Source: Kovacikia minuta CCNUW1
GTDB taxonomy: Bacteria; Cyanobacteriota; Cyanobacteriia; Leptolyngbyales; Leptolyngbyaceae
Reading direction: 5' to 3'
DNA: 64,000 nucleotides
NCBI RefSeq assembly: GCF_020091585.1
Contig: NZ_CP083583.1
Location: forward strand, 868,001-932,000
Shown: positions 1-64,000 of the stretch, in pieces
Position numbering within the stretch: position 1 is the first letter of the stretch
Layout of the letters: each line of letters starts with the position of its first letter
The notes under the pieces: generated by a model
The model's input: the letters and a program-made list of their open reading frames with translations, nothing else
What the model was told of the DNA's origin: nothing
The model's database searches: none
Made by a program: the position numbers and the translations under genes

Positions 1-23
1 CGACTTTATTTTGTGCCCGTTCC

Positions 24-629
24 TTAGTTGTTGGGCAGGGGTTTAATCACAGTCCACTGGGTCACAGGTGCCATTGCTTTCCAGCCTAAAAACTTTCCGA
101 TCGGCTCCGCCCGTTGAATGGCAATCCGAATCAGATTTCCACCGAGGGCTTCGTGCCACTGCAATATTGTGCGTTCCCCCTCCAGGGTGACGACATTGGC
201 AACCAATCGTCCTCCTGGTTTCAATGCTGCCCAACACCTATCCAAAAGCCCGACTGATGCTACTCCGCCACCCACGAAAATGGCATCCGGGTCGGGTAGG
301 TTTTGCAGTGCGGCAGGGGCTTTCCCTTCAACAATTTGCAGGTTGGGAGTGCCCAGCGCGATCGCATTATCGGCAATATAGCCCGTTCTCGATTGTTCGA
401 TCGCGATCGCCCGACAGCGCGGGTGGCTGCGCATCCACTCGATGGCAATTGAGCCACACCCTGCCCCCACATCCCACAGCAGTTGTCCGGGGATAGGAGC
501 CAGTGCCGCCAGGGTAATTGCTCGAACTTCTCGCTTTGTCAGTTGTCCATCGTGGTGGTAAGCAGCATCGGGGAGTCCGGAGAGGTGGGGGGGGGAGGGG
601 TGAGGGGGCGGGTGGGTGAGGATGAGCAA
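24..629 (-). CDS. cbiT: CbiT-type cobalt-precorrin-6B/precorrin-6Y C15-methyltransferase (decarboxylating)
   Basis: Adds the C15 methyl group and decarboxylates the C12 acetate during corrin ring synthesis, using SAM; cytosolic. A class I methyltransferase fold is visible: motif I DVGAGCGSIAIEW (about residues 53-65), then VEGKAP and IFVGGG, and the CbiT entry signature HDGQLTKREVRA near residue 27. About 200 residues, normal for CbiT. The first 20 residues are proline-rich low complexity, so the annotated ATG at 629 is doubtful. The 5' end overlaps the end of cbiE by 91 bp in another frame. Many cyanobacteria and aerobic cobalamin producers carry CbiE-CbiT as one protein, CobL, so this is probably the 3' half of a split cobL. 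Function is secure; the start is not. Confidence 0.9.
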   Translation of the reverse strand: MLILTHPPPHPSPPHLSGLPDAAYHHDGQLTKREVRAITLAALAPIPGQLLWDVGAGCGSIAIEWMRSHPRCRAIAIEQSRTGYIADNAIALGTPNLQIVEGKAPAALQNLPDPDAIFVGGGVASVGLLDRCWAALKPGGRLVANVVTLEGERTILQWHEALGGNLIRIAIQRAEPIGKFLGWKAMAPVTQWTVIKPLPNN

Positions 630-1246
630 GTGATGGCGATCGTGTTCAGATCGGCAAAATGGGTGGTCGTCCAGTCGGCAGCAATGCCTTCTAGAATCCG
701 TTCGTGGTTGCCTCCCATCCGCTCTAGAACAACCATTTGGCTGTCTCCAAACCCGTGTTGAGTCAGAAGCTGAGCCACGATCGCGGGAGTTTCGCGATCA
801 GCACTTAGCACCAGTAATCGGGCACCGGGATACAACACGGAATGAATAAACGCTGGATCACGACCGCAGAGGCTCAGGGTTTCTACCTCTGTCATTGCCC
901 AACCTAAGCGAGCACAGGCAAGACTAAAGGCGGAGGGAGCTGGGATAATCGTTATTTCTGTTGAGGGAATCCGGCGGGTGAGCAGGACGCCGATGCCGTA
1001 CCACATGGGATCACCACTTGCCAGTACACAAACGAACTGGTCGCGGTGTTGCAAGATGGCATCAATGGAATCGCGAATCGGAGATCCCCAAACTAACTGT
1101 TTGCGATCGTCCTCTGGCAGCATTGCCAGGTGACGATCTCCACCCACCAGTACGTCAGCCTGATCTATCAGCGATCGTGCCACAGCACTCAATCCGGATA
1201 GTCCGTCTTCGCCAATTCCCACAATCGCCAGCCACTTTCGAGTCAT
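539..1246 (-). CDS. cbiE: CbiE-type precorrin-6Y C5-methyltransferase
   Basis: SAM-dependent methylation at C5 of the corrin ring. Family evidence is the N-terminal VGIGEDGLSGLS, then ADVLVGGDRHL and LASGDPMWYGIG, which are tetrapyrrole methylase SAM/substrate-loop motifs, over about 215 residues. The last 25 residues (after IAITC) are proline/serine/threonine-rich and unlike CbiE; they arise from reading a G-rich repeat (587-595 and flanks) in the wrong frame. A -1 shift in that tract would continue straight into the CbiT signature, giving a normal CobL fusion. The start at 1246 lies in a 14-bp tandem duplication that creates a second upstream ATG. The gene diverges from the riboswitch-controlled cobG group. 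Confidence 0.9.
   Translation of the reverse strand: MTRKWLAIVGIGEDGLSGLSAVARSLIDQADVLVGGDRHLAMLPEDDRKQLVWGSPIRDSIDAILQHRDQFVCVLASGDPMWYGIGVLLTRRIPSTEITIIPAPSAFSLACARLGWAMTEVETLSLCGRDPAFIHSVLYPGARLLVLSADRETPAIVAQLLTQHGFGDSQMVVLERMGGNHERILEGIAADWTTTHFADLNTIAITCSSSPTRPLTPPPPTSPDSPMLLTTTMDN
587..595. repeat. G9 homopolymer at the cbiE/cbiT junction
   Basis: Nine consecutive G (C on the coding strand) lie within a G-rich low-complexity block at about 573-630. One extra C on the coding strand, or a -1 ribosomal slip, joins the cbiE and cbiT frames into one CobL-like ORF. Homopolymers of this length are prone to replication slippage and to sequencing error. Confidence 0.85.
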
Positions 1247-1263
1247 AAGTTTCGAGTCATAAG
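1236..1263. repeat. 14-bp tandem duplication over the cbiE start codon
   Basis: TTTCGAGTCATAAG occurs twice head to tail (1236-1249 and 1250-1263). On the minus strand this duplicates the ATGACTCGAAA start context. The upstream copy makes a five-codon reading frame (1260 to 1243) whose TGA overlaps the cbiE ATG. Confidence 0.8.
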
Positions 1264-1389
1264 TAGAGACGTATGAATAAACTGAGGATCACTGCTGGCT
1301 AAACGTTATCAGCTCATGTGCCACCAGTTCGATTGAATGCTGCCCAGATGCTTACCGTCTACAGGCTAATTAAGAAAGATACGGGATTC

Positions 1390-1565
1390 AGAGTTTTAGT
1401 CGTCCCACTATGCTAAGTTAATCAAGCCTGGAGTCGGGAAAGTCCGGTGTGATTCCGGTACTGTGCCGCAACTGTGATCAAAAGCTTTGAATGTTCAGTT
1501 TTGAGTTAATTTAGCGCTCAAAGTTTAACACTCAAAACTTTTAAGTCAGAATGCCGACTCTGGTG
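1390..1565 (+). promoter_or_regulatory. Cobalamin (AdoCbl) riboswitch
   Basis: The B12-box region is clear: GGGAA at 1437, then GTCCGGTGTGATTCCGG, then ACTGTGCCGCAACTGTGA at about 1460-1477, matching the core consensus of cobalamin riboswitches. It is followed by a long peripheral AT-rich hairpin (AGTTTTGAGTT against AACACTCAAAACTT) and by a closing GTCAGAATGCCGAC segment at 1544-1558. It lies on the plus strand about 80 bp upstream of the cobG start, so vitamin B12 is expected to repress the cobG-cobH-cobI-cobJ transcript. The 5' limit is approximate. Confidence 0.92.
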
Positions 1566-1643
1566 GTGTTCGGATACCTGCACGGGTACCCAATTGGACA
1601 TCTCTATTGTCTACTCCCTGCGGCCCACAGGGAAGGAGTATCA

Positions 1644-3111
1644 ATGTTGCATTCTCAATTTGCTACCTGTCCCGGTTTATTTTACGGCCACACCTGCTCA
1701 AGACGGGACTTTATCCCGGATTCGGATACCGGGCGGAATTTTGACCGTGCAACAAGGGGAAGCGATCGCGCAACTTGCCGAGCAATGGGGTGATGGTTCT
1801 GTCCAGATCACGAATCGAGCCAATGTTCAGATCCGGGGGGTTGATGCTGGCATCCCACAGGAAGCCCTGAAGTATCTGCAACAGATGAAGCTGGCAGCTC
1901 CGATTGCGGAAGTTGATGCGATTCGCAATATTATGGGCAGCCCTACCGCTGGCATAGATCGGCAGCAATTGCTCGATACTCGACCCCTGATAGCAGGCTG
2001 GAACCAATATTTAATCAAGCGTCCTGATTGGGCTGTTCTATCGCCCAAATTCAGTGTCGGGTTTGATGGGGGGGAAGCGGTTTCAGTCCGCGATCGCCCC
2101 AATGACATTTGTTTGGTTGCAGTTCAAACGGCTGAAACGGTGCGTTTTCGCCTCCATTTAAGCACTGGGGAGAGAGGCGCAGCGCCCCAGGATGTTGGGG
2201 TTCAGATTAAGCCAGAAGAAAGCCTGGAAACTTTAGCAGCCCTGACAGAAATTTACTTCGAGTACACAACTCAGCAGAAGGATCATAAATTTCGACGGAA
2301 ACCCCGTTTTAGGGAGCTTTTGAATGATTGGGGTGGGGATGCTTACCTGCAAGCTGTCGCGGAACGTCTCCCTTTTTCCTGGCAAAAAAGGGAAAGGGCT
2401 GAGGTTCCATCCACCATCCCCTATGCGCACCTGGGGCTGCATCCCCAACGGCAGCCAGGATTTTTCTACATGGGCGTGGTGCTTCCCCTGGGGCGATTAA
2501 GCACCCAGCAATTCAGGGGATTGGCAGCACTGACAACCCAATTTGGTAATGGCACCCTGCGGTTAACCCCCTGGCAGAATGTGCTGGTTAGCGATATTCC
2601 AGACTTACAGGTGGCAACAGTGCAGCGGGGCATTGAGCAATTGGGGTTGCATCCCTCCCCGACTCATCCCTTGGCTGCGATCGTTGCCTGTTCGGGCACC
2701 AGAGGTTGCCAATCCTCTGCGACCGATACCCAAATCCATGCCCTGAACTTAGCGAATTATCTGGAGCAGCACATTAAACTCGATCGTCCCATTAACATCC
2801 ACTTCAGCGGTTGTGAAAAATCCTGTGCCCAACATCATCCCAGTGACATTACCTTACTGGGCATGCTTCAGGAAGAAACGGAAACCTATCAGATTTATGT
2901 CGGAGATGATGGTTCAAAATTTGGTCGCCAAATCTATTCCGCATGTACACCTGATCAGTTACCCCATCTGGTTAAGCATATGCTGGTGACTTATCAAAGC
3001 AAACGAAATTATTCCGGTGAAACCTTTCGAGAATTTGCGAATCGATATACTTTTTCTGAGCTGGAGCAATTATTTGAAAATACTGAAAACTCAAAGTTAT
3101 TCTACGGTTGA
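1644..3111 (+). CDS. cobG: CobG, precorrin-3B synthase (1-bp frameshift near the 5' end)
   Basis: Oxygen-dependent conversion of precorrin-3A to precorrin-3B, with sulfite/nitrite-reductase-like half repeats. The ligands for the 4Fe-4S cluster are visible as CSGTRGC and SGCEKSC (codons at about 2689, 2707, 2812, 2824). The best start is ATG 1644, with AAGGAG seven bases upstream; it encodes MLHSQFATCPGLFY, the expected CobG N-terminus. One extra G at 1686/1687 then shifts the frame; the conserved continuation ATPAQDG is in the +1 frame, which stays open to 3111. That frame alone opens at 1594 but would replace the natural N-terminus. So the gene is either a recent frameshift mutant or carries a sequence error. 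First gene after the B12 riboswitch. Confidence 0.85.
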
Positions 3112-3338
3112 TGCAGTAACCGATAAAACGGATCTTCATCCGGCTTTAAACCCTATGGATGGGCAGGTAATGAAATCTATTCTGGTTATTAATTACTTTA
3201 ATCACGGGCGAACTCCAGCACAGCTTCAGGAGTTTTTTCAGAACAGTCATGCTACTGTTATTGCCGATAGGCGTGTTCCCCCTGTTGGAACCGCTCGTGT
3301 CCTATCGCATGGGGGTTGCAAAAATCTCTCAAAATCCT

Positions 3339-3969
3339 ATGTCTGACTATCTTCGTGAGGGTACTGAAATCTATCGTCGCTCCTTTGGCATTATTCGGGC
3401 AGAAGCCAATCTGGCAGGATTACCTGCGGATTTAGAAACGATCGCCGTGCGGCTAATCCACTCCTGTGGCATGACCGATATCGTCAGCGATTTAGCCTAC
3501 TCCCCCGATGCAGCCCAGGCAGGCAGAACAGCTCTCAGGAATGGCGCACCGATTTTGTGTGATGCCCAAATGGTTGCCAATGGGGTAACCCGCAGTCGGT
3601 TACCTGCAAACAATGCTGTAATCTGTACCTTGAACGAACCAGAGGTTCCCACGATTTCCCAAAAAATCAAAAACACCCGCTCCGCTGCGGCATTGGAATT
3701 ATGGCGATCGCATCTAGAAGGCGCGAGTGGTCGCGATCGGCAATGCTCCCACAGCCCTGTTCCGGCTTTTAGAACTGCTGGATGAAGGCGTACCCAAGCC
3801 TGCTTTAATTCTGGGATTTCCCGTTGGATTTGTGGGGGCAGCGGAATCCAAAGCGGCATTGGCGGAAAATAGTCGGGGGGTTCCTTTTCTAACCCTCTGC
3901 GGTCGTCGGGGTGGGAGCGCAATGGCAGCCGCAGCCATCAATGCTCTAGCGCAGGAGAATGAGATATGA
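3339..3969 (+). pseudogene. cobH: CobH/CbiC precorrin-8X methylmutase (internal 1-bp frameshift)
   Basis: Moves the methyl group from C11 to C12 to give hydrogenobyrinate. The N-terminal part starts at ATG 3339 (MSDYLREGTEIYRRSF) and contains the family core IRAEANL, HSCGM, GAPILCDAQMV. At 3726 an extra A (GCG-A-GTG) ends the correct frame; the other frame continues with [19 protein letters not shown], then GFPVGFVGA and [12 protein letters not shown] to the stop at 3967-3969. Read in the original frame the protein becomes unrelated sequence and stops at 3785. Together the parts give a full-length protein of about 210 residues. The stop overlaps the cobI start (ATGA). Real pseudogene or single-base sequence error cannot be separated here. 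Confidence 0.85.
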
Positions 3970-4874
3970 CAGAACCAATGGGAGGGGAAATGGAAAGGCA
4001 GCGGGCAGCGGGCAGTGGACAGAAGGAAGGGGGGCAGGAGTCGGAAGTCAGGAGTCAGGGACCAGAAGAGACCACGGGGACGCAGGGGCAGGGGAACGCC
4101 GAGACAAAGATTCCGCCCTCCAACCTCCGCCCCCACACCCCACACCCCACACCCCACACCCCCCATCCCACACCCTCCTCTGGGCGGCTCTACGGTTTGG
4201 GAATTGGACCTGGTGATCCGGAGCTGTTGACACTCAAAGCCCATCGAATTTTGACCTCTGTACCTGTCATTGCCTATCCGACACTGGAAAGTGGCAAGGC
4301 ACTGGCACGGGCGATCGTTGCCGATTTTATCCGTCCAGAGCAGATTGAGATTCCGATGCCGTTGCCGTTCAGCGTGGAACGATCGTCCCAGCCTTACTAC
4401 GACCTTGCGGCAGAAAAGATTGCCCACCATCTGATGCAGGGGCGGGATGTGGCGGTGCTCTGCGAAGGGGAACCGATGCTCTATGGCACGTTTATGTATA
4501 TCTTCAATCGGCTTGCCGACCGTTTCTATACAGAAGTGGTGCCAGGAATTTCCTCGACCTATGCCAGTGCTGCCATGCTGGGTGCGCCCCTCACCTATCG
4601 CAATGATGTGCTGAGTATTATGCCTGCCACCCTGGATGAAGGGACGCTGCGCGATCGCCTTGCGGTTGCCGATGCCGCCATCATCATCAAGTTGGGCAGA
4701 CACTTCGCCAAAGTTCGCACGATTCTGGATGAACTGGGGCTACTCTCACGGGCGCTGTACATTGAACGAGCGACCCTGCCGAATCAGCGAATTCGCCCGA
4801 TTGCAGACATTGATCCGACGGAAGTTCCCTACTGGGCATTGATCCTGATCCCCAGCCAAACGCAGCCGCAGTAA
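3966..4874 (+). CDS. cobI: CobI, precorrin-2 C20-methyltransferase, with N-terminal repeat insertion
   Basis: SAM-dependent methylation of precorrin-2 to precorrin-3A. From residue about 72 the sequence is typical: [20 protein letters not shown], then [11 protein letters not shown] and [13 protein letters not shown]. Before it lie roughly 65 residues of low complexity (Gly/Gln/Arg/Ser-rich, then repeated HTPHPTP) encoded by CAGGAGTCAGG-type and CCCCACA-type repeats (about 4000-4180). The ATG at 3966 overlaps the cobH stop (ATGA), so this start is well supported by translational coupling, which means the insert would be translated. Total 302 residues against roughly 230-240 for the family. Confidence 0.93.
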
Positions 4875-5034
4875 AATCTCCGATAATATATTCCATCCTA
4901 AGTAAGTAGCTCTCATTCAATGTCGGATGGGTTAGGCGTAATCATAATGCATCAAATCCTTTAGCAGCATGGGTTACGCTATCGCCAACCTATCCTACAA
5001 GAGGCTTCTACCTTCTGCCCTCTGCCTTAAACCT

Positions 5035-5739
5035 ATGACTTCCTCGCTCCCTCAATCCACCCACTATCGGCAATTGCCTCCCCTGGAGAACGGAGATCGG
5101 CTGACTCGTCCGGAGTTTGAGCGTCGCTATATCGCCATGCCAGAGGTCAAAAAAGCCGAATTAATAGAAGGAGTCGTCTACATGGCATCCCCGTTACGCT
5201 TCAGACCCCATGCTGAACCTCATGGACACCTAATTACCTGGTTAGGGGTGTATCAATCTGTGACTCCCCAGGTGCAAATGGGAATTGAGCCAACAGTGAG
5301 GTTGGACATTGACAATGAGCCGCAGCCAGATGGGGTTTTACTGATTAGTCAGGAAAGTGGTGGACATTCCACTTTGAGTGAAGATGGTTATCTAGAGGGT
5401 GCCCCAGAGTTGGTTGCAGAAATTGCTGCCAGCAGTGTGGCGATCGACCTGCGGGATAAGAAACATGCCTATCGGCGCAATGGAGTTCAGGAATACATCG
5501 TCTGGCAGGTATTTGACCAAAAAATCGATTGGTTCCGATTACAAGAGGGGGACTATGTTTCGTTGTTACCGGATGCGCAAGGTATCCTTCGCAGTCGGGT
5601 CTTTCCAGGCTTGTGGTTAGGGGTTGAAGCCATGCTGCAAGGAGAGATGCAACAGGTGTTGGGGGTGCTTCAGGCGGGGACTCGTTCGGTGGAGCATCAA
5701 ACCTTTGTGCAGCAGTTAGCAGAACGGCAGCAGCGTTAA
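5035..5739 (+). CDS. Uma2-family (DUF820) restriction-endonuclease-like protein
   Basis: Cyanobacteria carry many Uma2 paralogues with a PD-(D/E)XK nuclease fold and mostly unknown targets. Family signs: MPEVKKAELIEGVVYMAS, a substrate strand with EPQPDGVLLI, PELVAEIAASS, and DLRDKKHAYRRNGVQEYIVW, which hold the usual acidic and lysine positions. I chose ATG 5035 (MTSSLPQ) because the upstream extension to 4969 looks like untranslated sequence. 234 residues. It sits between cobI and cobJ on the same strand and is probably co-transcribed; no link with cobalamin is implied. Confidence 0.85.
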   Translation: MTSSLPQSTHYRQLPPLENGDRLTRPEFERRYIAMPEVKKAELIEGVVYMASPLRFRPHAEPHGHLITWLGVYQSVTPQVQMGIEPTVRLDIDNEPQPDGVLLISQESGGHSTLSEDGYLEGAPELVAEIAASSVAIDLRDKKHAYRRNGVQEYIVWQVFDQKIDWFRLQEGDYVSLLPDAQGILRSRVFPGLWLGVEAMLQGEMQQVLGVLQAGTRSVEHQTFVQQLAERQQR

Positions 5740-5755
5740 GGAAATCCGCTGTCCT

Positions 5756-7144
5756 ATGAAACCACCTGCGATTGTCATTCTTGGGGAAGCCAGTGTTGCG
5801 ATCGCCCGCCAGATCCAATCCGCACTACCGGGAGCAACCATCTATGGATTGGCGGAACGGACCCAAACGGTCGATGTTTCCTACAACCGATTTGGTGACA
5901 CAGTGCGGGAGTTGTTTAGCAGCAGCACCCCCATCATCGGCATTTGTGCGGCGGGCATTTTGATCCGAACCGTGGCACCACTGCTGGTGAATAAACGGGC
6001 AGAACCACCTGTCATTGCAGTCGCAGAGGATGGTAGCGCGATCGTTCCCCTTCTGGGTGGACTCACCGGTGCCAACCAGTTAGCGACGGCGATCGCCCAT
6101 GCTCTAGATACCAGGGCTGCCATCACTGCGACAGGGCAACTCCGATTCAATGTGGTGCTGGAAGCCCCCCCATCTGGCTACCAATTAGCCAATCCAGAAC
6201 ATGCCAAATCCTTCACTTCCGATTTATTGGCAGGAGCCACCGTCAAGCTTTTGGGAGAAGCCCCCTGGTTAAACCAGAGCAACCTTCCCTTCGATCCCAG
6301 GGGCACCCACACGATCGAAGTCACCAACTGTTCCGTGACGGGTAGTTCGACCCACCTGGTCTACCATCCGACTTCATTGCCCCCCGGCAAACTGACGATC
6401 GTCGGTACAGGCCCAGGAGCGGCTGCATGGATGACGCCGGAGGTGAGGGCAATTTTGCAATCTGCAACGGATCTGGTCGGCTACAAAACCTATCTGGATT
6501 TAGTCCAGGATTTTGCCCACGGTAAACAGCGGCATGAATCCGATAATCGGGTTGAACTCGATCGTGCCCGTCATGCCCTGGATCTCGCCGCAGAAGGGCG
6601 ATCGGTCGTGGTCGTTTCCTCTGGTGATCCGGGCATTTACGCGATGGCAGCAGCCGTATTTGAAGTCCTGGATCGGGAACCAAAACCTGCATGGGACTTG
6701 ATCGAAATCCAGGTTGCAGCGGGAATTTCTGCCATGCAGGCGGCAGCAGCAGCGATCGGGGCACCCCTGGGGCATGACTTTTGTGCCATTTCCCTGTCTG
6801 ACATTCTCAAACCCTGGTCCGTCATCGAACAACGGATTGCGGCAGCGGCTCAGGCAGATTTCGTTATTGCCTTCTACAATCCCGTCTCAAAGCAGCGCAC
6901 CTGGCAACTGGCAAAGGCTCAGGAGATTTTGTTGAACTGGCGATCGCCCACAACTCCGGTGGTTTTGGGTCGCAACCTGGGGCGCTCAGAACAATCCGTC
7001 AGAGTGATCTCCCTGGAGCAGCTAACACCCGCCCATGCAGATATGCGAACCGTCATTTTGATTGGTTCCAACAAAACCCGCACCATCCGGAGAGCAAATG
7101 GAGAAGTCTGGGTCTATACACCTCGAACGTATGAAGAGTGTTAA
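5756..7144 (+). CDS. cobJ: CbiG-CobJ fusion: cobalamin biosynthesis CbiG domain plus precorrin-3B C17-methyltransferase
   Basis: Two modules. Residues about 1-205 resemble CbiG (ICAAGILIRTVAPLL, AVAEDGSAIVPLLGGLTGAN, ATGQ). Residues about 212-455 are a tetrapyrrole methylase of CobJ/CbiH type (LTIVGTGPGAAAWMTPEV, SSGDPGIYAMAA, VAAGISAMQAAAAAIGAPLG, IAFYNPVSKQR). CobJ methylates C17 and drives ring contraction. In the anaerobic route CbiG opens the delta-lactone; here it is joined to CobJ while the oxygen-dependent CobG is also encoded. The gene starts 16 bp after the Uma2 stop, last of the riboswitch-linked group. 462 residues, apparently intact. Confidence 0.92.
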   Translation: MKPPAIVILGEASVAIARQIQSALPGATIYGLAERTQTVDVSYNRFGDTVRELFSSSTPIIGICAAGILIRTVAPLLVNKRAEPPVIAVAEDGSAIVPLLGGLTGANQLATAIAHALDTRAAITATGQLRFNVVLEAPPSGYQLANPEHAKSFTSDLLAGATVKLLGEAPWLNQSNLPFDPRGTHTIEVTNCSVTGSSTHLVYHPTSLPPGKLTIVGTGPGAAAWMTPEVRAILQSATDLVGYKTYLDLVQDFAHGKQRHESDNRVELDRARHALDLAAEGRSVVVVSSGDPGIYAMAAAVFEVLDREPKPAWDLIEIQVAAGISAMQAAAAAIGAPLGHDFCAISLSDILKPWSVIEQRIAAAAQADFVIAFYNPVSKQRTWQLAKAQEILLNWRSPTTPVVLGRNLGRSEQSVRVISLEQLTPAHADMRTVILIGSNKTRTIRRANGEVWVYTPRTYEEC

Positions 7145-7190
7145 GAATTAAGAATTAAGAATTGAGAATTGAGAATTAAGAGTTTTGAGT
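7142..7190. repeat. STRR-like heptamer repeats after cobJ
   Basis: Consecutive variants of AGAATTA/AGAATTG are followed by GAGTTTT units, beginning at the cobJ stop codon. This is the short tandemly repeated repetitive type known from cyanobacterial intergenic DNA. Confidence 0.7.
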
Positions 7191-7214
7191 TTTGAGTTTT
7201 AAATTCTAAATTGG

Positions 7215-7317
7215 TAGGACTTACGCAGAAACCGGGTTTCTGAGCGAAAATCTGTCATTGAACCGTTTAGATTCTGTCTAGAAACCCGGTTTCTTTCAAA
7301 CTGTGCGTAAGTTCCTA
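7215..7317. repeat. 103-bp palindromic element with TAGGACTTACGCA ends
   Basis: Starts TAGGACTTACGCA and ends TGCGTAAGTTCCTA, imperfect terminal inverted repeats of 13-14 bp. Inside are GAAACCGGGTTTC and GAAACCCGGTTTC cores. It has no ORF and looks like a MITE or a bacterial palindromic repeat. The rest of the 7145-7454 gap is AT-rich and then pyrimidine-rich up to ureE, with nothing else recognised. Confidence 0.75.
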
Positions 7318-7454
7318 ATTGGGGCATCGGTCATTAGCTGTTCATCATTGGATCATCAAAATTTGAGACTGAACTTATTTTTTAATTCTCCCCTTCCTCC
7401 CCCCCTCCCTTTTATCCTTTATCCCTCATCTTTACCTTTCCCCCCTCCTCCTTC

Positions 7455-7907
7455 ATGGACGTAATCACTGAGGTGCTTGGCACCCTGACCGATATTCAAC
7501 CGAAACACATCGACCCATTGCTGCTGACTTCAGAGGAGCGTTTAAGTCCACATGGGGTTGTTTATACTGCTAACCAACGCAAGCTGCGGATCTCGTTACC
7601 GCGATCGACGGAGTTACAGGATGGAGATGTGCTGGCGATCGATGGGGAAGTGGCGATTGTGGTTGCGGCAGCACCGGAAGATTTATTCGTCATCTCGCCT
7701 GCGAATTCTCTCGATTGGGGGATGACAGGATTCAACCTGGGAAACCTGCATCGTTCCGTGCGGTTCACAGACAGTGCCATTCTGACTCCTGCCGATCCCC
7801 TGGTTGCAGACCTGCTCACCCGCTTAGGAATTCCCTTTGAGCGGCAAACAATCCCCTTTGTCGGTCAACGCTCCAGCCTTCAAGTTAGTGGGCACTCCCA
7901 CGGGTAA
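7455..7907 (+). CDS. ureE: Urease accessory protein UreE
   Basis: Nickel metallochaperone that delivers Ni to the urease activation complex. 150 residues, normal length. The N-terminal domain includes LRISLPRSTELQDGDVLAIDG; the Ni-binding C-terminal domain contains FNLGNLHRSVRF and ends in a short His tail, GHSHG. The sequence before the ATG is pyrimidine-rich and shows no Shine-Dalgarno site. ureG follows 74 bp downstream; the usual partner ureF is not between them. Confidence 0.93.
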   Translation: MDVITEVLGTLTDIQPKHIDPLLLTSEERLSPHGVVYTANQRKLRISLPRSTELQDGDVLAIDGEVAIVVAAAPEDLFVISPANSLDWGMTGFNLGNLHRSVRFTDSAILTPADPLVADLLTRLGIPFERQTIPFVGQRSSLQVSGHSHG

Positions 7908-7981
7908 GGGGTGCAGTCCCCTTCTGCCCTCTGCCTTCTTTGTCATAATGGATCGAATCTTTGTAGCAAGGAGAATGTTGC

Positions 7982-8620
7982 ATGCGAAAACCTGTCCGGA
8001 TTGGCATCGGTGGACCTGTGGGGTCGGGTAAGACAGCGTTATTGGATCAACTTTGTAAACGATTGCGCCAACATTATTCGATCGCGGCCATTACGAACGA
8101 TATTTTCACCAAGGAAGATGCGGAGTTTCTGACCCGCAGTGGGGCATTGAGCAGCGATCGCATTCGGGGGGTAGAAACGGGTGGTTGCCCCCATACAGCC
8201 ATTCGGGATGACATTTCCATGAACCAGTATGCGATCGACGAAATGATTCTGCTCCATCCAGATTTAGATATTTTATTTGTTGAAAGTGGGGGTGATAATC
8301 TGGCGGCAACCTTCAGCCCAGAACTGGTGGATAGCCACATTTATGTGATTGATGTGGCAGAAGGGGATAAGATTCCCCGCAAGGGGGGACCCGGTATCAC
8401 CAAGTCGCCGCTACTGGTGATCAACAAAATTGATCTGGCACCTTACGTTGGGGCTGATCTAAATGTTATGGAGCGAGACTCTCAACGCATGCGGGGAAAT
8501 CGTCCGTTTATTTTCTCCAACCTGCGAACTGGGGAAGGTCTGGACGCCATCATCGACTGGATCGAATCTGAAGTTTTATTGCTGGATCGGGGAACAATCC
8601 CTGTTCCCACCCTCCCCTGA
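7982..8620 (+). CDS. ureG: Urease accessory GTPase UreG
   Basis: SIMIBI-class GTPase that powers nickel insertion into apo-urease. P-loop [11 protein letters not shown] at residues 10-20, metal-binding CPH at residues 69-71 ([13 protein letters not shown]), LFVESGGDN, and [11 protein letters not shown] as G4 motif. 212 residues, full length. Start ATG 7982 is supported by AAGGAG eight bases upstream. It follows ureE on the same strand. The structural urease genes are not in this window. Confidence 0.96.
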
Positions 8621-8696
8621 TTTCTCAAGCCAGAGAAACTTGTGGCAAAAAGAGTTCCTTAGGATAGAGTAGGTAGATAAAGTCTGATACTTGGAT

Positions 8697-9059
8697 ATGC
8701 GGCTCGAAGACATTTATCGATACTTCCAGGAACCACCCGTTACCTATCTCAACCAGGAACTGGCTGTTTGCTATGTCCTCTTTGTTCTGCTGAGAGGAGA
8801 TTCCTACGGGACTGAGCTAATCCTGTTGCTGGAGCGGGATCACTCAACCTATCGGCTGTCTGATACGGTTCTTTATAATGCCTTGAAATTTCTGGAGCAA
8901 GAAGCCGTCATCACAGGCTATTGGAAGAAAGTGGGAGGGCGAGGTCGCCCCCGTCGCATGTACAATATTCTTCCTGATGCCCACAGTCAGGCTGAGTCCT
9001 TAGCCCAACTGTGGCAAAACTATATGGCTGAGCGGGGGCAATTGACTCCTGTTGAATAG
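8697..9059 (+). CDS. PadR-family transcriptional regulator
   Basis: A small winged-helix regulator of about 120 residues. PadR features: LLRGDSYGTELILLL (helix-turn-helix entry), LSDTVLYNALKFLEQEAVI (recognition helix and wing), and GGRGRPRRMYNIL (the wing with the family's G-RR-YY-type motif). I favour ATG 8697 (MRLEDIYRYF) over TTG 8691; no clear ribosome-binding site precedes either. It stands alone between ureG and a convergent gene; its target is unknown. Confidence 0.85.
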   Translation: MRLEDIYRYFQEPPVTYLNQELAVCYVLFVLLRGDSYGTELILLLERDHSTYRLSDTVLYNALKFLEQEAVITGYWKKVGGRGRPRRMYNILPDAHSQAESLAQLWQNYMAERGQLTPVE

Positions 9060-9083
9060 GAACGGCTTTTGGCGCTCCTTTGG

Positions 9084-9827
9084 TTATTTACTTGAAAAGA
9101 GTTTATAGAGTTGGGGCACGGGGCTGCTGAATTCGGGATGGCGGAATTTCCAGATTGGGTCTTCAATGCCAATTTCCTCGAAGGTACGATCGCGGCTGAA
9201 ACAGGAGGGACATTCACCACATCCTCCTTCAATGCCAAGACTGCAATCGTGGGTTAATTCAAAAATTGCTTGAAACTGGTCTCCCATCACGTTCATCGCC
9301 AAATTTGCACTTTCGACCCGAGTGAGATGCATCAGGGGCGTATGGATCTTGAAGGCTGCCGGATCACGCCATAACCCTTCACCCAGGACTCTGGCCATTA
9401 AATCAATAAAATCCTGACGGGGATTAAAATCCTTTGCGAAGTCCTCTCTGCAAACACCCATAACCAGATCCTTGATCCCCCTTGCTGCAGCCTGATTTGC
9501 TGCCAGGGTCAGAATCAGGATATTTTGAGCAGAGGGGAAGTCGGACTCTCCCTCCTTTGGGTGCTGAGGTGTGGATGCGGGTTGCTCGTGCAAGGAACTT
9601 TGAAAGTAGGGCGAAGAGAGCGTGGGCGTCAGATTGATATCAACAATGTCGTGGCTGGCGAGGGAGAGCATTTCGGCAACTGCGATCGCACTCTCAATCT
9701 CAATTTGACCATGGTGCCCATAACTACAGGTAATCCCATGAACTTCATCAAACTGCTGGCACGCCAATGCAGCACAGGTTGTAGAGATTTGCCCTCCGTC
9801 CAGGACACATAGAGCTTTGGTCGGCAT
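9084..9827 (-). CDS. QueC-like (7-cyano-7-deazaguanine synthase family) protein with a degenerate PP-loop
   Basis: QueC makes preQ0 from CDG with ATP and ammonia. The fold is recognisable: SYGHHGQIEIESA in the place of the family's DYGQRH, an NILILTLAANQAA helix, GVCREDF, ELTHDC, and four zinc-type cysteines at C195, C203, C206 and C209 (GGCGECPSC). The nucleotide loop, normally SGGxDSTT, is DGGQISTT at residues 10-17, so the leading Ser and the conserved Asp are lost. ATP chemistry may be changed or absent. ATG 9827 is preferred because GAGGAG lies just upstream; an ORF extends to 9854. Convergent with the PadR gene. May be a paralogue with another substrate. Confidence 0.75.
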   Translation of the reverse strand: MPTKALCVLDGGQISTTCAALACQQFDEVHGITCSYGHHGQIEIESAIAVAEMLSLASHDIVDINLTPTLSSPYFQSSLHEQPASTPQHPKEGESDFPSAQNILILTLAANQAAARGIKDLVMGVCREDFAKDFNPRQDFIDLMARVLGEGLWRDPAAFKIHTPLMHLTRVESANLAMNVMGDQFQAIFELTHDCSLGIEGGCGECPSCFSRDRTFEEIGIEDPIWKFRHPEFSSPVPQLYKLFSSK

Positions 9828-9973
9828 AACGAACTCCTCAACAGGCACAAACAAGGTGGGATCAAGATCGGGTTCCCAATTTACGGGAGCAGCACTGGAA
9901 AATTTCCTGAAAATGTAAACTTACATGAATAGACTTACCAGCCAAACCTTCAAATCTGCTATTGGAGATGATT

Positions 9974-10264
9974 TCAGGTTGTTTGGCTAAAATGAAGCTG
10001 CCCTGGGGTCTCTGGAAATACAGGGGTAGAAAGCGCCTGGGGAACATAATTTCTGAACGGGAGCCGCTGCTGACTTGCCAATATCTGGGCAATTTTTAAC
10101 GCACTTTCATAAAGCAGAGAGCTGCAATAGATCTGACCTTCGGTTGATTCATCCCGCCCCGAACGGAGCTCGATCGCCTCTTCCAGACAATAAACGGTAA
10201 ACATAGGTTTTGGCTGATCCATCGCTTGGCTAAACCCGGAAAGGTACGTAGATAAACACAACAT
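9974..10264 (-). CDS. Hypothetical protein, 96 residues
   Basis: Not recognised. The internal segment MFTVYCLEEAIELRSGRDES followed by LYESALKIAQILASQQRLP reads like a small folded cytosolic protein, with no signal peptide or membrane segment. Two in-frame ATGs exist (10264 and 10222, MDQPKP); neither has a strong ribosome-binding site. It lies 147 bp upstream of the QueC-like gene on the same strand, so co-transcription is possible. Coding status is moderately likely from amino-acid composition alone. Confidence 0.5.
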   Translation of the reverse strand: MLCLSTYLSGFSQAMDQPKPMFTVYCLEEAIELRSGRDESTEGQIYCSSLLYESALKIAQILASQQRLPFRNYVPQALSTPVFPETPGQLHFSQTT

Positions 10265-10550
10265 GGTTAATGCAAATACACCTGGAAGCTGAAAAAGGGG
10301 ATGTAGTTGGAAAGCGTCCCTGGGAGTCTTGGGCTAGAAAGAACGAGTTGATTGAGGGCAACATTTTACTTAAATGCTTGTATTTAGCTTGACATTCAAC
10401 TTCGTTCTCAACAATCGCAGTTTAGGCTGCTAAGAAAGAACTTAAGGGATGGTTGTTTTCCTTGGCACAAATCAGCTCCACCCGGATTTTCAGCCCTTAC
10501 CCCCTTGAATGCGTGGAGAGTGATAAACTCGCTTAAAATCAATAAAGTGC

Positions 10551-10604
10551 TTATCTTCAGAGAAAGCCTCATTATCTTCGGAAGAAAAGCCTTATCTTCG
10601 AAGG
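10551..10604. repeat. Three imperfect TTATCTTC direct repeats in the 10265-10657 gap
   Basis: TTATCTTCAGAGAAAGCC, TTATCTTCGGAAGAAAAGCC and TTATCTTCGAAGG occur in tandem 65-120 bp before the AAA-like gene. Each also holds a short GAA/TTC inverted repeat. They could be regulatory. The remainder of this 393-bp gap shows no gene or RNA that I recognise. Confidence 0.4.
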
Positions 10605-10669
10605 TTGCATTTGTAAAATTTGATTCCTCTTCATTACTATATTTGCTCTAACTATACTTGTTGCTATCA

Positions 10670-12034
10670 ATGAATCGACCAATACGAAGGCGACGACGAG
10701 GAGTGGTGCTGACTCCTTGGGGATTGCAAAAACTTCAAGCTGCAAGATCCAGGGTGGAATTGGAGAAAAATTCTGGTAACCGCTTCACTCTGGAAGATCT
10801 GGGTGACCGCACCGGGCTATCCGTCGATACGTTAATCAAAGTTTTTGCCCGCGATATAGGGGTCGATCGTCAAACATTAAGAAATTGCTTTAGCGCATTT
10901 GATCTGGTTTTAGAGCCAGATGATTTCGTTACCCCAGAACCACGCCCCCAGGAAGTAGAAATTCCGGTTCCGACACCAGACCCAGACCCGTGGGAACCAG
11001 AACCACCGGGTGGACAGGTTCCATTAGACTCAGTTTTTTATATTGAGCGCATTGCTGCCGGAGCTGCCACACGCACCTCGATCGAAGCTGATTGTCAGCG
11101 AGCGATCGCCCAGCCAGGCGCACTAGTTCGGATTAAAGCTCCCCGCCGAACGGGAAAAACCTCCCTCATCGCAAGAGTTTTGCACCAGGCAGCAAACTTT
11201 GGCTACCAGGTTGTGTCCTTAGACTTTCAATTGGCAGACAAAGCAATTTTCCACGATTTAGATAAGTTTTTACGCTGGTTCTGTGCCAGTGTTGGGTTAG
11301 GGATTCAGTTGCCCAACCGTATTTCAAACTATTGGGACGAGTTGTTTGGGAGCAAAGTAAGCTGCAAGATCTACTTTGAGCAGTACCTCCTTGCTGAAAC
11401 CACAACTCCTGTCGTGCTGGCTTTAGATGATGTAGACCAACTATTTCCCTATCCTGATCTGGCGGACGAATTTTTTGGATTGCTGCGTGCCTGGCACGAA
11501 GAGGCAAAAAACCGGGACATCTGGAAAAAACTGCGATTGGTCGTTGCCCACGCAACAGATGTTTATATCCCCCTGAGTGTGCATAAGTCGCCGTTTAACG
11601 TTGGGCTACCAGTTGAATTGCCGCCGTTTACACCCGAACAGGTGCAGGAACTCGCTCAACGGCATGGGTTAAATTGGTCAGCCCAACAGACAGAACAGTT
11701 GCTTAACTTTGTTGGGGGGCAACCCTACCTGACGCGACTGGCTATCTATCACGTCTGGCGTCAAGATACGACTTTAGAACAATTGGTGCAGATGACTCCA
11801 ACCGCCACTGGAATTTATCGTGACCACCTACAGCGACAACTCTGGATTTTGCAGCAGGATGTTGAACTAGAGAAGGCATTTTGTCAGGTTTTGATGGCAG
11901 AGGCTTCAGCCGAACTCGATTTAATTCAGGCATTTAAGCTGCAAAGCATCGGATTAATCGAATTGCGGGGCAAGCAGGCTAAACCAAGTTGTCAACTTTA
12001 TTCTCAATACTTTCGTAGCTATCTGAAGAAGTAA
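10670..12034 (+). CDS. AAA-like (AAA_35-type) ATPase with N-terminal vMAP-like helical domain
   Basis: Residues about 1-85 begin with an Arg-rich stretch (RPIRRRRRG) followed by LTPWGLQKLQAAR and FTLEDLGDRTGLSVDTLIKVF, which resembles the N-terminal domain of cyanobacterial vWA-MoxR-associated (vMAP) proteins. A proline/glutamate-rich linker follows (about 85-120). The ATPase has Walker A RRTGKTSL, Walker B VVLALDDVDQLF, and a GGQPYLTRLA motif typical of the AAA-like family. These modules usually sit in signalling or conflict proteins; the client is unknown. The start is ATG 10670 (TTG 10658 is also in frame). The carotenoid oxygenase gene lies 171 bp downstream. An AAA-like module recurs at the C-terminus of the giant kinase at 14489. 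Confidence 0.8.
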   Translation: MNRPIRRRRRGVVLTPWGLQKLQAARSRVELEKNSGNRFTLEDLGDRTGLSVDTLIKVFARDIGVDRQTLRNCFSAFDLVLEPDDFVTPEPRPQEVEIPVPTPDPDPWEPEPPGGQVPLDSVFYIERIAAGAATRTSIEADCQRAIAQPGALVRIKAPRRTGKTSLIARVLHQAANFGYQVVSLDFQLADKAIFHDLDKFLRWFCASVGLGIQLPNRISNYWDELFGSKVSCKIYFEQYLLAETTTPVVLALDDVDQLFPYPDLADEFFGLLRAWHEEAKNRDIWKKLRLVVAHATDVYIPLSVHKSPFNVGLPVELPPFTPEQVQELAQRHGLNWSAQQTEQLLNFVGGQPYLTRLAIYHVWRQDTTLEQLVQMTPTATGIYRDHLQRQLWILQQDVELEKAFCQVLMAEASAELDLIQAFKLQSIGLIELRGKQAKPSCQLYSQYFRSYLKK

Positions 12035-12143
12035 TTAGAAATCTTACTCTTTATTCTTAATTCTCAGTTCTTCTCAGCAATTTACTCTCTTTAATATCCT
12101 CTTCAGGAAAGCTAGAATCGACCTGAAAATAAACGCTGCCCGC

Positions 12144-12173
12144 CGCTCCTTCATAAAGTTTGATAAAGGAGCG
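12144..12173 (+). other. Hairpin in the leader of the carotenoid oxygenase gene
   Basis: CGCTCCTTCAT pairs with ATAAAGGAGCG across an 8-base loop, 33 bp before the ATG at 12206. No T-run follows, so it is not an obvious intrinsic terminator; it may be a 5' UTR structure or a small inverted-repeat operator. Confidence 0.4.
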
Positions 12174-12205
12174 CGGTCGTAGTTCTATCCCCTCTAGAGG
12201 AAGCA

Positions 12206-14317
12206 ATGGTTCAAGAATTACCCCGCCCATTTGAGTCTCAAGTTTTCAACTGCTGTCCATTGGTTCCCCAATCCATTCTGACGGCGAATCGATATGAACT
12301 GACCGATACCAGGCTAGAGATTGAGGGAACCTTGCCAGAGGATTTGCACGGACATGTGTTTATTGTCGAACCCTGTGGCTCGATCGATTCGAATGGATTG
12401 CCCTACGCAGATGGCAATTCAATTTTGGGGGGGGATGGCATGATTTACCGTTTAGACTTTGACCACCAGGGGGAGGTGAGGCTGACATCCAGGTTAGTAA
12501 AACCACCCGATTTCTTTGCCGATAAAGCAACTCAGGCTGGAAGTGAATATGAACAGTACCAGTTTTGTAATCACGGCATCACCCGCTTTTCGCTTTCCCT
12601 GGGCTGCCGTAATCAGTTAAATACAGCTTTTTTGCCCATGAACTTTGGGGACAATACGGGCGATCGCCTGCTGGTCACCTATGATGCGGGTCGTCCCTAT
12701 GAGATTGATACGGAAACGTTAGAGGTGGTTACACCTGTGGGAGCGAATCAGGAATGGGTGGGGGAACTGGATGGGCTGAATGTCCCCTTTCAACTCTATA
12801 TGAGTACGGCGCATCCTGCATTTGATGAGTTTACCCAGCAAATGTTTACAGTTAACTTTGGTCGATCGCTCGGCAGCTTTCTGGAAACAATTCCGGCAAT
12901 TTTCGACATTAATCAATTGCCGCAGGAGTTGGATGATGTATTGTCTGCGATCGCGGATATATTTCGAACGGGCTTCCTGAAAGATATTTTTGTCACTTCT
13001 CTTAAGATCTTTCAAAACATCTGGCAACTCTATGCCAATTGGATTGAGAAGTTGATTGGAATTGATATGGAAAACTTCCTCTATCTCATTCGTTGGGATG
13101 GGGCAGGTTCAATTGAGCGCTGGAAGCTGGTGCTTCCCGATCGTTCTCCAGTACGAATTCAGCAATGCATCCACCAAATTGGGGTAACTCAAGATTATGT
13201 GGTGATTATGGACACTGCCTTTACCGTGGGAACCGATCAAATCATCAACAATCCGTTTCCCAGGAGCAAGGGAGGCGACCAACTGTTCAGACAAATCCTG
13301 GAGCGCCCGGCTGCTCCCGATTCCACGATTTACATTGTGCGACGGCGTGATTTGCAAGCAGGTCAGAAGCCCGCCTGTAGCCAGCATGAAGTAGAAGTGG
13401 TCGTCCAAAAAGTAACGATTCCCCTGGCAACTGCCCACTTTCTGCTGGATTATGACAATCCAGACGGCAACATGACGCTACATGCAGCCCACATTTGTGC
13501 AATGGAAGTCTCTGATTGGCTGCGTGAGCATGATTCCCTTGCCTTTGAACCGCACCCACCCGTACCCCGTCGCCTCTGTGGCATGATCCTGAACGAAGTG
13601 GATATTGGGCGGGTTGGCAAATATGTCATTAATGGCGAAACGGGTAGTTTTGTTGCATCTTCTGTGATTACCCATGATCCCTGTACCTGGGGCGTAGAGC
13701 TGTTTGCTTACATTACCAGAATGCCGACAACGGGGTTACCTCCCAAACGGCTTGAGAATATTTATTGGTGTACGCTGGGACTCTGGAAAGAGTTGATGAC
13801 CCAATTCATTTTCGATTTGTTTGAGGACTATCCTTATCAACTCATCCCGCGATCGGAAGTGCTGCGTCGGGCAGAAACAGGCATCCCGGCTTGCCTATTC
13901 CGGCTCGACACCGGATTAATGGAAATCGCGGATCACTATCTTTTGCCAGCCAGCCATTTAGTGCTTTCCCCCCAATTTGTGCCGCGTGGGGATGGGGAAG
14001 ATTCGACCAATGGCTATCTACTCTGCACGGTTTTCACCCCAATTCGAAGTGAAGTTTGGGTATTTGATGCCCAAGATCTGGCACGAGGTCCCCTCTGTAA
14101 ATTGCACCATCCTGCGTTTGTGTTTGCTTTCACACTACATACTGCCTGGTTGCCAGAAATTGGTCGTCGCCAAGCCAGCTATGCGATCGGTGTGCGACAG
14201 GATTACGATTATTTAGTTAAGCGCAAGTCCCCGGAGATTCAACAGTTCTTCGAGAAAGAAGTCTACCCCCACTTTGAAGCCAATCTCAACAACACAGATA
14301 GCATAGATAGCAGGTGA
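12206..14317 (+). CDS. Carotenoid oxygenase (RPE65/CCD family), unusually long
   Basis: Non-haem iron dioxygenase that cleaves carotenoids or apocarotenoids at a double bond. Family features: NRYELTDTRLEIEGTLPEDL-type entry, GGDGMIYRL, and candidate iron-binding histidines at H203 (AHP), H323 (IHQIG), H426/H429 (LHAAH) and H645 (LHTAWLPE). 703 residues against about 480-530 for usual bacterial members; part of the excess is a hydrophobic, helical insert at about residues 220-295. AGAGGAAGCA precedes ATG 12206. The last codon and the TGA lie inside a heptamer repeat (AGG TGA C), so the C-terminus is set by the repeat. Substrate not predictable. Confidence 0.88.
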   Translation: MVQELPRPFESQVFNCCPLVPQSILTANRYELTDTRLEIEGTLPEDLHGHVFIVEPCGSIDSNGLPYADGNSILGGDGMIYRLDFDHQGEVRLTSRLVKPPDFFADKATQAGSEYEQYQFCNHGITRFSLSLGCRNQLNTAFLPMNFGDNTGDRLLVTYDAGRPYEIDTETLEVVTPVGANQEWVGELDGLNVPFQLYMSTAHPAFDEFTQQMFTVNFGRSLGSFLETIPAIFDINQLPQELDDVLSAIADIFRTGFLKDIFVTSLKIFQNIWQLYANWIEKLIGIDMENFLYLIRWDGAGSIERWKLVLPDRSPVRIQQCIHQIGVTQDYVVIMDTAFTVGTDQIINNPFPRSKGGDQLFRQILERPAAPDSTIYIVRRRDLQAGQKPACSQHEVEVVVQKVTIPLATAHFLLDYDNPDGNMTLHAAHICAMEVSDWLREHDSLAFEPHPPVPRRLCGMILNEVDIGRVGKYVINGETGSFVASSVITHDPCTWGVELFAYITRMPTTGLPPKRLENIYWCTLGLWKELMTQFIFDLFEDYPYQLIPRSEVLRRAETGIPACLFRLDTGLMEIADHYLLPASHLVLSPQFVPRGDGEDSTNGYLLCTVFTPIRSEVWVFDAQDLARGPLCKLHHPAFVFAFTLHTAWLPEIGRRQASYAIGVRQDYDYLVKRKSPEIQQFFEKEVYPHFEANLNNTDSIDSR

Positions 14318-14360
14318 CAGGTGACAGGTGATAGGTGATAGGTGGCAGGTGGCAGGTGAC
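14312..14360. repeat. Seven AGGTGAC-type heptamers (STRR) overlapping a stop codon
   Basis: AGGTGAC, AGGTGAC, AGGTGAT, AGGTGAT, AGGTGGC, AGGTGGC, AGGTGAC run without gaps. The first unit contains the stop codon of the carotenoid oxygenase. GTTCACT repeats follow near 14389-14405. Confidence 0.85.
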
Positions 14361-14488
14361 AGTTGTCCGTTTGGCAATTGTTCACTGTTCACTGTTCACT
14401 AGTCACTGTTTCTCAACTTAAAACTGCAAGCTGCTCCATTCTCCCCATCTCCCCCCTCCCATTCCCCATTCCTCCTCAGGTAACCCCG

Positions 14489-17400
14489 ATGATTACACTT
14501 CCTGGTTATGAAATTCTTGAAAAGATCCATGAAAGTAGTAGAACGGCTGTGTATCGAGGGTACTGCCAGCAACGGCAACAGCTAGTTATCATCAAAATTT
14601 TGAGTGCCGAGTATCCAACCTTGGAGGAAATTACCCATCTGCGGCACGAATATCTGATTCCCGGTGATCTTAATTGTGAGGGGGTGGTTAAACCCTATAG
14701 CCTGGAGCCTTACCAAAACGGCTATGCGCTGGTCTTGGAAGATTTTGATGGCGAATCCCTGAAAGAGGTGTTAAGTAGCGCCCCCCTATCCCTACCAGTC
14801 TGCTTAGAGATTGCGATCGCCCTCGCCCATACCCTTGAAACCCTGCACCAAGCCCACATCATCCATAAAGACATCAAGCCCAGCAATATCATCACGAATT
14901 TGGGCACCAATCAGGTCAAACTGACCGACTTTGGGATTGCCTCCCGCCTTTCCCAGGAGAGCCAGATTCCCCAAAATCCAAATTTAATTGAAGGTACGCT
15001 GACCTACATGTCGCCAGAACAGACGGGCAGAATGAACCGTTCCATCGACTACCGAACAGACTTCTACTCCCTGGGTATCACGCTCTATGAAATGCTAACC
15101 GGAAATGTGCCGTTTACTAGCCCAGACCCAATGGAACTGGTTCATTGCCATATTGCGAAGCAACCTTTACCACTCACTCAGGCTAGAAGGGAGAGGGCAG
15201 ACCTTGACGCGAGCGCTCAGTCAAACGAGGGCAGCGAACAAGACGCGGAAATGACAAGACACGGAGATGGGAAGAATTCAAAATTAACTCAAAACTCAAA
15301 ACTCAAAACTCAAAACTCTCTTTCTCAAACCCCACTCTCCAGGGATGCCGTTCCCGAAGTTGTCTCCAACATCGTCATGAAGCTGTTGGCGAAGAATGCT
15401 GAAGATCGCTATCAGAACGCTGCTGGTCTCAGGTTTGATCTGGAAACTTGCTTGCGCCAATTGCAAACAACAGGAACGATCAAGAACTTTACATTGGGTA
15501 CCCGTGATTATGGTAGCCAGCTTCTCATTCCTCAAAAGCTTTATGGCAGAGAACAGGAAGTTGCCGCGTTAATGGCAGCCTTTGAACGAGTCTCTGGAGG
15601 GATGAGGGATGGGGGCGGAGGGATGACCACACCCCACACCCTACGCCCCATACCCTCGCGGAGTGAACTGATGCTGGTCACGGGCTACTCTGGGATTGGC
15701 AAAACTTCCATTGTGCATGAAGTCCATAAACCGATCGTAGAAGCACGGGGATATTTTATTGCCGGGAAGTTTGACCAGTTCAAACGCAGCATTCCCTATG
15801 CTGCGCTGATTCAAGCATTTCAAGAGTTAATCCGCCAACTTCTGACCGAAAGTGAGGTGCAAATTGCCCGTTGGAAAGCCAAATTACTGGATGCATTGGG
15901 TGTCAACGGTCAGGTGATTATCGATGTCATTCCAGAGGTCGAACTCATCCTTGGATCTCAGCCAGAAGTGCCAGATGTGGGATCTGCTGAGGCTCAAAAC
16001 CGCTTTAACCGAATCTTTCAGCAGTTTGTGAGCGTTTTCTGCCAGGATGAGCATCCCCTGGTTATTTTTCTAGATGACCTGCAATGGGCAGATTTGGCAT
16101 CCCTGAAGCTGATCCAGCTGTTGACAACCGACGACAGTAGACGGTATCTGCTTTTGATTGGTGCTTACCGTGACAATGAAGTTACCCCTACCCATCCGCT
16201 GGTTCAAATGCTGGAAAAGATCCAGGCGACGGGTGCTGTGATCAACACAATTACCGTTGGTCCGTTGCAAAGCCACCACACCATTGAGCTTGTGGCAGAA
16301 ACGTTGAACGAATCGATCGGCTCTACTCGAATTACTCCGCTGGCTGAACTGGTATTTAACAAAACCCAGGGCAACCCTTTCTTTATCACTCAGTTACTCA
16401 AGACGCTTTATGCTGAGAGCCTATTGCTCTATCAGGTAGATACTGACAGTTGGCAATGGGATATCCAGCAAATTCAAGCGGTTGGAATTACTGACTACAC
16501 GATCGTTGAACTGATTTCACGGAACATTCGTAAGTTGCCGCCCGCAACACAAACGATTCTTCAATTGGCAGCCTGCATAGGGAACCAGTTCAATTTGGAT
16601 ATTCTGGCGATCGTGCATGAAAGCTCTGACTTTGTGACTGCAACACAACTATGGGCAGCCCTGCAAGCCGGGTTAATTCTGCCCTTGTCCCATACCTACA
16701 AAGTTCCCCTTGTCTTTGAGGAAGCTGATTCCACCACGCTTAATATCAACGAAATCACCGTTGGTTATCGGTTCTTGCACGATCGGGTGCAGCAGGCAGC
16801 CTATTCCCTGATTCCCGAGTCTGAGAAAAAAGCAACGCACTTAAAAATTGGTCAGCTTTTGCTGGAGAACACAACCCCTGAGGCACAAAAAGAAAATATT
16901 TTTGCATTAGTTAACCAACTCAATTTTGGCACTGACCTGCTAACAACCCAGGCTGAAAAAGATGAGTTGGCAAAACTCAATCTGATCGCAGGTCAGAAGG
17001 CGAAGGCTGCAATGGCTTGCGAAGCAGCCGTAAACTACTTGAATGTAGGTCTTAGTTTGTTAGCCTCAAACAGTTGGCAACAGCAGTATGAATTAACCCT
17101 TCTATTTTTTTTAGAAACAGCGGAAGCAGAATATCTCAACACTAACTTTGAACAAGCCAATAGAATTTGTGAACAGGCGCTCATCCAGTCAAAAACCGTG
17201 CTAGATACGGCGAAATTCTACGAATTAAAAATTAAGATCTATCTGGCTCAAAACCAAATCAAAGAAGCTTTAGATACTGGACTGCAAGTTTTAGAAATAT
17301 TAGGGGTTTCCCTGTCTCAAACATCCCCCGAAGCAATCAAAACGGATGAACTGGCGAAGTTGCCAATCATGACGGATGCAGACAAGGTGGCTGCCATGCA

Positions 17401-20400
17401 AATCTTGAACCTTATATTTGCACCTGCCTGTTTTGGGGACAGCGCAATGGCGATGCCTATTATTTTCACCATGATTGAGCTTTCCAGTAAATACGGAAAT
17501 TCTCCCCCCTCCGTTTATGCCTACGCAGTTTATGGTGGTGTTATCGCCTGGTCTGTTCCCGATATTGAACTGGCCTATCAACTAGGGGAACTATCCCTGG
17601 ACATTATGAATAAGCTCAATGCCCAAGAATTTAAATCCAAAGCATTGGTATCAGTTCCAATTAATATTGCCTACAAGAAAAAACATATTCGGGAAACCAT
17701 TGAATCACTTTATGAAGCCATTGAAAGTGGATTGGAAGTTGGAGATATAGAATTTGCTTGCCACGCGGCTCAATTTTACTGTGACCACCGATTCTTTATT
17801 GGTGAACATCTAGAGTCGGTTACCCAAACGCAGTCAAAATACGTTGAGCTAATTAAAAAACTTGAACAACGGCATCAACTGGGATTGGCTCAAATTTGTG
17901 CCCAAACCGTTGAAAATTTGCTGGGTCAAGCTGAAGATTGCTGCTGTCTGATCGGAACTTTTTTTGATCAGGAGAAGGCACTTCCTGAATTTCTAGCCAT
18001 CAATAACATCATCCTGATATTTAATGTTTACTTTTTTCAGGCTTTCCTTTGCTATGTGTTTGAGAAATATTCAGATTCCATTGAGAATGCAAAGTTAGCG
18101 ATTAATTATGCGGGCTACCTTCAGGCTGAGGTGGTATTTACCCAGCACAACTTTTACTATTCTTTGGCATTGTTAGCCCAATGTCCGATGGTGGGTACTT
18201 CAACAGAAGCAGGCGAGAACAGCGAACAACAGCAATGTCTGGAACAGGTTGCCAAGAATCAGCAAATGATGAAATATTGGGCGCAGTATGCGCCCATGAA
18301 TTTCCAGCACCAGTATGAATTGGTGGAAGCAGAGAGGGCAAGGGTGCAGGGAGATCGGTTAACGGCAATGGAGTATTACGATCGTGCCATTAGCGGAGCC
18401 AAAGCCCAGGGGTTTATCCAGCATGAAGCGCTTGCCTATGAACTGGCAGCCAAGTTTTATCTTGCCTGGGGACGGGAAGAAATTGCTCGGACTTATTTGG
18501 CAAAAGCCCATAACAGCTATATCCGTTGGGGAGCCGTTGCCAAAGTTAGAGCAATGGAAACCATCTATCCTCAATTGCTCTCTCTTGCATCTGCCAAGCT
18601 GGCGGCTGAAGCAAAGAGTACAAAGAATTCTGACACAGTTTCTGTGACAACAACGAGTGGGAAGACAGCGCTCGATTCAACCACGGTGGTCAAAGCTTCT
18701 CAGGTACTTGCCAGCGAAATTATCCTGGATAAATTGCTGGAAAAGTTAATTAGAATCGCGATCGAAAACGCTGGTGCCCAAATCGGATTTTTGATTTTGG
18801 AAAAAGAGGGTCAGTTGTTTGTGGAAGCCAGGGGGGAAGTGGATGAGGAAGGGGCGATCGTCCGCCAGTCAACCTCCCTGGAAACCACGCACCAGCTACC
18901 CATTTCTTTAATCAATTACGTGGTCAGAACCCGCGAGGATATTATTTTAGCGAATGCCACCCGTGAAGGTAGATTTACAACTGATCCTTACATCATTGCA
19001 ACCCAACCCCAATCGGTTTTATGTACGCCAATTCTGCATCAGGGAAAGCTGATTGGACTGCTTTATCTAGAAAACAATTTGGTAACAGGCACGTTTACCC
19101 CAGAGCGTTTGGAAGTTTTGAAACTGCTTTCGGCTCAGGCAGCAATTTCGATTGAAAATGCTCAACTTTATGAAGAGATGGTCGATCTGAATACGAACCT
19201 GGCGCGGGAAATTATTGATCGACAACGGGCGGAGGCAGCGCTGCGTGAAAGTGAACAAAAGTTGTCTCAATTTTTAGAAGCTTTACCCGTTGGTGTGTTT
19301 GTTGTTGGTGCCAATGGTCAGTCTTACTATGCCAATCAAATGGGGCAGCAAATTCTTGGTAAGGGGATTTTGCCTGAAGTAACAACCGCGCAGCTACCTG
19401 AAACCTATCAAGCCTATCAATCAGGTACAGGACAACTTTATCCGATTGAACAGCAACCGATTGTACGCGCCCTCCAGGGTGAGCCTGTAACGATCGATGA
19501 TATTGAGATTCATCAAACGAACCAGGTGATTCCCCTGGAAGTGTCAGCCAGTCCGATTTTTAATGAGCAGGGTGAGATTGTTTACGCGATCGCAGCATTT
19601 CAAGATATTACACAGCGCAAACAGGCGGAAACCGAGCGCATTCAGTTTAACCAGGAACTTGCCCTTAAGAATGCTGCGTTGCAGCAGGCAAGGGATAAAT
19701 TAGCCGAAATTAACCGCACTCTAGAAGAAAAGGTTAAAGAACGGACTCAGGAACTATCTCAAACGCTGGAAATTTTGAAAGCTACCCAGGCTGAGTTAGT
19801 CATTGAAAATGCCCTGCTCAGAAGTACTGAACAGCCCTCAAGTTTTGACTATCAGGTGGGGGGAAGTTTGCCCACGGATGCACCAACTTATGTGGTGCGC
19901 CAGGCGGATCGGCATTTATACAAAGCATTAAAAACGGGTGAATTTTGTTATATTTTGAATTCGCGCCAAATGGGCAAATCGAGTTTGCGTGTGCAAATTA
20001 TGCAACGGCTGAAAGCAGAAGGGTTTGCCTGTACGACGATCGATCTTTCAGAAATTGGGCATCGACAGGTTACTCCAGAGCAGTGGTATGCCGGTTTTAT
20101 CTACATGCTGGTGAATGGATTTGATCTGGTCGATCGGATCAATATCCGTAGCTGGTGGCAGGAACATGCTTTTCTTTCCCCGATTCAGATTCTGAGTGAA
20201 TTTATTGAGCGTGTCTTGCTTGAACACGTTTCCCAAAAAATGGTCATCTTCGTTGATGAAATTGACAGTGTGCTGAATCTAGATTTTGAAATGGATGACT
20301 TCTTTATTCTGATCCGCAGTTGCTATAACAAACGGGCAGATGATCCGAAATATAGCCGTTTGAGTTTTGTTTTATTGGGAGTAGCAACACCAACCCAATT

Positions 20401-20989
20401 GATTCAAGATAGAACTTGTACGCCATTCAATATTGGTCAAGCCATTCAACTGAATGGTTTCCAGCCTCACGAAGCCCAACCCCTGCTGCAAGGATTGATG
20501 GGTAAAGTGAGCAATCCCCAGGCTGTGCTGAAGGAAGTTTTGAATTGGACGGGTGGGCAGCCATTTTTAACCCAAAAGCTTTGTAAACTCATTCACCATG
20601 CTGCCGCTTCCCTTCCCGCAAATCATGAAGCAGAATGGATAGAATCTCTGGTGCGATCGCAAATGATTGAAAATTGGGAATCACAGGATGAGCCAGAACA
20701 TCTGAGGACAATCCGCGATCGTCTGTTACGCGATCGTACATTGGCAGGTTCACTATTACAGATGTATCAACAAATTCTGCAAGGAGAAGTTGTATTTGAC
20801 GATAGTGCCGCCCAAAAAGAGCTACTTCTATCCGGTTTGGTGACGAAGCAAACGAAAACCGCGTTGCCTTCTATGCCCATCCTCACAATCAGCAACCCGA
20901 TTTATCAAGCTGTCTTTAGTCAACAGTGGGTAACCTCACATCTTGCAGCCGTGTCAGAAACCGAATTGCTCAACCTTGGCTCAACCTGA
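14489..20989 (+). CDS. Giant Ser/Thr kinase-ATPase-GAF-PAS protein ending in an AAA-like domain
   Basis: 2166 residues from ATG 14489 ([10 protein letters not shown]). Order: Ser/Thr kinase (K36, HKD at 126-128, DFG from D147; to about 330); AAA_16-type ATPase (Walker [10 protein letters not shown] near 399, Walker [11 protein letters not shown] near 525); long helical TPR-like region (about 800-1370); GAF (about 1400-1560); PAS (about 1590-1715); coiled coil ([13 protein letters not shown]); AAA-like domain (about 1784-2150; Walker [11 protein letters not shown], Walker [22 protein letters not shown]). The layout is the cyanobacterial HstK type, but the C-terminal HisKA/HATPase is absent and the AAA-like ATPase stands in its place. 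Low-complexity inserts interrupt the kinase C-lobe (about 15180-15345) and the kinase/ATPase linker (about 15598-15660). Likely a large intracellular sensor; substrates unknown. Confidence 0.9.
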
Positions 20990-21078
20990 AACCCCTGGTT
21001 TTTCGTTTAGAAACCTGATTTTTCCAAGGTTTGTGGAGAATGGTGCAAGATTTCAGTGAACCAAATTTCCCAGAAACG

Positions 21079-22350
21079 CTACTCCTGGAGATTAACACCA
21101 AACCACTTCTGGTAGATGGCTTGATAGGTGCCATTTTCTTTCAGGGTCAGGATTGCCTGATTAATGGGTTTACGGTAAGGGCTGTTTTTGGGCATCACGA
21201 TCGCGTAAAACTGCTCTCGAAATGGGGTTCCTACGATGCGAACCTTGCCTTTATTTTCTTGAGACGCATAGTAGAGCAATAGGGGGGCAGGTGCAATGAA
21301 AGCATCCACTTTCCCATCCAGCAACGCCTGGTAGGCTTGTTCGGGTTCGGGAAATTCTGTTACTTCCGAAATGTACTGTTTCTGCAAATAACCAAGGATT
21401 GTGCTGTCTGTGATAATGGCAACTGGACGGTTTTGCAAATCCCTTAATTGCCGAATATTCCCTTGTAATTCCTGAACTGTTAATTCAGCGGTAATGGCGG
21501 CTGTAAAATACGCGACAAAGACAATGCCGATAAAAAACCAGAATAACCCTACTAACTTTCCCAGAGAACCTCTAGGCATCGTCACATCTTGCCCAATCAG
21601 CGCTAAGATTGTCCACCAAAGTGCCTGAAAAATGCCGGGTATGTAGGAGGAATTTTCAATTAATCCATCTTTATTCTGGCGTTCAAAATACCACAGGATA
21701 TGGGCTGGAATCAGCATCAACAGGCTAATAATCCCAAATAACCTGAGCAGGTTTGGATCAAGCAAACGTTCTGCGATCTCTTGCTCGACGGGTCTAAATT
21801 GTTCCGATGGGGCACGCACCATAATTTGCAACCCCTCGGCAAGAATGGGATGGGAAAAGTCGAACTCCTTTTCTCGCTGGCTGGTGATAGCGATCGCCAT
21901 AACTCCCAGGTCAGCCTGTCCTAAACGGATAGCATTCAGGATTTCAGGCACATCTGGATAGGTTTTTAGCACTGCCTGTCGTTGAATTTGGGCAAGAATT
22001 TGGCGACCCATATCAACACTAAATCCAACCATCTGTCCATTTTCCTGAAACATGTCGGGTTTAATTAACCGGATTGCAACCCGCAATGCTTGAGGGCGAT
22101 TGGGCGTGAGGGCGGGTTTGGGGGAGGGGGATGATGGGGCAGTTGGAGTAGACAACGGAGCCTGGGAATGGGCAGGTAAAGCAGCCAGCAAGACAATAGC
22201 GATCGCACCTCCTGTAATTCTCTGTCCAAAGTTGGCACGGGATGGAGCGCGATTGTAGATGCTGCTGAGTTGCGGGCGTTCATTCTTCCTGCTTAAGCCG
22301 GAATTAAGACAACGCTTTGCAGTCAAAATCCACCAGGGTGAAACATTCAT
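21079..22350 (-). CDS. Ionotropic glutamate receptor-like ligand-gated channel (GluR0 relative)
   Basis: Architecture is signal/anchor, periplasmic binding lobe S1, M1, pore loop, M3, S2. S1 has TSQREKEFDFSHPI, matching the iGluR motif in which Arg binds the amino-acid carboxylate. S2 has AIITDSTILGYL and GKVDAFIA. The pore segment is QALWWTILALIGQDVTMP, followed by FTAAITAELTVQEL, reminiscent of the eukaryotic SYTANLAAFLTV gate. The K+ filter TVGYG of Synechocystis GluR0 is absent. Located in the inner membrane with a periplasmic ligand site. A proline-rich stretch (STPTAPSSPSPKPA) joins the leader to S1. I use ATG 22350; an ORF extends to 22365. The ligand may be glutamate or another amino acid. 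Confidence 0.8.
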   Translation of the reverse strand: MNVSPWWILTAKRCLNSGLSRKNERPQLSSIYNRAPSRANFGQRITGGAIAIVLLAALPAHSQAPLSTPTAPSSPSPKPALTPNRPQALRVAIRLIKPDMFQENGQMVGFSVDMGRQILAQIQRQAVLKTYPDVPEILNAIRLGQADLGVMAIAITSQREKEFDFSHPILAEGLQIMVRAPSEQFRPVEQEIAERLLDPNLLRLFGIISLLMLIPAHILWYFERQNKDGLIENSSYIPGIFQALWWTILALIGQDVTMPRGSLGKLVGLFWFFIGIVFVAYFTAAITAELTVQELQGNIRQLRDLQNRPVAIITDSTILGYLQKQYISEVTEFPEPEQAYQALLDGKVDAFIAPAPLLLYYASQENKGKVRIVGTPFREQFYAIVMPKNSPYRKPINQAILTLKENGTYQAIYQKWFGVNLQE

Positions 22351-22369
22351 TGCCAGATTAATCAAATTA

Positions 22370-23335
22370 TTAATGCACAGTATCCAAGGGGTTCATGGCT
22401 CGATTTCGACGACTGCCAAAAAGATGGGCGTAAACATAGGAAAACACACAACCCAAGAAGAAGATCTGGCAGGTCAGAAATATCCATAGCATCAGAATCA
22501 TGACACTTCCGATCGCACCATAGGAAAGAAAATGGGTACCGATCGAAATTACACTATTACTCACTAACTGCTGCAATCCCACCACCAGTAGGGCAGTCAG
22601 AAGCGCACCCATCCACACATCCTGCCAGGCGACGTGAACGGACGGCAGAATTTTGAACAAAATGCAGGCAACCAGAGACAGAATCAAAAAGGATGAACCG
22701 ATCTGAAGCCCCTTGCTGAGTTGAAGTTCGTCAACCTTGATAAAGGAAAAAGTCTCTTGAAAGTTTGCAACCAATTCCAGAATGGTTTTAATCGCAATAT
22801 TTGCAATTAATGAAACCAGCAATAACAGGGCAGTTCCCAACACTAGTAGGAAAGAAAAGAGTTTGTTGACAATTGAGAACGTCACCATTTTAAGAATGGA
22901 GCCTGCTTCAGATGCGCGGCTCGGCGATCGCCAGATTTTATTGACTGAACTTCTGAGGATGGCGAAGATTGTACTGGCAGCAAGCAGGAGTAAACTAAAG
23001 CCAACCACGCCCGCTCCGACGCTATTTTCATTCAAAGAAACGATGGTTCCTTTAATTAAATCGTGAACCTCTGGGGGCAAATACCGCTCTATCGCTTCCT
23101 TAATGAACTGAAACGCTTCGGTATTTGGTCCAAAAAACGAACCGATCACGCTCAAGATAACTAACAGCATCGGAAATAGTGAAAAGAGGGCGTAGTAGGA
23201 GAGCGCAGCTGCCATTCCAGGGCAATTGTCCTGATCCCATTTCAGCCCTGTTTGGATCAGGAGTTGGGCTGGTTTTGAAGGCAGAATGGTGGATCGAAGG
23301 TAGGGCAGGACAGTGGATCGAATATAGTGAATCAT
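22370..23335 (-). CDS. YihY/virulence factor BrkB family membrane protein
   Basis: Inner-membrane protein of about 320 residues with roughly six hydrophobic helices. Family hallmark DNCPGMAAALSYYALFSLFP near residue 35, then WRSPSRA in the cytoplasmic loop and SYGAIGSVMILMLWIF near the end. Often misnamed ribonuclease BN; its function is not settled. The start at 23335 (MIHYIRS) replaces a longer ORF to 23425 that overlaps the divergent transglutaminase-like gene. It ends 20 bp before the channel gene ORF on the same strand. Confidence 0.88.
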   Translation of the reverse strand: MIHYIRSTVLPYLRSTILPSKPAQLLIQTGLKWDQDNCPGMAAALSYYALFSLFPMLLVILSVIGSFFGPNTEAFQFIKEAIERYLPPEVHDLIKGTIVSLNENSVGAGVVGFSLLLLAASTIFAILRSSVNKIWRSPSRASEAGSILKMVTFSIVNKLFSFLLVLGTALLLLVSLIANIAIKTILELVANFQETFSFIKVDELQLSKGLQIGSSFLILSLVACILFKILPSVHVAWQDVWMGALLTALLVVGLQQLVSNSVISIGTHFLSYGAIGSVMILMLWIFLTCQIFFLGCVFSYVYAHLFGSRRNRAMNPLDTVH

Positions 23336-23353
23336 AGGAATAGGGCTATAACA

Positions 23354-24256
23354 ATGACTGTCATTTATGACCTTGAACATATCACAACCTACCGTTATCG
23401 GAATCCGGTGACGTTTGGCAAACATCGTGCCATCTTTTTACCCAGTACAGGCTACGGTGGACGGATTTTGAGCCATCGGTTGGAAACAAACGTTCCTGCC
23501 AGAATTCGTTGGTTCATGGATACCCTCTCTAACAATGTGGCAGAGATTGAATTGAGCGAACCCGCCAAAGAACTGATTGTTACCTGTCGCGTGCGGGGGG
23601 AGCATTTTGGGATTCAGACGATCGCAGATTTTCCATTGGATGCACGGGCAAAGGAAATTCCTGTGCAATACACGCCGGATGAGTGGATTGATCTATCCGT
23701 GTTTCTGCGCCCCCATGCGGAAGATCCGGATGGTAGCGTTGCCGCCTGGTCAAAAGGCTTTGTGCTGGGTGACCAGGATGATAGCCTGGATGTGCTGCAA
23801 CGCATGATGGATACCATCCGGGACACCTTTACCTATCAGGCACGGGAGGCAGAGGGAACCCAACCTCCAGGCGAAACTTTGCGATTGCAATCTGGCACCT
23901 GTCGAGACTACGCCTGGTTAATGATTGAGGCATTGCGGCGGCTTGGCTTTGCCTGTCGGTTTGTCAGCGGCTATCTTTATGATGCGGCATTGGATGGGGG
24001 CGAGGTTGGGATGACGGGTTCGGGAGCAACCCACGCCTGGTTGCAAGTCTATCTTCCGGGTGCTGGCTGGCGCAGTTATGATCCGACCAATCGCATTACA
24101 GAGGGGTTTGATTTAATCCGAGTCGCGATCGCCCGTCATCCTGGACAGGTTATTCCCCTTGCCGGTTCCTGGTTTGGTGCGGCGCAGGACTACCTGGGGA
24201 TGGATGTAACCGTGGCAATTCGCAAGCTTGGCAGCCTGCCTGAGTTTGAAGAATGA
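23354..24256 (+). CDS. Transglutaminase-like cysteine protease-fold protein
   Basis: 300 residues. An N-terminal beta domain (YDLEHITTYRYRNPV, the usual Bact_transglu_N start) is followed by a transglutaminase core with catalytic triad C183 (SGTCRDYAWL), H227 (ATHAWLQVYLP) and D243 (YDPTN). These cytosolic proteins are presumed peptidases or peptide-modifying enzymes, often encoded with circularly permuted ATP-grasp and alpha-E genes, which are not seen here. Start ATG 23354; an ORF extends 27 bp upstream. Divergent from the YihY gene with an 18-bp gap, so the promoters overlap. Confidence 0.9.
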   Translation: MTVIYDLEHITTYRYRNPVTFGKHRAIFLPSTGYGGRILSHRLETNVPARIRWFMDTLSNNVAEIELSEPAKELIVTCRVRGEHFGIQTIADFPLDARAKEIPVQYTPDEWIDLSVFLRPHAEDPDGSVAAWSKGFVLGDQDDSLDVLQRMMDTIRDTFTYQAREAEGTQPPGETLRLQSGTCRDYAWLMIEALRRLGFACRFVSGYLYDAALDGGEVGMTGSGATHAWLQVYLPGAGWRSYDPTNRITEGFDLIRVAIARHPGQVIPLAGSWFGAAQDYLGMDVTVAIRKLGSLPEFEE

Positions 24257-24341
24257 GTTTTGAGTTTTAAGGTTTGAGTTGAAAGTGAGGAGATGGCTTT
24301 TATCCTTCATCCTTTATCCTTATTCCTGCCCCCTACCCCTT

Positions 24342-25418
24342 CTAAAGTTTTTCCACAGGTTCAACAGGTGCTTCTGGGGTTTCTTCTAAAGCGAGTTGTG
24401 ATTCCTGTTCCTCCTGGGCTAACCGCATCCAGACTGCAATCATGCCCGCGATCGGAATAGCCAGAAAAATGCCTAACAAACCCGCGACCCGTTCGCCAAT
24501 AAACAGGGCAAGAAACAACAGTACCGGATTGAGTTCCAGGGCATCCCCCATGACTTTGGGACGCACGTAGTTATCTTGAATCTGAATCAAAATGATGCAA
24601 ACAATCAAAGCTCTTAAGGCAATCTCGGTTCCCTGAGCGGCAAAGATCAAAAAAGTGACGACAATCACTCCGAGGGTTGCTCCAATTCCTGGGATGGCAT
24701 CGATGATGCCAATAATGATTGCCAAAAGGAGGGCATAGTTCACCCCCAGAAATGGAAAGAAGATGAGGGTGGTGCTGGATAGAAACAGCATCAACAGCAA
24801 TTGCCCGCGAATAAACCCCAGAAAGCTTTGTTGAAAGGTTTTGGCAAATCGATCGCGGGAGCCAATGGGAAGCAGATTCAGAAATGAACGCCACAGTTTG
24901 CCGCCATCTATCAGCATATACAAACTGATCACCGCACCAAAAACGCCAATAAAGAGACTGGAAAAAATATTTCGAACAATGCCTAACCCGGAAGCCAAGC
25001 CAGTTTGTAACTTACCAACGACATCCCCGATATTAAGCCGATTGAGAAACTCCTGTAAGGGCAGAAAATCCTGCTGTTTTAGCCCCTCTCTGAGATTGGT
25101 CAGCAATCCCTGCCCCTGGCTTAATACCTGAAGACCCACCAGGGCGACCAAGCCCAACAGTAAGGCAAGTGCCACCAGAAAGGTGATAGTAATCGCCCAT
25201 CCCCTGGGAATATGGCGGGATAACCAGACCACGGGATAGTTTAACAATGCGGCAAAAATGCCCGCGGTGGTAAATAGGGCGATCGTGCCATAGAAGTAAT
25301 TGATGATCAGAACGGTGACCCAACCACAGGCAAACAACAGGATGTAGCGTAGCAACCTGGAGTTATTCAGAGTTTGCCACAGATGAGAATTGGGTTCGGA
25401 GGGAGGGGGCAGGCGCAT
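24342..25418 (-). CDS. AI-2E family transporter (PerM/YdiK type)
   Basis: 358 residues, about eight membrane helices, with the family pattern of an N-terminal helix pair, a periplasm-like helical insert (GLLTNLREGLKQQDFLPLQ), then FIRGQLLLMLFLSS, GIIDAIPGIGATLGVI and PKVMGDALELNPVLLFLAL. Members export autoinducer-2 or act as other exporters or antiporters; the substrate is not predictable. The C-terminal tail is acidic (EEQESQLALEETPEAP). It is followed 11 bp downstream by nothing on its own strand; the SMP-30 gene lies 11 bp upstream of it in the same direction, so the two are probably in one transcript. Confidence 0.9.
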   Translation of the reverse strand: MRLPPPSEPNSHLWQTLNNSRLLRYILLFACGWVTVLIINYFYGTIALFTTAGIFAALLNYPVVWLSRHIPRGWAITITFLVALALLLGLVALVGLQVLSQGQGLLTNLREGLKQQDFLPLQEFLNRLNIGDVVGKLQTGLASGLGIVRNIFSSLFIGVFGAVISLYMLIDGGKLWRSFLNLLPIGSRDRFAKTFQQSFLGFIRGQLLLMLFLSSTTLIFFPFLGVNYALLLAIIIGIIDAIPGIGATLGVIVVTFLIFAAQGTEIALRALIVCIILIQIQDNYVRPKVMGDALELNPVLLFLALFIGERVAGLLGIFLAIPIAGMIAVWMRLAQEEQESQLALEETPEAPVEPVEKL

Positions 25419-25429
25419 GGTGGATCTCT

Positions 25430-26308
25430 TTAGCCCTTAAAGTAATAGGTTGGCAAGCCAGGAACAGCAGTTGGCAGACTGAATAAATCGCCAGAGTAGA
25501 AGCCAGCCTGAATTTCTGCCTCGCCCAAGCCAATGGAGGCAGTGGTGATGTAGAGCGTTTTTAGATCATTGTTGCCAAAGGTGCAGCAGGTAGGGCGCTG
25601 TACGGGCATCGGCACCCGCATCATTTCTTTGCCCACCGGATCAAAGCGAATAATACACCAACCATCCCACATTGCCGACCAGAGGCAGCCTTCCTGATCG
25701 ACCGTTAAACCATCCGGTTCAAACGACTCAGCCATGAGATTAATCAAAACGCGACGGTTGCTCAATTCGCCGCTTGCCCCGTCGAAGTCATAGGCATAAA
25801 TTGTTTTGCGGCGCGAATCCGTGAGATAGAAGGTTTTCTGGTCTGGACTCCAACCCAATCCGTTGGAAATGGTCAATCCGGTTTCCATCACGTTCAGGGT
25901 GCCATCCAGGTCGTAATGATACAACCGGGCACATTCTTCATTCGCACTAACGGAGCCAAACCAGAAGCGCCCCATCGCATCACATTTGCCATCGTTGAAG
26001 CGGGTGGCGGGGTAAGTGTGGTCGATTTCGATAATAGGGGTGACTTCACCATTTTGGGTGTTCAAAAAAGCCAGACGATCGCGGAGTGCCATGATCAGTC
26101 GATCGGTTCCTGCGGGGGCAATACAGCCAACCACTTCACCCACATCAAAAAACTGATTGTCGCCTGTCGCCGGATTAAACTGATGCACCCGATGGTTATA
26201 GATATCAACCCAGTAAAGTCGCTGTTCTTCCGAGTTCCAACACGGTCCTTCTCCGAGCCGTGCTCTGGCAGTCAAAATATTTTGGGGCGAGTTCTGGATA
26301 ACGCTCAT
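25430..26308 (-). CDS. SMP-30/gluconolactonase/LRE family protein
   Basis: Six-bladed beta-propeller lactonase of about 292 residues. Family motifs: LGEGPCWNSEEQRLYWVDI with the metal-binding Glu, FNDGKCDAMGRFWFGSV with Asn and Asp, TISNGLGWSPDQKTFYLTDS with Asn and Asp, and EPDGLTVDQEGCLWSAMW. Probable reaction: hydrolysis of a sugar lactone such as gluconolactone. It lies 41 bp downstream of an SDR annotated as a glucose-dehydrogenase-like enzyme, so the two could oxidise a free sugar to its acid. STRR-like sequence (AATGTTTAATTCTCATTC) lies in the gap between them. Confidence 0.9.
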   Translation of the reverse strand: MSVIQNSPQNILTARARLGEGPCWNSEEQRLYWVDIYNHRVHQFNPATGDNQFFDVGEVVGCIAPAGTDRLIMALRDRLAFLNTQNGEVTPIIEIDHTYPATRFNDGKCDAMGRFWFGSVSANEECARLYHYDLDGTLNVMETGLTISNGLGWSPDQKTFYLTDSRRKTIYAYDFDGASGELSNRRVLINLMAESFEPDGLTVDQEGCLWSAMWDGWCIIRFDPVGKEMMRVPMPVQRPTCCTFGNNDLKTLYITTASIGLGEAEIQAGFYSGDLFSLPTAVPGLPTYYFKG

Positions 26309-26349
26309 TGTTTAATGTTTAATTCTCATTCTTTAATTTTCTAATTGTT

Positions 26350-27159
26350 CTACGCTGACCAGGTTTCTCTGAAGTCAGCATAAAGCGACAGTCCCCCATC
26401 GATAAACAGGGTTTGCCCCGTAATGTAAGCGGCTTCCTCCGACGCCAGGAATGCAACAGCCGCAGCCATTTCCTCAGAGGTTCCGGCTCGACCCATTGGA
26501 ATGTAGCTTTCTACGGCAGCTTTTTTGGTGGGATCTTCGGTCCACGCTTCATTGATGGGGGTCGCTGTCGCTCCCGGCGCGATCGCATTGACACGGATTT
26601 TGCGATCCGCATACTCCAGGGCAAGGGTTTTCGTTAGATTTGCCATCCCACCTTTGCTAATGGAATAGGTGAGATATTGGGGGCGGGGAATGATTTCGTG
26701 GACGCTGGAGATGTTGATGATCACCCCTGCTGCCTGACGATCGAGCAAATGTTTGATGGTTTCTCGCGCACACAGGTAGGCTCCCTTGAGATTAACCCCC
26801 AGAACCCGATCGAATTCATCGGCGGGAATTTCATGGGAAGGGCGTTCAGTCTGAATTCCCGCATTGTTCACTAAGATATCTAAGTGACCAAACCGCTCAA
26901 CAACCGCGTTGACCATGCGCAGAATATCTGCCTCTTGAGCCACATCTGCCTGAATTAATAGGGATTGCACACCGCATTCTTCCACCTGTCCACAGGCTAA
27001 CTGCATTGCCCTTTCTGCGGTGTCTGCGGCGGCTTCTGGATTTTTGCGATAGTTGATAGCAATATGGCAACCTTCCTGTGCCAACCGAATTGCGATCGCC
27101 TGCCCAATACCGGAACTGGCACCAGTAATCAAAGCGGTTTTTCCTTTCAATCCTTTCAT
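26350..27159 (-). CDS. Short-chain dehydrogenase/reductase, glucose 1-dehydrogenase-like
   Basis: 269 residues, classical SDR. NAD(P)-binding TGASSGIG at residues 12-19, NNAG at 98-101, catalytic Ser152, Tyr165 and Lys169 (YLTYSISK), and a PGATATPINEAW substrate loop as in glucose 1-dehydrogenases. AGGAAAACAAG before ATG 27159 provides a ribosome-binding site. First gene of a minus-strand group with the SMP-30 lactonase. The substrate is inferred from family and neighbour, not proven. Confidence 0.88.
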   Translation of the reverse strand: MKGLKGKTALITGASSGIGQAIAIRLAQEGCHIAINYRKNPEAAADTAERAMQLACGQVEECGVQSLLIQADVAQEADILRMVNAVVERFGHLDILVNNAGIQTERPSHEIPADEFDRVLGVNLKGAYLCARETIKHLLDRQAAGVIINISSVHEIIPRPQYLTYSISKGGMANLTKTLALEYADRKIRVNAIAPGATATPINEAWTEDPTKKAAVESYIPMGRAGTSEEMAAAVAFLASEEAAYITGQTLFIDGGLSLYADFRETWSA

Positions 27160-27253
27160 CTTGTTTTCCTACCCAAAGTGACACATTTAGATGGATGATT
27201 GGAGATTTTAGATTAGAGATTTTAAGATTGAAGATTTTAGATTGAGGATTTTA

Positions 27254-27390
27254 TATCAAATTAAATTGAGAATAGGGAGATGCCTGTAGGGGCGGGTTTA
27301 GTCAGAACCGATTCATTTGAACCGATCATCTCAACAAAACCCGCCCCTACGATTGTCCATATTTGCCCAGAAGTTCATTTAAATCAGTAT
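27254..27390 (-). repeat. MITE-like palindromic element, copy 1
   Basis: About 137 bp with ends ATATCAAATTAAAT and ATTTAAATCAGTAT and an internal inverted repeat GTAGGGGCGGGTTT / AAACCCGCCCCTAC. It matches a segment at 36268-36402 in reverse orientation along its whole length. No ORF. It is flanked by GATTTTAGATT-type repeats (27190-27255). Nothing else is seen in the 27160-27539 gap. Confidence 0.85.
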
Positions 27391-27539
27391 TAGATTGGGG
27401 ATTTTAGAAGATTAAAAGCTGGTTGATCAAGTTTTATACTTCAACTCACCGACCAAAGGAACCAACAAAAGGCAATGTTGTTTTATTTTGATTGCTATTT
27501 TCATGGCTAAAAATGGCGTCTCCGCCCTTAGTCTGACCA

Positions 27540-28772
27540 TCATTCTGTTGGTGCGGGCAATGCCTTGAGGGTAACGGTCAAGTTCAGTTTTTGGGTTCCC
27601 CGTTGTACTCCCAGTTGCAACTGGCTACCGACTTTGCTTTGTTCGACAACTTGTTGAACCTGGTTAATCTCAGTAATCGGCTGATTGTTAATTTGTAGAA
27701 TCACATCACCTTCCTTTAAACCCGCGTTAGCGGCAGGAGAGTTTGGCATCACCTGGGCAACAAAAACGCCCTGTTCTACCTCAATCCGTTTGCTCTTCGC
27801 TGAATTGTCGTTCAGTTGCTGGCGTAGTTCGGGAGTAAGCGGCAACATTTGAACCCCCAGAAAGGGATGATCAAACCTGCCATTTTTAATTAACTGCTGC
27901 GCGATCTGTTGAGCCATGTTAATGGGAATGGCAAAGCCCAATCCCTGAGTTCCCCGAAGTTTGGCTGTATTTACCCCAATCACCTGACCGCGAGCATTGA
28001 GCAGAGGTCCACCAGAGTTTCCAGGGTTAATGGCAGCGTCAGTCTGGATAAAGTCAACCCGCAGGTCGGCAGCACCGATGTCACGGGCAGCCCGATCGGT
28101 GGCACTGATGACACCGACTGTTACGGTTTTTTTCAACCCCAAGGGACTTCCCATCGCGATCGCCCACTGCCCAGAAACAAGCTGATCCGAGTTTCCCAGT
28201 TCCACCGTGGGTAAATTGTTTGCCTGCACCTGCACGGCTGCCAGATCGGTAACTGGATCTTTGCCTAAAACCTTTCCTTCCAGCGTTCGACCATCCGAGA
28301 ATTTGATCATTACCTTGTCAGCCTGATCGACCACATGGGCATTGGTCAAAATTTGACCACTCGAATTGATTATGAACCCAGAACCATTTCCCCGAACCTC
28401 CCGTTCCGTCGGAATGGGCAGGCTTCTGCGAAAGAAACGTTGATAGAATGAATCTTCAAATCTTTGTAACAATCGCGAGGTTACATTGCGAGAGGTATAA
28501 ACAGTTACAACCGCTGGATCAACTCGATTGATCACCTCAACCACAAAGTTCGTGTCTGCTGTTGTCGGCTGGAGCGATCGGGGTGCGGGTTGGGAGGATT
28601 GAATGGGTGTCGTTGCTGTTGCTTCTGCATCAAGATAGAACCATCGATTAGACAAATTTGAATTCGTTAATTTTGGGGATGCCTCCCCGGTGCAGCCACT
28701 GACAAAAAGCACTGTAATACCCACGAATGGCACCGCCCAATTTGCTGTTAATTGCCCCAAAAACCTTCCCAT
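27540..28772 (-). CDS. HtrA/Deg-family serine protease, lipoprotein
   Basis: 410 residues. The N-terminal signal ends in a lipobox VSGC (Cys27), suggesting a membrane-anchored periplasmic or lumenal protein. Trypsin-like domain with triad H146 (LTNAHVVD), D176 (DLAAVQV) and S253 (GNSGGPLL), followed by one PDZ domain (about 310-405; GLKEGDVILQINNQPI). This equals the cyanobacterial HhoA/HhoB/HtrA group used for quality control of damaged proteins; I cannot say which of the three. Monocistronic. Confidence 0.93.
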   Translation of the reverse strand: MGRFLGQLTANWAVPFVGITVLFVSGCTGEASPKLTNSNLSNRWFYLDAEATATTPIQSSQPAPRSLQPTTADTNFVVEVINRVDPAVVTVYTSRNVTSRLLQRFEDSFYQRFFRRSLPIPTEREVRGNGSGFIINSSGQILTNAHVVDQADKVMIKFSDGRTLEGKVLGKDPVTDLAAVQVQANNLPTVELGNSDQLVSGQWAIAMGSPLGLKKTVTVGVISATDRAARDIGAADLRVDFIQTDAAINPGNSGGPLLNARGQVIGVNTAKLRGTQGLGFAIPINMAQQIAQQLIKNGRFDHPFLGVQMLPLTPELRQQLNDNSAKSKRIEVEQGVFVAQVMPNSPAANAGLKEGDVILQINNQPITEINQVQQVVEQSKVGSQLQLGVQRGTQKLNLTVTLKALPAPTE

Positions 28773-29256
28773 AAGATTCAGTTGGTCTGTAATAAAAGGT
28801 CGTTAATGAACGGGATTGAGAACCGATCCGCAGGCTTCAATCTCACCCTATGCTCGTCTGGCTAGAAGTGTTCTGCCGAAACATCTCGATGGTTTTAGGG
28901 TTGGCTTTTTAGAGGATACGAACCATTCCCTCGGTTCCTTTCAGCCGCCGGATAAAACCAAATTCAGGATGGTTCTGAGGATTGATTGATTCGGGAACCA
29001 GGATGCCGTGGGCACAATCATAGCATCCTACACTGGAGGGATTGTACTCTATCTAGTTTCGATTGTTTGGTGTTGCCCCAGACATTCTGAATGGTTGTTT
29101 GCTACATGGGCACCCAAAACAGTGAACCTGGGTTTAGTCAAAATTGCGAACCTGCATTTGTTAAGAGGCAGACCTGGAACTCGTTTGCGCTTTGATTAAA
29201 GCACCGATCTATTGCGAAAAACATTGGCAATATTTTATACCTGGGAAATCCAGTAT

Positions 29257-29284
29257 TTTACATTGATAGAAAATCTACTATTCT
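29257..29284 (+). promoter_or_regulatory. Weak candidate promoter before the response-regulator gene
   Basis: TTTACA (29257-29262), 16-base spacer, TATTCT (29279-29284), about 100 bp before the ATG at 29383, in an AT-rich stretch. The match is only moderate. The rest of the 28773-29382 gap holds no convincing gene; a 63-codon ORF at 29008-29199 has no coding character. Confidence 0.3.
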
Positions 29285-29382
29285 TAACAAGTATGAAAAA
29301 CAACGATGTTATAGTTTAGGATTGAGCACTGCAATGATATCTGCACTCAAATCCAGATCAGTTTTGCTGGAGAGAGTTCATC

Positions 29383-30519
29383 ATGAAAATTCTTTTAATT
29401 GAAGACGATTTACTCACGACTGAATTGCTATCCACAGCACTCTCCTCCCACCACTATGCAGTCGATGCGATCGCGGATGGCGAAGCGGGTTTAGAGATGG
29501 CGATTCAATGGAGTTATGACTTAATTCTTTTAGACATTTTGATTCCCAAACTAAATGGAATTGAAGTTTGTCACCGACTTCGTGCCCAGGGCTGTCAGAC
29601 CCCCATCTTGATGCTCACGGTGAAAGATTCGAATGAGGATATCATTGCTGGGTTAGATGCGGGTGCGGATGACTATGTTGCCAAATCCTGTGATTCCTCC
29701 CAACTACTGGCACGGGTGCGCGCACTTCTGCGCCGGGGTAGCACTGTGTCAGCGTCGCCGCTGCTAACCTGGGAGCATCTTTGCCTCGATCCTGCCCTGG
29801 CACGGGTCACCTACAAACAGCAGGTGGTTGCCCTGCGACCTAAAGAATACAACCTGCTAGAGCTGTTTCTGCGGTATCCTCAACGCATTCTCAGTCGCAG
29901 CACCATCATTGATCACCTGTGGTCGATCGACGAAACTCCCGTGGAGGGGGCGGTCACGAATTTAATTAAGGATCTACGCCACCGCCTAAAGTCCGCCGGG
30001 ATGGTGACCGATTTGATTGAAACGGTTTACGGGTTGGGCTACCGATTAAAACCAGTTCCGGAAGGGAGCAGCAGCGCCGAACGGGGAGATGGGACGATCG
30101 CAACAGCCGTTAAGGGACTTGTGGCTCAATCAGCTTTGGTCGCGGATGCAGAGGGGAACTGGAATGTTCGGACACAGCAAGGGATACGGGCAATTGAGCA
30201 AATTGCAGAACGGTTTCAGGTCTCGCTGGAAGAACGTCTAAACCTGCTGGAAGCAGTGGTGCGATCGCTTCAAACGGATAGTTTGAGTTCGCAGCAACGG
30301 GCAGCCGCATGCCGGGAAGCGCACAAACTGGCGGGGGGCTTGGGAACGTTTGGCTATATCGAGGCTTCTACTTTGGCACAAGCCATTGAACGGTTACTGG
30401 AAGACCGATTGAAACAGGAAATACGATCGACTTCTCTGTCCGAGGCAGATCAACTCTCACAATTGCTGAACGAATTGAAACAGAAACTGGCTCAACCATT
30501 AACGCCCCTCCAGCATTGA
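29383..30519 (+). CDS. OmpR-type response regulator with a C-terminal Hpt domain
   Basis: 378 residues in three parts: receiver (phospho-acceptor D51, K101); winged-helix DNA-binding domain (about 128-225; RPKEYNLLELFLR, LIETVYGLGYRLKP); and a C-terminal histidine-phosphotransfer domain with H314 in AHKLAGGLGTFGY. GGAGAG lies 13 bases before ATG 29383. A regulator that carries its own Hpt can accept or pass on phosphate in a multistep relay. The multi-PAS kinase begins 7 bp after the stop and is probably the cognate partner. Confidence 0.92.
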   Translation: MKILLIEDDLLTTELLSTALSSHHYAVDAIADGEAGLEMAIQWSYDLILLDILIPKLNGIEVCHRLRAQGCQTPILMLTVKDSNEDIIAGLDAGADDYVAKSCDSSQLLARVRALLRRGSTVSASPLLTWEHLCLDPALARVTYKQQVVALRPKEYNLLELFLRYPQRILSRSTIIDHLWSIDETPVEGAVTNLIKDLRHRLKSAGMVTDLIETVYGLGYRLKPVPEGSSSAERGDGTIATAVKGLVAQSALVADAEGNWNVRTQQGIRAIEQIAERFQVSLEERLNLLEAVVRSLQTDSLSSQQRAAACREAHKLAGGLGTFGYIEASTLAQAIERLLEDRLKQEIRSTSLSEADQLSQLLNELKQKLAQPLTPLQH

Positions 30520-30525
30520 TTCATT

Positions 30526-33500
30526 GTGATTTCAGCATCTAACCTTGCCGCACAGTTCGATCTTGGCTACCTCTACACCGTGCTGTTGGGAGGTCTCATT
30601 CTTCTGTTTGGGATTGGAACTGGCATTTTAGTGGCGCGCTGGGTAGCACTACCGCTGCTGCTGCATGGTCGAAATGTTTTTTGGCAAAAGCTCGTTCTTA
30701 ATGTGGCATCCCTCAAACAAGCAGAAGCGGCACTCAAAGAAAGTGAAACCTTCAATCGTGCCATCCTGGACGCCATCCCAGATTTAATTATCCGCATGCA
30801 TCGAGATGGAAGCTACCTGGACATCAAACCCACAACAGCCTTCCCGATCGACTTCCCAAACTTCAAACTAGGAGAGAACATTCGCAACTTTCTGCCATCG
30901 GAAGCCGCAGAACAACGTCTGGCAGCCGCAGCCAGGGCATTAGAAACAGGGGAAGTGCAAGTGTACGAATTTCCCCTCCTGGTGCAGGGGCAGCCGCTCT
31001 GGCAAGAAGCCAGAATCATGCCGCTTGGCCCTGAGGAAGTTCTCGTCGTGATTCGGGATTTGACCCAGCGCAAACAGATGGAAGAAGCGTTGCGCCAGAG
31101 TGAAGCCCGCCTGGCAATGGCTCAGCAGGTCGCTCAGGTTGGCTATTGGGAATTTGACCTGGTGAGCCAAACGAGTTCCTGGTCAGAAGTGACATTTCAC
31201 CACTGGGGGCTTGATCCGACTCAACCAGAACCCACATTTGCTGAACTGCTGCACAGGGTCCATCCTGACGATCTGGCAGACCTCCAACAAAACATTGAGG
31301 CGGCAAAAGAGGGAATTCCTTATGTTCAGGACTTGCGAGTTGTGCATTCGGATGGTTCAATTCACTATCTCGATTCGCGCGGAGAAGCCCTGCGCAATCA
31401 GCAGGGGCAGGTGGTTAAGCTGGTTGGCACCTCCCTGGACATCACGGAACGCAAACAGGTAGAAGCCGCGCTGCAAGAAAGTGAAGCGCGTTTCCGCGAA
31501 CTGGCAGAAACGGTGCGGGAAGGTTTCTTCATTTTTGAGACCGAAGCTTCTCGCTACTCCTACATCAACCCTGCCTGTGAAGCGCTTACCGGCAAACCCT
31601 TCTCCGCTTTCTATCAGGAGAAGACTTTTGCCAAAGGGATGTCCCATTGGTTAAACAATATTCATCCGGACGATCGCGATCGCATCGAAGCAGCGTTACA
31701 GCGGGAACGAGAGGGCGACAACTTTGATGAGGAGTACCGCTTTATCCGCCCCGATGGCGAAATTCTCTGGCTACGATCGCAGGCATTCCCTATCCATAAC
31801 GAAGCTGGAACCATTGTTCGGATTGTGGGTACGGTTGAGGATATCACCGATCGCAAACAGGCTGAAATTGCGCTGCAAGCAAGCGAAGCCCGATTTCAGG
31901 AAATTGCTCAGACCTTGAATCAGGTGTCCTATGTGATATCGGTAACCACAGGTCAATATCTCTATATCAGCCCTGCCTATGAAAAAATGTGGGGTTTCTC
32001 CTGCGAAAGCCTTTATCAAGATCCAAAATCCTGGCTCGATCGAATTTATCCTGAAGATTTAGATTACGTCTTGTGGGGGCTGAGTCAGTTATTTTCTGGC
32101 AACCAGAAGCGCCTGCAATACCGGATCATTTCTTCGAAGGGCGAGGTTCGCTGGATTGAGTCAGAATCCCTGGTTGTGCGCGGTGAGGATGGAAATCCGT
32201 TACGAATTGTCGGGTTGGCAGATGATATTACCGATCGCAAACAGCTAGAGGAATCTCTCCAACTAAGTGAAGCCCGTTATCGCGGCATTGTAGAAGACCA
32301 GATGGAGCTGATTTGCCGCTACCAACCGGATGGCACCCTCACGTTTGCGAATGAAGCCTTCTGCCGATATTTTGGGCTAAACCCAACAGAAGTGCTTGGG
32401 AGTTCCTATGAACCACTCATATTTGAAGCAGACCGGGAACGGGTGGTACAACTGATTGATTCGATGAGTCAGGATAACCCAACCGTAGCGACGGAAAATC
32501 GGGTTTTCTGCCAGGGAGAGGTGCGCTGGACGCAGTGGAATAATCGCGCCATTTTTGACCAGGGGCACTTCATTGAATTTCAGGCAGTTGGGCGCGACAT
32601 TACAGAACGTAAACAAGCGGAAGCCGAAATTCAACAACTGAATCAGCAATTGACCCACCGGGTGAACGAATTGCAAACCCTGTTTGAGGTGCTGCCGATC
32701 GGTGTGGCAATTTCAGAAGATCCAGACTGCCGCATCGCCCGCATCAATCCCTGTCTGGCTGAATTGCTCCGAGTCGCACTCGATGCAAATGCTTCCCAAA
32801 GCGCCCCTGTTGATGAACGTCCGACTTACCGGGTCTACAGGGATGGTCAGGAAGTCGCTCCCGAAAACCTGCCGATGCAATATGCCGCAACGCACAACCT
32901 TGAGGTCAGGGATGAGGTGTTTGATATTGTGCATCCAGACGGAACGGTAATTCCGTTGCTCTCTTGTGCTGCGCCTCTGCGGGATGTGCAGGGCAAGGTC
33001 AGAGGTGTGATCGGAGGATTTGTAGACATTACCGATCGTAAACAGATGGAGGAAGCTTTACGCACCAGTGAAGAACGATTTCGGAGAGCATTTGATGATG
33101 CGCCGATCGGGGTGTCGCTTGTTTCACCGGATGGAATGTTTCTCCACGCCAATGCCTACTATTGTGAAATAGTCGGATATAGCAAAGCAGAGTTACTGAC
33201 ACTTAACTTTCAAGAGATTACCCATCCAGCGGATCTAGAGGCAGATATGGCAGGTCTGCGGCAGATGATAGCGGGAGAAACTCGTTCGTTTCAAATGGAA
33301 AAACGCTACATCACTAAGCAAGGAACCACCATACCCGTACTGATGAATACCGCTCCGATTCGCGACCAAGACGGACAGATCCTTTACTTCGTTGGTCACA
33401 TTCGAGACATTCGCGATCGCTTGAAAATTGAACGGATGAAAGACGAATTTATTTCAATCATTAGCCATGAACTCCGGACTCCGCTGACTTCAATTCGAGG

Positions 33501-34323
33501 AGCACTCGGCATTTTAAGCGCAGGCGTATTTAACGATAGACCCGAAAAAGCCGAACACATGCTGCAAATTGCGCTGAATAACAGCGATCGTCTGGTTCGT
33601 CTGGTGGATGACATCCTCAGTTTAGAACGGTTGCAATCTGGCAAGGTCCAACTGGTGATGGAACAATGCCAGGTTGCAGAGCTGATGCAACAGGCTGTAG
33701 ACAGCGTCCAGGCGATCGCCGATCAGTCTGGTATTACCCTTTCCCTCAGTTCCATTGTTGCAACGTTATGGGCGGCTCCCGATGCGATTATTCAAACCCT
33801 CACTAACCTGCTGAGTAACGCGATCAAATTTTCCTCAACTGGCGATACGGTTTGGCTCAACGCTGAAGTCAGGCGTCAGGCGTCAGGCGTCAGGAGCCAG
33901 GAGCCAGAAGGAGAGGCAGATAGGGAAGATAGGGGAGATGGGGGAGATGAAAGGGACACGGGGACGCGGAGACGTAGAGACGCGGAGAATTCAATTCAAA
34001 ATTCAAAATTCAAAATTCAAAATCTAGAACTTAGAACTCAAAACTCCCCTACTCCCCACTCCCCACTCCCCACTCCCCATATCCTTTTCTCCATCATCGA
34101 TCAAGGCAGGGGCATTCCTGAAGATAAGCTCAACATCATTTTTGAGCAATTTCAGCAAGTGGATGTGTCTGACTCTCGCAAAAAAGGGGGAACCGGGCTG
34201 GGGCTGGCTATCTGTAAAAATATTGTGCAACAACACGGCGGGCAAATTTGGGTAGAAAGCAGCGTGGGCAAAGGCAGTACTTTCTATGTTGTATTGCCAT
34301 TAATGGTGGGGGATAGGGGATGA
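30526..34323 (+). CDS. Sensor histidine kinase with seven PAS domains
   Basis: 1265 residues from a GTG start. One N-terminal membrane helix (about 13-43, LYTVLLGGLILLFGIGTGI), then seven PAS/PAC units, each closing with a D(I/L)T-RKQ-type motif (the seventh DIRDRLK), then HisKA with H981 (SIISHELRTPL) and HATPase (N box NLLSNAIKF near 1098, DQGRGIP, GGTGLGLAI). There is no receiver domain. About 70 residues of low complexity (33865-34080; RSQEPEG, RDTGTRRRRD, QNSKFKIQN, SPLPTPH) sit inside the ATP-binding domain between the N box and G1 box, which may harm catalysis unless looped out. Likely phosphorylates the upstream OmpR-Hpt regulator and/or the receivers downstream. Confidence 0.92.
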   Translation: MISASNLAAQFDLGYLYTVLLGGLILLFGIGTGILVARWVALPLLLHGRNVFWQKLVLNVASLKQAEAALKESETFNRAILDAIPDLIIRMHRDGSYLDIKPTTAFPIDFPNFKLGENIRNFLPSEAAEQRLAAAARALETGEVQVYEFPLLVQGQPLWQEARIMPLGPEEVLVVIRDLTQRKQMEEALRQSEARLAMAQQVAQVGYWEFDLVSQTSSWSEVTFHHWGLDPTQPEPTFAELLHRVHPDDLADLQQNIEAAKEGIPYVQDLRVVHSDGSIHYLDSRGEALRNQQGQVVKLVGTSLDITERKQVEAALQESEARFRELAETVREGFFIFETEASRYSYINPACEALTGKPFSAFYQEKTFAKGMSHWLNNIHPDDRDRIEAALQREREGDNFDEEYRFIRPDGEILWLRSQAFPIHNEAGTIVRIVGTVEDITDRKQAEIALQASEARFQEIAQTLNQVSYVISVTTGQYLYISPAYEKMWGFSCESLYQDPKSWLDRIYPEDLDYVLWGLSQLFSGNQKRLQYRIISSKGEVRWIESESLVVRGEDGNPLRIVGLADDITDRKQLEESLQLSEARYRGIVEDQMELICRYQPDGTLTFANEAFCRYFGLNPTEVLGSSYEPLIFEADRERVVQLIDSMSQDNPTVATENRVFCQGEVRWTQWNNRAIFDQGHFIEFQAVGRDITERKQAEAEIQQLNQQLTHRVNELQTLFEVLPIGVAISEDPDCRIARINPCLAELLRVALDANASQSAPVDERPTYRVYRDGQEVAPENLPMQYAATHNLEVRDEVFDIVHPDGTVIPLLSCAAPLRDVQGKVRGVIGGFVDITDRKQMEEALRTSEERFRRAFDDAPIGVSLVSPDGMFLHANAYYCEIVGYSKAELLTLNFQEITHPADLEADMAGLRQMIAGETRSFQMEKRYITKQGTTIPVLMNTAPIRDQDGQILYFVGHIRDIRDRLKIERMKDEFISIISHELRTPLTSIRGALGILSAGVFNDRPEKAEHMLQIALNNSDRLVRLVDDILSLERLQSGKVQLVMEQCQVAELMQQAVDSVQAIADQSGITLSLSSIVATLWAAPDAIIQTLTNLLSNAIKFSSTGDTVWLNAEVRRQASGVRSQEPEGEADREDRGDGGDERDTGTRRRRDAENSIQNSKFKIQNLELRTQNSPTPHSPLPTPHILFSIIDQGRGIPEDKLNIIFEQFQQVDVSDSRKKGGTGLGLAICKNIVQQHGGQIWVESSVGKGSTFYVVLPLMVGDRG

Positions 34324-34496
34324 GCGGACAAGTAAAATTCCAGGTTGAAGGGGGGGATGGGGGGATGGGGGGATGTTATTTCTCAGGGAGTCCCTAAAGG
34401 ATGGGAGATGGGGATAAGGAATAAAAGGTAAAGAGGGGGGAGGGGAGAACTGGAAATACCAATGGCGAATGACAAATCACCAATTACCCATAACCA

Positions 34497-34892
34497 ATGA
34501 CCAGGCGCATTCTAATTGTGGATGATGAGGAAGATATTCGTGATGTCGTGCGAGTATCGTTAGAGGAGTTTGCGGGTTGGTTAACCATAGTGGCTATGTC
34601 AGGGATTGAGGGTTTGCAGATAGCCAAATCTGAAGCAAAAGCATCTGAAGCAGCAATAGACGCCATTTTGTTAGACATTTCCATGCCGGATATGGATGGA
34701 TTTCAGATGTGTGAGGAACTAAAGGCTGATCCTGATACTCAGAAGATCCCGGTCATTGTGTTAACGGCTAAGGTCCTGCCAAGCGATCGCCAACGATTTG
34801 CCGAGTTGGATGTGGCGGGTGTGATTACAAAGCCCTTTAACCCAATCACTATCTGGAGGCAGGTTGCGGAAATTTTGGGCTGGAATGCATAA
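34497..34892 (+). CDS. Single-domain response regulator (CheY-like)
   Basis: 131 residues with only a receiver domain: acidic patch DDEED near residue 9, phospho-acceptor D60 (AILLDISMPDMDG), Thr in VLTAK and Lys in ITKPF. No output domain, so it probably passes phosphate or binds a partner. Preceded by about 170 bp of G-rich and AAT-rich repeats. Third gene of the two-component cluster. Confidence 0.92.
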   Translation: MTRRILIVDDEEDIRDVVRVSLEEFAGWLTIVAMSGIEGLQIAKSEAKASEAAIDAILLDISMPDMDGFQMCEELKADPDTQKIPVIVLTAKVLPSDRQRFAELDVAGVITKPFNPITIWRQVAEILGWNA

Positions 34893-34976
34893 ACCCATCT
34901 TTTCATATCAGTTTCTTATTTTCTTGGTCTAATCTAAGAGTCACATCACCTTAGTACTTCTAAGTTGTCTTCTTTT

Positions 34977-35180
34977 ATGTTCAGTGATGACTCATCCAAG
35001 ATTAGTCGGATTGAAATTGCAACTAATGTTTTGAACCAGGCCTTACAGCAATTACACGAGCACGATTATGCTTCTGCACAAGTTATGGTGGCAGTTGCCA
35101 GACAGGTGCTGGAAGATCTGCAACTGGATTTCGATCATCATTCTCAGGTTGAAGCAATGCTCAAACAATTTCTCAGGTGA
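34977..35180 (+). CDS. Hypothetical small protein, possible regulatory partner
   Basis: 67 residues from ATG 34977 (MFSDDSS). Predicted all-helical and acidic: RIEIATNVLNQALQQLHEHD, then VARQVLEDLQLD. No family recognised. It sits between two single-domain receivers on the same strand, so a role in that signalling group is plausible by position only. Confidence 0.55.
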   Translation: MFSDDSSKISRIEIATNVLNQALQQLHEHDYASAQVMVAVARQVLEDLQLDFDHHSQVEAMLKQFLR

Positions 35181-35241
35181 TTAGTTAAATGAATCATTTC
35201 AGTGAAAGCTGTTTCCTTTATAACGGCAGATGGGCTTATTC

Positions 35242-35655
35242 ATGTCTACTAAATCAATTCTATTGATTGAACACGAAGCCAGTATCCGAGAAGTTTTATA
35301 CACCTGTCTCAGGGAGTTTGGTGGGTGGAGGGTGACACAATCAAGTTCAATTCAAGAGGGAGTTAATTTATGCAGGACAATTTGCCCTGATGCGATTTTG
35401 TTAGACACGTCTACTTCGGAAGCCGATGCTCTAATATTCATTGAACAATTGAAACAGTATTCGACCACGAAATCGATTCCAATTTTGCTAATTACTGCCA
35501 GGGCAAGTTGGTTTACCCTCAAACAACTTCACCAAATGGGATTTGCTGGGGCCATTACGAAGCCGTTTAACCCTTCTACCATATCAGCTCAAGTTTCTCG
35601 CTTGATGGGTTGGAATAATGGAGACTCCCAGCAATCCGATGTGAGATCCAAGTGA
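35242..35655 (+). CDS. Single-domain response regulator, atypical acidic pocket
   Basis: 137 residues from ATG 35242. Receiver fold with phospho-acceptor D55 (AILLDTSTSEAD), Thr in LLITARAS and Lys in ITKPFNP. The usual Asp pair near residue 10 is replaced by E10 and E12 (LIEHEAS). Its C-terminal segment GAITKPFNPSTIS resembles that of the receiver at 34497, suggesting duplication. Confidence 0.85.
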   Translation: MSTKSILLIEHEASIREVLYTCLREFGGWRVTQSSSIQEGVNLCRTICPDAILLDTSTSEADALIFIEQLKQYSTTKSIPILLITARASWFTLKQLHQMGFAGAITKPFNPSTISAQVSRLMGWNNGDSQQSDVRSK

Positions 35656-35722
35656 CTGGATCAGGCAATGGAGAAAAGTCACAAAAAAAGTTCAAACATA
35701 ACCTCTAGATCAGGAGAAGAAC

Positions 35723-36217
35723 ATGGCAACATTAACCGTCTGGAAATTTCATACTGCTGAGGGTGCAGCTAAAGCGCTGAGTAAGCTAGAAGGATTGCAA
35801 AAACAGCAGCTCATTCAAGTTCTGGATGCTGCGATCGTATCCTGGCCGCAGGGCAGCAAACGTCCTAAGACCAAACAGGCTGTAGATATGGTGGCAGCCG
35901 GTGCACTGGGAGGCGTATTTTGGGGGCTGTTGTTTGGTCTCATCTTTTTTGCACCATTGTTGGGAGCAGTGGTAGGGGCTACCGCAGGGGCGATTTCCGG
36001 CAGTTTCACAGACTATGGAATTAATGACAATTTCATCAAAGATGTGCAGAGCAAAGTTACTGAGGGAACCTCCGCCCTATTTTTGATGACGGGTCAGGTC
36101 ACTTTAGACAAGGTTGAAGCCGCTTTTACATCAGAAGAACGGGGTGAACTGATTCAATCCAACCTCTCTGCTGAACAAGAAGCAAAACTGCGGGAAGACT
36201 TTGGAGCAGAGGGATAA
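35723..36217 (+). CDS. DUF1269-family membrane-associated protein
   Basis: 164 residues. MATLTVWKFHTAEGAAKAL and IVSWPQGSKRPKTKQ are the DUF1269 entry; a glycine-rich hydrophobic hairpin follows (GALGGVFWGLLFGLIFFAPLLGAVVGATAG), then LFLMTGQVTLDKV. The function is not known; the family is common in stress-type gene neighbourhoods. AGGAGAAGAAC provides a good ribosome-binding site. First gene of the 35.7-48 kb island. Confidence 0.88.
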   Translation: MATLTVWKFHTAEGAAKALSKLEGLQKQQLIQVLDAAIVSWPQGSKRPKTKQAVDMVAAGALGGVFWGLLFGLIFFAPLLGAVVGATAGAISGSFTDYGINDNFIKDVQSKVTEGTSALFLMTGQVTLDKVEAAFTSEERGELIQSNLSAEQEAKLREDFGAEG

Positions 36218-36267
36218 AAGGTGACAGGTTTCAGCGGAGCCTCAGCCGAACAGTGTTATTAGATGTC

Positions 36268-36402
36268 ATACCGATTTAAATGAACTTCTGGGCAAATGCG
36301 AACAATCGTAGGGGCGGGTTTTGTTGAGATGGTTGGTTGAGATGAATCGGTCCTGACTCAACCCGCCCCTACAGGCATCTGCCCTATTCTCAATTTAATG
36401 GT
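36268..36402 (+). repeat. MITE-like palindromic element, copy 2
   Basis: ATACCGATTTAAAT at the left end, internal GTAGGGGCGGGTTT and AACCCGCCCCTAC arms, and CAATTTAATGGTGT at the right end. Reverse complement of the element at 27254-27390 with scattered differences. It lies between DUF1269 and a secreted-protein gene. Confidence 0.85.
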
Positions 36403-36562
36403 GTCAGGTGGCAAAGAAGCAGCCGGTAGTGCCAAAGGGGGCAGCACCACCGGAGCGTTAAACTCTGTGGCTGTGGCTAGATCGACGATCGAATCGCTGC
36501 CGCTTTCAGTTCATTCCTGTGGTGAGTTTGATTTTAGTGATTTCGACGAAGGAGTAGCAGTT

Positions 36563-37018
36563 ATGAAAAACTTTTTGATCCCTGTAACCGGGCTTTGGAT
36601 GGTTGCAGCAACCACAATGTTTTTTCACCCTGTACAGGCACAAACCCTACCTGCCGCCCCACAAAACTGTGTCTATCTAAGGGAAATCAGTACTGGAAAG
36701 CGGCTGATTCGCAAAGTCGTGGCGACCAATAACTCAAATGCTAATACGGATTTTGCCGTCCCCACGGGAACCCGCTTTACCAGTTATATTGGCAAACTGA
36801 TCCCTGAGAATAATGCGCGCTACACCGCCGAAGCGTACCTCAAATACAACGATGCTTCATCGTCAAAGGCAGTATCACGCACAATTCAGGCAAGGCGATT
36901 TTACCTCTACCAGCAACCTTTCCGGACGCCGACAGCAAAGCAACCTTTCCAGATCAATGCCCGCGTTACAGGTGTTCGCAATACTGCCTATCAGGTTCTT
37001 GTCTTAGCCTGTCGGTAG
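36563..37018 (+). CDS. Secreted protein of unknown function
   Basis: 151 residues. Start ATG 36563 is set by AAGGAG ten bases upstream and by a classic signal peptide (MKNFLIPVTGLWMVAATTMF, cut after VQA-Q). A longer ORF from 36398 begins inside the MITE and is not credible. The mature part has two cysteines (C near the start in QNCVYLR, and the last-but-one residue) that may form a disulfide; beta-rich. No family recognised. Confidence 0.7.
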   Translation: MKNFLIPVTGLWMVAATTMFFHPVQAQTLPAAPQNCVYLREISTGKRLIRKVVATNNSNANTDFAVPTGTRFTSYIGKLIPENNARYTAEAYLKYNDASSSKAVSRTIQARRFYLYQQPFRTPTAKQPFQINARVTGVRNTAYQVLVLACR

Positions 37019-37098
37019 AGATCTTTGAACGCAAATACTCAGCGGAGTAGGGATCACGGAGTAAGGAGTGTGGAGTACGAAGTAAACGCACTGACTCT

Positions 37099-37126
37099 TA
37101 ACTCCTAACTCCTAACTCCTAACTCC
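37099..37126. repeat. Four TAACTCC heptamers next to a ribosome-binding site
   Basis: TAACTCC repeated four times, ending one base before GGAGG (37128-37132), the ribosome-binding site of the HdeD-like gene. ACTCC is complementary to GGAGT/GGAGG, so the mRNA could fold over the site. Confidence 0.8.
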
Positions 37127-37139
37127 TGGAGGAACCGTG

Positions 37140-37697
37140 ATGAAAACTGAAATCATAAATGATGTAAAACAAAATACAGGTTGGTTTATTGCCCTGGGGA
37201 TTCTGATGGTAATCCTGGGGATCGCTGCGATCGTTGAACCATTAGTTGCAACGATCGCCGTTGCCCGCGTCTTTTCCTGGATCTTTTTGTTTGCAGGTGT
37301 TATCCGCATTATCCATGCCGTGCAATCCCGTCAGGAGCGAGGCTTCTGGCCCAAATTGCTGATTGGGATTCTTTATGTCATTACCGGAATTGTGTTGCTG
37401 GGAAACGTCTTTGGGGCAGCCCTCAGCCTCACCTTTGCACTCGGATGGGTGATTCTGGTTCAGGGAATCCTGGAAGTCATTGCTGCATTCAAGGTTCGCC
37501 CAGAGCCAAACTGGGGTTGGTTGTTATTTAGCGGTGTCATCTCGATCATTTTAGGAATTTTGATTCTGTATCGCTGGCCTTTCAATGCCGTCTGGTTGCT
37601 CGGAATATTCAGTGGAATTAGTTTCTTGTTTGCTGGCAGTTGGATGATTATGCTGCCCTGGGCAGCCCGCCAACCCTTGACCAGGAATTTAATTTAA
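37140..37697 (+). CDS. HdeD-family (DUF308) membrane protein
   Basis: About 185 residues, six hydrophobic helices in three pairs (WFIALGILMVILGIAAI; RVFSWIFLFAGVIRIIHAV; LGWVILVQGILEVIAAF; WLLFSGVISIILGILIL). HdeD of enterobacteria contributes to acid resistance at high cell density; the cyanobacterial relatives are uncharacterised. GGAGG precedes ATG 37140 (a GTG lies directly upstream at 37137). Placed in the island with arginine deiminase. Confidence 0.88.
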   Translation: MKTEIINDVKQNTGWFIALGILMVILGIAAIVEPLVATIAVARVFSWIFLFAGVIRIIHAVQSRQERGFWPKLLIGILYVITGIVLLGNVFGAALSLTFALGWVILVQGILEVIAAFKVRPEPNWGWLLFSGVISIILGILILYRWPFNAVWLLGIFSGISFLFAGSWMIMLPWAARQPLTRNLI

Positions 37698-37771
37698 TTG
37701 GAACTTAGTACGGGATAAACCAGATTGGAGCCTACAATCCAAGCATCATCTGAATATTCAGGACAACATCT

Positions 37772-40699
37772 ATGACTGCGGAACAACAACGGCTCGAACA
37801 AAACCGAACTGGACATGCAGACTGGTACAAATGGGGTCCGTATCTAAGTGAACGCCAATGGGGAACGGTGCGGGAAGACTACAGCTCCGATGGGAACGCC
37901 TGGAGTTATTTTCCCCACGACCATGCCCGATCGCGGGCATATCGTTGGGGTGAGGATGGTTTGGGGGGGATCACCGATAGCCACAATCTCCTTTGCTTTG
38001 CACTGGGGCTATGGAACGGCAATGATCCGATCCTGAAAGAGCGGTTGTTTGGATTAACCAATAGCGAAGGCAACCACGGTGAAGATGTAAAAGAATACTA
38101 CTTTTACATTGACAGCACGCCGACGCACTCGTACATGAAGTACCTCTACAAATATCCCCAGGCAGCGTTTCCCTACAATGATCTGGTGGATACCAATCGC
38201 AGCCGCAGTCGGTACGAATTGGAATACGAACTGCTCGATACAGGCATTTTTGATCAGGATCGTTATTTTGATGTATTTGTGGAATATGCCAAAGCCGATT
38301 CTGAGGACATATTGATCAAAATCAGCATTGCCAATCGAGGACCAGAAGCGGCTCCGATTCATGTACTGCCCACCCTCTGGTTTCGCAATACCTGGTCATG
38401 GACGGTTGGTGGAGCCAAACCCGTACTCACAAAAGTAGAGGGAACGGGCAACAGCGTGGTGCATGCCCATATTACGGATACCTTGCTGGATCAGTACATC
38501 AAAGATTACTACTTCTACTGTGATGGTGTTGCCCCCCTGCTGTTTACAGAAAATGAAACGAATAATCAGCGGTTGTTTGGTACAGCAAATACCAGCCCCT
38601 ATGTCAAAGATGGGATTAATAATTTCATTCTGAATGGACAGCAGGATGCGGTTAATTTCAGTGGTACCGGCACCAAAGTTGCGCCCCATTATGAACTGAC
38701 GGTTGGCGCAGGAGAGACAAAGGTCATTCGCTTAAGACTGACAAAGCACGCTCCAGCGGTTGTGGGTGATCCCTTCAGCCCTTACTTTGAGCAAATGTTT
38801 GCAACGCGGCTCCAGGAAGCCGATGAGTTCTATGGCATGGTTATTCCCCCCGCAATCCAGGTGGATGGCGATCGTACCAACGTCATGCGGCAGTCACTAG
38901 CAGGGATGATGTGGACGAAGCAATACTTCTACTACGATCTGGATCAATGGTTGCGGGAACGAAATGTAACGCCCTGGACACGCCCCGAACTCAAGAAGCA
39001 CGTGCGGAACAGTGAATGGTTCCACATGTACAACGACGATATTGTGTCGATGCCGGATAAGTGGGAATATCCCTGGTATGCCGCATGGGATCTGGCATTC
39101 CATGTGATTCCCATTAGCCTGATTGATCCCGATTTTGCCAAGGCTCAACTGATGTTGATGCTGCGGGAAGATTACCTGCATCCCAACGGTCAAATTCCTG
39201 CCTACGAGTGGAATTTTGGTGATGTGAATCCACCGGTGCATGCGTTCGCCACCTGGGAAATTTATACCCGCGATCGGGAACGCAACAACGGTGTGGGGGA
39301 CATTGACTTTCTCAAATACGCCTTTTCCAAATTACTGATTAACTTCACCTGGTGGGTCAATCGCAAGGATGAAGGGGGCAACAATTTGTTTGAAGGGGGG
39401 TTTCTGGGACTGGACAACATCGGTGTGTTCGATCGTAGTTCTCCCTTGCCCACGGGAGGACATCTGGAACAGGCAGATGGTACCGCATGGATGGTGTTTT
39501 TCAGCCAGCGGATGCTTCAGATTTCAATTGAACTGGCACTCCAAGATCCACTTTACGAAGACCTGGCGATCAAGTTTTTTGAACACACCATGTGGATTGC
39601 GGGCGCAATGGATCGCATGGGCGAACACGATGATGAACTGTGGGATGAGGAAGATGGCTTCTTTTACGATGTGTTGTGCTTACCCGGTGGTAACTCGACT
39701 CGCTTGAAGGTGCGATCGCTGGTTGGATTACTATCGCTGATGGCAGTTTCGGTCTTTCCCCAGGAAGCCTTTGAAAAGCTGCCGCGATTTAACGCACGGG
39801 CAAAAGAGTTTATTATTCGCCATCCGGAGCTGACTCAAAATGTCCATCTGCCCCAAAAACTAGGGGTACGCAATCGCCAGATGCTATCGATCTTGAACGA
39901 AGATAAATTGCGTCGGGTGCTGTCTAGAATGCTGGATGAATCTGAGTTTCTGAGCGATTATGGGATTCGTTCCCTGTCTCGCTATCACCTGGACAATCCC
40001 TACCGCTTCTACCACGGTGGCCAGGAATACAAAGTGGGATACGTTCCGGGTGACTCCACCTCCGGCATGTTTGGGGGTAATTCCAATTGGCGTGGACCAA
40101 TTTGGATGCCCGTTAACCTCTTGTTGTTGCGATCGCTGCTGCAACTCTACAGCTACTACGGAGATGACTTTAAGATTGAGTGCCCAACTGGGTCAGGTAA
40201 ACTCATGACGCTGTACGAAGTCACCCAGGAAATTAGTGAACGGATTGTCAACATTTTCCTGAAAGATGAGAACGGTCGCCGTCCAGTCTATGGTGCTGCT
40301 GAGAAGTTTCAGACCGACCCCCACTGGCAGGACCTGATTCTATTCTACGAATACTTCCACGGGGACAACGGGGCAGGAATTGGTGCCAGCCACCAAACCG
40401 GATGGACGGGTTGCGTTGCCCGATTAGTTCAGGCATTGGGCTACTTTACGCCGGGAAACGGTGTTGAACACCATCACACCGGGAGAACTAACCCAATATC
40501 GCGTTTAAGGTCGTTACTCACTGGAATCGATCGTCAAAGTTCGGTGGGGTTGGTAACACTGCCATGCCAACCCCAGAACCGTTCAGCATGTTTTAAACCG
40601 TTTTGGAGGGGGTGGAATGGATGGGGATATTCCAACCGACCACGACTTAGAAATACGGCTTTGATACAGATAGAGCGGGCTACCGCGATCATTGCATAA
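37772..40699 (+). CDS. GH63-like glucosidase
   Basis: 975 residues, cytosolic (no signal peptide). The N-terminal half is a beta-sandwich-like region (WGPYLSERQWGTVREDYS, HDHARSRAYRWGEDGLGG); the C-terminal half is an (alpha/alpha)6 barrel with WEYPWYAAWDLAFH, GQIPAYEWNFGDVNPPV, DGTAWMVFF and SNWRGPIWMPVN, matching the GH63 family that includes glucosylglycerate/mannosylglycerate hydrolases and processing glucosidases. The last 75 residues after the barrel (from about 900) look like translated non-coding DNA. The stop lies 3 bp before the permease ATG. Exact substrate unknown; a compatible-solute role is possible. Confidence 0.85.
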   Translation: MTAEQQRLEQNRTGHADWYKWGPYLSERQWGTVREDYSSDGNAWSYFPHDHARSRAYRWGEDGLGGITDSHNLLCFALGLWNGNDPILKERLFGLTNSEGNHGEDVKEYYFYIDSTPTHSYMKYLYKYPQAAFPYNDLVDTNRSRSRYELEYELLDTGIFDQDRYFDVFVEYAKADSEDILIKISIANRGPEAAPIHVLPTLWFRNTWSWTVGGAKPVLTKVEGTGNSVVHAHITDTLLDQYIKDYYFYCDGVAPLLFTENETNNQRLFGTANTSPYVKDGINNFILNGQQDAVNFSGTGTKVAPHYELTVGAGETKVIRLRLTKHAPAVVGDPFSPYFEQMFATRLQEADEFYGMVIPPAIQVDGDRTNVMRQSLAGMMWTKQYFYYDLDQWLRERNVTPWTRPELKKHVRNSEWFHMYNDDIVSMPDKWEYPWYAAWDLAFHVIPISLIDPDFAKAQLMLMLREDYLHPNGQIPAYEWNFGDVNPPVHAFATWEIYTRDRERNNGVGDIDFLKYAFSKLLINFTWWVNRKDEGGNNLFEGGFLGLDNIGVFDRSSPLPTGGHLEQADGTAWMVFFSQRMLQISIELALQDPLYEDLAIKFFEHTMWIAGAMDRMGEHDDELWDEEDGFFYDVLCLPGGNSTRLKVRSLVGLLSLMAVSVFPQEAFEKLPRFNARAKEFIIRHPELTQNVHLPQKLGVRNRQMLSILNEDKLRRVLSRMLDESEFLSDYGIRSLSRYHLDNPYRFYHGGQEYKVGYVPGDSTSGMFGGNSNWRGPIWMPVNLLLLRSLLQLYSYYGDDFKIECPTGSGKLMTLYEVTQEISERIVNIFLKDENGRRPVYGAAEKFQTDPHWQDLILFYEYFHGDNGAGIGASHQTGWTGCVARLVQALGYFTPGNGVEHHHTGRTNPISRLRSLLTGIDRQSSVGLVTLPCQPQNRSACFKPFWRGWNGWGYSNRPRLRNTALIQIERATAIIA

Positions 40700-40702
40700 T
40701 CA

Positions 40703-42161
40703 ATGGGGAATCAGACGATGGTATCAACAACATCAACGGATACAGCATCCACAAAACAAACCCTTTCCCTGCGATCGCTGACTGCGCTTGTCATTGGCTC
40801 AATGGTGGGGGCAGGTATTTTTACGTTGCCTGCCCGGTTTGCAAGTGCAACAGGTGTACTAGGAGCATTAATTGCCTGGGCGATCGCAGGTGTCGGCATG
40901 CTGATGCTGGCATTCGTCTTCCAAACCCTGGCACAACGTAAGCCCGATCTAGATTCAGGGGTTTTTGCCTACGCCAAAGCCGGATTCGGCAATTACCTGG
41001 GGTTTCTCTCAGCCTTGGGGTTTTGGGCAGGCACTTGCGTGGGCAATGTTTCCTACTTCGTGCTGATTAAGTCTACTTTGGGTAGACTCGTCCCCGCGTT
41101 TGGAGAGGGCAACACGGTTCCGGCAGTGTTAACATCGTCGATTGTTGCTATGGATTTTTCACTTTCTGATTTTGCGCGGGGTGAAACAGGCAACGGGGCT
41201 AAACAATATTGTCACTGTGGCTAAGATTGTCCCCATCGTGATTTTTCTGTTCATTCTTCTATTCAGCTTCAAGCCCGAACTGATTTCCGCAAATCTTTTG
41301 GGGTATCCAGGGGAGTCCCTCTTCAGCCAGGTTCGCAACACGATGTTGGTCACGGTGTTTGTGTTTCTGGGAATTGAAGGGGCAAGTATTTACTCCCGCT
41401 ATTCTGAGAAACGCTCAGATGTGGGTGTGGCGACTATTATCGGATTTCTGAGCGTACTCTGCCTGCTCATTCTGGTTACCATCCTGCCCTATGGCGTTCT
41501 GCCCCGCGAAGAGCTGGGAGCGCTGAGAAATCCATCAATGGCGGCAGTTTTGGAAGCAGTTGTCGGACGTTGGGGTTCAGTTTTTATCAGTGCTGGGCTG
41601 CTAATTTCGGTGTTGGGAGCCTACCTGGCATGGACATTGTTTGCGGCTGAGGTGCCGTTCATGGCTGCCAAAGATCAGGTGATGCCAAGCTTCCTGACCC
41701 GCGAAAATGATCAAGGTGTACCATCCGTTGCACTCTGGATGACCAGCGGCTTAATCCAGGCGTTTTTGATTGTGACTCTGTTTAGTGAATATGCCTTTCA
41801 ACTCGCGCTGGAACTCACCAGTTCTTTATCGTTGATTCCCTATCTCTTGGTTGCTGCCTACGGTCTGAAACTGGCAGCCACACGGGAAACCTACGAACAA
41901 GATTCTCGGAATCGAAACAAGGAATTGTTCATCAGCGCGATCGCCACTGTTTATGCTGCCTTGATGATCTACTCAGGTGGGTTGAAGTACCTGCTGTTGT
42001 CAGCACTCATCTATGCCCCTGGCACCATTCTGTTCTTCCTCGCTCGCCGGGAGCGCAACCGCAAAATATTTACCTTTGGCGAGTGGATCGTTTTCACGAT
42101 CGCTGTGATTGCTGCCCTATCTGCCATCTACGGTTTATCAACAGGGCTAATTGTGATCTAA
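40703..42161 (+). pseudogene. APC-type basic amino-acid permease/antiporter (1-bp frameshift)
   Basis: Together the two frames give a normal-length APC transporter of about 480 residues with 12 helices. Frame 1 from ATG 40703 has the signature LIGSMVGAGIFTLP-like VIGSMVGAGIFTLPARF and runs to about 41146. An extra G at 41147 shifts it; the true continuation LWIFHFLILRGVKQATGLNN, then GIEGASIYSRYSE, is in the next frame to the TAA at 42159. Resembles ArcD/lysine-type exchangers, and arginine deiminase lies two genes downstream, so an arginine:ornithine exchange role is plausible. As written, translation stops at 41224 and the gene would be dead. Confidence 0.85.
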
Positions 42162-42175
42162 CCAATGGAGTGGTT

Positions 42176-43939
42176 ATGACAACTGCGAGTGGATTTGCAA
42201 TTAAGGCTGTGGGGCGATCGCTGGGTGTGCTTGGACTCACCAGTGGCGGTTGGCTAGGGGTAAATTCTGCCTGGGCAGTGGAGGAGCTAACCTCGACTTC
42301 CGCAGCGGTTATTTTCGCAGACACTGATCCCACCCATTTAATGGAACAGGTGACTTCCGTCTCTCAATTAACGGATGTCGATTCGACGCACTGGTCTTTT
42401 CAGGCACTGCAATCCCTGGTGGAACGGTATGGGTGTATTGTCGGTTATCCAGACAAAAGCTATCGGGGCAACCGTGCACTCAGCCGTTATGAGTTTGCAG
42501 CGGGGGTTAACGCCTGTTTCGATCGAATCAGCGAATTGCTGGCTGCTGCAACGGCTGATCTGGTTAAAAAGGAAGACTTACTCGTGCTGCAAAAGCTGCA
42601 AGAAGAGTTTGCTGCCGAGCTAGCCACCTTGCGTGGTCGGGTGGATACCCTAGAAACCCGCACCGCTACGCTGGAAAAGCAACCGTTTTCCACCACGGTC
42701 AAACTTAGCGGTGAAGTATTGGCTTACCTGGGCGATGGCTTTGGCGAAGTAGCCAGTGACTTCAACGAAACCACGTTTAACTACCGGATGCGGCTTAACT
42801 TTGATGCCAGTTTTTCGGGGCGCGATCGCCTCCGCATCCGGTTGCAAGCGGCAAACATGCAGTTGTTTAACGCAGGTAACCCTGATATCAACAATTCAAC
42901 GGGAGGATTTGGTGCGCCCCAACGCTTTGCCAATGCCTTTCCCAATGCCTTTTCGGATGAAACCCGGATTTTGCCCTCCCCTGGCTCTCAGGGTGCAAAC
43001 AATTCATCCGTTGGAATTAACACACTCGACTATCGCTTTCCCATTGGCGAAAAGCTGACTGTGTTTATTGCGGCGGGAGCCACCGATCCTACAGGTTTAG
43101 GGGCTGACCCAGTTGTCCCCTTCAGCGATTGGGCAACCACTTCCCTATCGAATTTCTCCAACTCAAATCCAATCTACTACCCCAATGGCAATCGTGCTGG
43201 AGCCGGATTTGCCTATCGTCTGGCAAGCTGGTTGGAACTGGCTGGCGGTTATGCGGGGCAAAATGTCAACGGCACGGGCGGACCCAATATTCCCGGTTCC
43301 TCCTCTGGAATTTTTAACGGCGGCTATAGCGCTTTTGGTCAGGCAACCTTTTATTTAGGCAGTCTGACGCTTGGGTTGGCTTATCTCAATACCTACGCGC
43401 CCCAATTTGGGATTGATACTTTTGCAGGAAGCAACGCGGCAAAAGTGAGTACGGGCGGCACCTTCGGCATTGCGGAGGACGATCGCGTTTCTTCCAATAA
43501 ATATGGTGCATCCCTCAATTACACTTTCAGCCAGAAGTTACAGCTTGGGGGTTGGATAGGATATTCCAAGGCGCGAGTGTTGGGTGTGAGTACTTCAGGT
43601 GGCTCCACTGGACGCAGCGGGGATGTGGATGTACTCAATTATGCTGCGATGCTTGCCTTTCCCGATTTATTGAGGAAGGGAAATTTGGGCGGTATTGTGT
43701 TTGGGATGCAACCGAAAGTAATAGATACCAGCAATGCCAGAGTTGCAACCGCGATCGGTTTACCAGAGGGACGCCGTGAGGATCGTGATACGGGGTTTCA
43801 TATCGAAGCTTTCTATACCTACCGGGTCAATGATCAAATTGCGATTACACCAGGATTCTTTTGGTTAACGGCTCCTAATCATGATAGCCGTAATCCAGAT
43901 GCGTTTGTGGGAGTCATCCGCACCAGTTTTCTGTTTTAA
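42176..43939 (+). CDS. SLH-domain carbohydrate/iron uptake porin (OprB family)
   Basis: 587 residues from ATG 42176 (GGAG nine bases upstream; a longer ORF overlaps the permease). Signal peptide (VLGLTSGGWLGVNSAWA), SLH domain (about 60-120; DVDSTHWSFQALQSLVERYG, ALSRYEFAAGVNACF), coiled coil (about 125-175; VDTLETRTATLEKQ), then a 16-18-stranded OprB-type barrel ending in Phe (RTSFLF). Cyanobacterial outer-membrane channel for small solutes, anchored to peptidoglycan through SLH. It sits between the amino-acid permease and arginine deiminase. Confidence 0.93.
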   Translation: MTTASGFAIKAVGRSLGVLGLTSGGWLGVNSAWAVEELTSTSAAVIFADTDPTHLMEQVTSVSQLTDVDSTHWSFQALQSLVERYGCIVGYPDKSYRGNRALSRYEFAAGVNACFDRISELLAAATADLVKKEDLLVLQKLQEEFAAELATLRGRVDTLETRTATLEKQPFSTTVKLSGEVLAYLGDGFGEVASDFNETTFNYRMRLNFDASFSGRDRLRIRLQAANMQLFNAGNPDINNSTGGFGAPQRFANAFPNAFSDETRILPSPGSQGANNSSVGINTLDYRFPIGEKLTVFIAAGATDPTGLGADPVVPFSDWATTSLSNFSNSNPIYYPNGNRAGAGFAYRLASWLELAGGYAGQNVNGTGGPNIPGSSSGIFNGGYSAFGQATFYLGSLTLGLAYLNTYAPQFGIDTFAGSNAAKVSTGGTFGIAEDDRVSSNKYGASLNYTFSQKLQLGGWIGYSKARVLGVSTSGGSTGRSGDVDVLNYAAMLAFPDLLRKGNLGGIVFGMQPKVIDTSNARVATAIGLPEGRREDRDTGFHIEAFYTYRVNDQIAITPGFFWLTAPNHDSRNPDAFVGVIRTSFLF

Positions 43940-44009
43940 CGGTTTGTTTCACTGTCAATCCCAATAACGACCTATCTCATTGATACTCAATCAAATAAAT
44001 GGAGCGATT

Positions 44010-45287
44010 ATGACTGTTGCAACCAATCCTGTTACGAGCCAAACTGCTATTTCCTATGGGGTTCACTCCGAAGTGGGCAAATTACGGAAAGTGATGGTTT
44101 GTTCACCGGGTTTAGCCCATTCTCGTTTGACTCCCAGCAATTGCGATGATTTGCTGTTTGATGATGTGTTGTGGGTGGAAATGGCGAAGCGAGACCACTT
44201 TGACTTTGTTTCAAAAATGCGCGATCGGGGCGTCGAAGTGATCGAACTACACGAAATCCTGGCAGAAACCCTCAACATTCCAGAGGCAAAAAAGTGGATC
44301 TTAGACCAACAAATCACACCGAATGAAGTTGGGTTGGGTTTGGTGGAAGAGGTGCGTGCTTTCTTAGAAAGTTTAAGTTCTAAGAAGTTAGCCGAATTTC
44401 TGATTGGTGGACTTGCCACCTATGATATTCCGGAAGAAGTGGGCGGAGACTTTCTCCGAGCTGCCCAAGAGGCCAGCGGCATTACCGGATATTTGCTGCC
44501 TCCGTTGCCGAACACCATCTTCACGCGCGACACAACTTGCTGGATTTATGGTGGCGTGACGTTGAATCCACTCTACTGGCCTGCCCGCCATGAAGAAACC
44601 GTTCTTGTAACGGCGATCTACAAATTCCATCCCAGTTTTACCCAGGCAAAATTTGAGATCTGGTGGGGCGACCCAACGGTTCACCACGGATCTGCCACCT
44701 TTGAAGGCGGGGATGTGATGCCGATCGGCAATGGCGTCGTGCTGGTCGGAATGAGTGAACGTACCTCCCGGCAGGCAATTGCCCAGGTTGCCGCTGCCCT
44801 GTTTGCCAAAGGTGGGGCAGATCGGGTAGTTGTGGCGGGAATGCCGAAACTCCGGGCTGCAATGCACCTGGACACGGTGTTTACCTTCTGCGATCGCGAT
44901 CTGGTAAACCTGTATCCCGAAATTATGGATCAGGTTACGACCTTTTCCCTGCGACCCAGCGATAAAGCACCGGGTTATGAATTGACCAAAGAAACTCAAT
45001 CATTTGTTGATGTGGTTGCCTCATCCCTGGGGCTTAAGAAGCTTCGGGTTGTGGAAAGTCAGGGCAATGCCTACGCCAGACAGCGGCAACAGTGGGACAG
45101 TGGCAACAACTATGTTTGCCTGGAACCGGGGGTAGTGGTTGCCTACGATCGCAATGTCTTGAACAACACAGCTCTCCGTAAGCAAGGCATCGAAGTTGTC
45201 ACGATCGCAAGTTCAGAACTGGGACGGGGACGAGGCGGCGGACACTGTATGACCTGCCCAATTATTCGGGACGCAGTGGATTTTTAA
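44010..45287 (+). CDS. arcA: Arginine deiminase
   Basis: Hydrolyses arginine to citrulline and ammonia in the cytosol. 425 residues from ATG 44010, with GGAGCG just upstream; an ORF from 43980 adds ten residues. Motifs: [34 protein letters not shown] (FTRD), [12 protein letters not shown] (catalytic Glu/Asp region), [10 protein letters not shown] (catalytic His) and C413 in [13 protein letters not shown], the nucleophile. Carbamoyltransferase and carbamate kinase genes of the classical ADI pathway are not nearby. The permease and porin upstream may feed it. Confidence 0.95.
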
Positions 45288-45372
45288 GGGGAATGGAGAG
45301 AAGTTCATAGTTATTTTTTGAGGGTTTTCAAACCCTCAAAAAATTCTTGACAGAACACTAGGAGGAATAATC

Positions 45373-45792
45373 GTGCCCTTAGGTCCAGTTGAAATATTGT
45401 GTATCAAATTTCCCAGCACCTTTATCAAGGATGAAATTGCATCGGCATTAAGAACACTGGTCGAAAATCAAACAATTCGGATTATCGATATCCTCTTTAT
45501 TCGGAAAAATGAGGCGGGTGCCATAACGATTAACGAAGTGGATGAGGTAGGTGACATTGACTACAGCATTTTTGATCCACTCATTTCAAATATTTCCGGT
45601 TTGATTTCTGAGGACGATGTGCAAGAAGTGGCTCAAAGTTTAGATAACAATTCCTTTGCAGCCCTGATGCTGTTTGAAAACACCTGGGCAACCGCATTTC
45701 GGGATGCGATCGTCAATGCCAATGGTCAGCTTTTAATGAATGAACGAATTCCCAGCCATGTAATTGAAGAAGTTATGGCAACTCAGGTTTAG
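45373..45792 (+). CDS. DUF6325-family protein
   Basis: 139 residues from a GTG start, with AGGAGG eight bases upstream. GPVEILCIKFPSTFIKDEI and TIRIIDILFIRKNEAG are the family's typical first half; DDVQEVAQSLDNNSFAALMLFENTWA the second. Cytosolic, acidic, unknown function. Members usually neighbour SHOCT-domain genes, as here. A GGGTTTTCAAACCC hairpin (about 45322-45338) lies in the leader. Confidence 0.85.
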   Translation: MPLGPVEILCIKFPSTFIKDEIASALRTLVENQTIRIIDILFIRKNEAGAITINEVDEVGDIDYSIFDPLISNISGLISEDDVQEVAQSLDNNSFAALMLFENTWATAFRDAIVNANGQLLMNERIPSHVIEEVMATQV

Positions 45793-45905
45793 CAATGGGT
45801 GATGACTGAATCATTTCAGGTTTAGCTGATCACCTGTTCGTGATTTGTCATTTCCACCATCCCCTACCCATCATTTATTTCCATCTCTTTTATTCAGGAG
45901 TTCAC

Positions 45906-46247
45906 ATGGTAAGAAGACGGAGCGGACCAGGTTTATTGCGGAGTGTGGCGAGAACAGCGGTCGTCAGCAGTACTGCAACAGCGGCAAGCAAGGCAACGAG
46001 TAATGCCATGAATCAAAAAGCGATGCAGGCGCAGCAAGAGCGGGCTGCCGCAACTCAGGCACAACAGGATATGGATCAAATGAAAGCTCAATTGGCGGCA
46101 CTTCAGCCCACTCCAACCCAGGCAGCACCCGCACCCGCGGCGCAACCCGATCTTTTGGCTCAACTGACCCAACTGGCGCAGCTTAAAGAAGCAGGTGCAC
46201 TCACTGACGAAGAGTTCCGGCTTGCTAAGGCTAAACTGCTCAGTTAA
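45906..46247 (+). CDS. SHOCT-domain protein
   Basis: 113 residues from ATG 45906, preceded by CAGGAG. Basic N-terminus (VRRRSGPGLLRSVART), Ala/Gln-rich middle helix, proline/alanine linker, and a C-terminal SHOCT motif (LAQLTQLAQLKEAGALTDEE, FRLAKAKLL), a short oligomerisation module. Its leader does not look like an export signal. Follows DUF6325 and precedes baeRF3 on one strand. Confidence 0.85.
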   Translation: MVRRRSGPGLLRSVARTAVVSSTATAASKATSNAMNQKAMQAQQERAAATQAQQDMDQMKAQLAALQPTPTQAAPAPAAQPDLLAQLTQLAQLKEAGALTDEEFRLAKAKLLS

Positions 46248-46263
46248 TCATCAGGAAGTATTT

Positions 46264-47341
46264 ATGATTACACGCCAAGATCTGAATTTATTGCAGTCTT
46301 TAACTAAGGTTCCTGCCCTCTCTATCCTATTGCCGACCCATCGCACATTCCCCGATAACAAACAAGATTCGATTCGGGTCAAAAATCTGGTAGACGAGGC
46401 AACAGAACGACTTCGGACAGAATTTTCGCAGCGCGAGTTGGAACCATTACTCAAGCACTTAGAAACACTCGTCAGTGAAATCGATTACCCCAATACACTG
46501 GATGGGCTGGCACTGTATGTCAGCCATGACTTTGCTAAAGTCTACTACCTGCCGTTTCCGGTACCTGCCCGTGTTGTGATTGATCAAACCTTCGCAACCC
46601 GAGACCTGGTTTACGGGATGCACCGGGCGCTGCGCTACTGGGTTGTGCTGTTGAGTCAGGCATCTACTCGCCTACTGGCTGGAACCGGAGAAACCCTGGA
46701 AGAAATCCACGATCAAAACTTTTCGATGCAAATGAAAGGTCCCGGAGCGACGACTGCGCTTCCCTTTGACAGTGATTCTAGCTATTTAGACGATCGCCAT
46801 CGCCGATATTTTCAGCAGGTAGACAGTGCTTTTAGCACCTATGCGGGGGATGAAGCGCTGCCATTGGTTGTCGGTGGTGTGGATCGGCAAATCTCTTTCT
46901 TTCAAGAGGTTTCCCAGCATACAGCGGCGATCGCGGGCACCCTCACGGGCAATTTCGATCGGGCGACGATTCATGAACTCACGCCCCCCGTGTGGTCAAT
47001 TATGCAATCCGTTCGGGAAGCAGAGCGCATCAGTGTGCTTCAGGAGTTGGAAACTGCGGTGGGGACAAAAAAGGTTGTCTCGACGATCGAAGAAGTGTGG
47101 CGATTGGCGGCAGGATGGTCGGGGGAAATTGTTGTTGTTTGAAAAGAACTATCATGTGCCCGCGATCGTCACTGAAACGGGTGGGTTGCAGTTAGTGGAG
47201 CAATCCGGTGGCACAGAAGTCATGGATGATGCCGTGGATGAAATTATCGAAGTGGTGTTGGCGAAGGGGGGACGAGTTGCCATCGTGGATGATGGAGCAC
47301 TCGCCAATCATCAACAGATTGCCTTAATTCTGCGTTATTGA
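46264..47341 (+). pseudogene. baeRF3-like (archaeo-eukaryotic release-factor-like) protein, 3' frameshift
   Basis: Starts ATG 46264 with CAGGAAGTATTT upstream. VPALSILLPTHRTFPDNKQD and RVKNLVDEATERLR are the baeRF3 entry. The frame ends at 47142 (GEIVVV) because of one extra base in GGGGGAAA (47121-47128). The other frame reads LLLFEKNYHVPAIV, then GGTEVMDDAVDEIIEVVLAKGGRVAIVDDG, the conserved end of the family, to the stop at 47341. Full composite about 358 residues. These proteins resemble eRF1-like domains and are proposed to act on stalled ribosomes or ribosomal RNA. Pseudogene or sequence error. Confidence 0.8.
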
Positions 47342-47378
47342 TATAGCGATTATTTACAAGCCTCCAAAATAACGGGTC

Positions 47379-47969
47379 ATGAATCCTTTAGTCGGTTTAA
47401 TTAGGAAAAAAGAGAAGCCTTTTCGGGAAATCTACAAAATCGATGAATTGACCAATCTCTATATGGTTGAGGTTGCACTGGATCGGTATACCGATATTTT
47501 CAATGAGTGGGATTCGGCTCCTTTTAAGCGTCGCGATCTTGATCCTGACCTGTGTCAGTATCTGGAGGAGTGCTGTAATGAGATTCCAGAAAAATATTCG
47601 ATCGAATTGTGCTTTACCCTGCCAGCGGGGATGCGGAATGAACAGATAGAAGAAGAGTCACGGGACGGCGTCAAAAATCATTTCAACTCCAAACGCTACT
47701 TTCTTAGAAAGGAGGTGGAGAAAACCAACATGCGGATGTTGTTGTCGGTGGGGATTGGGTTTGTCTGCCTGTGGGTGGCGCAGGCGCTTTCTACCGAAGC
47801 CCAGTGGCGATCGATTCTCCTGGAAGGATTGGCAATCAGCGGATGGGTGTTTATCTGGGAAGCCGTTTCGATGTTCACGTTTACCAACCGGGAAATGTAT
47901 CATCGTTACGGAACTTTCAAACGGTTACAAGAAGCCCCTATGATTTTTCGCGAAGCGAAGCATCCTTAG
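47379..47969 (+). CDS. Hypothetical membrane protein, 196 residues
   Basis: A soluble acidic N-terminal half with three cysteines (LCQYLEECCNE) is followed by two membrane helices (MLLSVGIGFVCLWVAQAL and ILLEGLAISGWVFIWEAVSMF) and a short basic tail. No family recognised. It starts 37 bp after the baeRF3 stop and is probably the last gene of the island transcript. The sequence 47970-48140 after it holds no gene. Confidence 0.65.
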   Translation: MNPLVGLIRKKEKPFREIYKIDELTNLYMVEVALDRYTDIFNEWDSAPFKRRDLDPDLCQYLEECCNEIPEKYSIELCFTLPAGMRNEQIEEESRDGVKNHFNSKRYFLRKEVEKTNMRMLLSVGIGFVCLWVAQALSTEAQWRSILLEGLAISGWVFIWEAVSMFTFTNREMYHRYGTFKRLQEAPMIFREAKHP

Positions 47970-48148
47970 AAATCCTATAAAAATAAGTCGCGCAAGCGAG
48001 ATGCTTGCTGCGAACTGGGAACCTGGGCGAATCGCTGTCGTCTTGTACTCTTCAGCAGTCAGAGAACCGTTGATAGATGATCTAGAAGTGCATTGTTATT
48101 TTTAACAGGCTCTTAAGAGATTTCTAAAAAAAGCAAAATCAAACACCA

Positions 48149-48181
48149 AGATCCCCGGATTCTGAAAGAATCCGGGGATCT
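48149..48181. terminator. AGATCCCCGG hairpin, copy 1
   Basis: AGATCCCCGGATTCT pairs with AGAATCCGGGGATCT around a 3-base loop. It lies downstream of the membrane-protein gene. The same hairpin occurs at 56142 and 56452, so it is a dispersed repeat that may also end transcription. Confidence 0.6.
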
Positions 48182-48229
48182 TAAATTCCTGATTAACCTG
48201 GCAACTGTTGTGATGACCTTCGCCCTCCG

Positions 48230-48335
48230 CCTAAAGCCCTCTCCCACTTTGGGAGAGGGACTTCCAATCCGTTTCCCCTGCTCCTTTTATGGGAGCAGGG
48301 GTTGGGGGATGGGGGCAATCCGGCATGCAAGATCA
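48230..48335. repeat. Two adjacent hairpins of a dispersed repeat
   Basis: CCCTCTCCCACTTTGGGAGAGGG at about 48238-48260 (first 20 bases already palindromic) and CCCCTGCTCC...GGGAGCAGGGG at about 48276-48302. Non-coding; a 73-codon ORF drawn through it is not credible. The rest of the 47970-48415 gap is AT-rich. Confidence 0.6.
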
Positions 48336-48415
48336 AATATTGCCGGGTTAATCAGTCAGTGTCATTCGCCTAAAATCTACAATCTAAAATCTATAATTGC
48401 ATCAGGAGAGAACCA

Positions 48416-48847
48416 ATGGGAATGCGCTTGAATTCAAATGATCGAAATCGCCCGATCGCCTGGGTAATGGCTGGAGTAACAGGATGGGCGATCGTGGGAT
48501 TACTGCTAATAGATGCAACCTTTTCTTCCGCCAGTGCCCAACAAATTACTTGCAGGGGGCGAATGAATAGTGGCTGGCGATACTCCGCCGAATATTCCAA
48601 TGGGAGTTTCACTCAGATTCGCTGGCATCGATCGGGGCAGTCTTCCCAGGTGTCCTACCTTACCTATAGCTCTACCAATGCTCAGGGGCAACCCGTTTAC
48701 ACGGGGGCATTTCGGGCAAACACTGCTGTGACCCTGGTCGATCTCTCCGGAGGCTATGTCCGATCCGGTTCCCAAATTTCCGTTGGCGTCGAAGAATGGG
48801 GCTGGTCTAGGGGAACCTGTAACAGCCCCATTCCAGGAGCCTGGTAA
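48416..48847 (+). CDS. Secreted protein of unknown function, 143 residues
   Basis: CAGGAGAGAACCA precedes ATG 48416. Signal peptide with hydrophobic core (VMAGVTGWAIVGLLLIDATF), cut after ASA-Q. The mature part of about 100 residues is beta-rich (SNGSFTQIRWHRSG, AVTLVDLSGGYVRSG) with two cysteines (ITCRGR and RGTCNSP). No domain recognised. Convergent with the large hydrolase gene at 48937. Confidence 0.65.
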   Translation: MGMRLNSNDRNRPIAWVMAGVTGWAIVGLLLIDATFSSASAQQITCRGRMNSGWRYSAEYSNGSFTQIRWHRSGQSSQVSYLTYSSTNAQGQPVYTGAFRANTAVTLVDLSGGYVRSGSQISVGVEEWGWSRGTCNSPIPGAW

Positions 48848-48936
48848 AAGCGGGAATGGGGAATATGGGGAATGAAGAATGGAGAATGAAATAGGAAATG
48901 AATAGGCTAGAACTTCCATTCCCCATTCCTCATCGA

Positions 48937-51900
48937 CTACAGGGTCATCGGGGCGATCGGTTCAATGTTAGGGTCGTATCCCCCAATTTGATTCGTCCGC
49001 AACACCCAAACACTGGCTCCATGATCCAGAAAGACTTTGACCACCGTGTCGCTGGCAAGTCGGGGTAACATTGTTCGCCAACTCCCCAGACCTGTGATCA
49101 GGTTGCGGATCGGGTCATCTTCCAGGGTGCTCCCCAGGTTGTACTCGTTGCGTTCCCAGGAGGAGTTGGCACCGCTTAAAGGTTGCAGTTTCGATTTGAG
49201 TTCTCTACCGAGTTGGATCAGTTCTGCAAATCGTTCTGCCTGGGCAGGGTTCTGCTCAGCCCATCGTTGCAACGCCTCGGCGTTGGCGTAAACCTGGCGC
49301 TCGATTTGGCGTAGGCTAGCAAACAACGCCTGGTTCGAGTCCTGGGCACAATTGCTGGCGGCTCCGACATAGGTTCCTCCCGTGCCATCCCCAATCCGAT
49401 AACGAGCCGTCATCACTTCCAGTTGTGCCAGCATGTAGTCTAAGGGCGATTGCCTGCCAATGGAAAAGTCGTAGTAGCCGGTGAACGAATCGTGTTTGAT
49501 CAGAATGTCACAGACGGGACGATCGCCGAGCCAACCAAACTGGCGATCGCCCATATAGCGTGACCAGTGCAGCGTTCCGGCAACCAGCCCATCGGTGTTG
49601 TGGGTATAAACCTGGTGATAGCGCAGATCAAAGCGCAGCTCATCACACAACGGCTCGTGAACCACCTTCGCCACACCAATGGCAAAGTGACCAAAGAAGA
49701 TCGGGGTGGCAGCTGCTGGTTCTGCTTGCTTGCCCCCAATCCCACCATAAACATGCAGCACCAGGGCACGATCGCCCTCCTGCCATGCATCAATCGCAGT
49801 TTGGATGGCAGCCATAGAACTATCATTTCTGCCGACGCACAACACCGACGAAATTCGTCCCTTTTGGGCTTTGATATTTGCCCAGGAGCGTTTGCGGATG
49901 TACTGATAGGATGCTTTCCTGCCAAATACCACCTCATCGGGTTGTAGCCGAAACAACGCCCGTGGTCCCAGGGATTGCACCACAAAAAAACCCTGGGCAT
50001 CCTTTGCCCCGTAGATGTACCAGCCGGTCTCATTGAAGGGGGACTTCTCCAGCTCATGGGTGGTTGAGGGGGCACTCCCGTAAGCTTCTGCAATCATGAC
50101 CGCGGGCAAGCGCACAATTTCCTCAGCCCCGTCGAACTGGCGGGTGGCGCGATTAAAGTGAACCACTCGAAATTGGTCAGTTCCAGCGATCGGCTGGACA
50201 AACCTCACCAGGGCACAAAAACGCCCGGTGATTTGAACCGGTTGGCTACGAATGAAAAGAGAGATGGAGGGATGGGGGAGAGAGATGGAGGGATGGGGGA
50301 TGGGGGATGGGGGATGAAAATTAGTTGTTTCCGCCCTCATCCCTCCGCCCTCATCCCTGATTTCGACTGGCTCATTCAGCATCACCACCATGTCGTCCAT
50401 CGGACGGGAGCCTGCCAAAGATTCGAGGGGACCGACCTGCTGCCAGCGGTTGAGACGTTCGGGATGGATTAACCCCCCGTATCTGCTGGAGTATTCAGCA
50501 TCGGCGCTAAAGTGGAGATCCCGTCGTGCAGCCATCACTAAATTTTTTACTGCTGGGTTATCGACCCACCGCAGTTTTACGATTTGTCCCACTAGATGCT
50601 CGTACCCAGCCGCAGCATGATGCACTTCAAACAGAACGCCCCGGATGGCGGATCGGTCGTCCCGGTTAGGCAAAATCAACCGTCCCATCCAGGGGGCGAT
50701 CGCCCGATAGCAGGACAGATCAACGGTTTGGTTCAGGGGGTAATAGGCTGGATCGTTAAAATCTGCCTGTTTATAATGGGCATAATTGCTAGTTTTGACG
50801 GCAAAACGTTGTTCTGCATCTGCCAGATTTCCCGACAGAATTTGCAGAATGGTTTCAACCGTTTGTTGCAAATAGCTGCGTCCGTCGGGCAAAAATGCCT
50901 GTGGGTCCATATAACCCCCTGGAACCTGGTGTCCGACTGGTCCGGCTGACAGAATCGAAATTTTGCCCTTTCGCTGTGCCCGGTTCCAGAAAGATAGGGG
51001 AAAGATCTTCCAGCGACCAGGAAACAATAACGGACCGAGCCGCTGCACCACATCCTTCTCCCCAACCACATGGTAGAGATGCTCTAGCCTCAGAAAATTG
51101 TTGTTTGCACTCATCACCCCGCCCAGGGAGATCACATCGATCGGGGCCTCTAGCGCTTGTTTCAGGTAAGGAGCAGAGGCAGCAGACATCTGGGCACCCC
51201 CGCTGTAGCCAATCAGGGTAATCGGGATGCCGCTCCGCGAGGGATAGCCCCGCTTGATTAAACCGTTGTATAACACCTGGGCAATTCCCCGGTTGTAGAT
51301 GGGACCGTAGCGCTTGTCGGCAGATACCATCACAATCAACGCATTCCGCATGTTCACCAGCAGACCCAACAGTGCCATTGGATTTTTCCAGCGCATCTTA
51401 TCTGCCAGTTTCCACAGGAAGGCCAGCGGTCTGTCTTCATTCAAGGGCTTATTGAGGACGGAATACATCATCAATCCCTGCACCAGTTTCACATCGGGGG
51501 GTAAGGCAGGATCTAGAACGGTGAGGAAGTCTTCCACATCGGGGGTATGGGCTTCACCAGACTGTCCCACGCCGTCCAGATAAATGACATAGCGAGAAAT
51601 GGTGTCGTCGCCAGAGGGGGATTGTCCCAATTCAGGAGCGGGAGAGGTTACCTGGGTTGTATCTACTTCGTCGCCAAACCAGCCTGCCCACCATCCCAGG
51701 GTTTCAAAAGGTGCCAGCAACCCGGCAAAAATGATCGCAACTACGCCAATCCAACTCAGGTCGAAAATCAACCGGGGGATGACAGGCAGCGTTTGGTACC
51801 AGCCAAAAACCCCATTCCGGATGGGGCGCAGAAAAATGGCAACCAGTACAAACAGAGCCACGAAGCATAATAAGCTCAGCAGCAGTTTGAGCGGTTTGGG

Positions 51901-52791
51901 AACGCTACTGGTCTGAAACGCCAACCTCACCAGGGGATCGCTCCTCTGGCTGTTTGGGTCAAGGGCGATCGCCGCCGAAGTTGAGGATTGGGCAGCAACC
52001 GCCTGGGCAACCGCCTGGGCAGCTTCAGGATGGGAGCGATCGCTGGCCAGAATTAACTGGTTGACTTCTGGAAACGTCTTTTGCGACGCTGCCACCATCG
52101 GTGAAGAAACCCCGCCCAAACCGGTTTCTACCCGTTGCCTCAGCTCTGTTCGATTGTTAGCCAGATCGACGCCTGCAACCCAATCGACGATCGTTTTACC
52201 GAAATGGGCGATCGGCTGACCAACGGTATGTTCCAGCAATTCCCTGACAAACCAACCCAATGCCACGTAGCCAAAAGCGAACCCTGCCCCCATATTGGCA
52301 ACCGCACCAAACCCCACCACCATTGCTAACAGGTGCCAGATGGATAGGATTCTGAGTAAGGGAAACCCCAGGTAAGGCAATGCACCTAAAAAGCTGAACA
52401 GCAACGGCGCATAGCTTAAACCCAGAACGATCAATAGCGTTGGTAGCGACAGGTTGACCGACTTAGTGAACAAACAAATGAACCAGGTACTCAGAACCAG
52501 AAACAGAAATTCAAATAAATATAAAATTGCATTGACCAATAGGGTAAAGACGAATCGAGTTGGCTGAACCCGGTTAATAAATAAAATGATTCCTTGCCCA
52601 ACCGCTAGTGATAACCCCGCCAGCAAGACAACGGAAATGGCAAGTGTCATGCCCTTGGGCAGGGTGATAATTCTTTGGAAAACTTCACCATTTAGGACAA
52701 AAACCCAACCCAGAATGTCCCAAGCACGATCCATTGTTGTAGATACCATAGGCTCTGGTGCGGATAGATTAAGAGGAATCAATTCAATCAC
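48937..52791 (-). CDS. Large membrane hydrolase: multi-helix domain, alpha/beta hydrolase, and papain-like C-terminal region
   Basis: 1284 residues. N-terminus (about 30-220) carries five or six membrane helices of Yip1-like appearance; a further pair lies at about 305-365. Next is a serine-hydrolase fold with nucleophile elbow GYSGG (LIGYSGGAQMSAA) and DGVGQSGEAHTPD. A low-complexity insert (HPPSPIPHPSISLPHPSIS) interrupts it near residue 840. The C-terminal 350 residues contain GHFAIGVAKVV and later ASNCAQDSNQALFASL, a His-before-Cys order like the permuted NlpC/P60 or LRAT group; this is inference. Start GTG 52791 is uncertain; ATG 52749 is possible. Not a gene I can name; probably inner-membrane, acting on lipid or peptide. 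Confidence 0.75.
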   Translation of the reverse strand: MIELIPLNLSAPEPMVSTTMDRAWDILGWVFVLNGEVFQRIITLPKGMTLAISVVLLAGLSLAVGQGIILFINRVQPTRFVFTLLVNAILYLFEFLFLVLSTWFICLFTKSVNLSLPTLLIVLGLSYAPLLFSFLGALPYLGFPLLRILSIWHLLAMVVGFGAVANMGAGFAFGYVALGWFVRELLEHTVGQPIAHFGKTIVDWVAGVDLANNRTELRQRVETGLGGVSSPMVAASQKTFPEVNQLILASDRSHPEAAQAVAQAVAAQSSTSAAIALDPNSQRSDPLVRLAFQTSSVPKPLKLLLSLLCFVALFVLVAIFLRPIRNGVFGWYQTLPVIPRLIFDLSWIGVVAIIFAGLLAPFETLGWWAGWFGDEVDTTQVTSPAPELGQSPSGDDTISRYVIYLDGVGQSGEAHTPDVEDFLTVLDPALPPDVKLVQGLMMYSVLNKPLNEDRPLAFLWKLADKMRWKNPMALLGLLVNMRNALIVMVSADKRYGPIYNRGIAQVLYNGLIKRGYPSRSGIPITLIGYSGGAQMSAASAPYLKQALEAPIDVISLGGVMSANNNFLRLEHLYHVVGEKDVVQRLGPLLFPGRWKIFPLSFWNRAQRKGKISILSAGPVGHQVPGGYMDPQAFLPDGRSYLQQTVETILQILSGNLADAEQRFAVKTSNYAHYKQADFNDPAYYPLNQTVDLSCYRAIAPWMGRLILPNRDDRSAIRGVLFEVHHAAAGYEHLVGQIVKLRWVDNPAVKNLVMAARRDLHFSADAEYSSRYGGLIHPERLNRWQQVGPLESLAGSRPMDDMVVMLNEPVEIRDEGGGMRAETTNFHPPSPIPHPSISLPHPSISLFIRSQPVQITGRFCALVRFVQPIAGTDQFRVVHFNRATRQFDGAEEIVRLPAVMIAEAYGSAPSTTHELEKSPFNETGWYIYGAKDAQGFFVVQSLGPRALFRLQPDEVVFGRKASYQYIRKRSWANIKAQKGRISSVLCVGRNDSSMAAIQTAIDAWQEGDRALVLHVYGGIGGKQAEPAAATPIFFGHFAIGVAKVVHEPLCDELRFDLRYHQVYTHNTDGLVAGTLHWSRYMGDRQFGWLGDRPVCDILIKHDSFTGYYDFSIGRQSPLDYMLAQLEVMTARYRIGDGTGGTYVGAASNCAQDSNQALFASLRQIERQVYANAEALQRWAEQNPAQAERFAELIQLGRELKSKLQPLSGANSSWERNEYNLGSTLEDDPIRNLITGLGSWRTMLPRLASDTVVKVFLDHGASVWVLRTNQIGGYDPNIEPIAPMTL

Positions 52792-52984
52792 AGATTTTCA
52801 ATTACTTGCATTATTGCAGGTATCAATGCCGTATTTCTCAAGCTGAATGACGGTCGGAAGCCGATGACCCATCTTCAACGCTGAAACCAGTGATCCTTTC
52901 TTATCACTTTCTTATACTTCCTTGCTTTAATTTTCTAAGTTATCGATGTAAAGCTCAAGTGTCATCTAAATCAGGGACTGAACG

Positions 52985-53521
52985 ATGAGGCAGCAGTATT
53001 TTTCAGATGGCGAATGGGCGACTCTAGTGCAAACGCCGAAGCAAGCCATTATAGCGGTTGCACTTGCAGACAAAACCGATCCGGTTTCCTTTTTAAAGGA
53101 AACACAGGCAGCCGTTCAAATCCTGGCAGCCGAATTACAGCGCGGGGATATTTCCAGCGATCTGGGAAAGTCAGTGATTGCTTCCTTAAACGAACTGGCT
53201 GCTCAAGAAACGCTTCAGGGAGAAGAGTTGCTATTGAAAAAACAGTTTGAGTTATTGGAAACGATTCAAACGTTTAACAGTGCATCTGAAGGGCAAAAAC
53301 AGGCGATCGCCCACCTCAGCCAGGTGGGAAGTATTTTGGCTTCTAAAGTCACTGCGGTACAGGCGAAGGAGTTTAAGCAATGGATCGTAGACCTTGCTAC
53401 TGAGGTCGCCAAATCAGTTAAAGAAGGGCGTAGCATCTTTGGCGTGGGCGGTGAGCGGGTCAGCCGTGAGGAATCTGGGATACTGTCATCAATTGAAGCG
53501 GCATTAGAAGTTAAACTCTAA
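52985..53521 (+). CDS. Hypothetical protein, 178 residues
   Basis: No family recognised. Helical, acidic, cytosolic. The start reads MRQQYFSDGEWATLVQTPKQ, followed by AAVQILAAELQRGDISSDLGK and ending with RSIFGVGGERVSREE. Glutamine- and glutamate-rich helices suggest an oligomeric protein. Divergent from the hydrolase with a 193-bp gap. Confidence 0.65.
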   Translation: MRQQYFSDGEWATLVQTPKQAIIAVALADKTDPVSFLKETQAAVQILAAELQRGDISSDLGKSVIASLNELAAQETLQGEELLLKKQFELLETIQTFNSASEGQKQAIAHLSQVGSILASKVTAVQAKEFKQWIVDLATEVAKSVKEGRSIFGVGGERVSREESGILSSIEAALEVKL

Positions 53522-53645
53522 TCGCGGGACTAGCCCTGGTGCCTGGTGTCACCTTTGGAAGGATTAGGAAGTGGGGCAACCGAAATTCTAAGTACCCCAA
53601 GCTTTTCACCCTAACCTGGGCTACACCTTGTACACTCTGGTTTTC

Positions 53646-54041
53646 ATGTTCTCTGTATTAAGACGAAGGAGGCAGTGGATGATTGGCTTTCTAATTGCTG
53701 TAGTGGTGACTGCACTGAGCCTATTAATTATCTCTAAATTACCGATCGGCGTTGAAATTGATAGTCCACTGATTGCCCTTGTGGGTGGTGCAATCATTGG
53801 TGCATTTAGTGGGCTATACAATTTATTCCCCACCTGGCTAAGGGCAATCCCTGCAATTTTGAGCCTGGGTTTAATTCCCCTGATTGGTAGCATCATTGTG
53901 TTTGGTTTAGCGGCCTGGTTAGTCGAAGGGTTTCGGTTGCGCTGGGGAATTGGTAGCGCCATTCTCGGCGCGATCGCCCTGGCAATTGTCAACTTCATCC
54001 TGTTTTTCATTTTGCGTCAGGTGGGTTTAGTAGCCGCTTAA
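53646..54041 (+). CDS. Four-helix phage-holin-superfamily-like membrane protein
   Basis: 131 residues from ATG 53646. Four hydrophobic helices (IGFLIAVVVTALSLLII; PLIALVGGAIIGAFSGL; RAIPAILSLGLIPLIGSIIV; IGSAILGAIALAIVNFIL) in the pattern of the bacterial 4-TMS holin-like family that is usually not phage-borne. No lysin or phage gene nearby. Function unknown. Confidence 0.65.
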   Translation: MFSVLRRRRQWMIGFLIAVVVTALSLLIISKLPIGVEIDSPLIALVGGAIIGAFSGLYNLFPTWLRAIPAILSLGLIPLIGSIIVFGLAAWLVEGFRLRWGIGSAILGAIALAIVNFILFFILRQVGLVAA

Positions 54042-54071
54042 GAGCGTTTTTTGTAATAAAGAGGACATTCA

Positions 54072-54608
54072 ATGTTTACGCGGTTCCGGATTTTGTTTGG
54101 ATGTACAGCATTGCTGGGAGTGGTCAGCCTGCCGCTGTTCTCCCATGCCCAGGCTCAAAGTAGTATGCAGGAAATTCAACTAGGGCCTATTTGGAGAGTC
54201 AATCAAAAGGTTCAGCAACTCGCCTTCACCCCACCCCAGGAGGGCAGTTTTCCCGGTCGGGGCGTTGCCAATGGTTCTGTGTTTACGCGAGGGCGGATGA
54301 CCGATGCTCAGTTGAACTTTAACCGGGGTAACTTTAGTTTATCGCTGTCAGTACCACCCGGTACCGGCGCACAGGTCAACTATTCTGGTACCTATACCCG
54401 GTTACAAAGAGCAGGTTCATCCAATTCCAACAGCTTTATCCTGGATGGCAGAATTCAACGCTTCGCCTCTTCTGCAAATGGTCTCAAGAGTATCAATACC
54501 TCTGGAAGCTGCCGAATTGATGTATTTGACGCGCTTGTTCTTAACAGTTCTTGCAACACACGTGTGACTGACAGCTCAACCCGCTTCCACGGATTAGAGC
54601 AGTTTTAA
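54072..54608 (+). CDS. Secreted beta-rich protein of unknown function
   Basis: 178 residues. Signal peptide (LFGCTALLGVVSLPLFSHAQ, then AQS). The mature part has repeated strand patterns (RMTDAQLNFNRGNFSLSLSV; GAQVNYSGTYTRL) and two cysteines near the end (GSCRIDVFDALVLNSSC). GAGGAC is the likely ribosome-binding site. It starts 31 bp after the holin-like gene, so one transcript is likely. Confidence 0.7.
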   Translation: MFTRFRILFGCTALLGVVSLPLFSHAQAQSSMQEIQLGPIWRVNQKVQQLAFTPPQEGSFPGRGVANGSVFTRGRMTDAQLNFNRGNFSLSLSVPPGTGAQVNYSGTYTRLQRAGSSNSNSFILDGRIQRFASSANGLKSINTSGSCRIDVFDALVLNSSCNTRVTDSSTRFHGLEQF

Positions 54609-54615
54609 GCCAATT

Positions 54616-54672
54616 TTCAGTCGTCAGTTGTCAGTTATCAGTTAATTACTGTTCACTGTTCACTGTTCACTA
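54616..54672. repeat. STRR block: TCAGTTG-type and ACTGTTC-type heptamers
   Basis: TCAGTCG, TCAGTTG, TCAGTTA, TCAGTTA and then ACTGTTC three times. The GTTCACTGTTCACT part also occurs at about 14389-14405 before the giant kinase. Confidence 0.8.
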
Positions 54673-54688
54673 CCCCCCATTTCCTATT

Positions 54689-55399
54689 ATGTTATTGACA
54701 GTTTTGCGCCGACAATCGCACCTGATGCAGGTCAACAGGTTGTCAGGAATTAAACTTTTGGGTTCAAGTCTATTTCTGGCTGTTTGCGCCAGTATGTCCT
54801 GGGGAACAAGTGCCAGCGCGATCGAAACCGTGACATTGGTTTTTAATGAATCACGTATCTCCGTTCCGTTCAGTGATTTTCAAGCATTTGTGCAGACGGG
54901 TGAAACCCAACGGCAAAATTTACAGGAATTTATTGCCAGAACTCCCAATGCTTCCCAGGCGGCACGCTCAGTTCTGACCCGCGAAATTGTGATTACCCGT
55001 CCGTTTAGTGAGCGCAACTTCAGAAATCCGATCGCAGACTTTCTGGTGCTGCAACTCAACAAAGTTCTGACTCCCCCGACGGTGCCGGATAATCTGGAAC
55101 CGTTGCGAACTGCATTGGTCGCTTCCTACAGAGACGATCAGCGCATTTCCATGCTGGAACTGTTAGGGAATTATCCCGAACGGGAAATCGTGGTGCAACT
55201 TCCCCGCCTGGAGCGAGCCTATAACCGGGCAAATGCATTTGTGGAGCGGGTACAACCTGCACTGGAAACGGCAAAGACATTCCTACAGGATTTGGTGTGC
55301 GATTGTCCAACCGCTGCAACCAGTTCCAGCATCAAAACATCGGATGAGGGGGTAGAAGGGGGTTCTAGCGCTGCCGCAAAGTCGAAGAGTTGCCCTTAG
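54689..55399 (+). CDS. DUF1400-domain secreted protein (1)
   Basis: 236 residues (or 224 from an internal ATG at 54725). Signal peptide with core LLGSSLFLAVCASMS. DUF1400 features: ETVTLVFNESRISVPFSDFQ, FVQTGE, FIARTPNASQAARSVLTREI, and SYRDDQRISMLELLGNYPE. In most cyanobacteria DUF1400 is fused in front of an alpha/beta hydrolase; here it stands alone. A CDC motif follows near the C-terminus, then a Ser-rich tail. Paralogue of the next gene. Confidence 0.85.
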   Translation: MLLTVLRRQSHLMQVNRLSGIKLLGSSLFLAVCASMSWGTSASAIETVTLVFNESRISVPFSDFQAFVQTGETQRQNLQEFIARTPNASQAARSVLTREIVITRPFSERNFRNPIADFLVLQLNKVLTPPTVPDNLEPLRTALVASYRDDQRISMLELLGNYPEREIVVQLPRLERAYNRANAFVERVQPALETAKTFLQDLVCDCPTAATSSSIKTSDEGVEGGSSAAAKSKSCP

Positions 55400-55444
55400 C
55401 CAGACGCTAAAATCATCCATCTAAATCATCCATCTAAAATTTGT

Positions 55445-56122
55445 ATGCTTTCTCTCCAATCTTTTCAGCGATCGCTGATACAACGGGTGTCCAGGTTTGT
55501 AGGGCTTAGTGGAGTTCTGCTGCTGGGTGTAAATATCGGGGTGCTTGGTCCTGCGGTTCCAACCCTAGCGGCTGAACGGGTGATCCTGACCTATGGGATT
55601 TTTCAAGAACAATTTTCAGTCCAGGACATGCAGACCTTTGCGGAAACGGGAGAACTCAGCCGTCTACGCCAATTTCAACTCAGAATTGCAGGTGCCGATC
55701 CAGAAGTTCTACGCGGATTTTTGAATCAGAAACTTCGAGTCAATTTTCTGTTTCTGGATAGGACACTCAACTCCTTACCGGGGGAATATTTGCTGCATCA
55801 AGTGGGGCAGGTGATTCACAATCGACGGCGGGTTGCCCCCATTCAATCCTTGCGATCGGCGCTGGTTCTCTCCGCCAGAGAAGACAACACCGTTTCCCTG
55901 CTGGAATTTCTGCAAAACTACCCCCTGCCAGAAGTTTACCTGGATGGGAAAAAGCTTGCCGAAATTGGTCAAAAAGTGGGTAACACCCGCGCCAAAGTGG
56001 AGCGTTACCTGGAAACGATGGCAGTTGTGGTGCAGCAGATTTTAAGTGAGCCGCTCTGTGCCTGTGAATCTGAGGTTGGAGCCGTTGATGAAAGTAATAC
56101 TTTAGAAGCGGTTAAAAAATAG
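55445..56122 (+). CDS. DUF1400-domain secreted protein (2)
   Basis: 225 residues. Signal region FVGLSGVLLLGVNIGVLGPA, cut near TLAA-E. DUF1400 pattern ERVILTYGIFQEQFSVQDMQ, FAETGEL, SAREDNTVSLLEFLQNYP. Same layout as its neighbour, with CAC near the end (EPLCACESE) where the neighbour has CDC. Tandem duplication is likely. The hydrolase half is absent here too. Confidence 0.85.
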   Translation: MLSLQSFQRSLIQRVSRFVGLSGVLLLGVNIGVLGPAVPTLAAERVILTYGIFQEQFSVQDMQTFAETGELSRLRQFQLRIAGADPEVLRGFLNQKLRVNFLFLDRTLNSLPGEYLLHQVGQVIHNRRRVAPIQSLRSALVLSAREDNTVSLLEFLQNYPLPEVYLDGKKLAEIGQKVGNTRAKVERYLETMAVVVQQILSEPLCACESEVGAVDESNTLEAVKK

Positions 56123-56141
56123 CACCAGGTTTGAAATGATG

Positions 56142-56175
56142 AGATCCCCGACTTTTTTGAAAAAGCCGGGGATCT
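56142..56175. terminator. AGATCCCCG hairpin, copy 2
   Basis: AGATCCCCGACTTTTTT pairs with AAAAAGCCGGGGATCT downstream of the second DUF1400 gene. Same family as the hairpins at 48149 and 56452; position fits a transcription end. Confidence 0.6.
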
Positions 56176-56227
56176 TGTTGATGGGATTCCCTTCATAAGG
56201 GCTTAGCATTCGGGCAGAAACCTTTGC

Positions 56228-56334
56228 CCTAGAACGCCGGTACAGAAACCGGGTTTCTTCTCTGAGATGCTCAAGTTTTGTTGAATATCCTCACCAGAAA
56301 CCCGGTTTCTCGAAATACTGTACCGATGCTCTAG
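56228..56334 (+). repeat. 107-bp palindromic element, copy B
   Basis: Contains GAAACCGGGTTTC and GAAACCCGGTTTC arms. Inverted copy at 59605-59711 and same-orientation copy at 60310-60416, all exactly 107 bp by my alignment. No ORF. Confidence 0.85.
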
Positions 56335-56451
56335 TCGAAAGTGTCTCCGCCGAATGCTAAGCCCCTGCAAGTTACCGACTTTATTTCGTTCTTGTTCCCT
56401 ACTGATAGGGTGAATATTTAATCCTTGAATGGCACTGACTTAAGGGATTTT

Positions 56452-56484
56452 AGATCCCCGGATTCTTGAAGAATCCGGGGATCT
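56452..56484. terminator. AGATCCCCGG hairpin, copy 3
   Basis: AGATCCCCGGATTCT, 3-base loop, AGAATCCGGGGATCT, 36 bp beyond the DUF3611 stop (minus strand), so it could end that transcript. Nearly identical to the hairpin at 48149. Confidence 0.6.
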
Positions 56485-56520
56485 GGACGCCTAGTTTTTG
56501 CTTATTTCAGTGCCATTCAT

Positions 56521-57123
56521 TTAATCCTTAATGTTGCGGTGTTGACCAACCAGGTAAAGCAAAAATAATGCCACGATCGTTCCCACCAACCCAGCCGCGA
56601 TCGCATTTACCATTGCTTGAATTGCAATCATGTTAGAGGGCGTAACCAATGCACCCGGAGTAACGGTGGTTCCACCAATTTGATTGGGGGCTATGACCGT
56701 TGCTCCTTGCGGCAGGGTCAGCATTTTGAAAGTTAGTCCGCCGACCCGCGAGAGCGCAACGAATACTGCGATCGCCATGATACCGAGATTGGCAAGCAAC
56801 CCTATCCTCAGATCCCGAATTACCTGGGACTTAGCTGGGCGCAAATCTCGAATTTCGAGTTTCTCTGCCAGTTGGGTATAGCGAAAACACCAGTAAATGC
56901 TGAAGATGAGAATAATCAGGCAGGCGATTGCCATCCCCAGACCAAAAGAAAATCCCCCTGCCTGGGGAGCGGGCTTTGATAGAACATTGGCTACCACAAC
57001 AAAAATGGGAATAAACCCCAGGAAAGCTTGCAACCAAAAACCAATCCAGCCCAACCATCGAAAAGAACGGGCAATTTGTTGGGGGGTTAGACCCACCGCT
57101 TCAGGATTTAAGAAATCAAACAT
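56521..57123 (-). CDS. DUF3611-family membrane protein
   Basis: 200 residues, four membrane helices (WIGFWLQAFLGFIPIFVVVA; GLGMAIACLIILIFSIYWCF; LGIMAIAVFVALSRVGGL; AAGLVGTIVALFLLYLVG). LTPQQIARSFRWLGWIGFW is the DUF3611 entry, and LEIRDLRPAKSQVIRDLRIG the cytosolic loop. The family is found in cyanobacteria and plastids; function unknown. It follows cphB by 12 bp on the same strand. Confidence 0.85.
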   Translation of the reverse strand: MFDFLNPEAVGLTPQQIARSFRWLGWIGFWLQAFLGFIPIFVVVANVLSKPAPQAGGFSFGLGMAIACLIILIFSIYWCFRYTQLAEKLEIRDLRPAKSQVIRDLRIGLLANLGIMAIAVFVALSRVGGLTFKMLTLPQGATVIAPNQIGGTTVTPGALVTPSNMIAIQAMVNAIAAGLVGTIVALFLLYLVGQHRNIKD

Positions 57124-57135
57124 AGGGCTTGCAAC

Positions 57136-57972
57136 TTAGACAGAGACTGGAGGTACTGCCTGGTTCCCCGACAATACGGGTTGCCGTGTCTTCAAATTGA
57201 AATGGTAGCCATGCGGTAAAATGTGCAATTTAACCCCGCAGACAGCAATTGCTTCATCCTTGAGCAATCCTTCCAGGTTATTGTGGGTCGCAGTTGACTC
57301 ATCCACAACCGTAATGGCTCCTCGCCCCACCACTTCAAACTCATCACCATCTACAATGATTGCCGTATCTTCATCAATCCCTACCCCCAGGACAGCAGGC
57401 TGAAGTACCAGCGCTGTCAACAGGCGACCCAGACGCCCCCGTTGGGCAAAGTGTTGATCGACCACAATACCGGGTAAAAAGCCCATGCCGGGACCCATGC
57501 TAACCGCATCCACACTGGGATTGCTGACAGATGCTCCCCCCACAATCATCTCATCGGGCATCATCGCAGCTCCGGCACTGGTGCCACCAATCACAGCTCC
57601 TTCCCGATGGCGCTTATGAATTGCTTTGTCCAGGGGAGTTCCTTTGATGAAATCGACAATCCGAGACTGATCACCTCCGGTAAAAAAGATGCCCGTTGTC
57701 TGTTCGATGACCTGGACGGATTCTTCCCGTTCCGAATCTTCGCGGCGATCGGTATGCACCACCGCAACAGATTCCACCCCTAACCGCTCAAACAAACGGG
57801 TATATTCGTCTCCCACTTCCCCAGGTAGGCTTGTTGCGGCTGTCATCACAGCAATTCGGGCTTTTCTACCGCCCGCGCAGCGGACAAATTCTCGCAATAC
57901 AACACAATCCCCCTGCTTATCTTCTGCACCGCCAATGATGACTAATGCCCCCCGTTTTTGCTCACTACTCAT
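57136..57972 (-). CDS. cphB: Cyanophycinase
   Basis: Serine-type exopeptidase (family S51) that cuts cyanophycin to beta-Asp-Arg dipeptides in the cytosol. 278 residues. Catalytic Ser132 in GGTSAGAAMM; FFTGGDQSRI, DQHFAQRGRLGRLL and LGVGIDEDTAIIV are the other hallmark segments. cphA is not adjacent. Released arginine could reach the arginine deiminase encoded 12 kb upstream. Confidence 0.95.
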   Translation of the reverse strand: MSSEQKRGALVIIGGAEDKQGDCVVLREFVRCAGGRKARIAVMTAATSLPGEVGDEYTRLFERLGVESVAVVHTDRREDSEREESVQVIEQTTGIFFTGGDQSRIVDFIKGTPLDKAIHKRHREGAVIGGTSAGAAMMPDEMIVGGASVSNPSVDAVSMGPGMGFLPGIVVDQHFAQRGRLGRLLTALVLQPAVLGVGIDEDTAIIVDGDEFEVVGRGAITVVDESTATHNNLEGLLKDEAIAVCGVKLHILPHGYHFNLKTRQPVLSGNQAVPPVSV

Positions 57973-58453
57973 TGTGATTACTCCTGATAGGACTGCCTTG
58001 CGTTATGTTCAAATCAAATCTTTCCGATCAAAAAGCTGTTTTTAATCCGAAATCTGGTATAAAAAACCTCACAGCATGATCCATTGAAGAAATTATTTCG
58101 ATTTTAGTTAAGTTGAATTTCGATGCTGTATGGCAGGGACTGAACCCATCACTGCCAATCTTTGTACATTAACTATTCTCACATCTATGCAATGGGATTA
58201 GTCATGCTTAGAACTCAATTGTTATGAGTTACTAATAAAATAGCATCACCTTGTGCTTTTTCCAATTACAACCAGGAGCGCGAACCAACAAAAATGGTGT
58301 ACTTTTGATTCCAAACGCATTTCTGATCGACCAGATTCGATCGCTCCCAGGAATCATCTATTCTTGATTATTTAATTCTTAATTTTTAATTCTTAATTGA
58401 GTCCGATATTTCTGCTTGAGAATGGAGTTTTGGGTGTAATGGGCACGTGCTGA

Positions 58454-58564
58454 ATGCTGATTGTCGATCGAATTGTTGTTGCGTTTACCCACGGTTTTGT
58501 GGATATGGAACTGGCAGAAGCGTTTCGCATCAAAAGCCTGGTTGAAGTTCTTCGCCAATGGTGA
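58454..58564 (+). other. 36-codon ORF in the 57973-58862 gap, possible gene remnant
   Basis: Encodes MLIVDRIVVAFTHGFVDMEL and then AEAFRIKSLVEVLRQW before TGA. The composition is protein-like but it is too short to identify, and no ribosome-binding site is seen. It may be a remnant. The rest of this 890-bp gap is AT-rich with TTAATTC repeats and the 58691 palindrome. Confidence 0.3.
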
Positions 58565-58690
58565 ATGCGGCTGATCGATTGGGCTGAGGGCTACGCAACC
58601 CACCTCCCACCATCAGAATACACTTGTGGGTATTCCGATGGCGAAAGGACAAGCAATATTAACCTGGCAATATTTGATCTAGCATGAGCT

Positions 58691-58770
58691 GTAGGGTGCT
58701 GTTAGGCATCGCCGTAACGCACCGCTAACCCACGCCTCGGTGCGTTACGCTGTCGCTAACAGCACCCTAC
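58691..58770. repeat. 80-bp palindrome with GTAGGGTGCTGTTAG arms
   Basis: Left GTAGGGTGCTGTTAG and CGTAACGCACCG, right CGGTGCGTTACG and CTAACAGCACCCTAC, with short unpaired bulges and a 13-base loop. Non-coding, MITE- or REP-like. Confidence 0.8.
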
Positions 58771-58862
58771 GCAATCATGGCGCAATTCCAAAATATGTAG
58801 GAACAAAAGCTGCCGGGTTAATAGGATTGACTTTGTAAAGTATTTCCTTTACATTGTTGAAT

Positions 58863-59516
58863 ATGGAAATTGCCAATTCAACAGAATCAACGAGTGTTCG
58901 GACTCGACGAGCGATCGTCCAGCGGTTGAAGCAAGCGGGAGCCTTGGACGCGGAAACCCTTGCCTCCCATTTCAACATTACTGCTATGGCAGTCCGTCAG
59001 CATCTCTATGCGCTGCAAAAACAAGGACTGGTCACCTATCAAGAAGAACCTCGCCCGATGGGGCGGCCTGCCAAACTGTGGCAGCTAACCTCTGCGGCTG
59101 ATCGATTCTTTCCCGATCGCTACGCCGAGTTAACGTTGAGTCTGATTCACTCCGTGCAAACTGCCTTTGGTGACGCAGGGCTGGATCGGCTTCTAGAAGT
59201 TAGAACCCGCGAACAGATTCAGGCTTATCAGGCGATCGTGCCTCGCCGAGCCTCTTTGAAGCGCCGCTTGGACGCCTTAGCGAAGCAACGAACCGAGGAA
59301 GGTTACATGGCAGAAGTGCTCCCCCAGGCCGATGGCTCGTTTCTCCTGGTTGAGAAGCATTGCCCCATCTGCGCTGTAGCCACTGCCTGTGTGGGTATGT
59401 GCCGTACCGAGTTAGAGGTTTTTCAAGCCGCTCTGGGTGAAGACGTAACCATTGAGAGGGTTGAACATATTTTGACTGGCGATAGGCGTTGTGTTTATCA
59501 AGTCACTGGCAGCTGA
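58863..59516 (+). CDS. SufR-like winged-helix regulator with a cysteine-rich C-terminus
   Basis: About 217 residues from ATG 58863 (TTG 58854 also in frame). N-terminal HTH: TRRAIVQRLKQAGALDAETL, ITAMAVRQHLYALQKQGLV, GRPAKLWQLT. C-terminal ligand domain: EEGYMAEVLPQADGSFLLVE, then KHCPICAVATACVGMC and RRCVYQ, resembling the Fe-S-binding region of SufR. Likely senses iron-sulfur status or redox. No suf operon is in the window; its next genes are a MarR regulator and efflux genes, so the target may differ from that of true SufR. Confidence 0.78.
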   Translation: MEIANSTESTSVRTRRAIVQRLKQAGALDAETLASHFNITAMAVRQHLYALQKQGLVTYQEEPRPMGRPAKLWQLTSAADRFFPDRYAELTLSLIHSVQTAFGDAGLDRLLEVRTREQIQAYQAIVPRRASLKRRLDALAKQRTEEGYMAEVLPQADGSFLLVEKHCPICAVATACVGMCRTELEVFQAALGEDVTIERVEHILTGDRRCVYQVTGS

Positions 59517-59604
59517 CTTCATTTGGATTACCCCCCCACCTCCATTCACAAGACTGGGCTGACTGATCTGCAAACCGCTGTAAAGATAGGCGACTGGAAC
59601 GTCT

Positions 59605-59711
59605 CTAGAGCAGCGGCACAGTATTTCGAGAAACTGGGTTTCTGGTGAGGATATTCAACGAAAATTGGGCATCTTCCAGAAGCAACCCGGTTTCTGTACC
59701 GGCGTTCCAGG
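59605..59711 (-). repeat. 107-bp palindromic element, copy C
   Basis: Inverted copy of 56228-56334. Starts CTAGAGCAGCGGCACAG and ends GTACCGGCGTTCCAGG. It lies between the SufR-like gene and the convergent MarR gene. Confidence 0.85.
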
Positions 59712-59724
59712 AAGGTTTGTTGCG

Positions 59725-60240
59725 CTATTCCCTGGAGTCGTGGTGTGTGCCATTAAACACAGCATCCAAAATCTGTAGCCCGGACGAGACGGTGGTCAAT
59801 TCTTCAGGTGTCAGTTGGGTCAGCAGTTGGGCAATGGTCTGCCGAGTCGATTGGCGCGATCGCTCCAGATGGGCGCTCCCTAACTGAGTCAGCGTTAGCA
59901 TCACAGAGCGGCGCTCCTGGGGGTGTTCGATGCGATCGACAAACTGCTGTTGCACTAACCGATCAATCAGATTGGAGGCGGTCGCCCGTGTCACACCTGA
60001 ATGCTCCGCAACTTCGGAGAGGGACGTTCCAGGATGACGACCAAGGAATGCCAGGACACGAAATTGGGGCACCGACAGGGAGGGCGATCTCTGGCTGCGC
60101 ATTTCTGCCCGGATGAATTGCAAAATGGGATGAATCGTTTCCATCAACGCTTCCGCACACTGCTCCGGGTTGGGGGGCGGATTGGGTTGCTCTAACGCCT
60201 CAACAGGAATGGGGGTGGGGGATAAAGAGGGTTTTGTCAT
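59725..60240 (-). CDS. MarR-family transcriptional regulator
   Basis: 171 residues. Winged helix with SVPQFRVLAFLGRHPGTSLS, VTRATASNLIDRLVQQQFVD, and the DxRR wing seen as HPQERRSVMLTLT. Dimerisation helices at both ends. Its N-terminal 25 residues are proline-rich. Divergent from the RND efflux genes with 490 bp between, which hold elements D and E and two palindromes. Probably a repressor of that operon and of itself. Confidence 0.9.
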   Translation of the reverse strand: MTKPSLSPTPIPVEALEQPNPPPNPEQCAEALMETIHPILQFIRAEMRSQRSPSLSVPQFRVLAFLGRHPGTSLSEVAEHSGVTRATASNLIDRLVQQQFVDRIEHPQERRSVMLTLTQLGSAHLERSRQSTRQTIAQLLTQLTPEELTTVSSGLQILDAVFNGTHHDSRE

Positions 60241-60309
60241 TATCTAGCCGTAGGATTGTAGAGTGCAATTTCAGAAATCCGGTTTCTAAAATCTACGCGG
60301 GGGTGCAGT

Positions 60310-60416
60310 CCTGAAACGCTGGGGCAGAAATCGGGTTGCTTCTGGGAGATACCCAAGGTTCATTGAATAGCCCCATCGGAAACCCGGTTTCTCGAAATCC
60401 TGGTTCGGTGCCCTGG
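60310..60416 (+). repeat. 107-bp palindromic element, copy D
   Basis: Aligns with copy B in the same direction (TCGAAATCCTGGTTCGGTGC against TCGAAATACTGTACCGATGC). A shorter GAAATCCGGTTTC fragment lies at about 60268-60290. Confidence 0.8.
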
Positions 60417-60513
60417 GGCATCGGTCAGGACATTTCAGACAGGGGGTTTCTTCGCGTTGAGGAGAATTTGAGCGTTCCAGAATAAAACCCCGATGCCTGG
60501 TCGGCGTTCTAAA
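60411..60513 (-). repeat. Diverged copy E of the 107-bp element
   Basis: The reverse complement reads AGAACGCCGACCAGG, then GCTCAAATTCTCCTCAACG and GACCGATGCCC, matching copy B with many changes. It shares its edge with copy D, forming a head-to-head pair. Confidence 0.55.
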
Positions 60514-60631
60514 TTTTCCGTTGAGAAACGCGAATTTTTTCCCAGTTGGGATCGAACGGTTCGCTCCTGCTTGCAATTCTATTTTCGGAACACTATTGCA
60601 TCGCCCCTATTATCGGATATAACGTAAATAG

Positions 60632-60662
60632 TTAGCTAAGCTAATAGTTAGCAACACTAACA
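60632..60662 (+). promoter_or_regulatory. Twin palindromes, candidate MarR operators before the RND operon
   Basis: TTAGCTAAGCTAA (60632-60644) is a perfect 13-bp palindrome with a single central base. GTTAGCAACACTAAC (60648-60662) has perfect 5-bp arms and shares the TTAG/CTAA half-site. They lie 70-100 bp before the adaptor ATG, in an AT-rich promoter-like stretch, and the MarR gene is divergent. Binding is inferred. Confidence 0.55.
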
Positions 60663-60730
60663 GAACGTATACTGAATTTTAGACTACTTCCTGATAATTC
60701 CCTGAGAAGCTTCATCACTAAAGCCTGTTT

Positions 60731-62092
60731 ATGCGTTTTCCACATCTCCATCGGGATATAGGTTTTAACCTGTCATCGATTCCAATTCGGCGGGAGGGGG
60801 GGCGGATTATACTCCTGCTGGGGTTAACCTGCCTCTCTGCCTGTGCCGCCTCCGAGGCCCAATCTACCAAGCAGGCAGGAGAAAAGCGCCCGGTTCCCGT
60901 CGTAGCGGCGATCGCCAAGCAGCAAAAAATGCCAATCCTGGTTAGAGCGACAGGGACGGCACAGGCATTTTCGACCGTTTCAGTTAAATCTCAAGTCCCA
61001 GGGCAACTCATCGGCGTCTTCTTTCGAGAAGGGCAGGATGTGCGGCAGGGCGACCTGCTCTTCAAAATTGACCCGCGCTCGCTGCAAGCGGCTTACGATC
61101 AAGCCGTAGCCAATCGGGCTAAAGCCGTAGCCCAGGTGTCCCAGGCACAGGCACAGGTGTATCAGGCGCAGGCACAGGTGAAACAGGCACAGGCAAATGT
61201 CGCCAAAGATGTGGCACAGGCGAAAAATGCAGACGTGCAGGCACAACGATACGCGACATTGTTGAGTTCGGGAGCGGTCAGCCGGGAACAAGCCGATCAG
61301 TTTCAGACTGCGGCAGAGTCGCAACGGGCTGTGGTGACTGCGGATCAGAGCAATGTGGGGAATGCGATCGCAGCCGTGGAATCTGCGAAAGCCAATCTCC
61401 AAAATGCTCAGGCATCGGTGCGGGCTGCGGATGCGGAAGTGGATAATGCCAGAGTGCAACTGTCCTACACCTCAATTTATGCTCCCAACGAGGGTCGCTT
61501 GGGCAAATTGAATGTGAATCAGGGCAATCTGGTCAAGGAAAATGACACCACGCCACTGGTCACCCTGAGCCAGATTCGCCCGATTTACGTGGAGTTCTCC
61601 ATTCCCCAGCGAACGCTACCCGATTTACGGAAATATCAAGCGCGCGGTCAGTTGCAAGTCGAAGCAAAACCGCCCAACGATACGGGTTCGCCCGCACGGG
61701 GTCAGTTGGTGTTTGTGGATAGTGGTGTGGATGCAGCGACAGGAACCATTAAGTTGAGAGCCAGCTTTGCCAACGAGAAGGGTAGCCTGACACCGGGAGA
61801 GTTTGTGAATGTGGTGCTAAATTTAGCCCAAGTGCCCAACGCGATCGTTGTCCCGGCTCCGGCTGTGCAATCCGGTCAAAAAGGCTCCTTTGTTTATGTG
61901 ATTAAACCAGACCATACGGTTGATCTGCGGTTGGTCAAAGTGGGGCAGACGATCGCCAATCAAACGATGATTCAGTCGGGGGTGCAGGCAGGCGATCGGG
62001 TCGTCGTCGATGGTCAGTTTAACCTGGCTCCAGGAGCAAAGGTGCAGGAGAAAACCGCTGGACAAACCGGAGCGCCGCAGGAGAAAACATGA
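60731..62092 (+). CDS. RND efflux periplasmic adaptor (membrane fusion protein)
   Basis: 453 residues. Lipoprotein-type signal (RIILLLGLTCLSAC, lipobox LSAC), lipoyl-like half (VSVKSQVPGQLIGVFFREGQ, LFKIDPR), an enlarged alpha-hairpin rich in QAQ repeats (about 130-235), the second lipoyl half (SYTSIYAPNEGRLGKL), and a beta barrel with VVPAPAVQSGQKGSFVYVI. It links the inner-membrane RND pump to an outer-membrane channel. The pump gene follows 120 bp downstream; no TolC gene is in view. Confidence 0.93.
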   Translation: MRFPHLHRDIGFNLSSIPIRREGGRIILLLGLTCLSACAASEAQSTKQAGEKRPVPVVAAIAKQQKMPILVRATGTAQAFSTVSVKSQVPGQLIGVFFREGQDVRQGDLLFKIDPRSLQAAYDQAVANRAKAVAQVSQAQAQVYQAQAQVKQAQANVAKDVAQAKNADVQAQRYATLLSSGAVSREQADQFQTAAESQRAVVTADQSNVGNAIAAVESAKANLQNAQASVRAADAEVDNARVQLSYTSIYAPNEGRLGKLNVNQGNLVKENDTTPLVTLSQIRPIYVEFSIPQRTLPDLRKYQARGQLQVEAKPPNDTGSPARGQLVFVDSGVDAATGTIKLRASFANEKGSLTPGEFVNVVLNLAQVPNAIVVPAPAVQSGQKGSFVYVIKPDHTVDLRLVKVGQTIANQTMIQSGVQAGDRVVVDGQFNLAPGAKVQEKTAGQTGAPQEKT

Positions 62093-62212
62093 GAAAAGGG
62101 CGCATTTACAATTTAATTGATCAGCGTGGATGGGGCAATTTGATGTGCGATTTGAAAGCCATCAATCGATCGGCTCGGAAATAATCTTTGCTGTTGTAAC
62201 CCGTGTGATGCC

Positions 62213-64000
62213 ATGAATCTTTCGGAATTATTCATTCGTCGTCCAGTGATGACGACACTGGTGATGTTGGGTGTGCTGATTTTTGGCATTGGCAGCTATC
62301 GATCGCTGCCCGTGAGCGATCTACCGAATGTGGACTTTCCCACGATTCAGGTGTCGGCAAATTTAGCCGGAGCCAGCCCTGAAACGATGGCATCCTCGGT
62401 GGCAACCCCTCTGGAACAACAGTTTTCTAGCATTGCTGGAATTACGTCGATGACTTCCACCAGTGCCCTGGGCAGTAGTCAGATTACGCTGCAATTTGAC
62501 CTGAATCGCAATATTGATGGCGCTGCCCAGGATGTGCAGGCGGCAATTTCTAAAGCATCGCGGCAATTGCCGACGACAATGACCACGCCGCCCTCCTACC
62601 GCAAAGTCAATCCTGCCGATCAGCCCATTTTCTATATCTCGCTCAATTCGGATGTGCTGCCGTTGTCTACGGTGGATAAATATGCCGAGACAGAATTAGC
62701 GCAACAGCTTTCGACGATCGATGGGGTGGCACAAGTCAACGTTTATGGCTCCCAGAAATACGCCGTCCGAATTCTGGTTGATCCCCAATCCCTTAGCGCC
62801 AAGGGTATTGGAATTGATGAGGTTGCTAATGCGATCGATCAGGGCAATTCCAATCAACCCACGGGAACGCTGTATGGTAGCCAACAAAACCTGACGGTGG
62901 AATCCAACGGGCAACTGAATGATGCCGATGCTTACAAATCGCTGGTTGTCGCCTACCGCAATGGCGCACCCATTCATCTGGCGGATTTGGGGCAGGTGTT
63001 GGATAGCGTGGAAAATGACAAAGTCGCAAGCTGGTACAACGGCAAACGGGCGATCGTGCTGGCAATCCAAAAGCAGCCAGGAACCAATACCGTGGAGACG
63101 GTGAACAAAATCAAAGCCGTTTTGCCCAAGTTTCAGAAACAATTACCCGCGGCGATTAATTTGGAGGTGATGTTCGATCGCTCCCAACCGATCAAGGAGT
63201 CGATCGATGATGTCCAGTTCACCCTGGTGCTGACGATTTCCCTCGTCGTGCTGGTCATCTTTCTATTTCTGCGAAACCTCTCTGCCACGGTGATTCCCAG
63301 CCTTGCCGTGCCGCTGTCTCTAGTGGCAACCTTTGGGGTCATGCTCCTGCTGGGTTACTCGCTGAATAACCTGTCCCTGATGGCATTGACACTGGCGGTT
63401 GGCTTTGTCGTCGATGATGCGGTGGTGATGCTAGAAAATATTGTGCGTCACCTGGAAATGGGTGAGCAACCCATGCAGGCAGCCCTGAATGGTTCCAGAG
63501 AAATTGGCTTTACCATTCTCTCGATGACCATTTCCCTGGTGGCTGTGTTCATCCCCATCCTGTTTATGGGTGGCATTTTGGGTCGCCTGTTCAAAGAATT
63601 TGCCGTTACCATGAGCGTGGCAATTCTGGTTTCTGGGGTAATTTCCTTGAGTTTAACCCCGATGCTCTGTTCTCGCTTTCTGAAGCCACCCCACCACCAG
63701 GGAGAGGACAATGGCAACACTCGAAAAACCTTCAAAACCCGCCTCTATCATGCTTCTGAATGGTTCTTTAATGCCATGCAGAACGCCTATGCCTGGAGTC
63801 TGCGGCTGTCATTAAAACATCATCGTCTGACGATGTTACTGTCGGGTGCAATTCTGGTTGGGACGATCGTTCTGTTTATGATCGTCCCCAAAGGCTTCAT
63901 TCCCAACACCGACATTGGGCAAATTACCGCCAACCTCCAGGCAGCGCAGGATATTTCGTTTTCTGAAATGGTGAAGCATCAACAAGCCGTTGCTGCGATT
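62213..64000 (+). CDS. RND efflux transporter permease (AcrB/MdtB-like), truncated by the window edge
   Basis: Starts ATG 62213 (MNLSELFIRRPVMTTLVMLG) and stays open to the end, about 596 of an expected 1030-1070 residues. First membrane helix, porter domain (LPVSDLPNVDFPTIQVSANL, PLEQQFSSIAGI), helices 2-6 with LAVGFVVDDAVVMLENIVRH carrying the paired Asp of the proton relay, then GFTILSMTISLVAVFIPILF. The N-terminal half is complete and intact. Proton-driven export of drugs, lipids or metabolites; substrate unknown. In an operon with the adaptor, presumably under the MarR regulator. Confidence 0.93.
   Translation, partial: MNLSELFIRRPVMTTLVMLGVLIFGIGSYRSLPVSDLPNVDFPTIQVSANLAGASPETMASSVATPLEQQFSSIAGITSMTSTSALGSSQITLQFDLNRNIDGAAQDVQAAISKASRQLPTTMTTPPSYRKVNPADQPIFYISLNSDVLPLSTVDKYAETELAQQLSTIDGVAQVNVYGSQKYAVRILVDPQSLSAKGIGIDEVANAIDQGNSNQPTGTLYGSQQNLTVESNGQLNDADAYKSLVVAYRNGAPIHLADLGQVLDSVENDKVASWYNGKRAIVLAIQKQPGTNTVETVNKIKAVLPKFQKQLPAAINLEVMFDRSQPIKESIDDVQFTLVLTISLVVLVIFLFLRNLSATVIPSLAVPLSLVATFGVMLLLGYSLNNLSLMALTLAVGFVVDDAVVMLENIVRHLEMGEQPMQAALNGSREIGFTILSMTISLVAVFIPILFMGGILGRLFKEFAVTMSVAILVSGVISLSLTPMLCSRFLKPPHHQGEDNGNTRKTFKTRLYHASEWFFNAMQNAYAWSLRLSLKHHRLTMLLSGAILVGTIVLFMIVPKGFIPNTDIGQITANLQAAQDISFSEMVKHQQAVAAI

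Follow-up and report, generated by a model that had tools for sequence, protein, structure and literature searches.

Cyanobacteria have numerous large sensors of the HstK type. For most of them, we know of no assigned path from signal to output. This question is raised anew by a gene in the window (the whole stretch of DNA that was analyzed, 64,000 nucleotides from Kovacikia minuta CCNUW1). Its product has an HstK-type front end and ends in an ATPase domain where a histidine kinase would be expected. Is this ending genuine, how common is it, and what might it do in place of a histidine kinase?

Architecture of the HstK-type protein

The gene and its domains are listed below. The reading frame is open from a TTG at 14363, which is a possible start codon. 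The first ATG is at 14489 and the stop codon ends at 20989.

14489-20989, plus strand: HstK-type gene (Ser/Thr kinase, AAA_16 STAND, TPR-like, GAF, PAS, coil, AAA_35), 2166 aa, coordinates including the stop codon
14507-15409, plus strand: Ser/Thr kinase domain; catalytic Lys, HKDIKPSN and DFG present
15644-16159, plus strand: AAA_16 STAND NTPase with Walker A and B, followed by GNPFFITQ at 16370
18725-19153, plus strand: GAF domain (Pfam)
19274-19624, plus strand: PAS domain (Pfam), present in some relatives and absent from others
19631-19828, plus strand: predicted coiled-coil linker; most of the aligned relatives conserve its C-terminal part
19862-20875, plus strand: AAA_35 domain, modeled as a STAND/ORC-Cdc6-like nucleotide-binding domain (NBD) plus winged helix

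Pfam assigns Pkinase (residues 7-307, 6.7e-37), AAA_16 (386-557, 1.1e-42), GAF (1413-1555, 1.7e-18), PAS_4 (1596-1712, 1e-9) and AAA_35 (PF14516; 1792-2129, 4.4e-30) to the 2166-aa product. The AAA_35 match scores 105 bits (curated cut-off 27) and covers profile positions 4-322 of 331, so that the protein belongs to this family. Neither HisKA nor HATPase_c is detected by Pfam at E <= 0.01. The TPR-like middle has no Pfam call; it can be aligned with the corresponding part of other HstK proteins.

The kinase motifs are Lys36, HKDIKPSN (codon of the catalytic Asp at 14870) and DFG (at 14927). In AAA_16, Walker A (GYSGIGKT) is at 15683 and Walker B at 16073. In AAA_35, Walker A is at 19958, Walker B (IFVDEID) at 20246 and GGQPFLTQ at 20552. 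One chain thus combines one kinase and two NTPase modules, as the original prediction had it, and all these motifs fall within the coordinates given there. The exchange of the histidine-kinase output for an AAA-like ATPase, its central claim, is borne out by the AAA_35 assignment and by the missing HisKA and HATPase_c.

The order Ser/Thr kinase, AAA_16, TPR-like, GAF, PAS is that of the HstK (cbSTKIII) dual Ser/Thr-His kinases, Alr2258 and relatives (Phalip 2001, as cited in PMC2176072). The protein shares with them the N-terminal kinase and a GAF domain after a long STAND/TPR-like middle. It differs at the C-terminus, where it ends in coil-AAA_35 rather than in HisKA and HATPase_c. HstK paralogs in the same genome match it over most of its length (43-51% identity). 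This genome (8.56 Mb in three contigs, the window being on a 1.2-Mb contig) codes for other HstK-type proteins, several of which end in histidine-kinase motifs, and has separate AAA_35 genes.

Some further features of the region are recorded here. The kinase domain has a private in-frame insert of 52 aa in its C-lobe (residues 233-284, positions 15185-15340), which consists in part of heptamer repeats (CAAAACT; 15286-15310). Just 5' of the gene, at 14315-14400, there is repeat-like sequence (GGTGACAGGTGATAGGTG, GTTCACTGTTCACT); GTTCACTGTTCACT occurs again at 54651. Promoter and terminator predictions over 9800-21300 are at chance level. Assignment to a defense system was rejected, the PADLOC matches shown being generic kinase matches (PD-T4-6, MAD6 and similar) over the kinase domain.

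Recurrence of the layout

A junction query of 168 aa (coil plus the start of AAA_35) was compared with 390 genomes of the class. As scoring was limited to nine candidates per genome, the resulting counts are lower bounds. At least 20 long HstK-type frames with an unbroken match over coil and AAA_35 were found in at least 17 of the 390 genomes, the window's included. Besides the one in the window, there are at least 19 full-length HstK-AAA_35 genes in 16 other genomes. All 18 full-length proteins scanned by Pfam, again including that of the window, have Pkinase, AAA_16, GAF and AAA_35. The window protein and four relatives (L068, L069, L071, L075) can also be aligned across the PAS domain. The Walker A, Walker B and GGQPFLT motifs of AAA_35 are kept across 26-32 sequences.

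The layout is not a one-off; it is also found in annotated plasmid genes from Fischerella, Calothrix and Gloeothece. Named examples are BAZ71152 (Fischerella NIES-4106), WP_015173939 (Calothrix PCC 6303), WP_049802757 (Gloeothece verrucosa) and WP_012599707 (G. citriformis). Their annotations are restricted to "AAA family ATPase" or "serine/threonine protein kinase". The join between coil and AAA_35 is genuine and not chimeric, because genomes assembled independently of each other show residue-by-residue conservation of the junction; misassembly was rejected on these grounds.

The AAA_35 domain

The AAA_35 domain of the window protein was modeled with pLDDT 87.7 and pTM 0.84. The best folds according to Foldseek and VIA-align are 2qen (Z 19.9), 2fna (18.7) and Orc2 (16.8), followed by NLRs (about 16.5) and CED-4 (15.6). 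The model thus groups with the archaeal STAND-like ATPases PABY2304 and SSO1545, Orc/Cdc6, plant NLRs and CED-4 (Z 20 to 15). With these and with MalT it shares Walker A/B, a GxP-like motif and, as a prediction only, the fold of an NBD plus winged helix. It differs from them in its C-terminal position behind a sensor coil, in sequence (about 10-14% identity) and in having no known effector domain. The domain appears to be built like a nucleotide-dependent switch that includes a winged helix, which suggests that it may switch and form oligomers. A predicted STAND-like fold alone does not prove oligomerization or hydrolysis. The first Walker A glycine is replaced by Asn in nearly all AAA_35 members, which counts against a switch.

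AAA_35 exceeds the cut-off in 91 of 292 cyanobacterial genomes, about a third. The same AAA_35 type follows REC-PAS, dCache-HAMP and a cNMP_binding domain (Pfam), and coil-AAA_35 therefore looks like a portable output module. In three genes, AAA_35 is in the place expected for a histidine kinase: dCache-HAMP-coil-AAA_35 (L294:510-2861, minus strand), cNMP-binding-AAA_35 (L295:6121-7941, plus strand) and dCache-HAMP-PAS-AAA_35 (L087:796-4875, minus strand).

A split relay and the origin of the exchange

Most of the closest relatives of the junction are shorter proteins (700-760 aa) and not HstK proteins. Pfam assigns REC, PAS and AAA_35 to those scanned from Aphanothece, Nostoc MS1, L288 and L291, and PAS and AAA_35 to the one from L289. 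In Aphanothece (L088) and Nostoc MS1 (L124), three consecutive genes code for an HstK with HisKA/HATPase, a CheY-like regulator and a REC-PAS-coil-AAA_35 protein. In L288, L290 and L291, a histidine kinase which is not of the HstK type comes first, followed by the regulator and REC-PAS-AAA_35. The proteins of this split relay are encoded side by side and probably act in series.

The PAS-coil-AAA_35 half of these regulators (L088, L124, L288, L290, L291) is nearly the same as that of the window protein, AAA_35 being 78% identical at best. They differ in being signaled via a REC domain and in not being fused to a kinase. Since kinase, regulator and REC-PAS-coil-AAA_35 are encoded consecutively in several genomes, the window protein looks like a single-chain version of this relay that lacks HisKA, HATPase, regulator and REC, which is a classic fusion link. 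Its AAA_35 is nearest to that of the Aphanothece REC-PAS-AAA_35 protein (78% identity), whereas the HstK-AAA_35 proteins from L090, L089 and L128 are the nearest relatives of its N-terminal part.

A tree of the N-terminal parts, which is a quick tree with some long branches, needs seven changes between histidine-kinase and AAA_35 endings, and five of these are forced by well-supported forks. Thus, on this tree, the exchange arose, or was reverted, several times, and a single origin is not supported.

Relation to known systems

HstK-clade kinases without HisKA were listed in 2007 (PMC2176072). One of them, Tery_2857, has GAF and CYCc domains. It resembles the window protein in lacking HisKA and in having another C-terminal domain, which is a class III cyclase in Tery_2857 and a STAND ATPase in the window protein. 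In this light, the notion that HstK-clade proteins can exchange their output has a precedent. The exchange in the window had been proposed as possibly undescribed, and this holds for the AAA_35 form: in a literature search that ran outside most subscription journals, we found no description of the HstK-AAA_35 layout, the split relay or the linkage to enzymes.

The TOMM system kinase/cyclase fusion (TIGR03903) likewise has a STAND-like region after the kinase, and several relatives of the window protein adjoin YcaO genes. The window protein has no cyclase domain, however, and scores 114.5 bits against a TIGR03903 cut-off of 705.75.

Conserved neighbors

The HstK-AAA_35 gene is preceded by two genes of the same orientation, each separated from the next by about 170 bp.

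10658-12034, plus strand: second AAA_35 gene, 458 aa, conserved partner; N-terminal region of about 110 aa, HTH-like by eye
12206-14317, plus strand: divergent RPE65/carotenoid-oxygenase-like gene, 703 aa, directly upstream of HstK-AAA_35, conserved partner

The HTH-like N-terminus of the 458-aa protein has no Pfam family match. The same three genes occur in identical order in L134. In L128, the order is an AAA_35/guanylate-cyclase protein, the oxygenase and HstK-AAA_35; the first of these (L128:1918-4629, plus strand, 904 aa), upstream of the pair, is a fusion of a guanylate/adenylate cyclase domain to AAA_35. An AAA_35 partner is encoded within 4 kb upstream or 1.6 kb downstream at 14 of 30 HstK-AAA_35 loci but at none of 20 ordinary HstK loci (p = 2e-4). 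Controls for this and the other neighbor comparisons are unmatched for phylogeny and the sets contain mutual relatives, so that p-values are to be read as guides.

The 703-aa protein matches the RPE65 profile (6.9e-36, Pfam). Four histidines (203, 323, 411, 645), putative iron ligands, are invariant in five locus-linked relatives. By profile and histidines, the protein is a probable member of the carotenoid cleavage oxygenases. It is long compared to most relatives with solved structures (about 490-500 residues); in a single-sequence search, these align to its C-terminal part alone. An HstK-type gene is within 1.5 kb of the oxygenase gene in 9 of 28 non-seed relatives, as opposed to 0 of 29 for an unrelated control gene (p = 8e-4). 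The linkage is not universal, as about two thirds of the relatives have no HstK gene within this distance. In several linked relatives, what matches in the flanking sequence is the GAF end of the HstK-type gene. Therefore, the oxygenase gene is either downstream of the HstK-type gene or the two are divergent; corresponding HstK frames were found in G305 and G170. Because of these arrangements, the link may be to HstK proteins in general, beyond the AAA_35 form.

Other HstK-AAA_35 genes have different enzymes in place of the oxygenase. In most loci, the gene directly upstream codes for an enzyme or for a member of an enzyme cluster: an oxygenase (5), a lipoxygenase (2), a radical SAM/SPASM protein (3), a PvdP-like tyrosinase (1) or a YcaO/amidohydrolase cluster (8), the latter often with an unknown 350-aa protein. 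Among the control HstK neighbors, only a fatty-acid hydroxylase is of comparable flavor.

The unknown protein (326-397 aa) is encoded between the YcaO/amidohydrolase genes and HstK-AAA_35 (L137:12968-14014, minus strand; also L093, L094, L095, L139, L140 and L142). It has a strictly conserved PPxPYxPL motif followed by a C-terminal pair or triplet of Ser/Thr/Cys, and it could serve the YcaO enzyme as a large protein substrate. The structure model of a 349-aa representative is poor (pLDDT 64).

Two related arrangements were observed. In three genomes of one genus (coded g188), an HstK-type kinase gene starts within 1.5 kb of a lipoxygenase gene (L233, L235, L237). On large cyanobacterial plasmids, HstK-type genes adjoin YcaO/TOMM or amidohydrolase genes (L124, L126, L127).

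Possible mechanism and alternatives

We propose that the protein is a one-chain signaling machine, in which an HstK-type front end acts through the coiled coil on a C-terminal STAND/ORC-type AAA_35 domain and not on a histidine kinase. We give this reading an even chance. A small molecule would be bound by the GAF/PAS (or TPR) part and would alter the coil. In ordinary HstK proteins, the coil would be the element that drives the histidine kinase; here, the signal would pass to AAA_35. The altered coil would switch AAA_35 between nucleotide states and oligomers, so that direct mechanical coupling would take the place of phosphotransfer. The switched domain might then assemble with the adjacent AAA_35 protein (10658-12034), which possibly carries the effect to DNA. 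We infer ligand sensing, transmission by the coil and switching of AAA_35 from the anatomy of the protein. The most speculative steps are that the kinase domain tunes the complex by phosphorylation, and that the neighboring oxygenase either makes the signal or is itself the target of regulation. We offer ligand synthesis by the neighboring enzyme as a hypothesis; control of the enzyme locus by the sensor is no less likely.

The latter thought leads to an alternative that concerns only the role of the neighboring enzyme and is compatible with an AAA_35 switch. The protein may be a regulator of a locus for a specialized metabolite or a modified peptide, sensing some other cue and switching on the neighboring enzyme genes without sensing their product. 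We consider this a serious possibility, although somewhat short of even. It fits with the enzymes or enzyme clusters directly upstream in most loci, and with a same-strand gene within 400 bp upstream of 23 of 27 AAA_35-type genes but of only 7 of 19 ordinary HstK genes, which are unmatched for phylogeny (p = 0.001). However, no DNA-binding domain was found in the HstK-AAA_35 protein itself. A regulator also leaves unexplained that unrelated enzymes share one sensor type, which a product-sensing pair does not prove either.

A second alternative places the output at the other end of the chain. The N-terminal Ser/Thr kinase, which retains its catalytic residues, would be regulated by GAF, PAS and both ATPases, with AAA_35 as a second input or a scaffold. 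Ordinary HstK proteins already have one STAND ATPase between kinase and GAF, and HisKA, whose place AAA_35 takes, might itself feed back on the kinase. Yet the REC-PAS-AAA_35, dCache-HAMP-AAA_35 and cNMP-AAA_35 proteins have no Ser/Thr kinase, so that AAA_35 is their sole candidate output, and a preceding REC domain puts AAA_35 on the receiving side of a signal. We judge this alternative rather unlikely.

It is extremely improbable that the 3' half was recently and passively fused and has no function, or that it stems from an assembly join: the low-complexity heptamer repeats in the kinase domain do indicate that the gene tolerates in-frame insertions, but the recurrence of the layout already contradicts such an origin, as do the junction, conserved in dozens of independent assemblies, the conserved AAA_35 motifs and the 6.5-kb frame, which stays open.

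The one-chain reading can be extended. Coil-AAA_35 would be an unrecognized general output module that replaces histidine kinases behind many sensors, and the HstK forms would be enzyme-plus-receptor pairs. In these, the neighboring enzyme (oxygenase, lipoxygenase, tyrosinase, radical SAM or YcaO system) would make the signal, the HstK front end would bind it, and AAA_35 would form a hetero-oligomer with the neighboring AAA_35 protein. This wider scheme is a long shot.

The natural series from a separate kinase, regulator and REC-PAS-AAA_35 protein to the fused HstK-AAA_35 protein suggests that a phosphorelay can be replaced by an ATPase switch. This makes AAA_35 a candidate for a widely used sensory output of cyanobacteria. 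The conserved neighbors are concrete candidates for partners of HstK-AAA_35 proteins.
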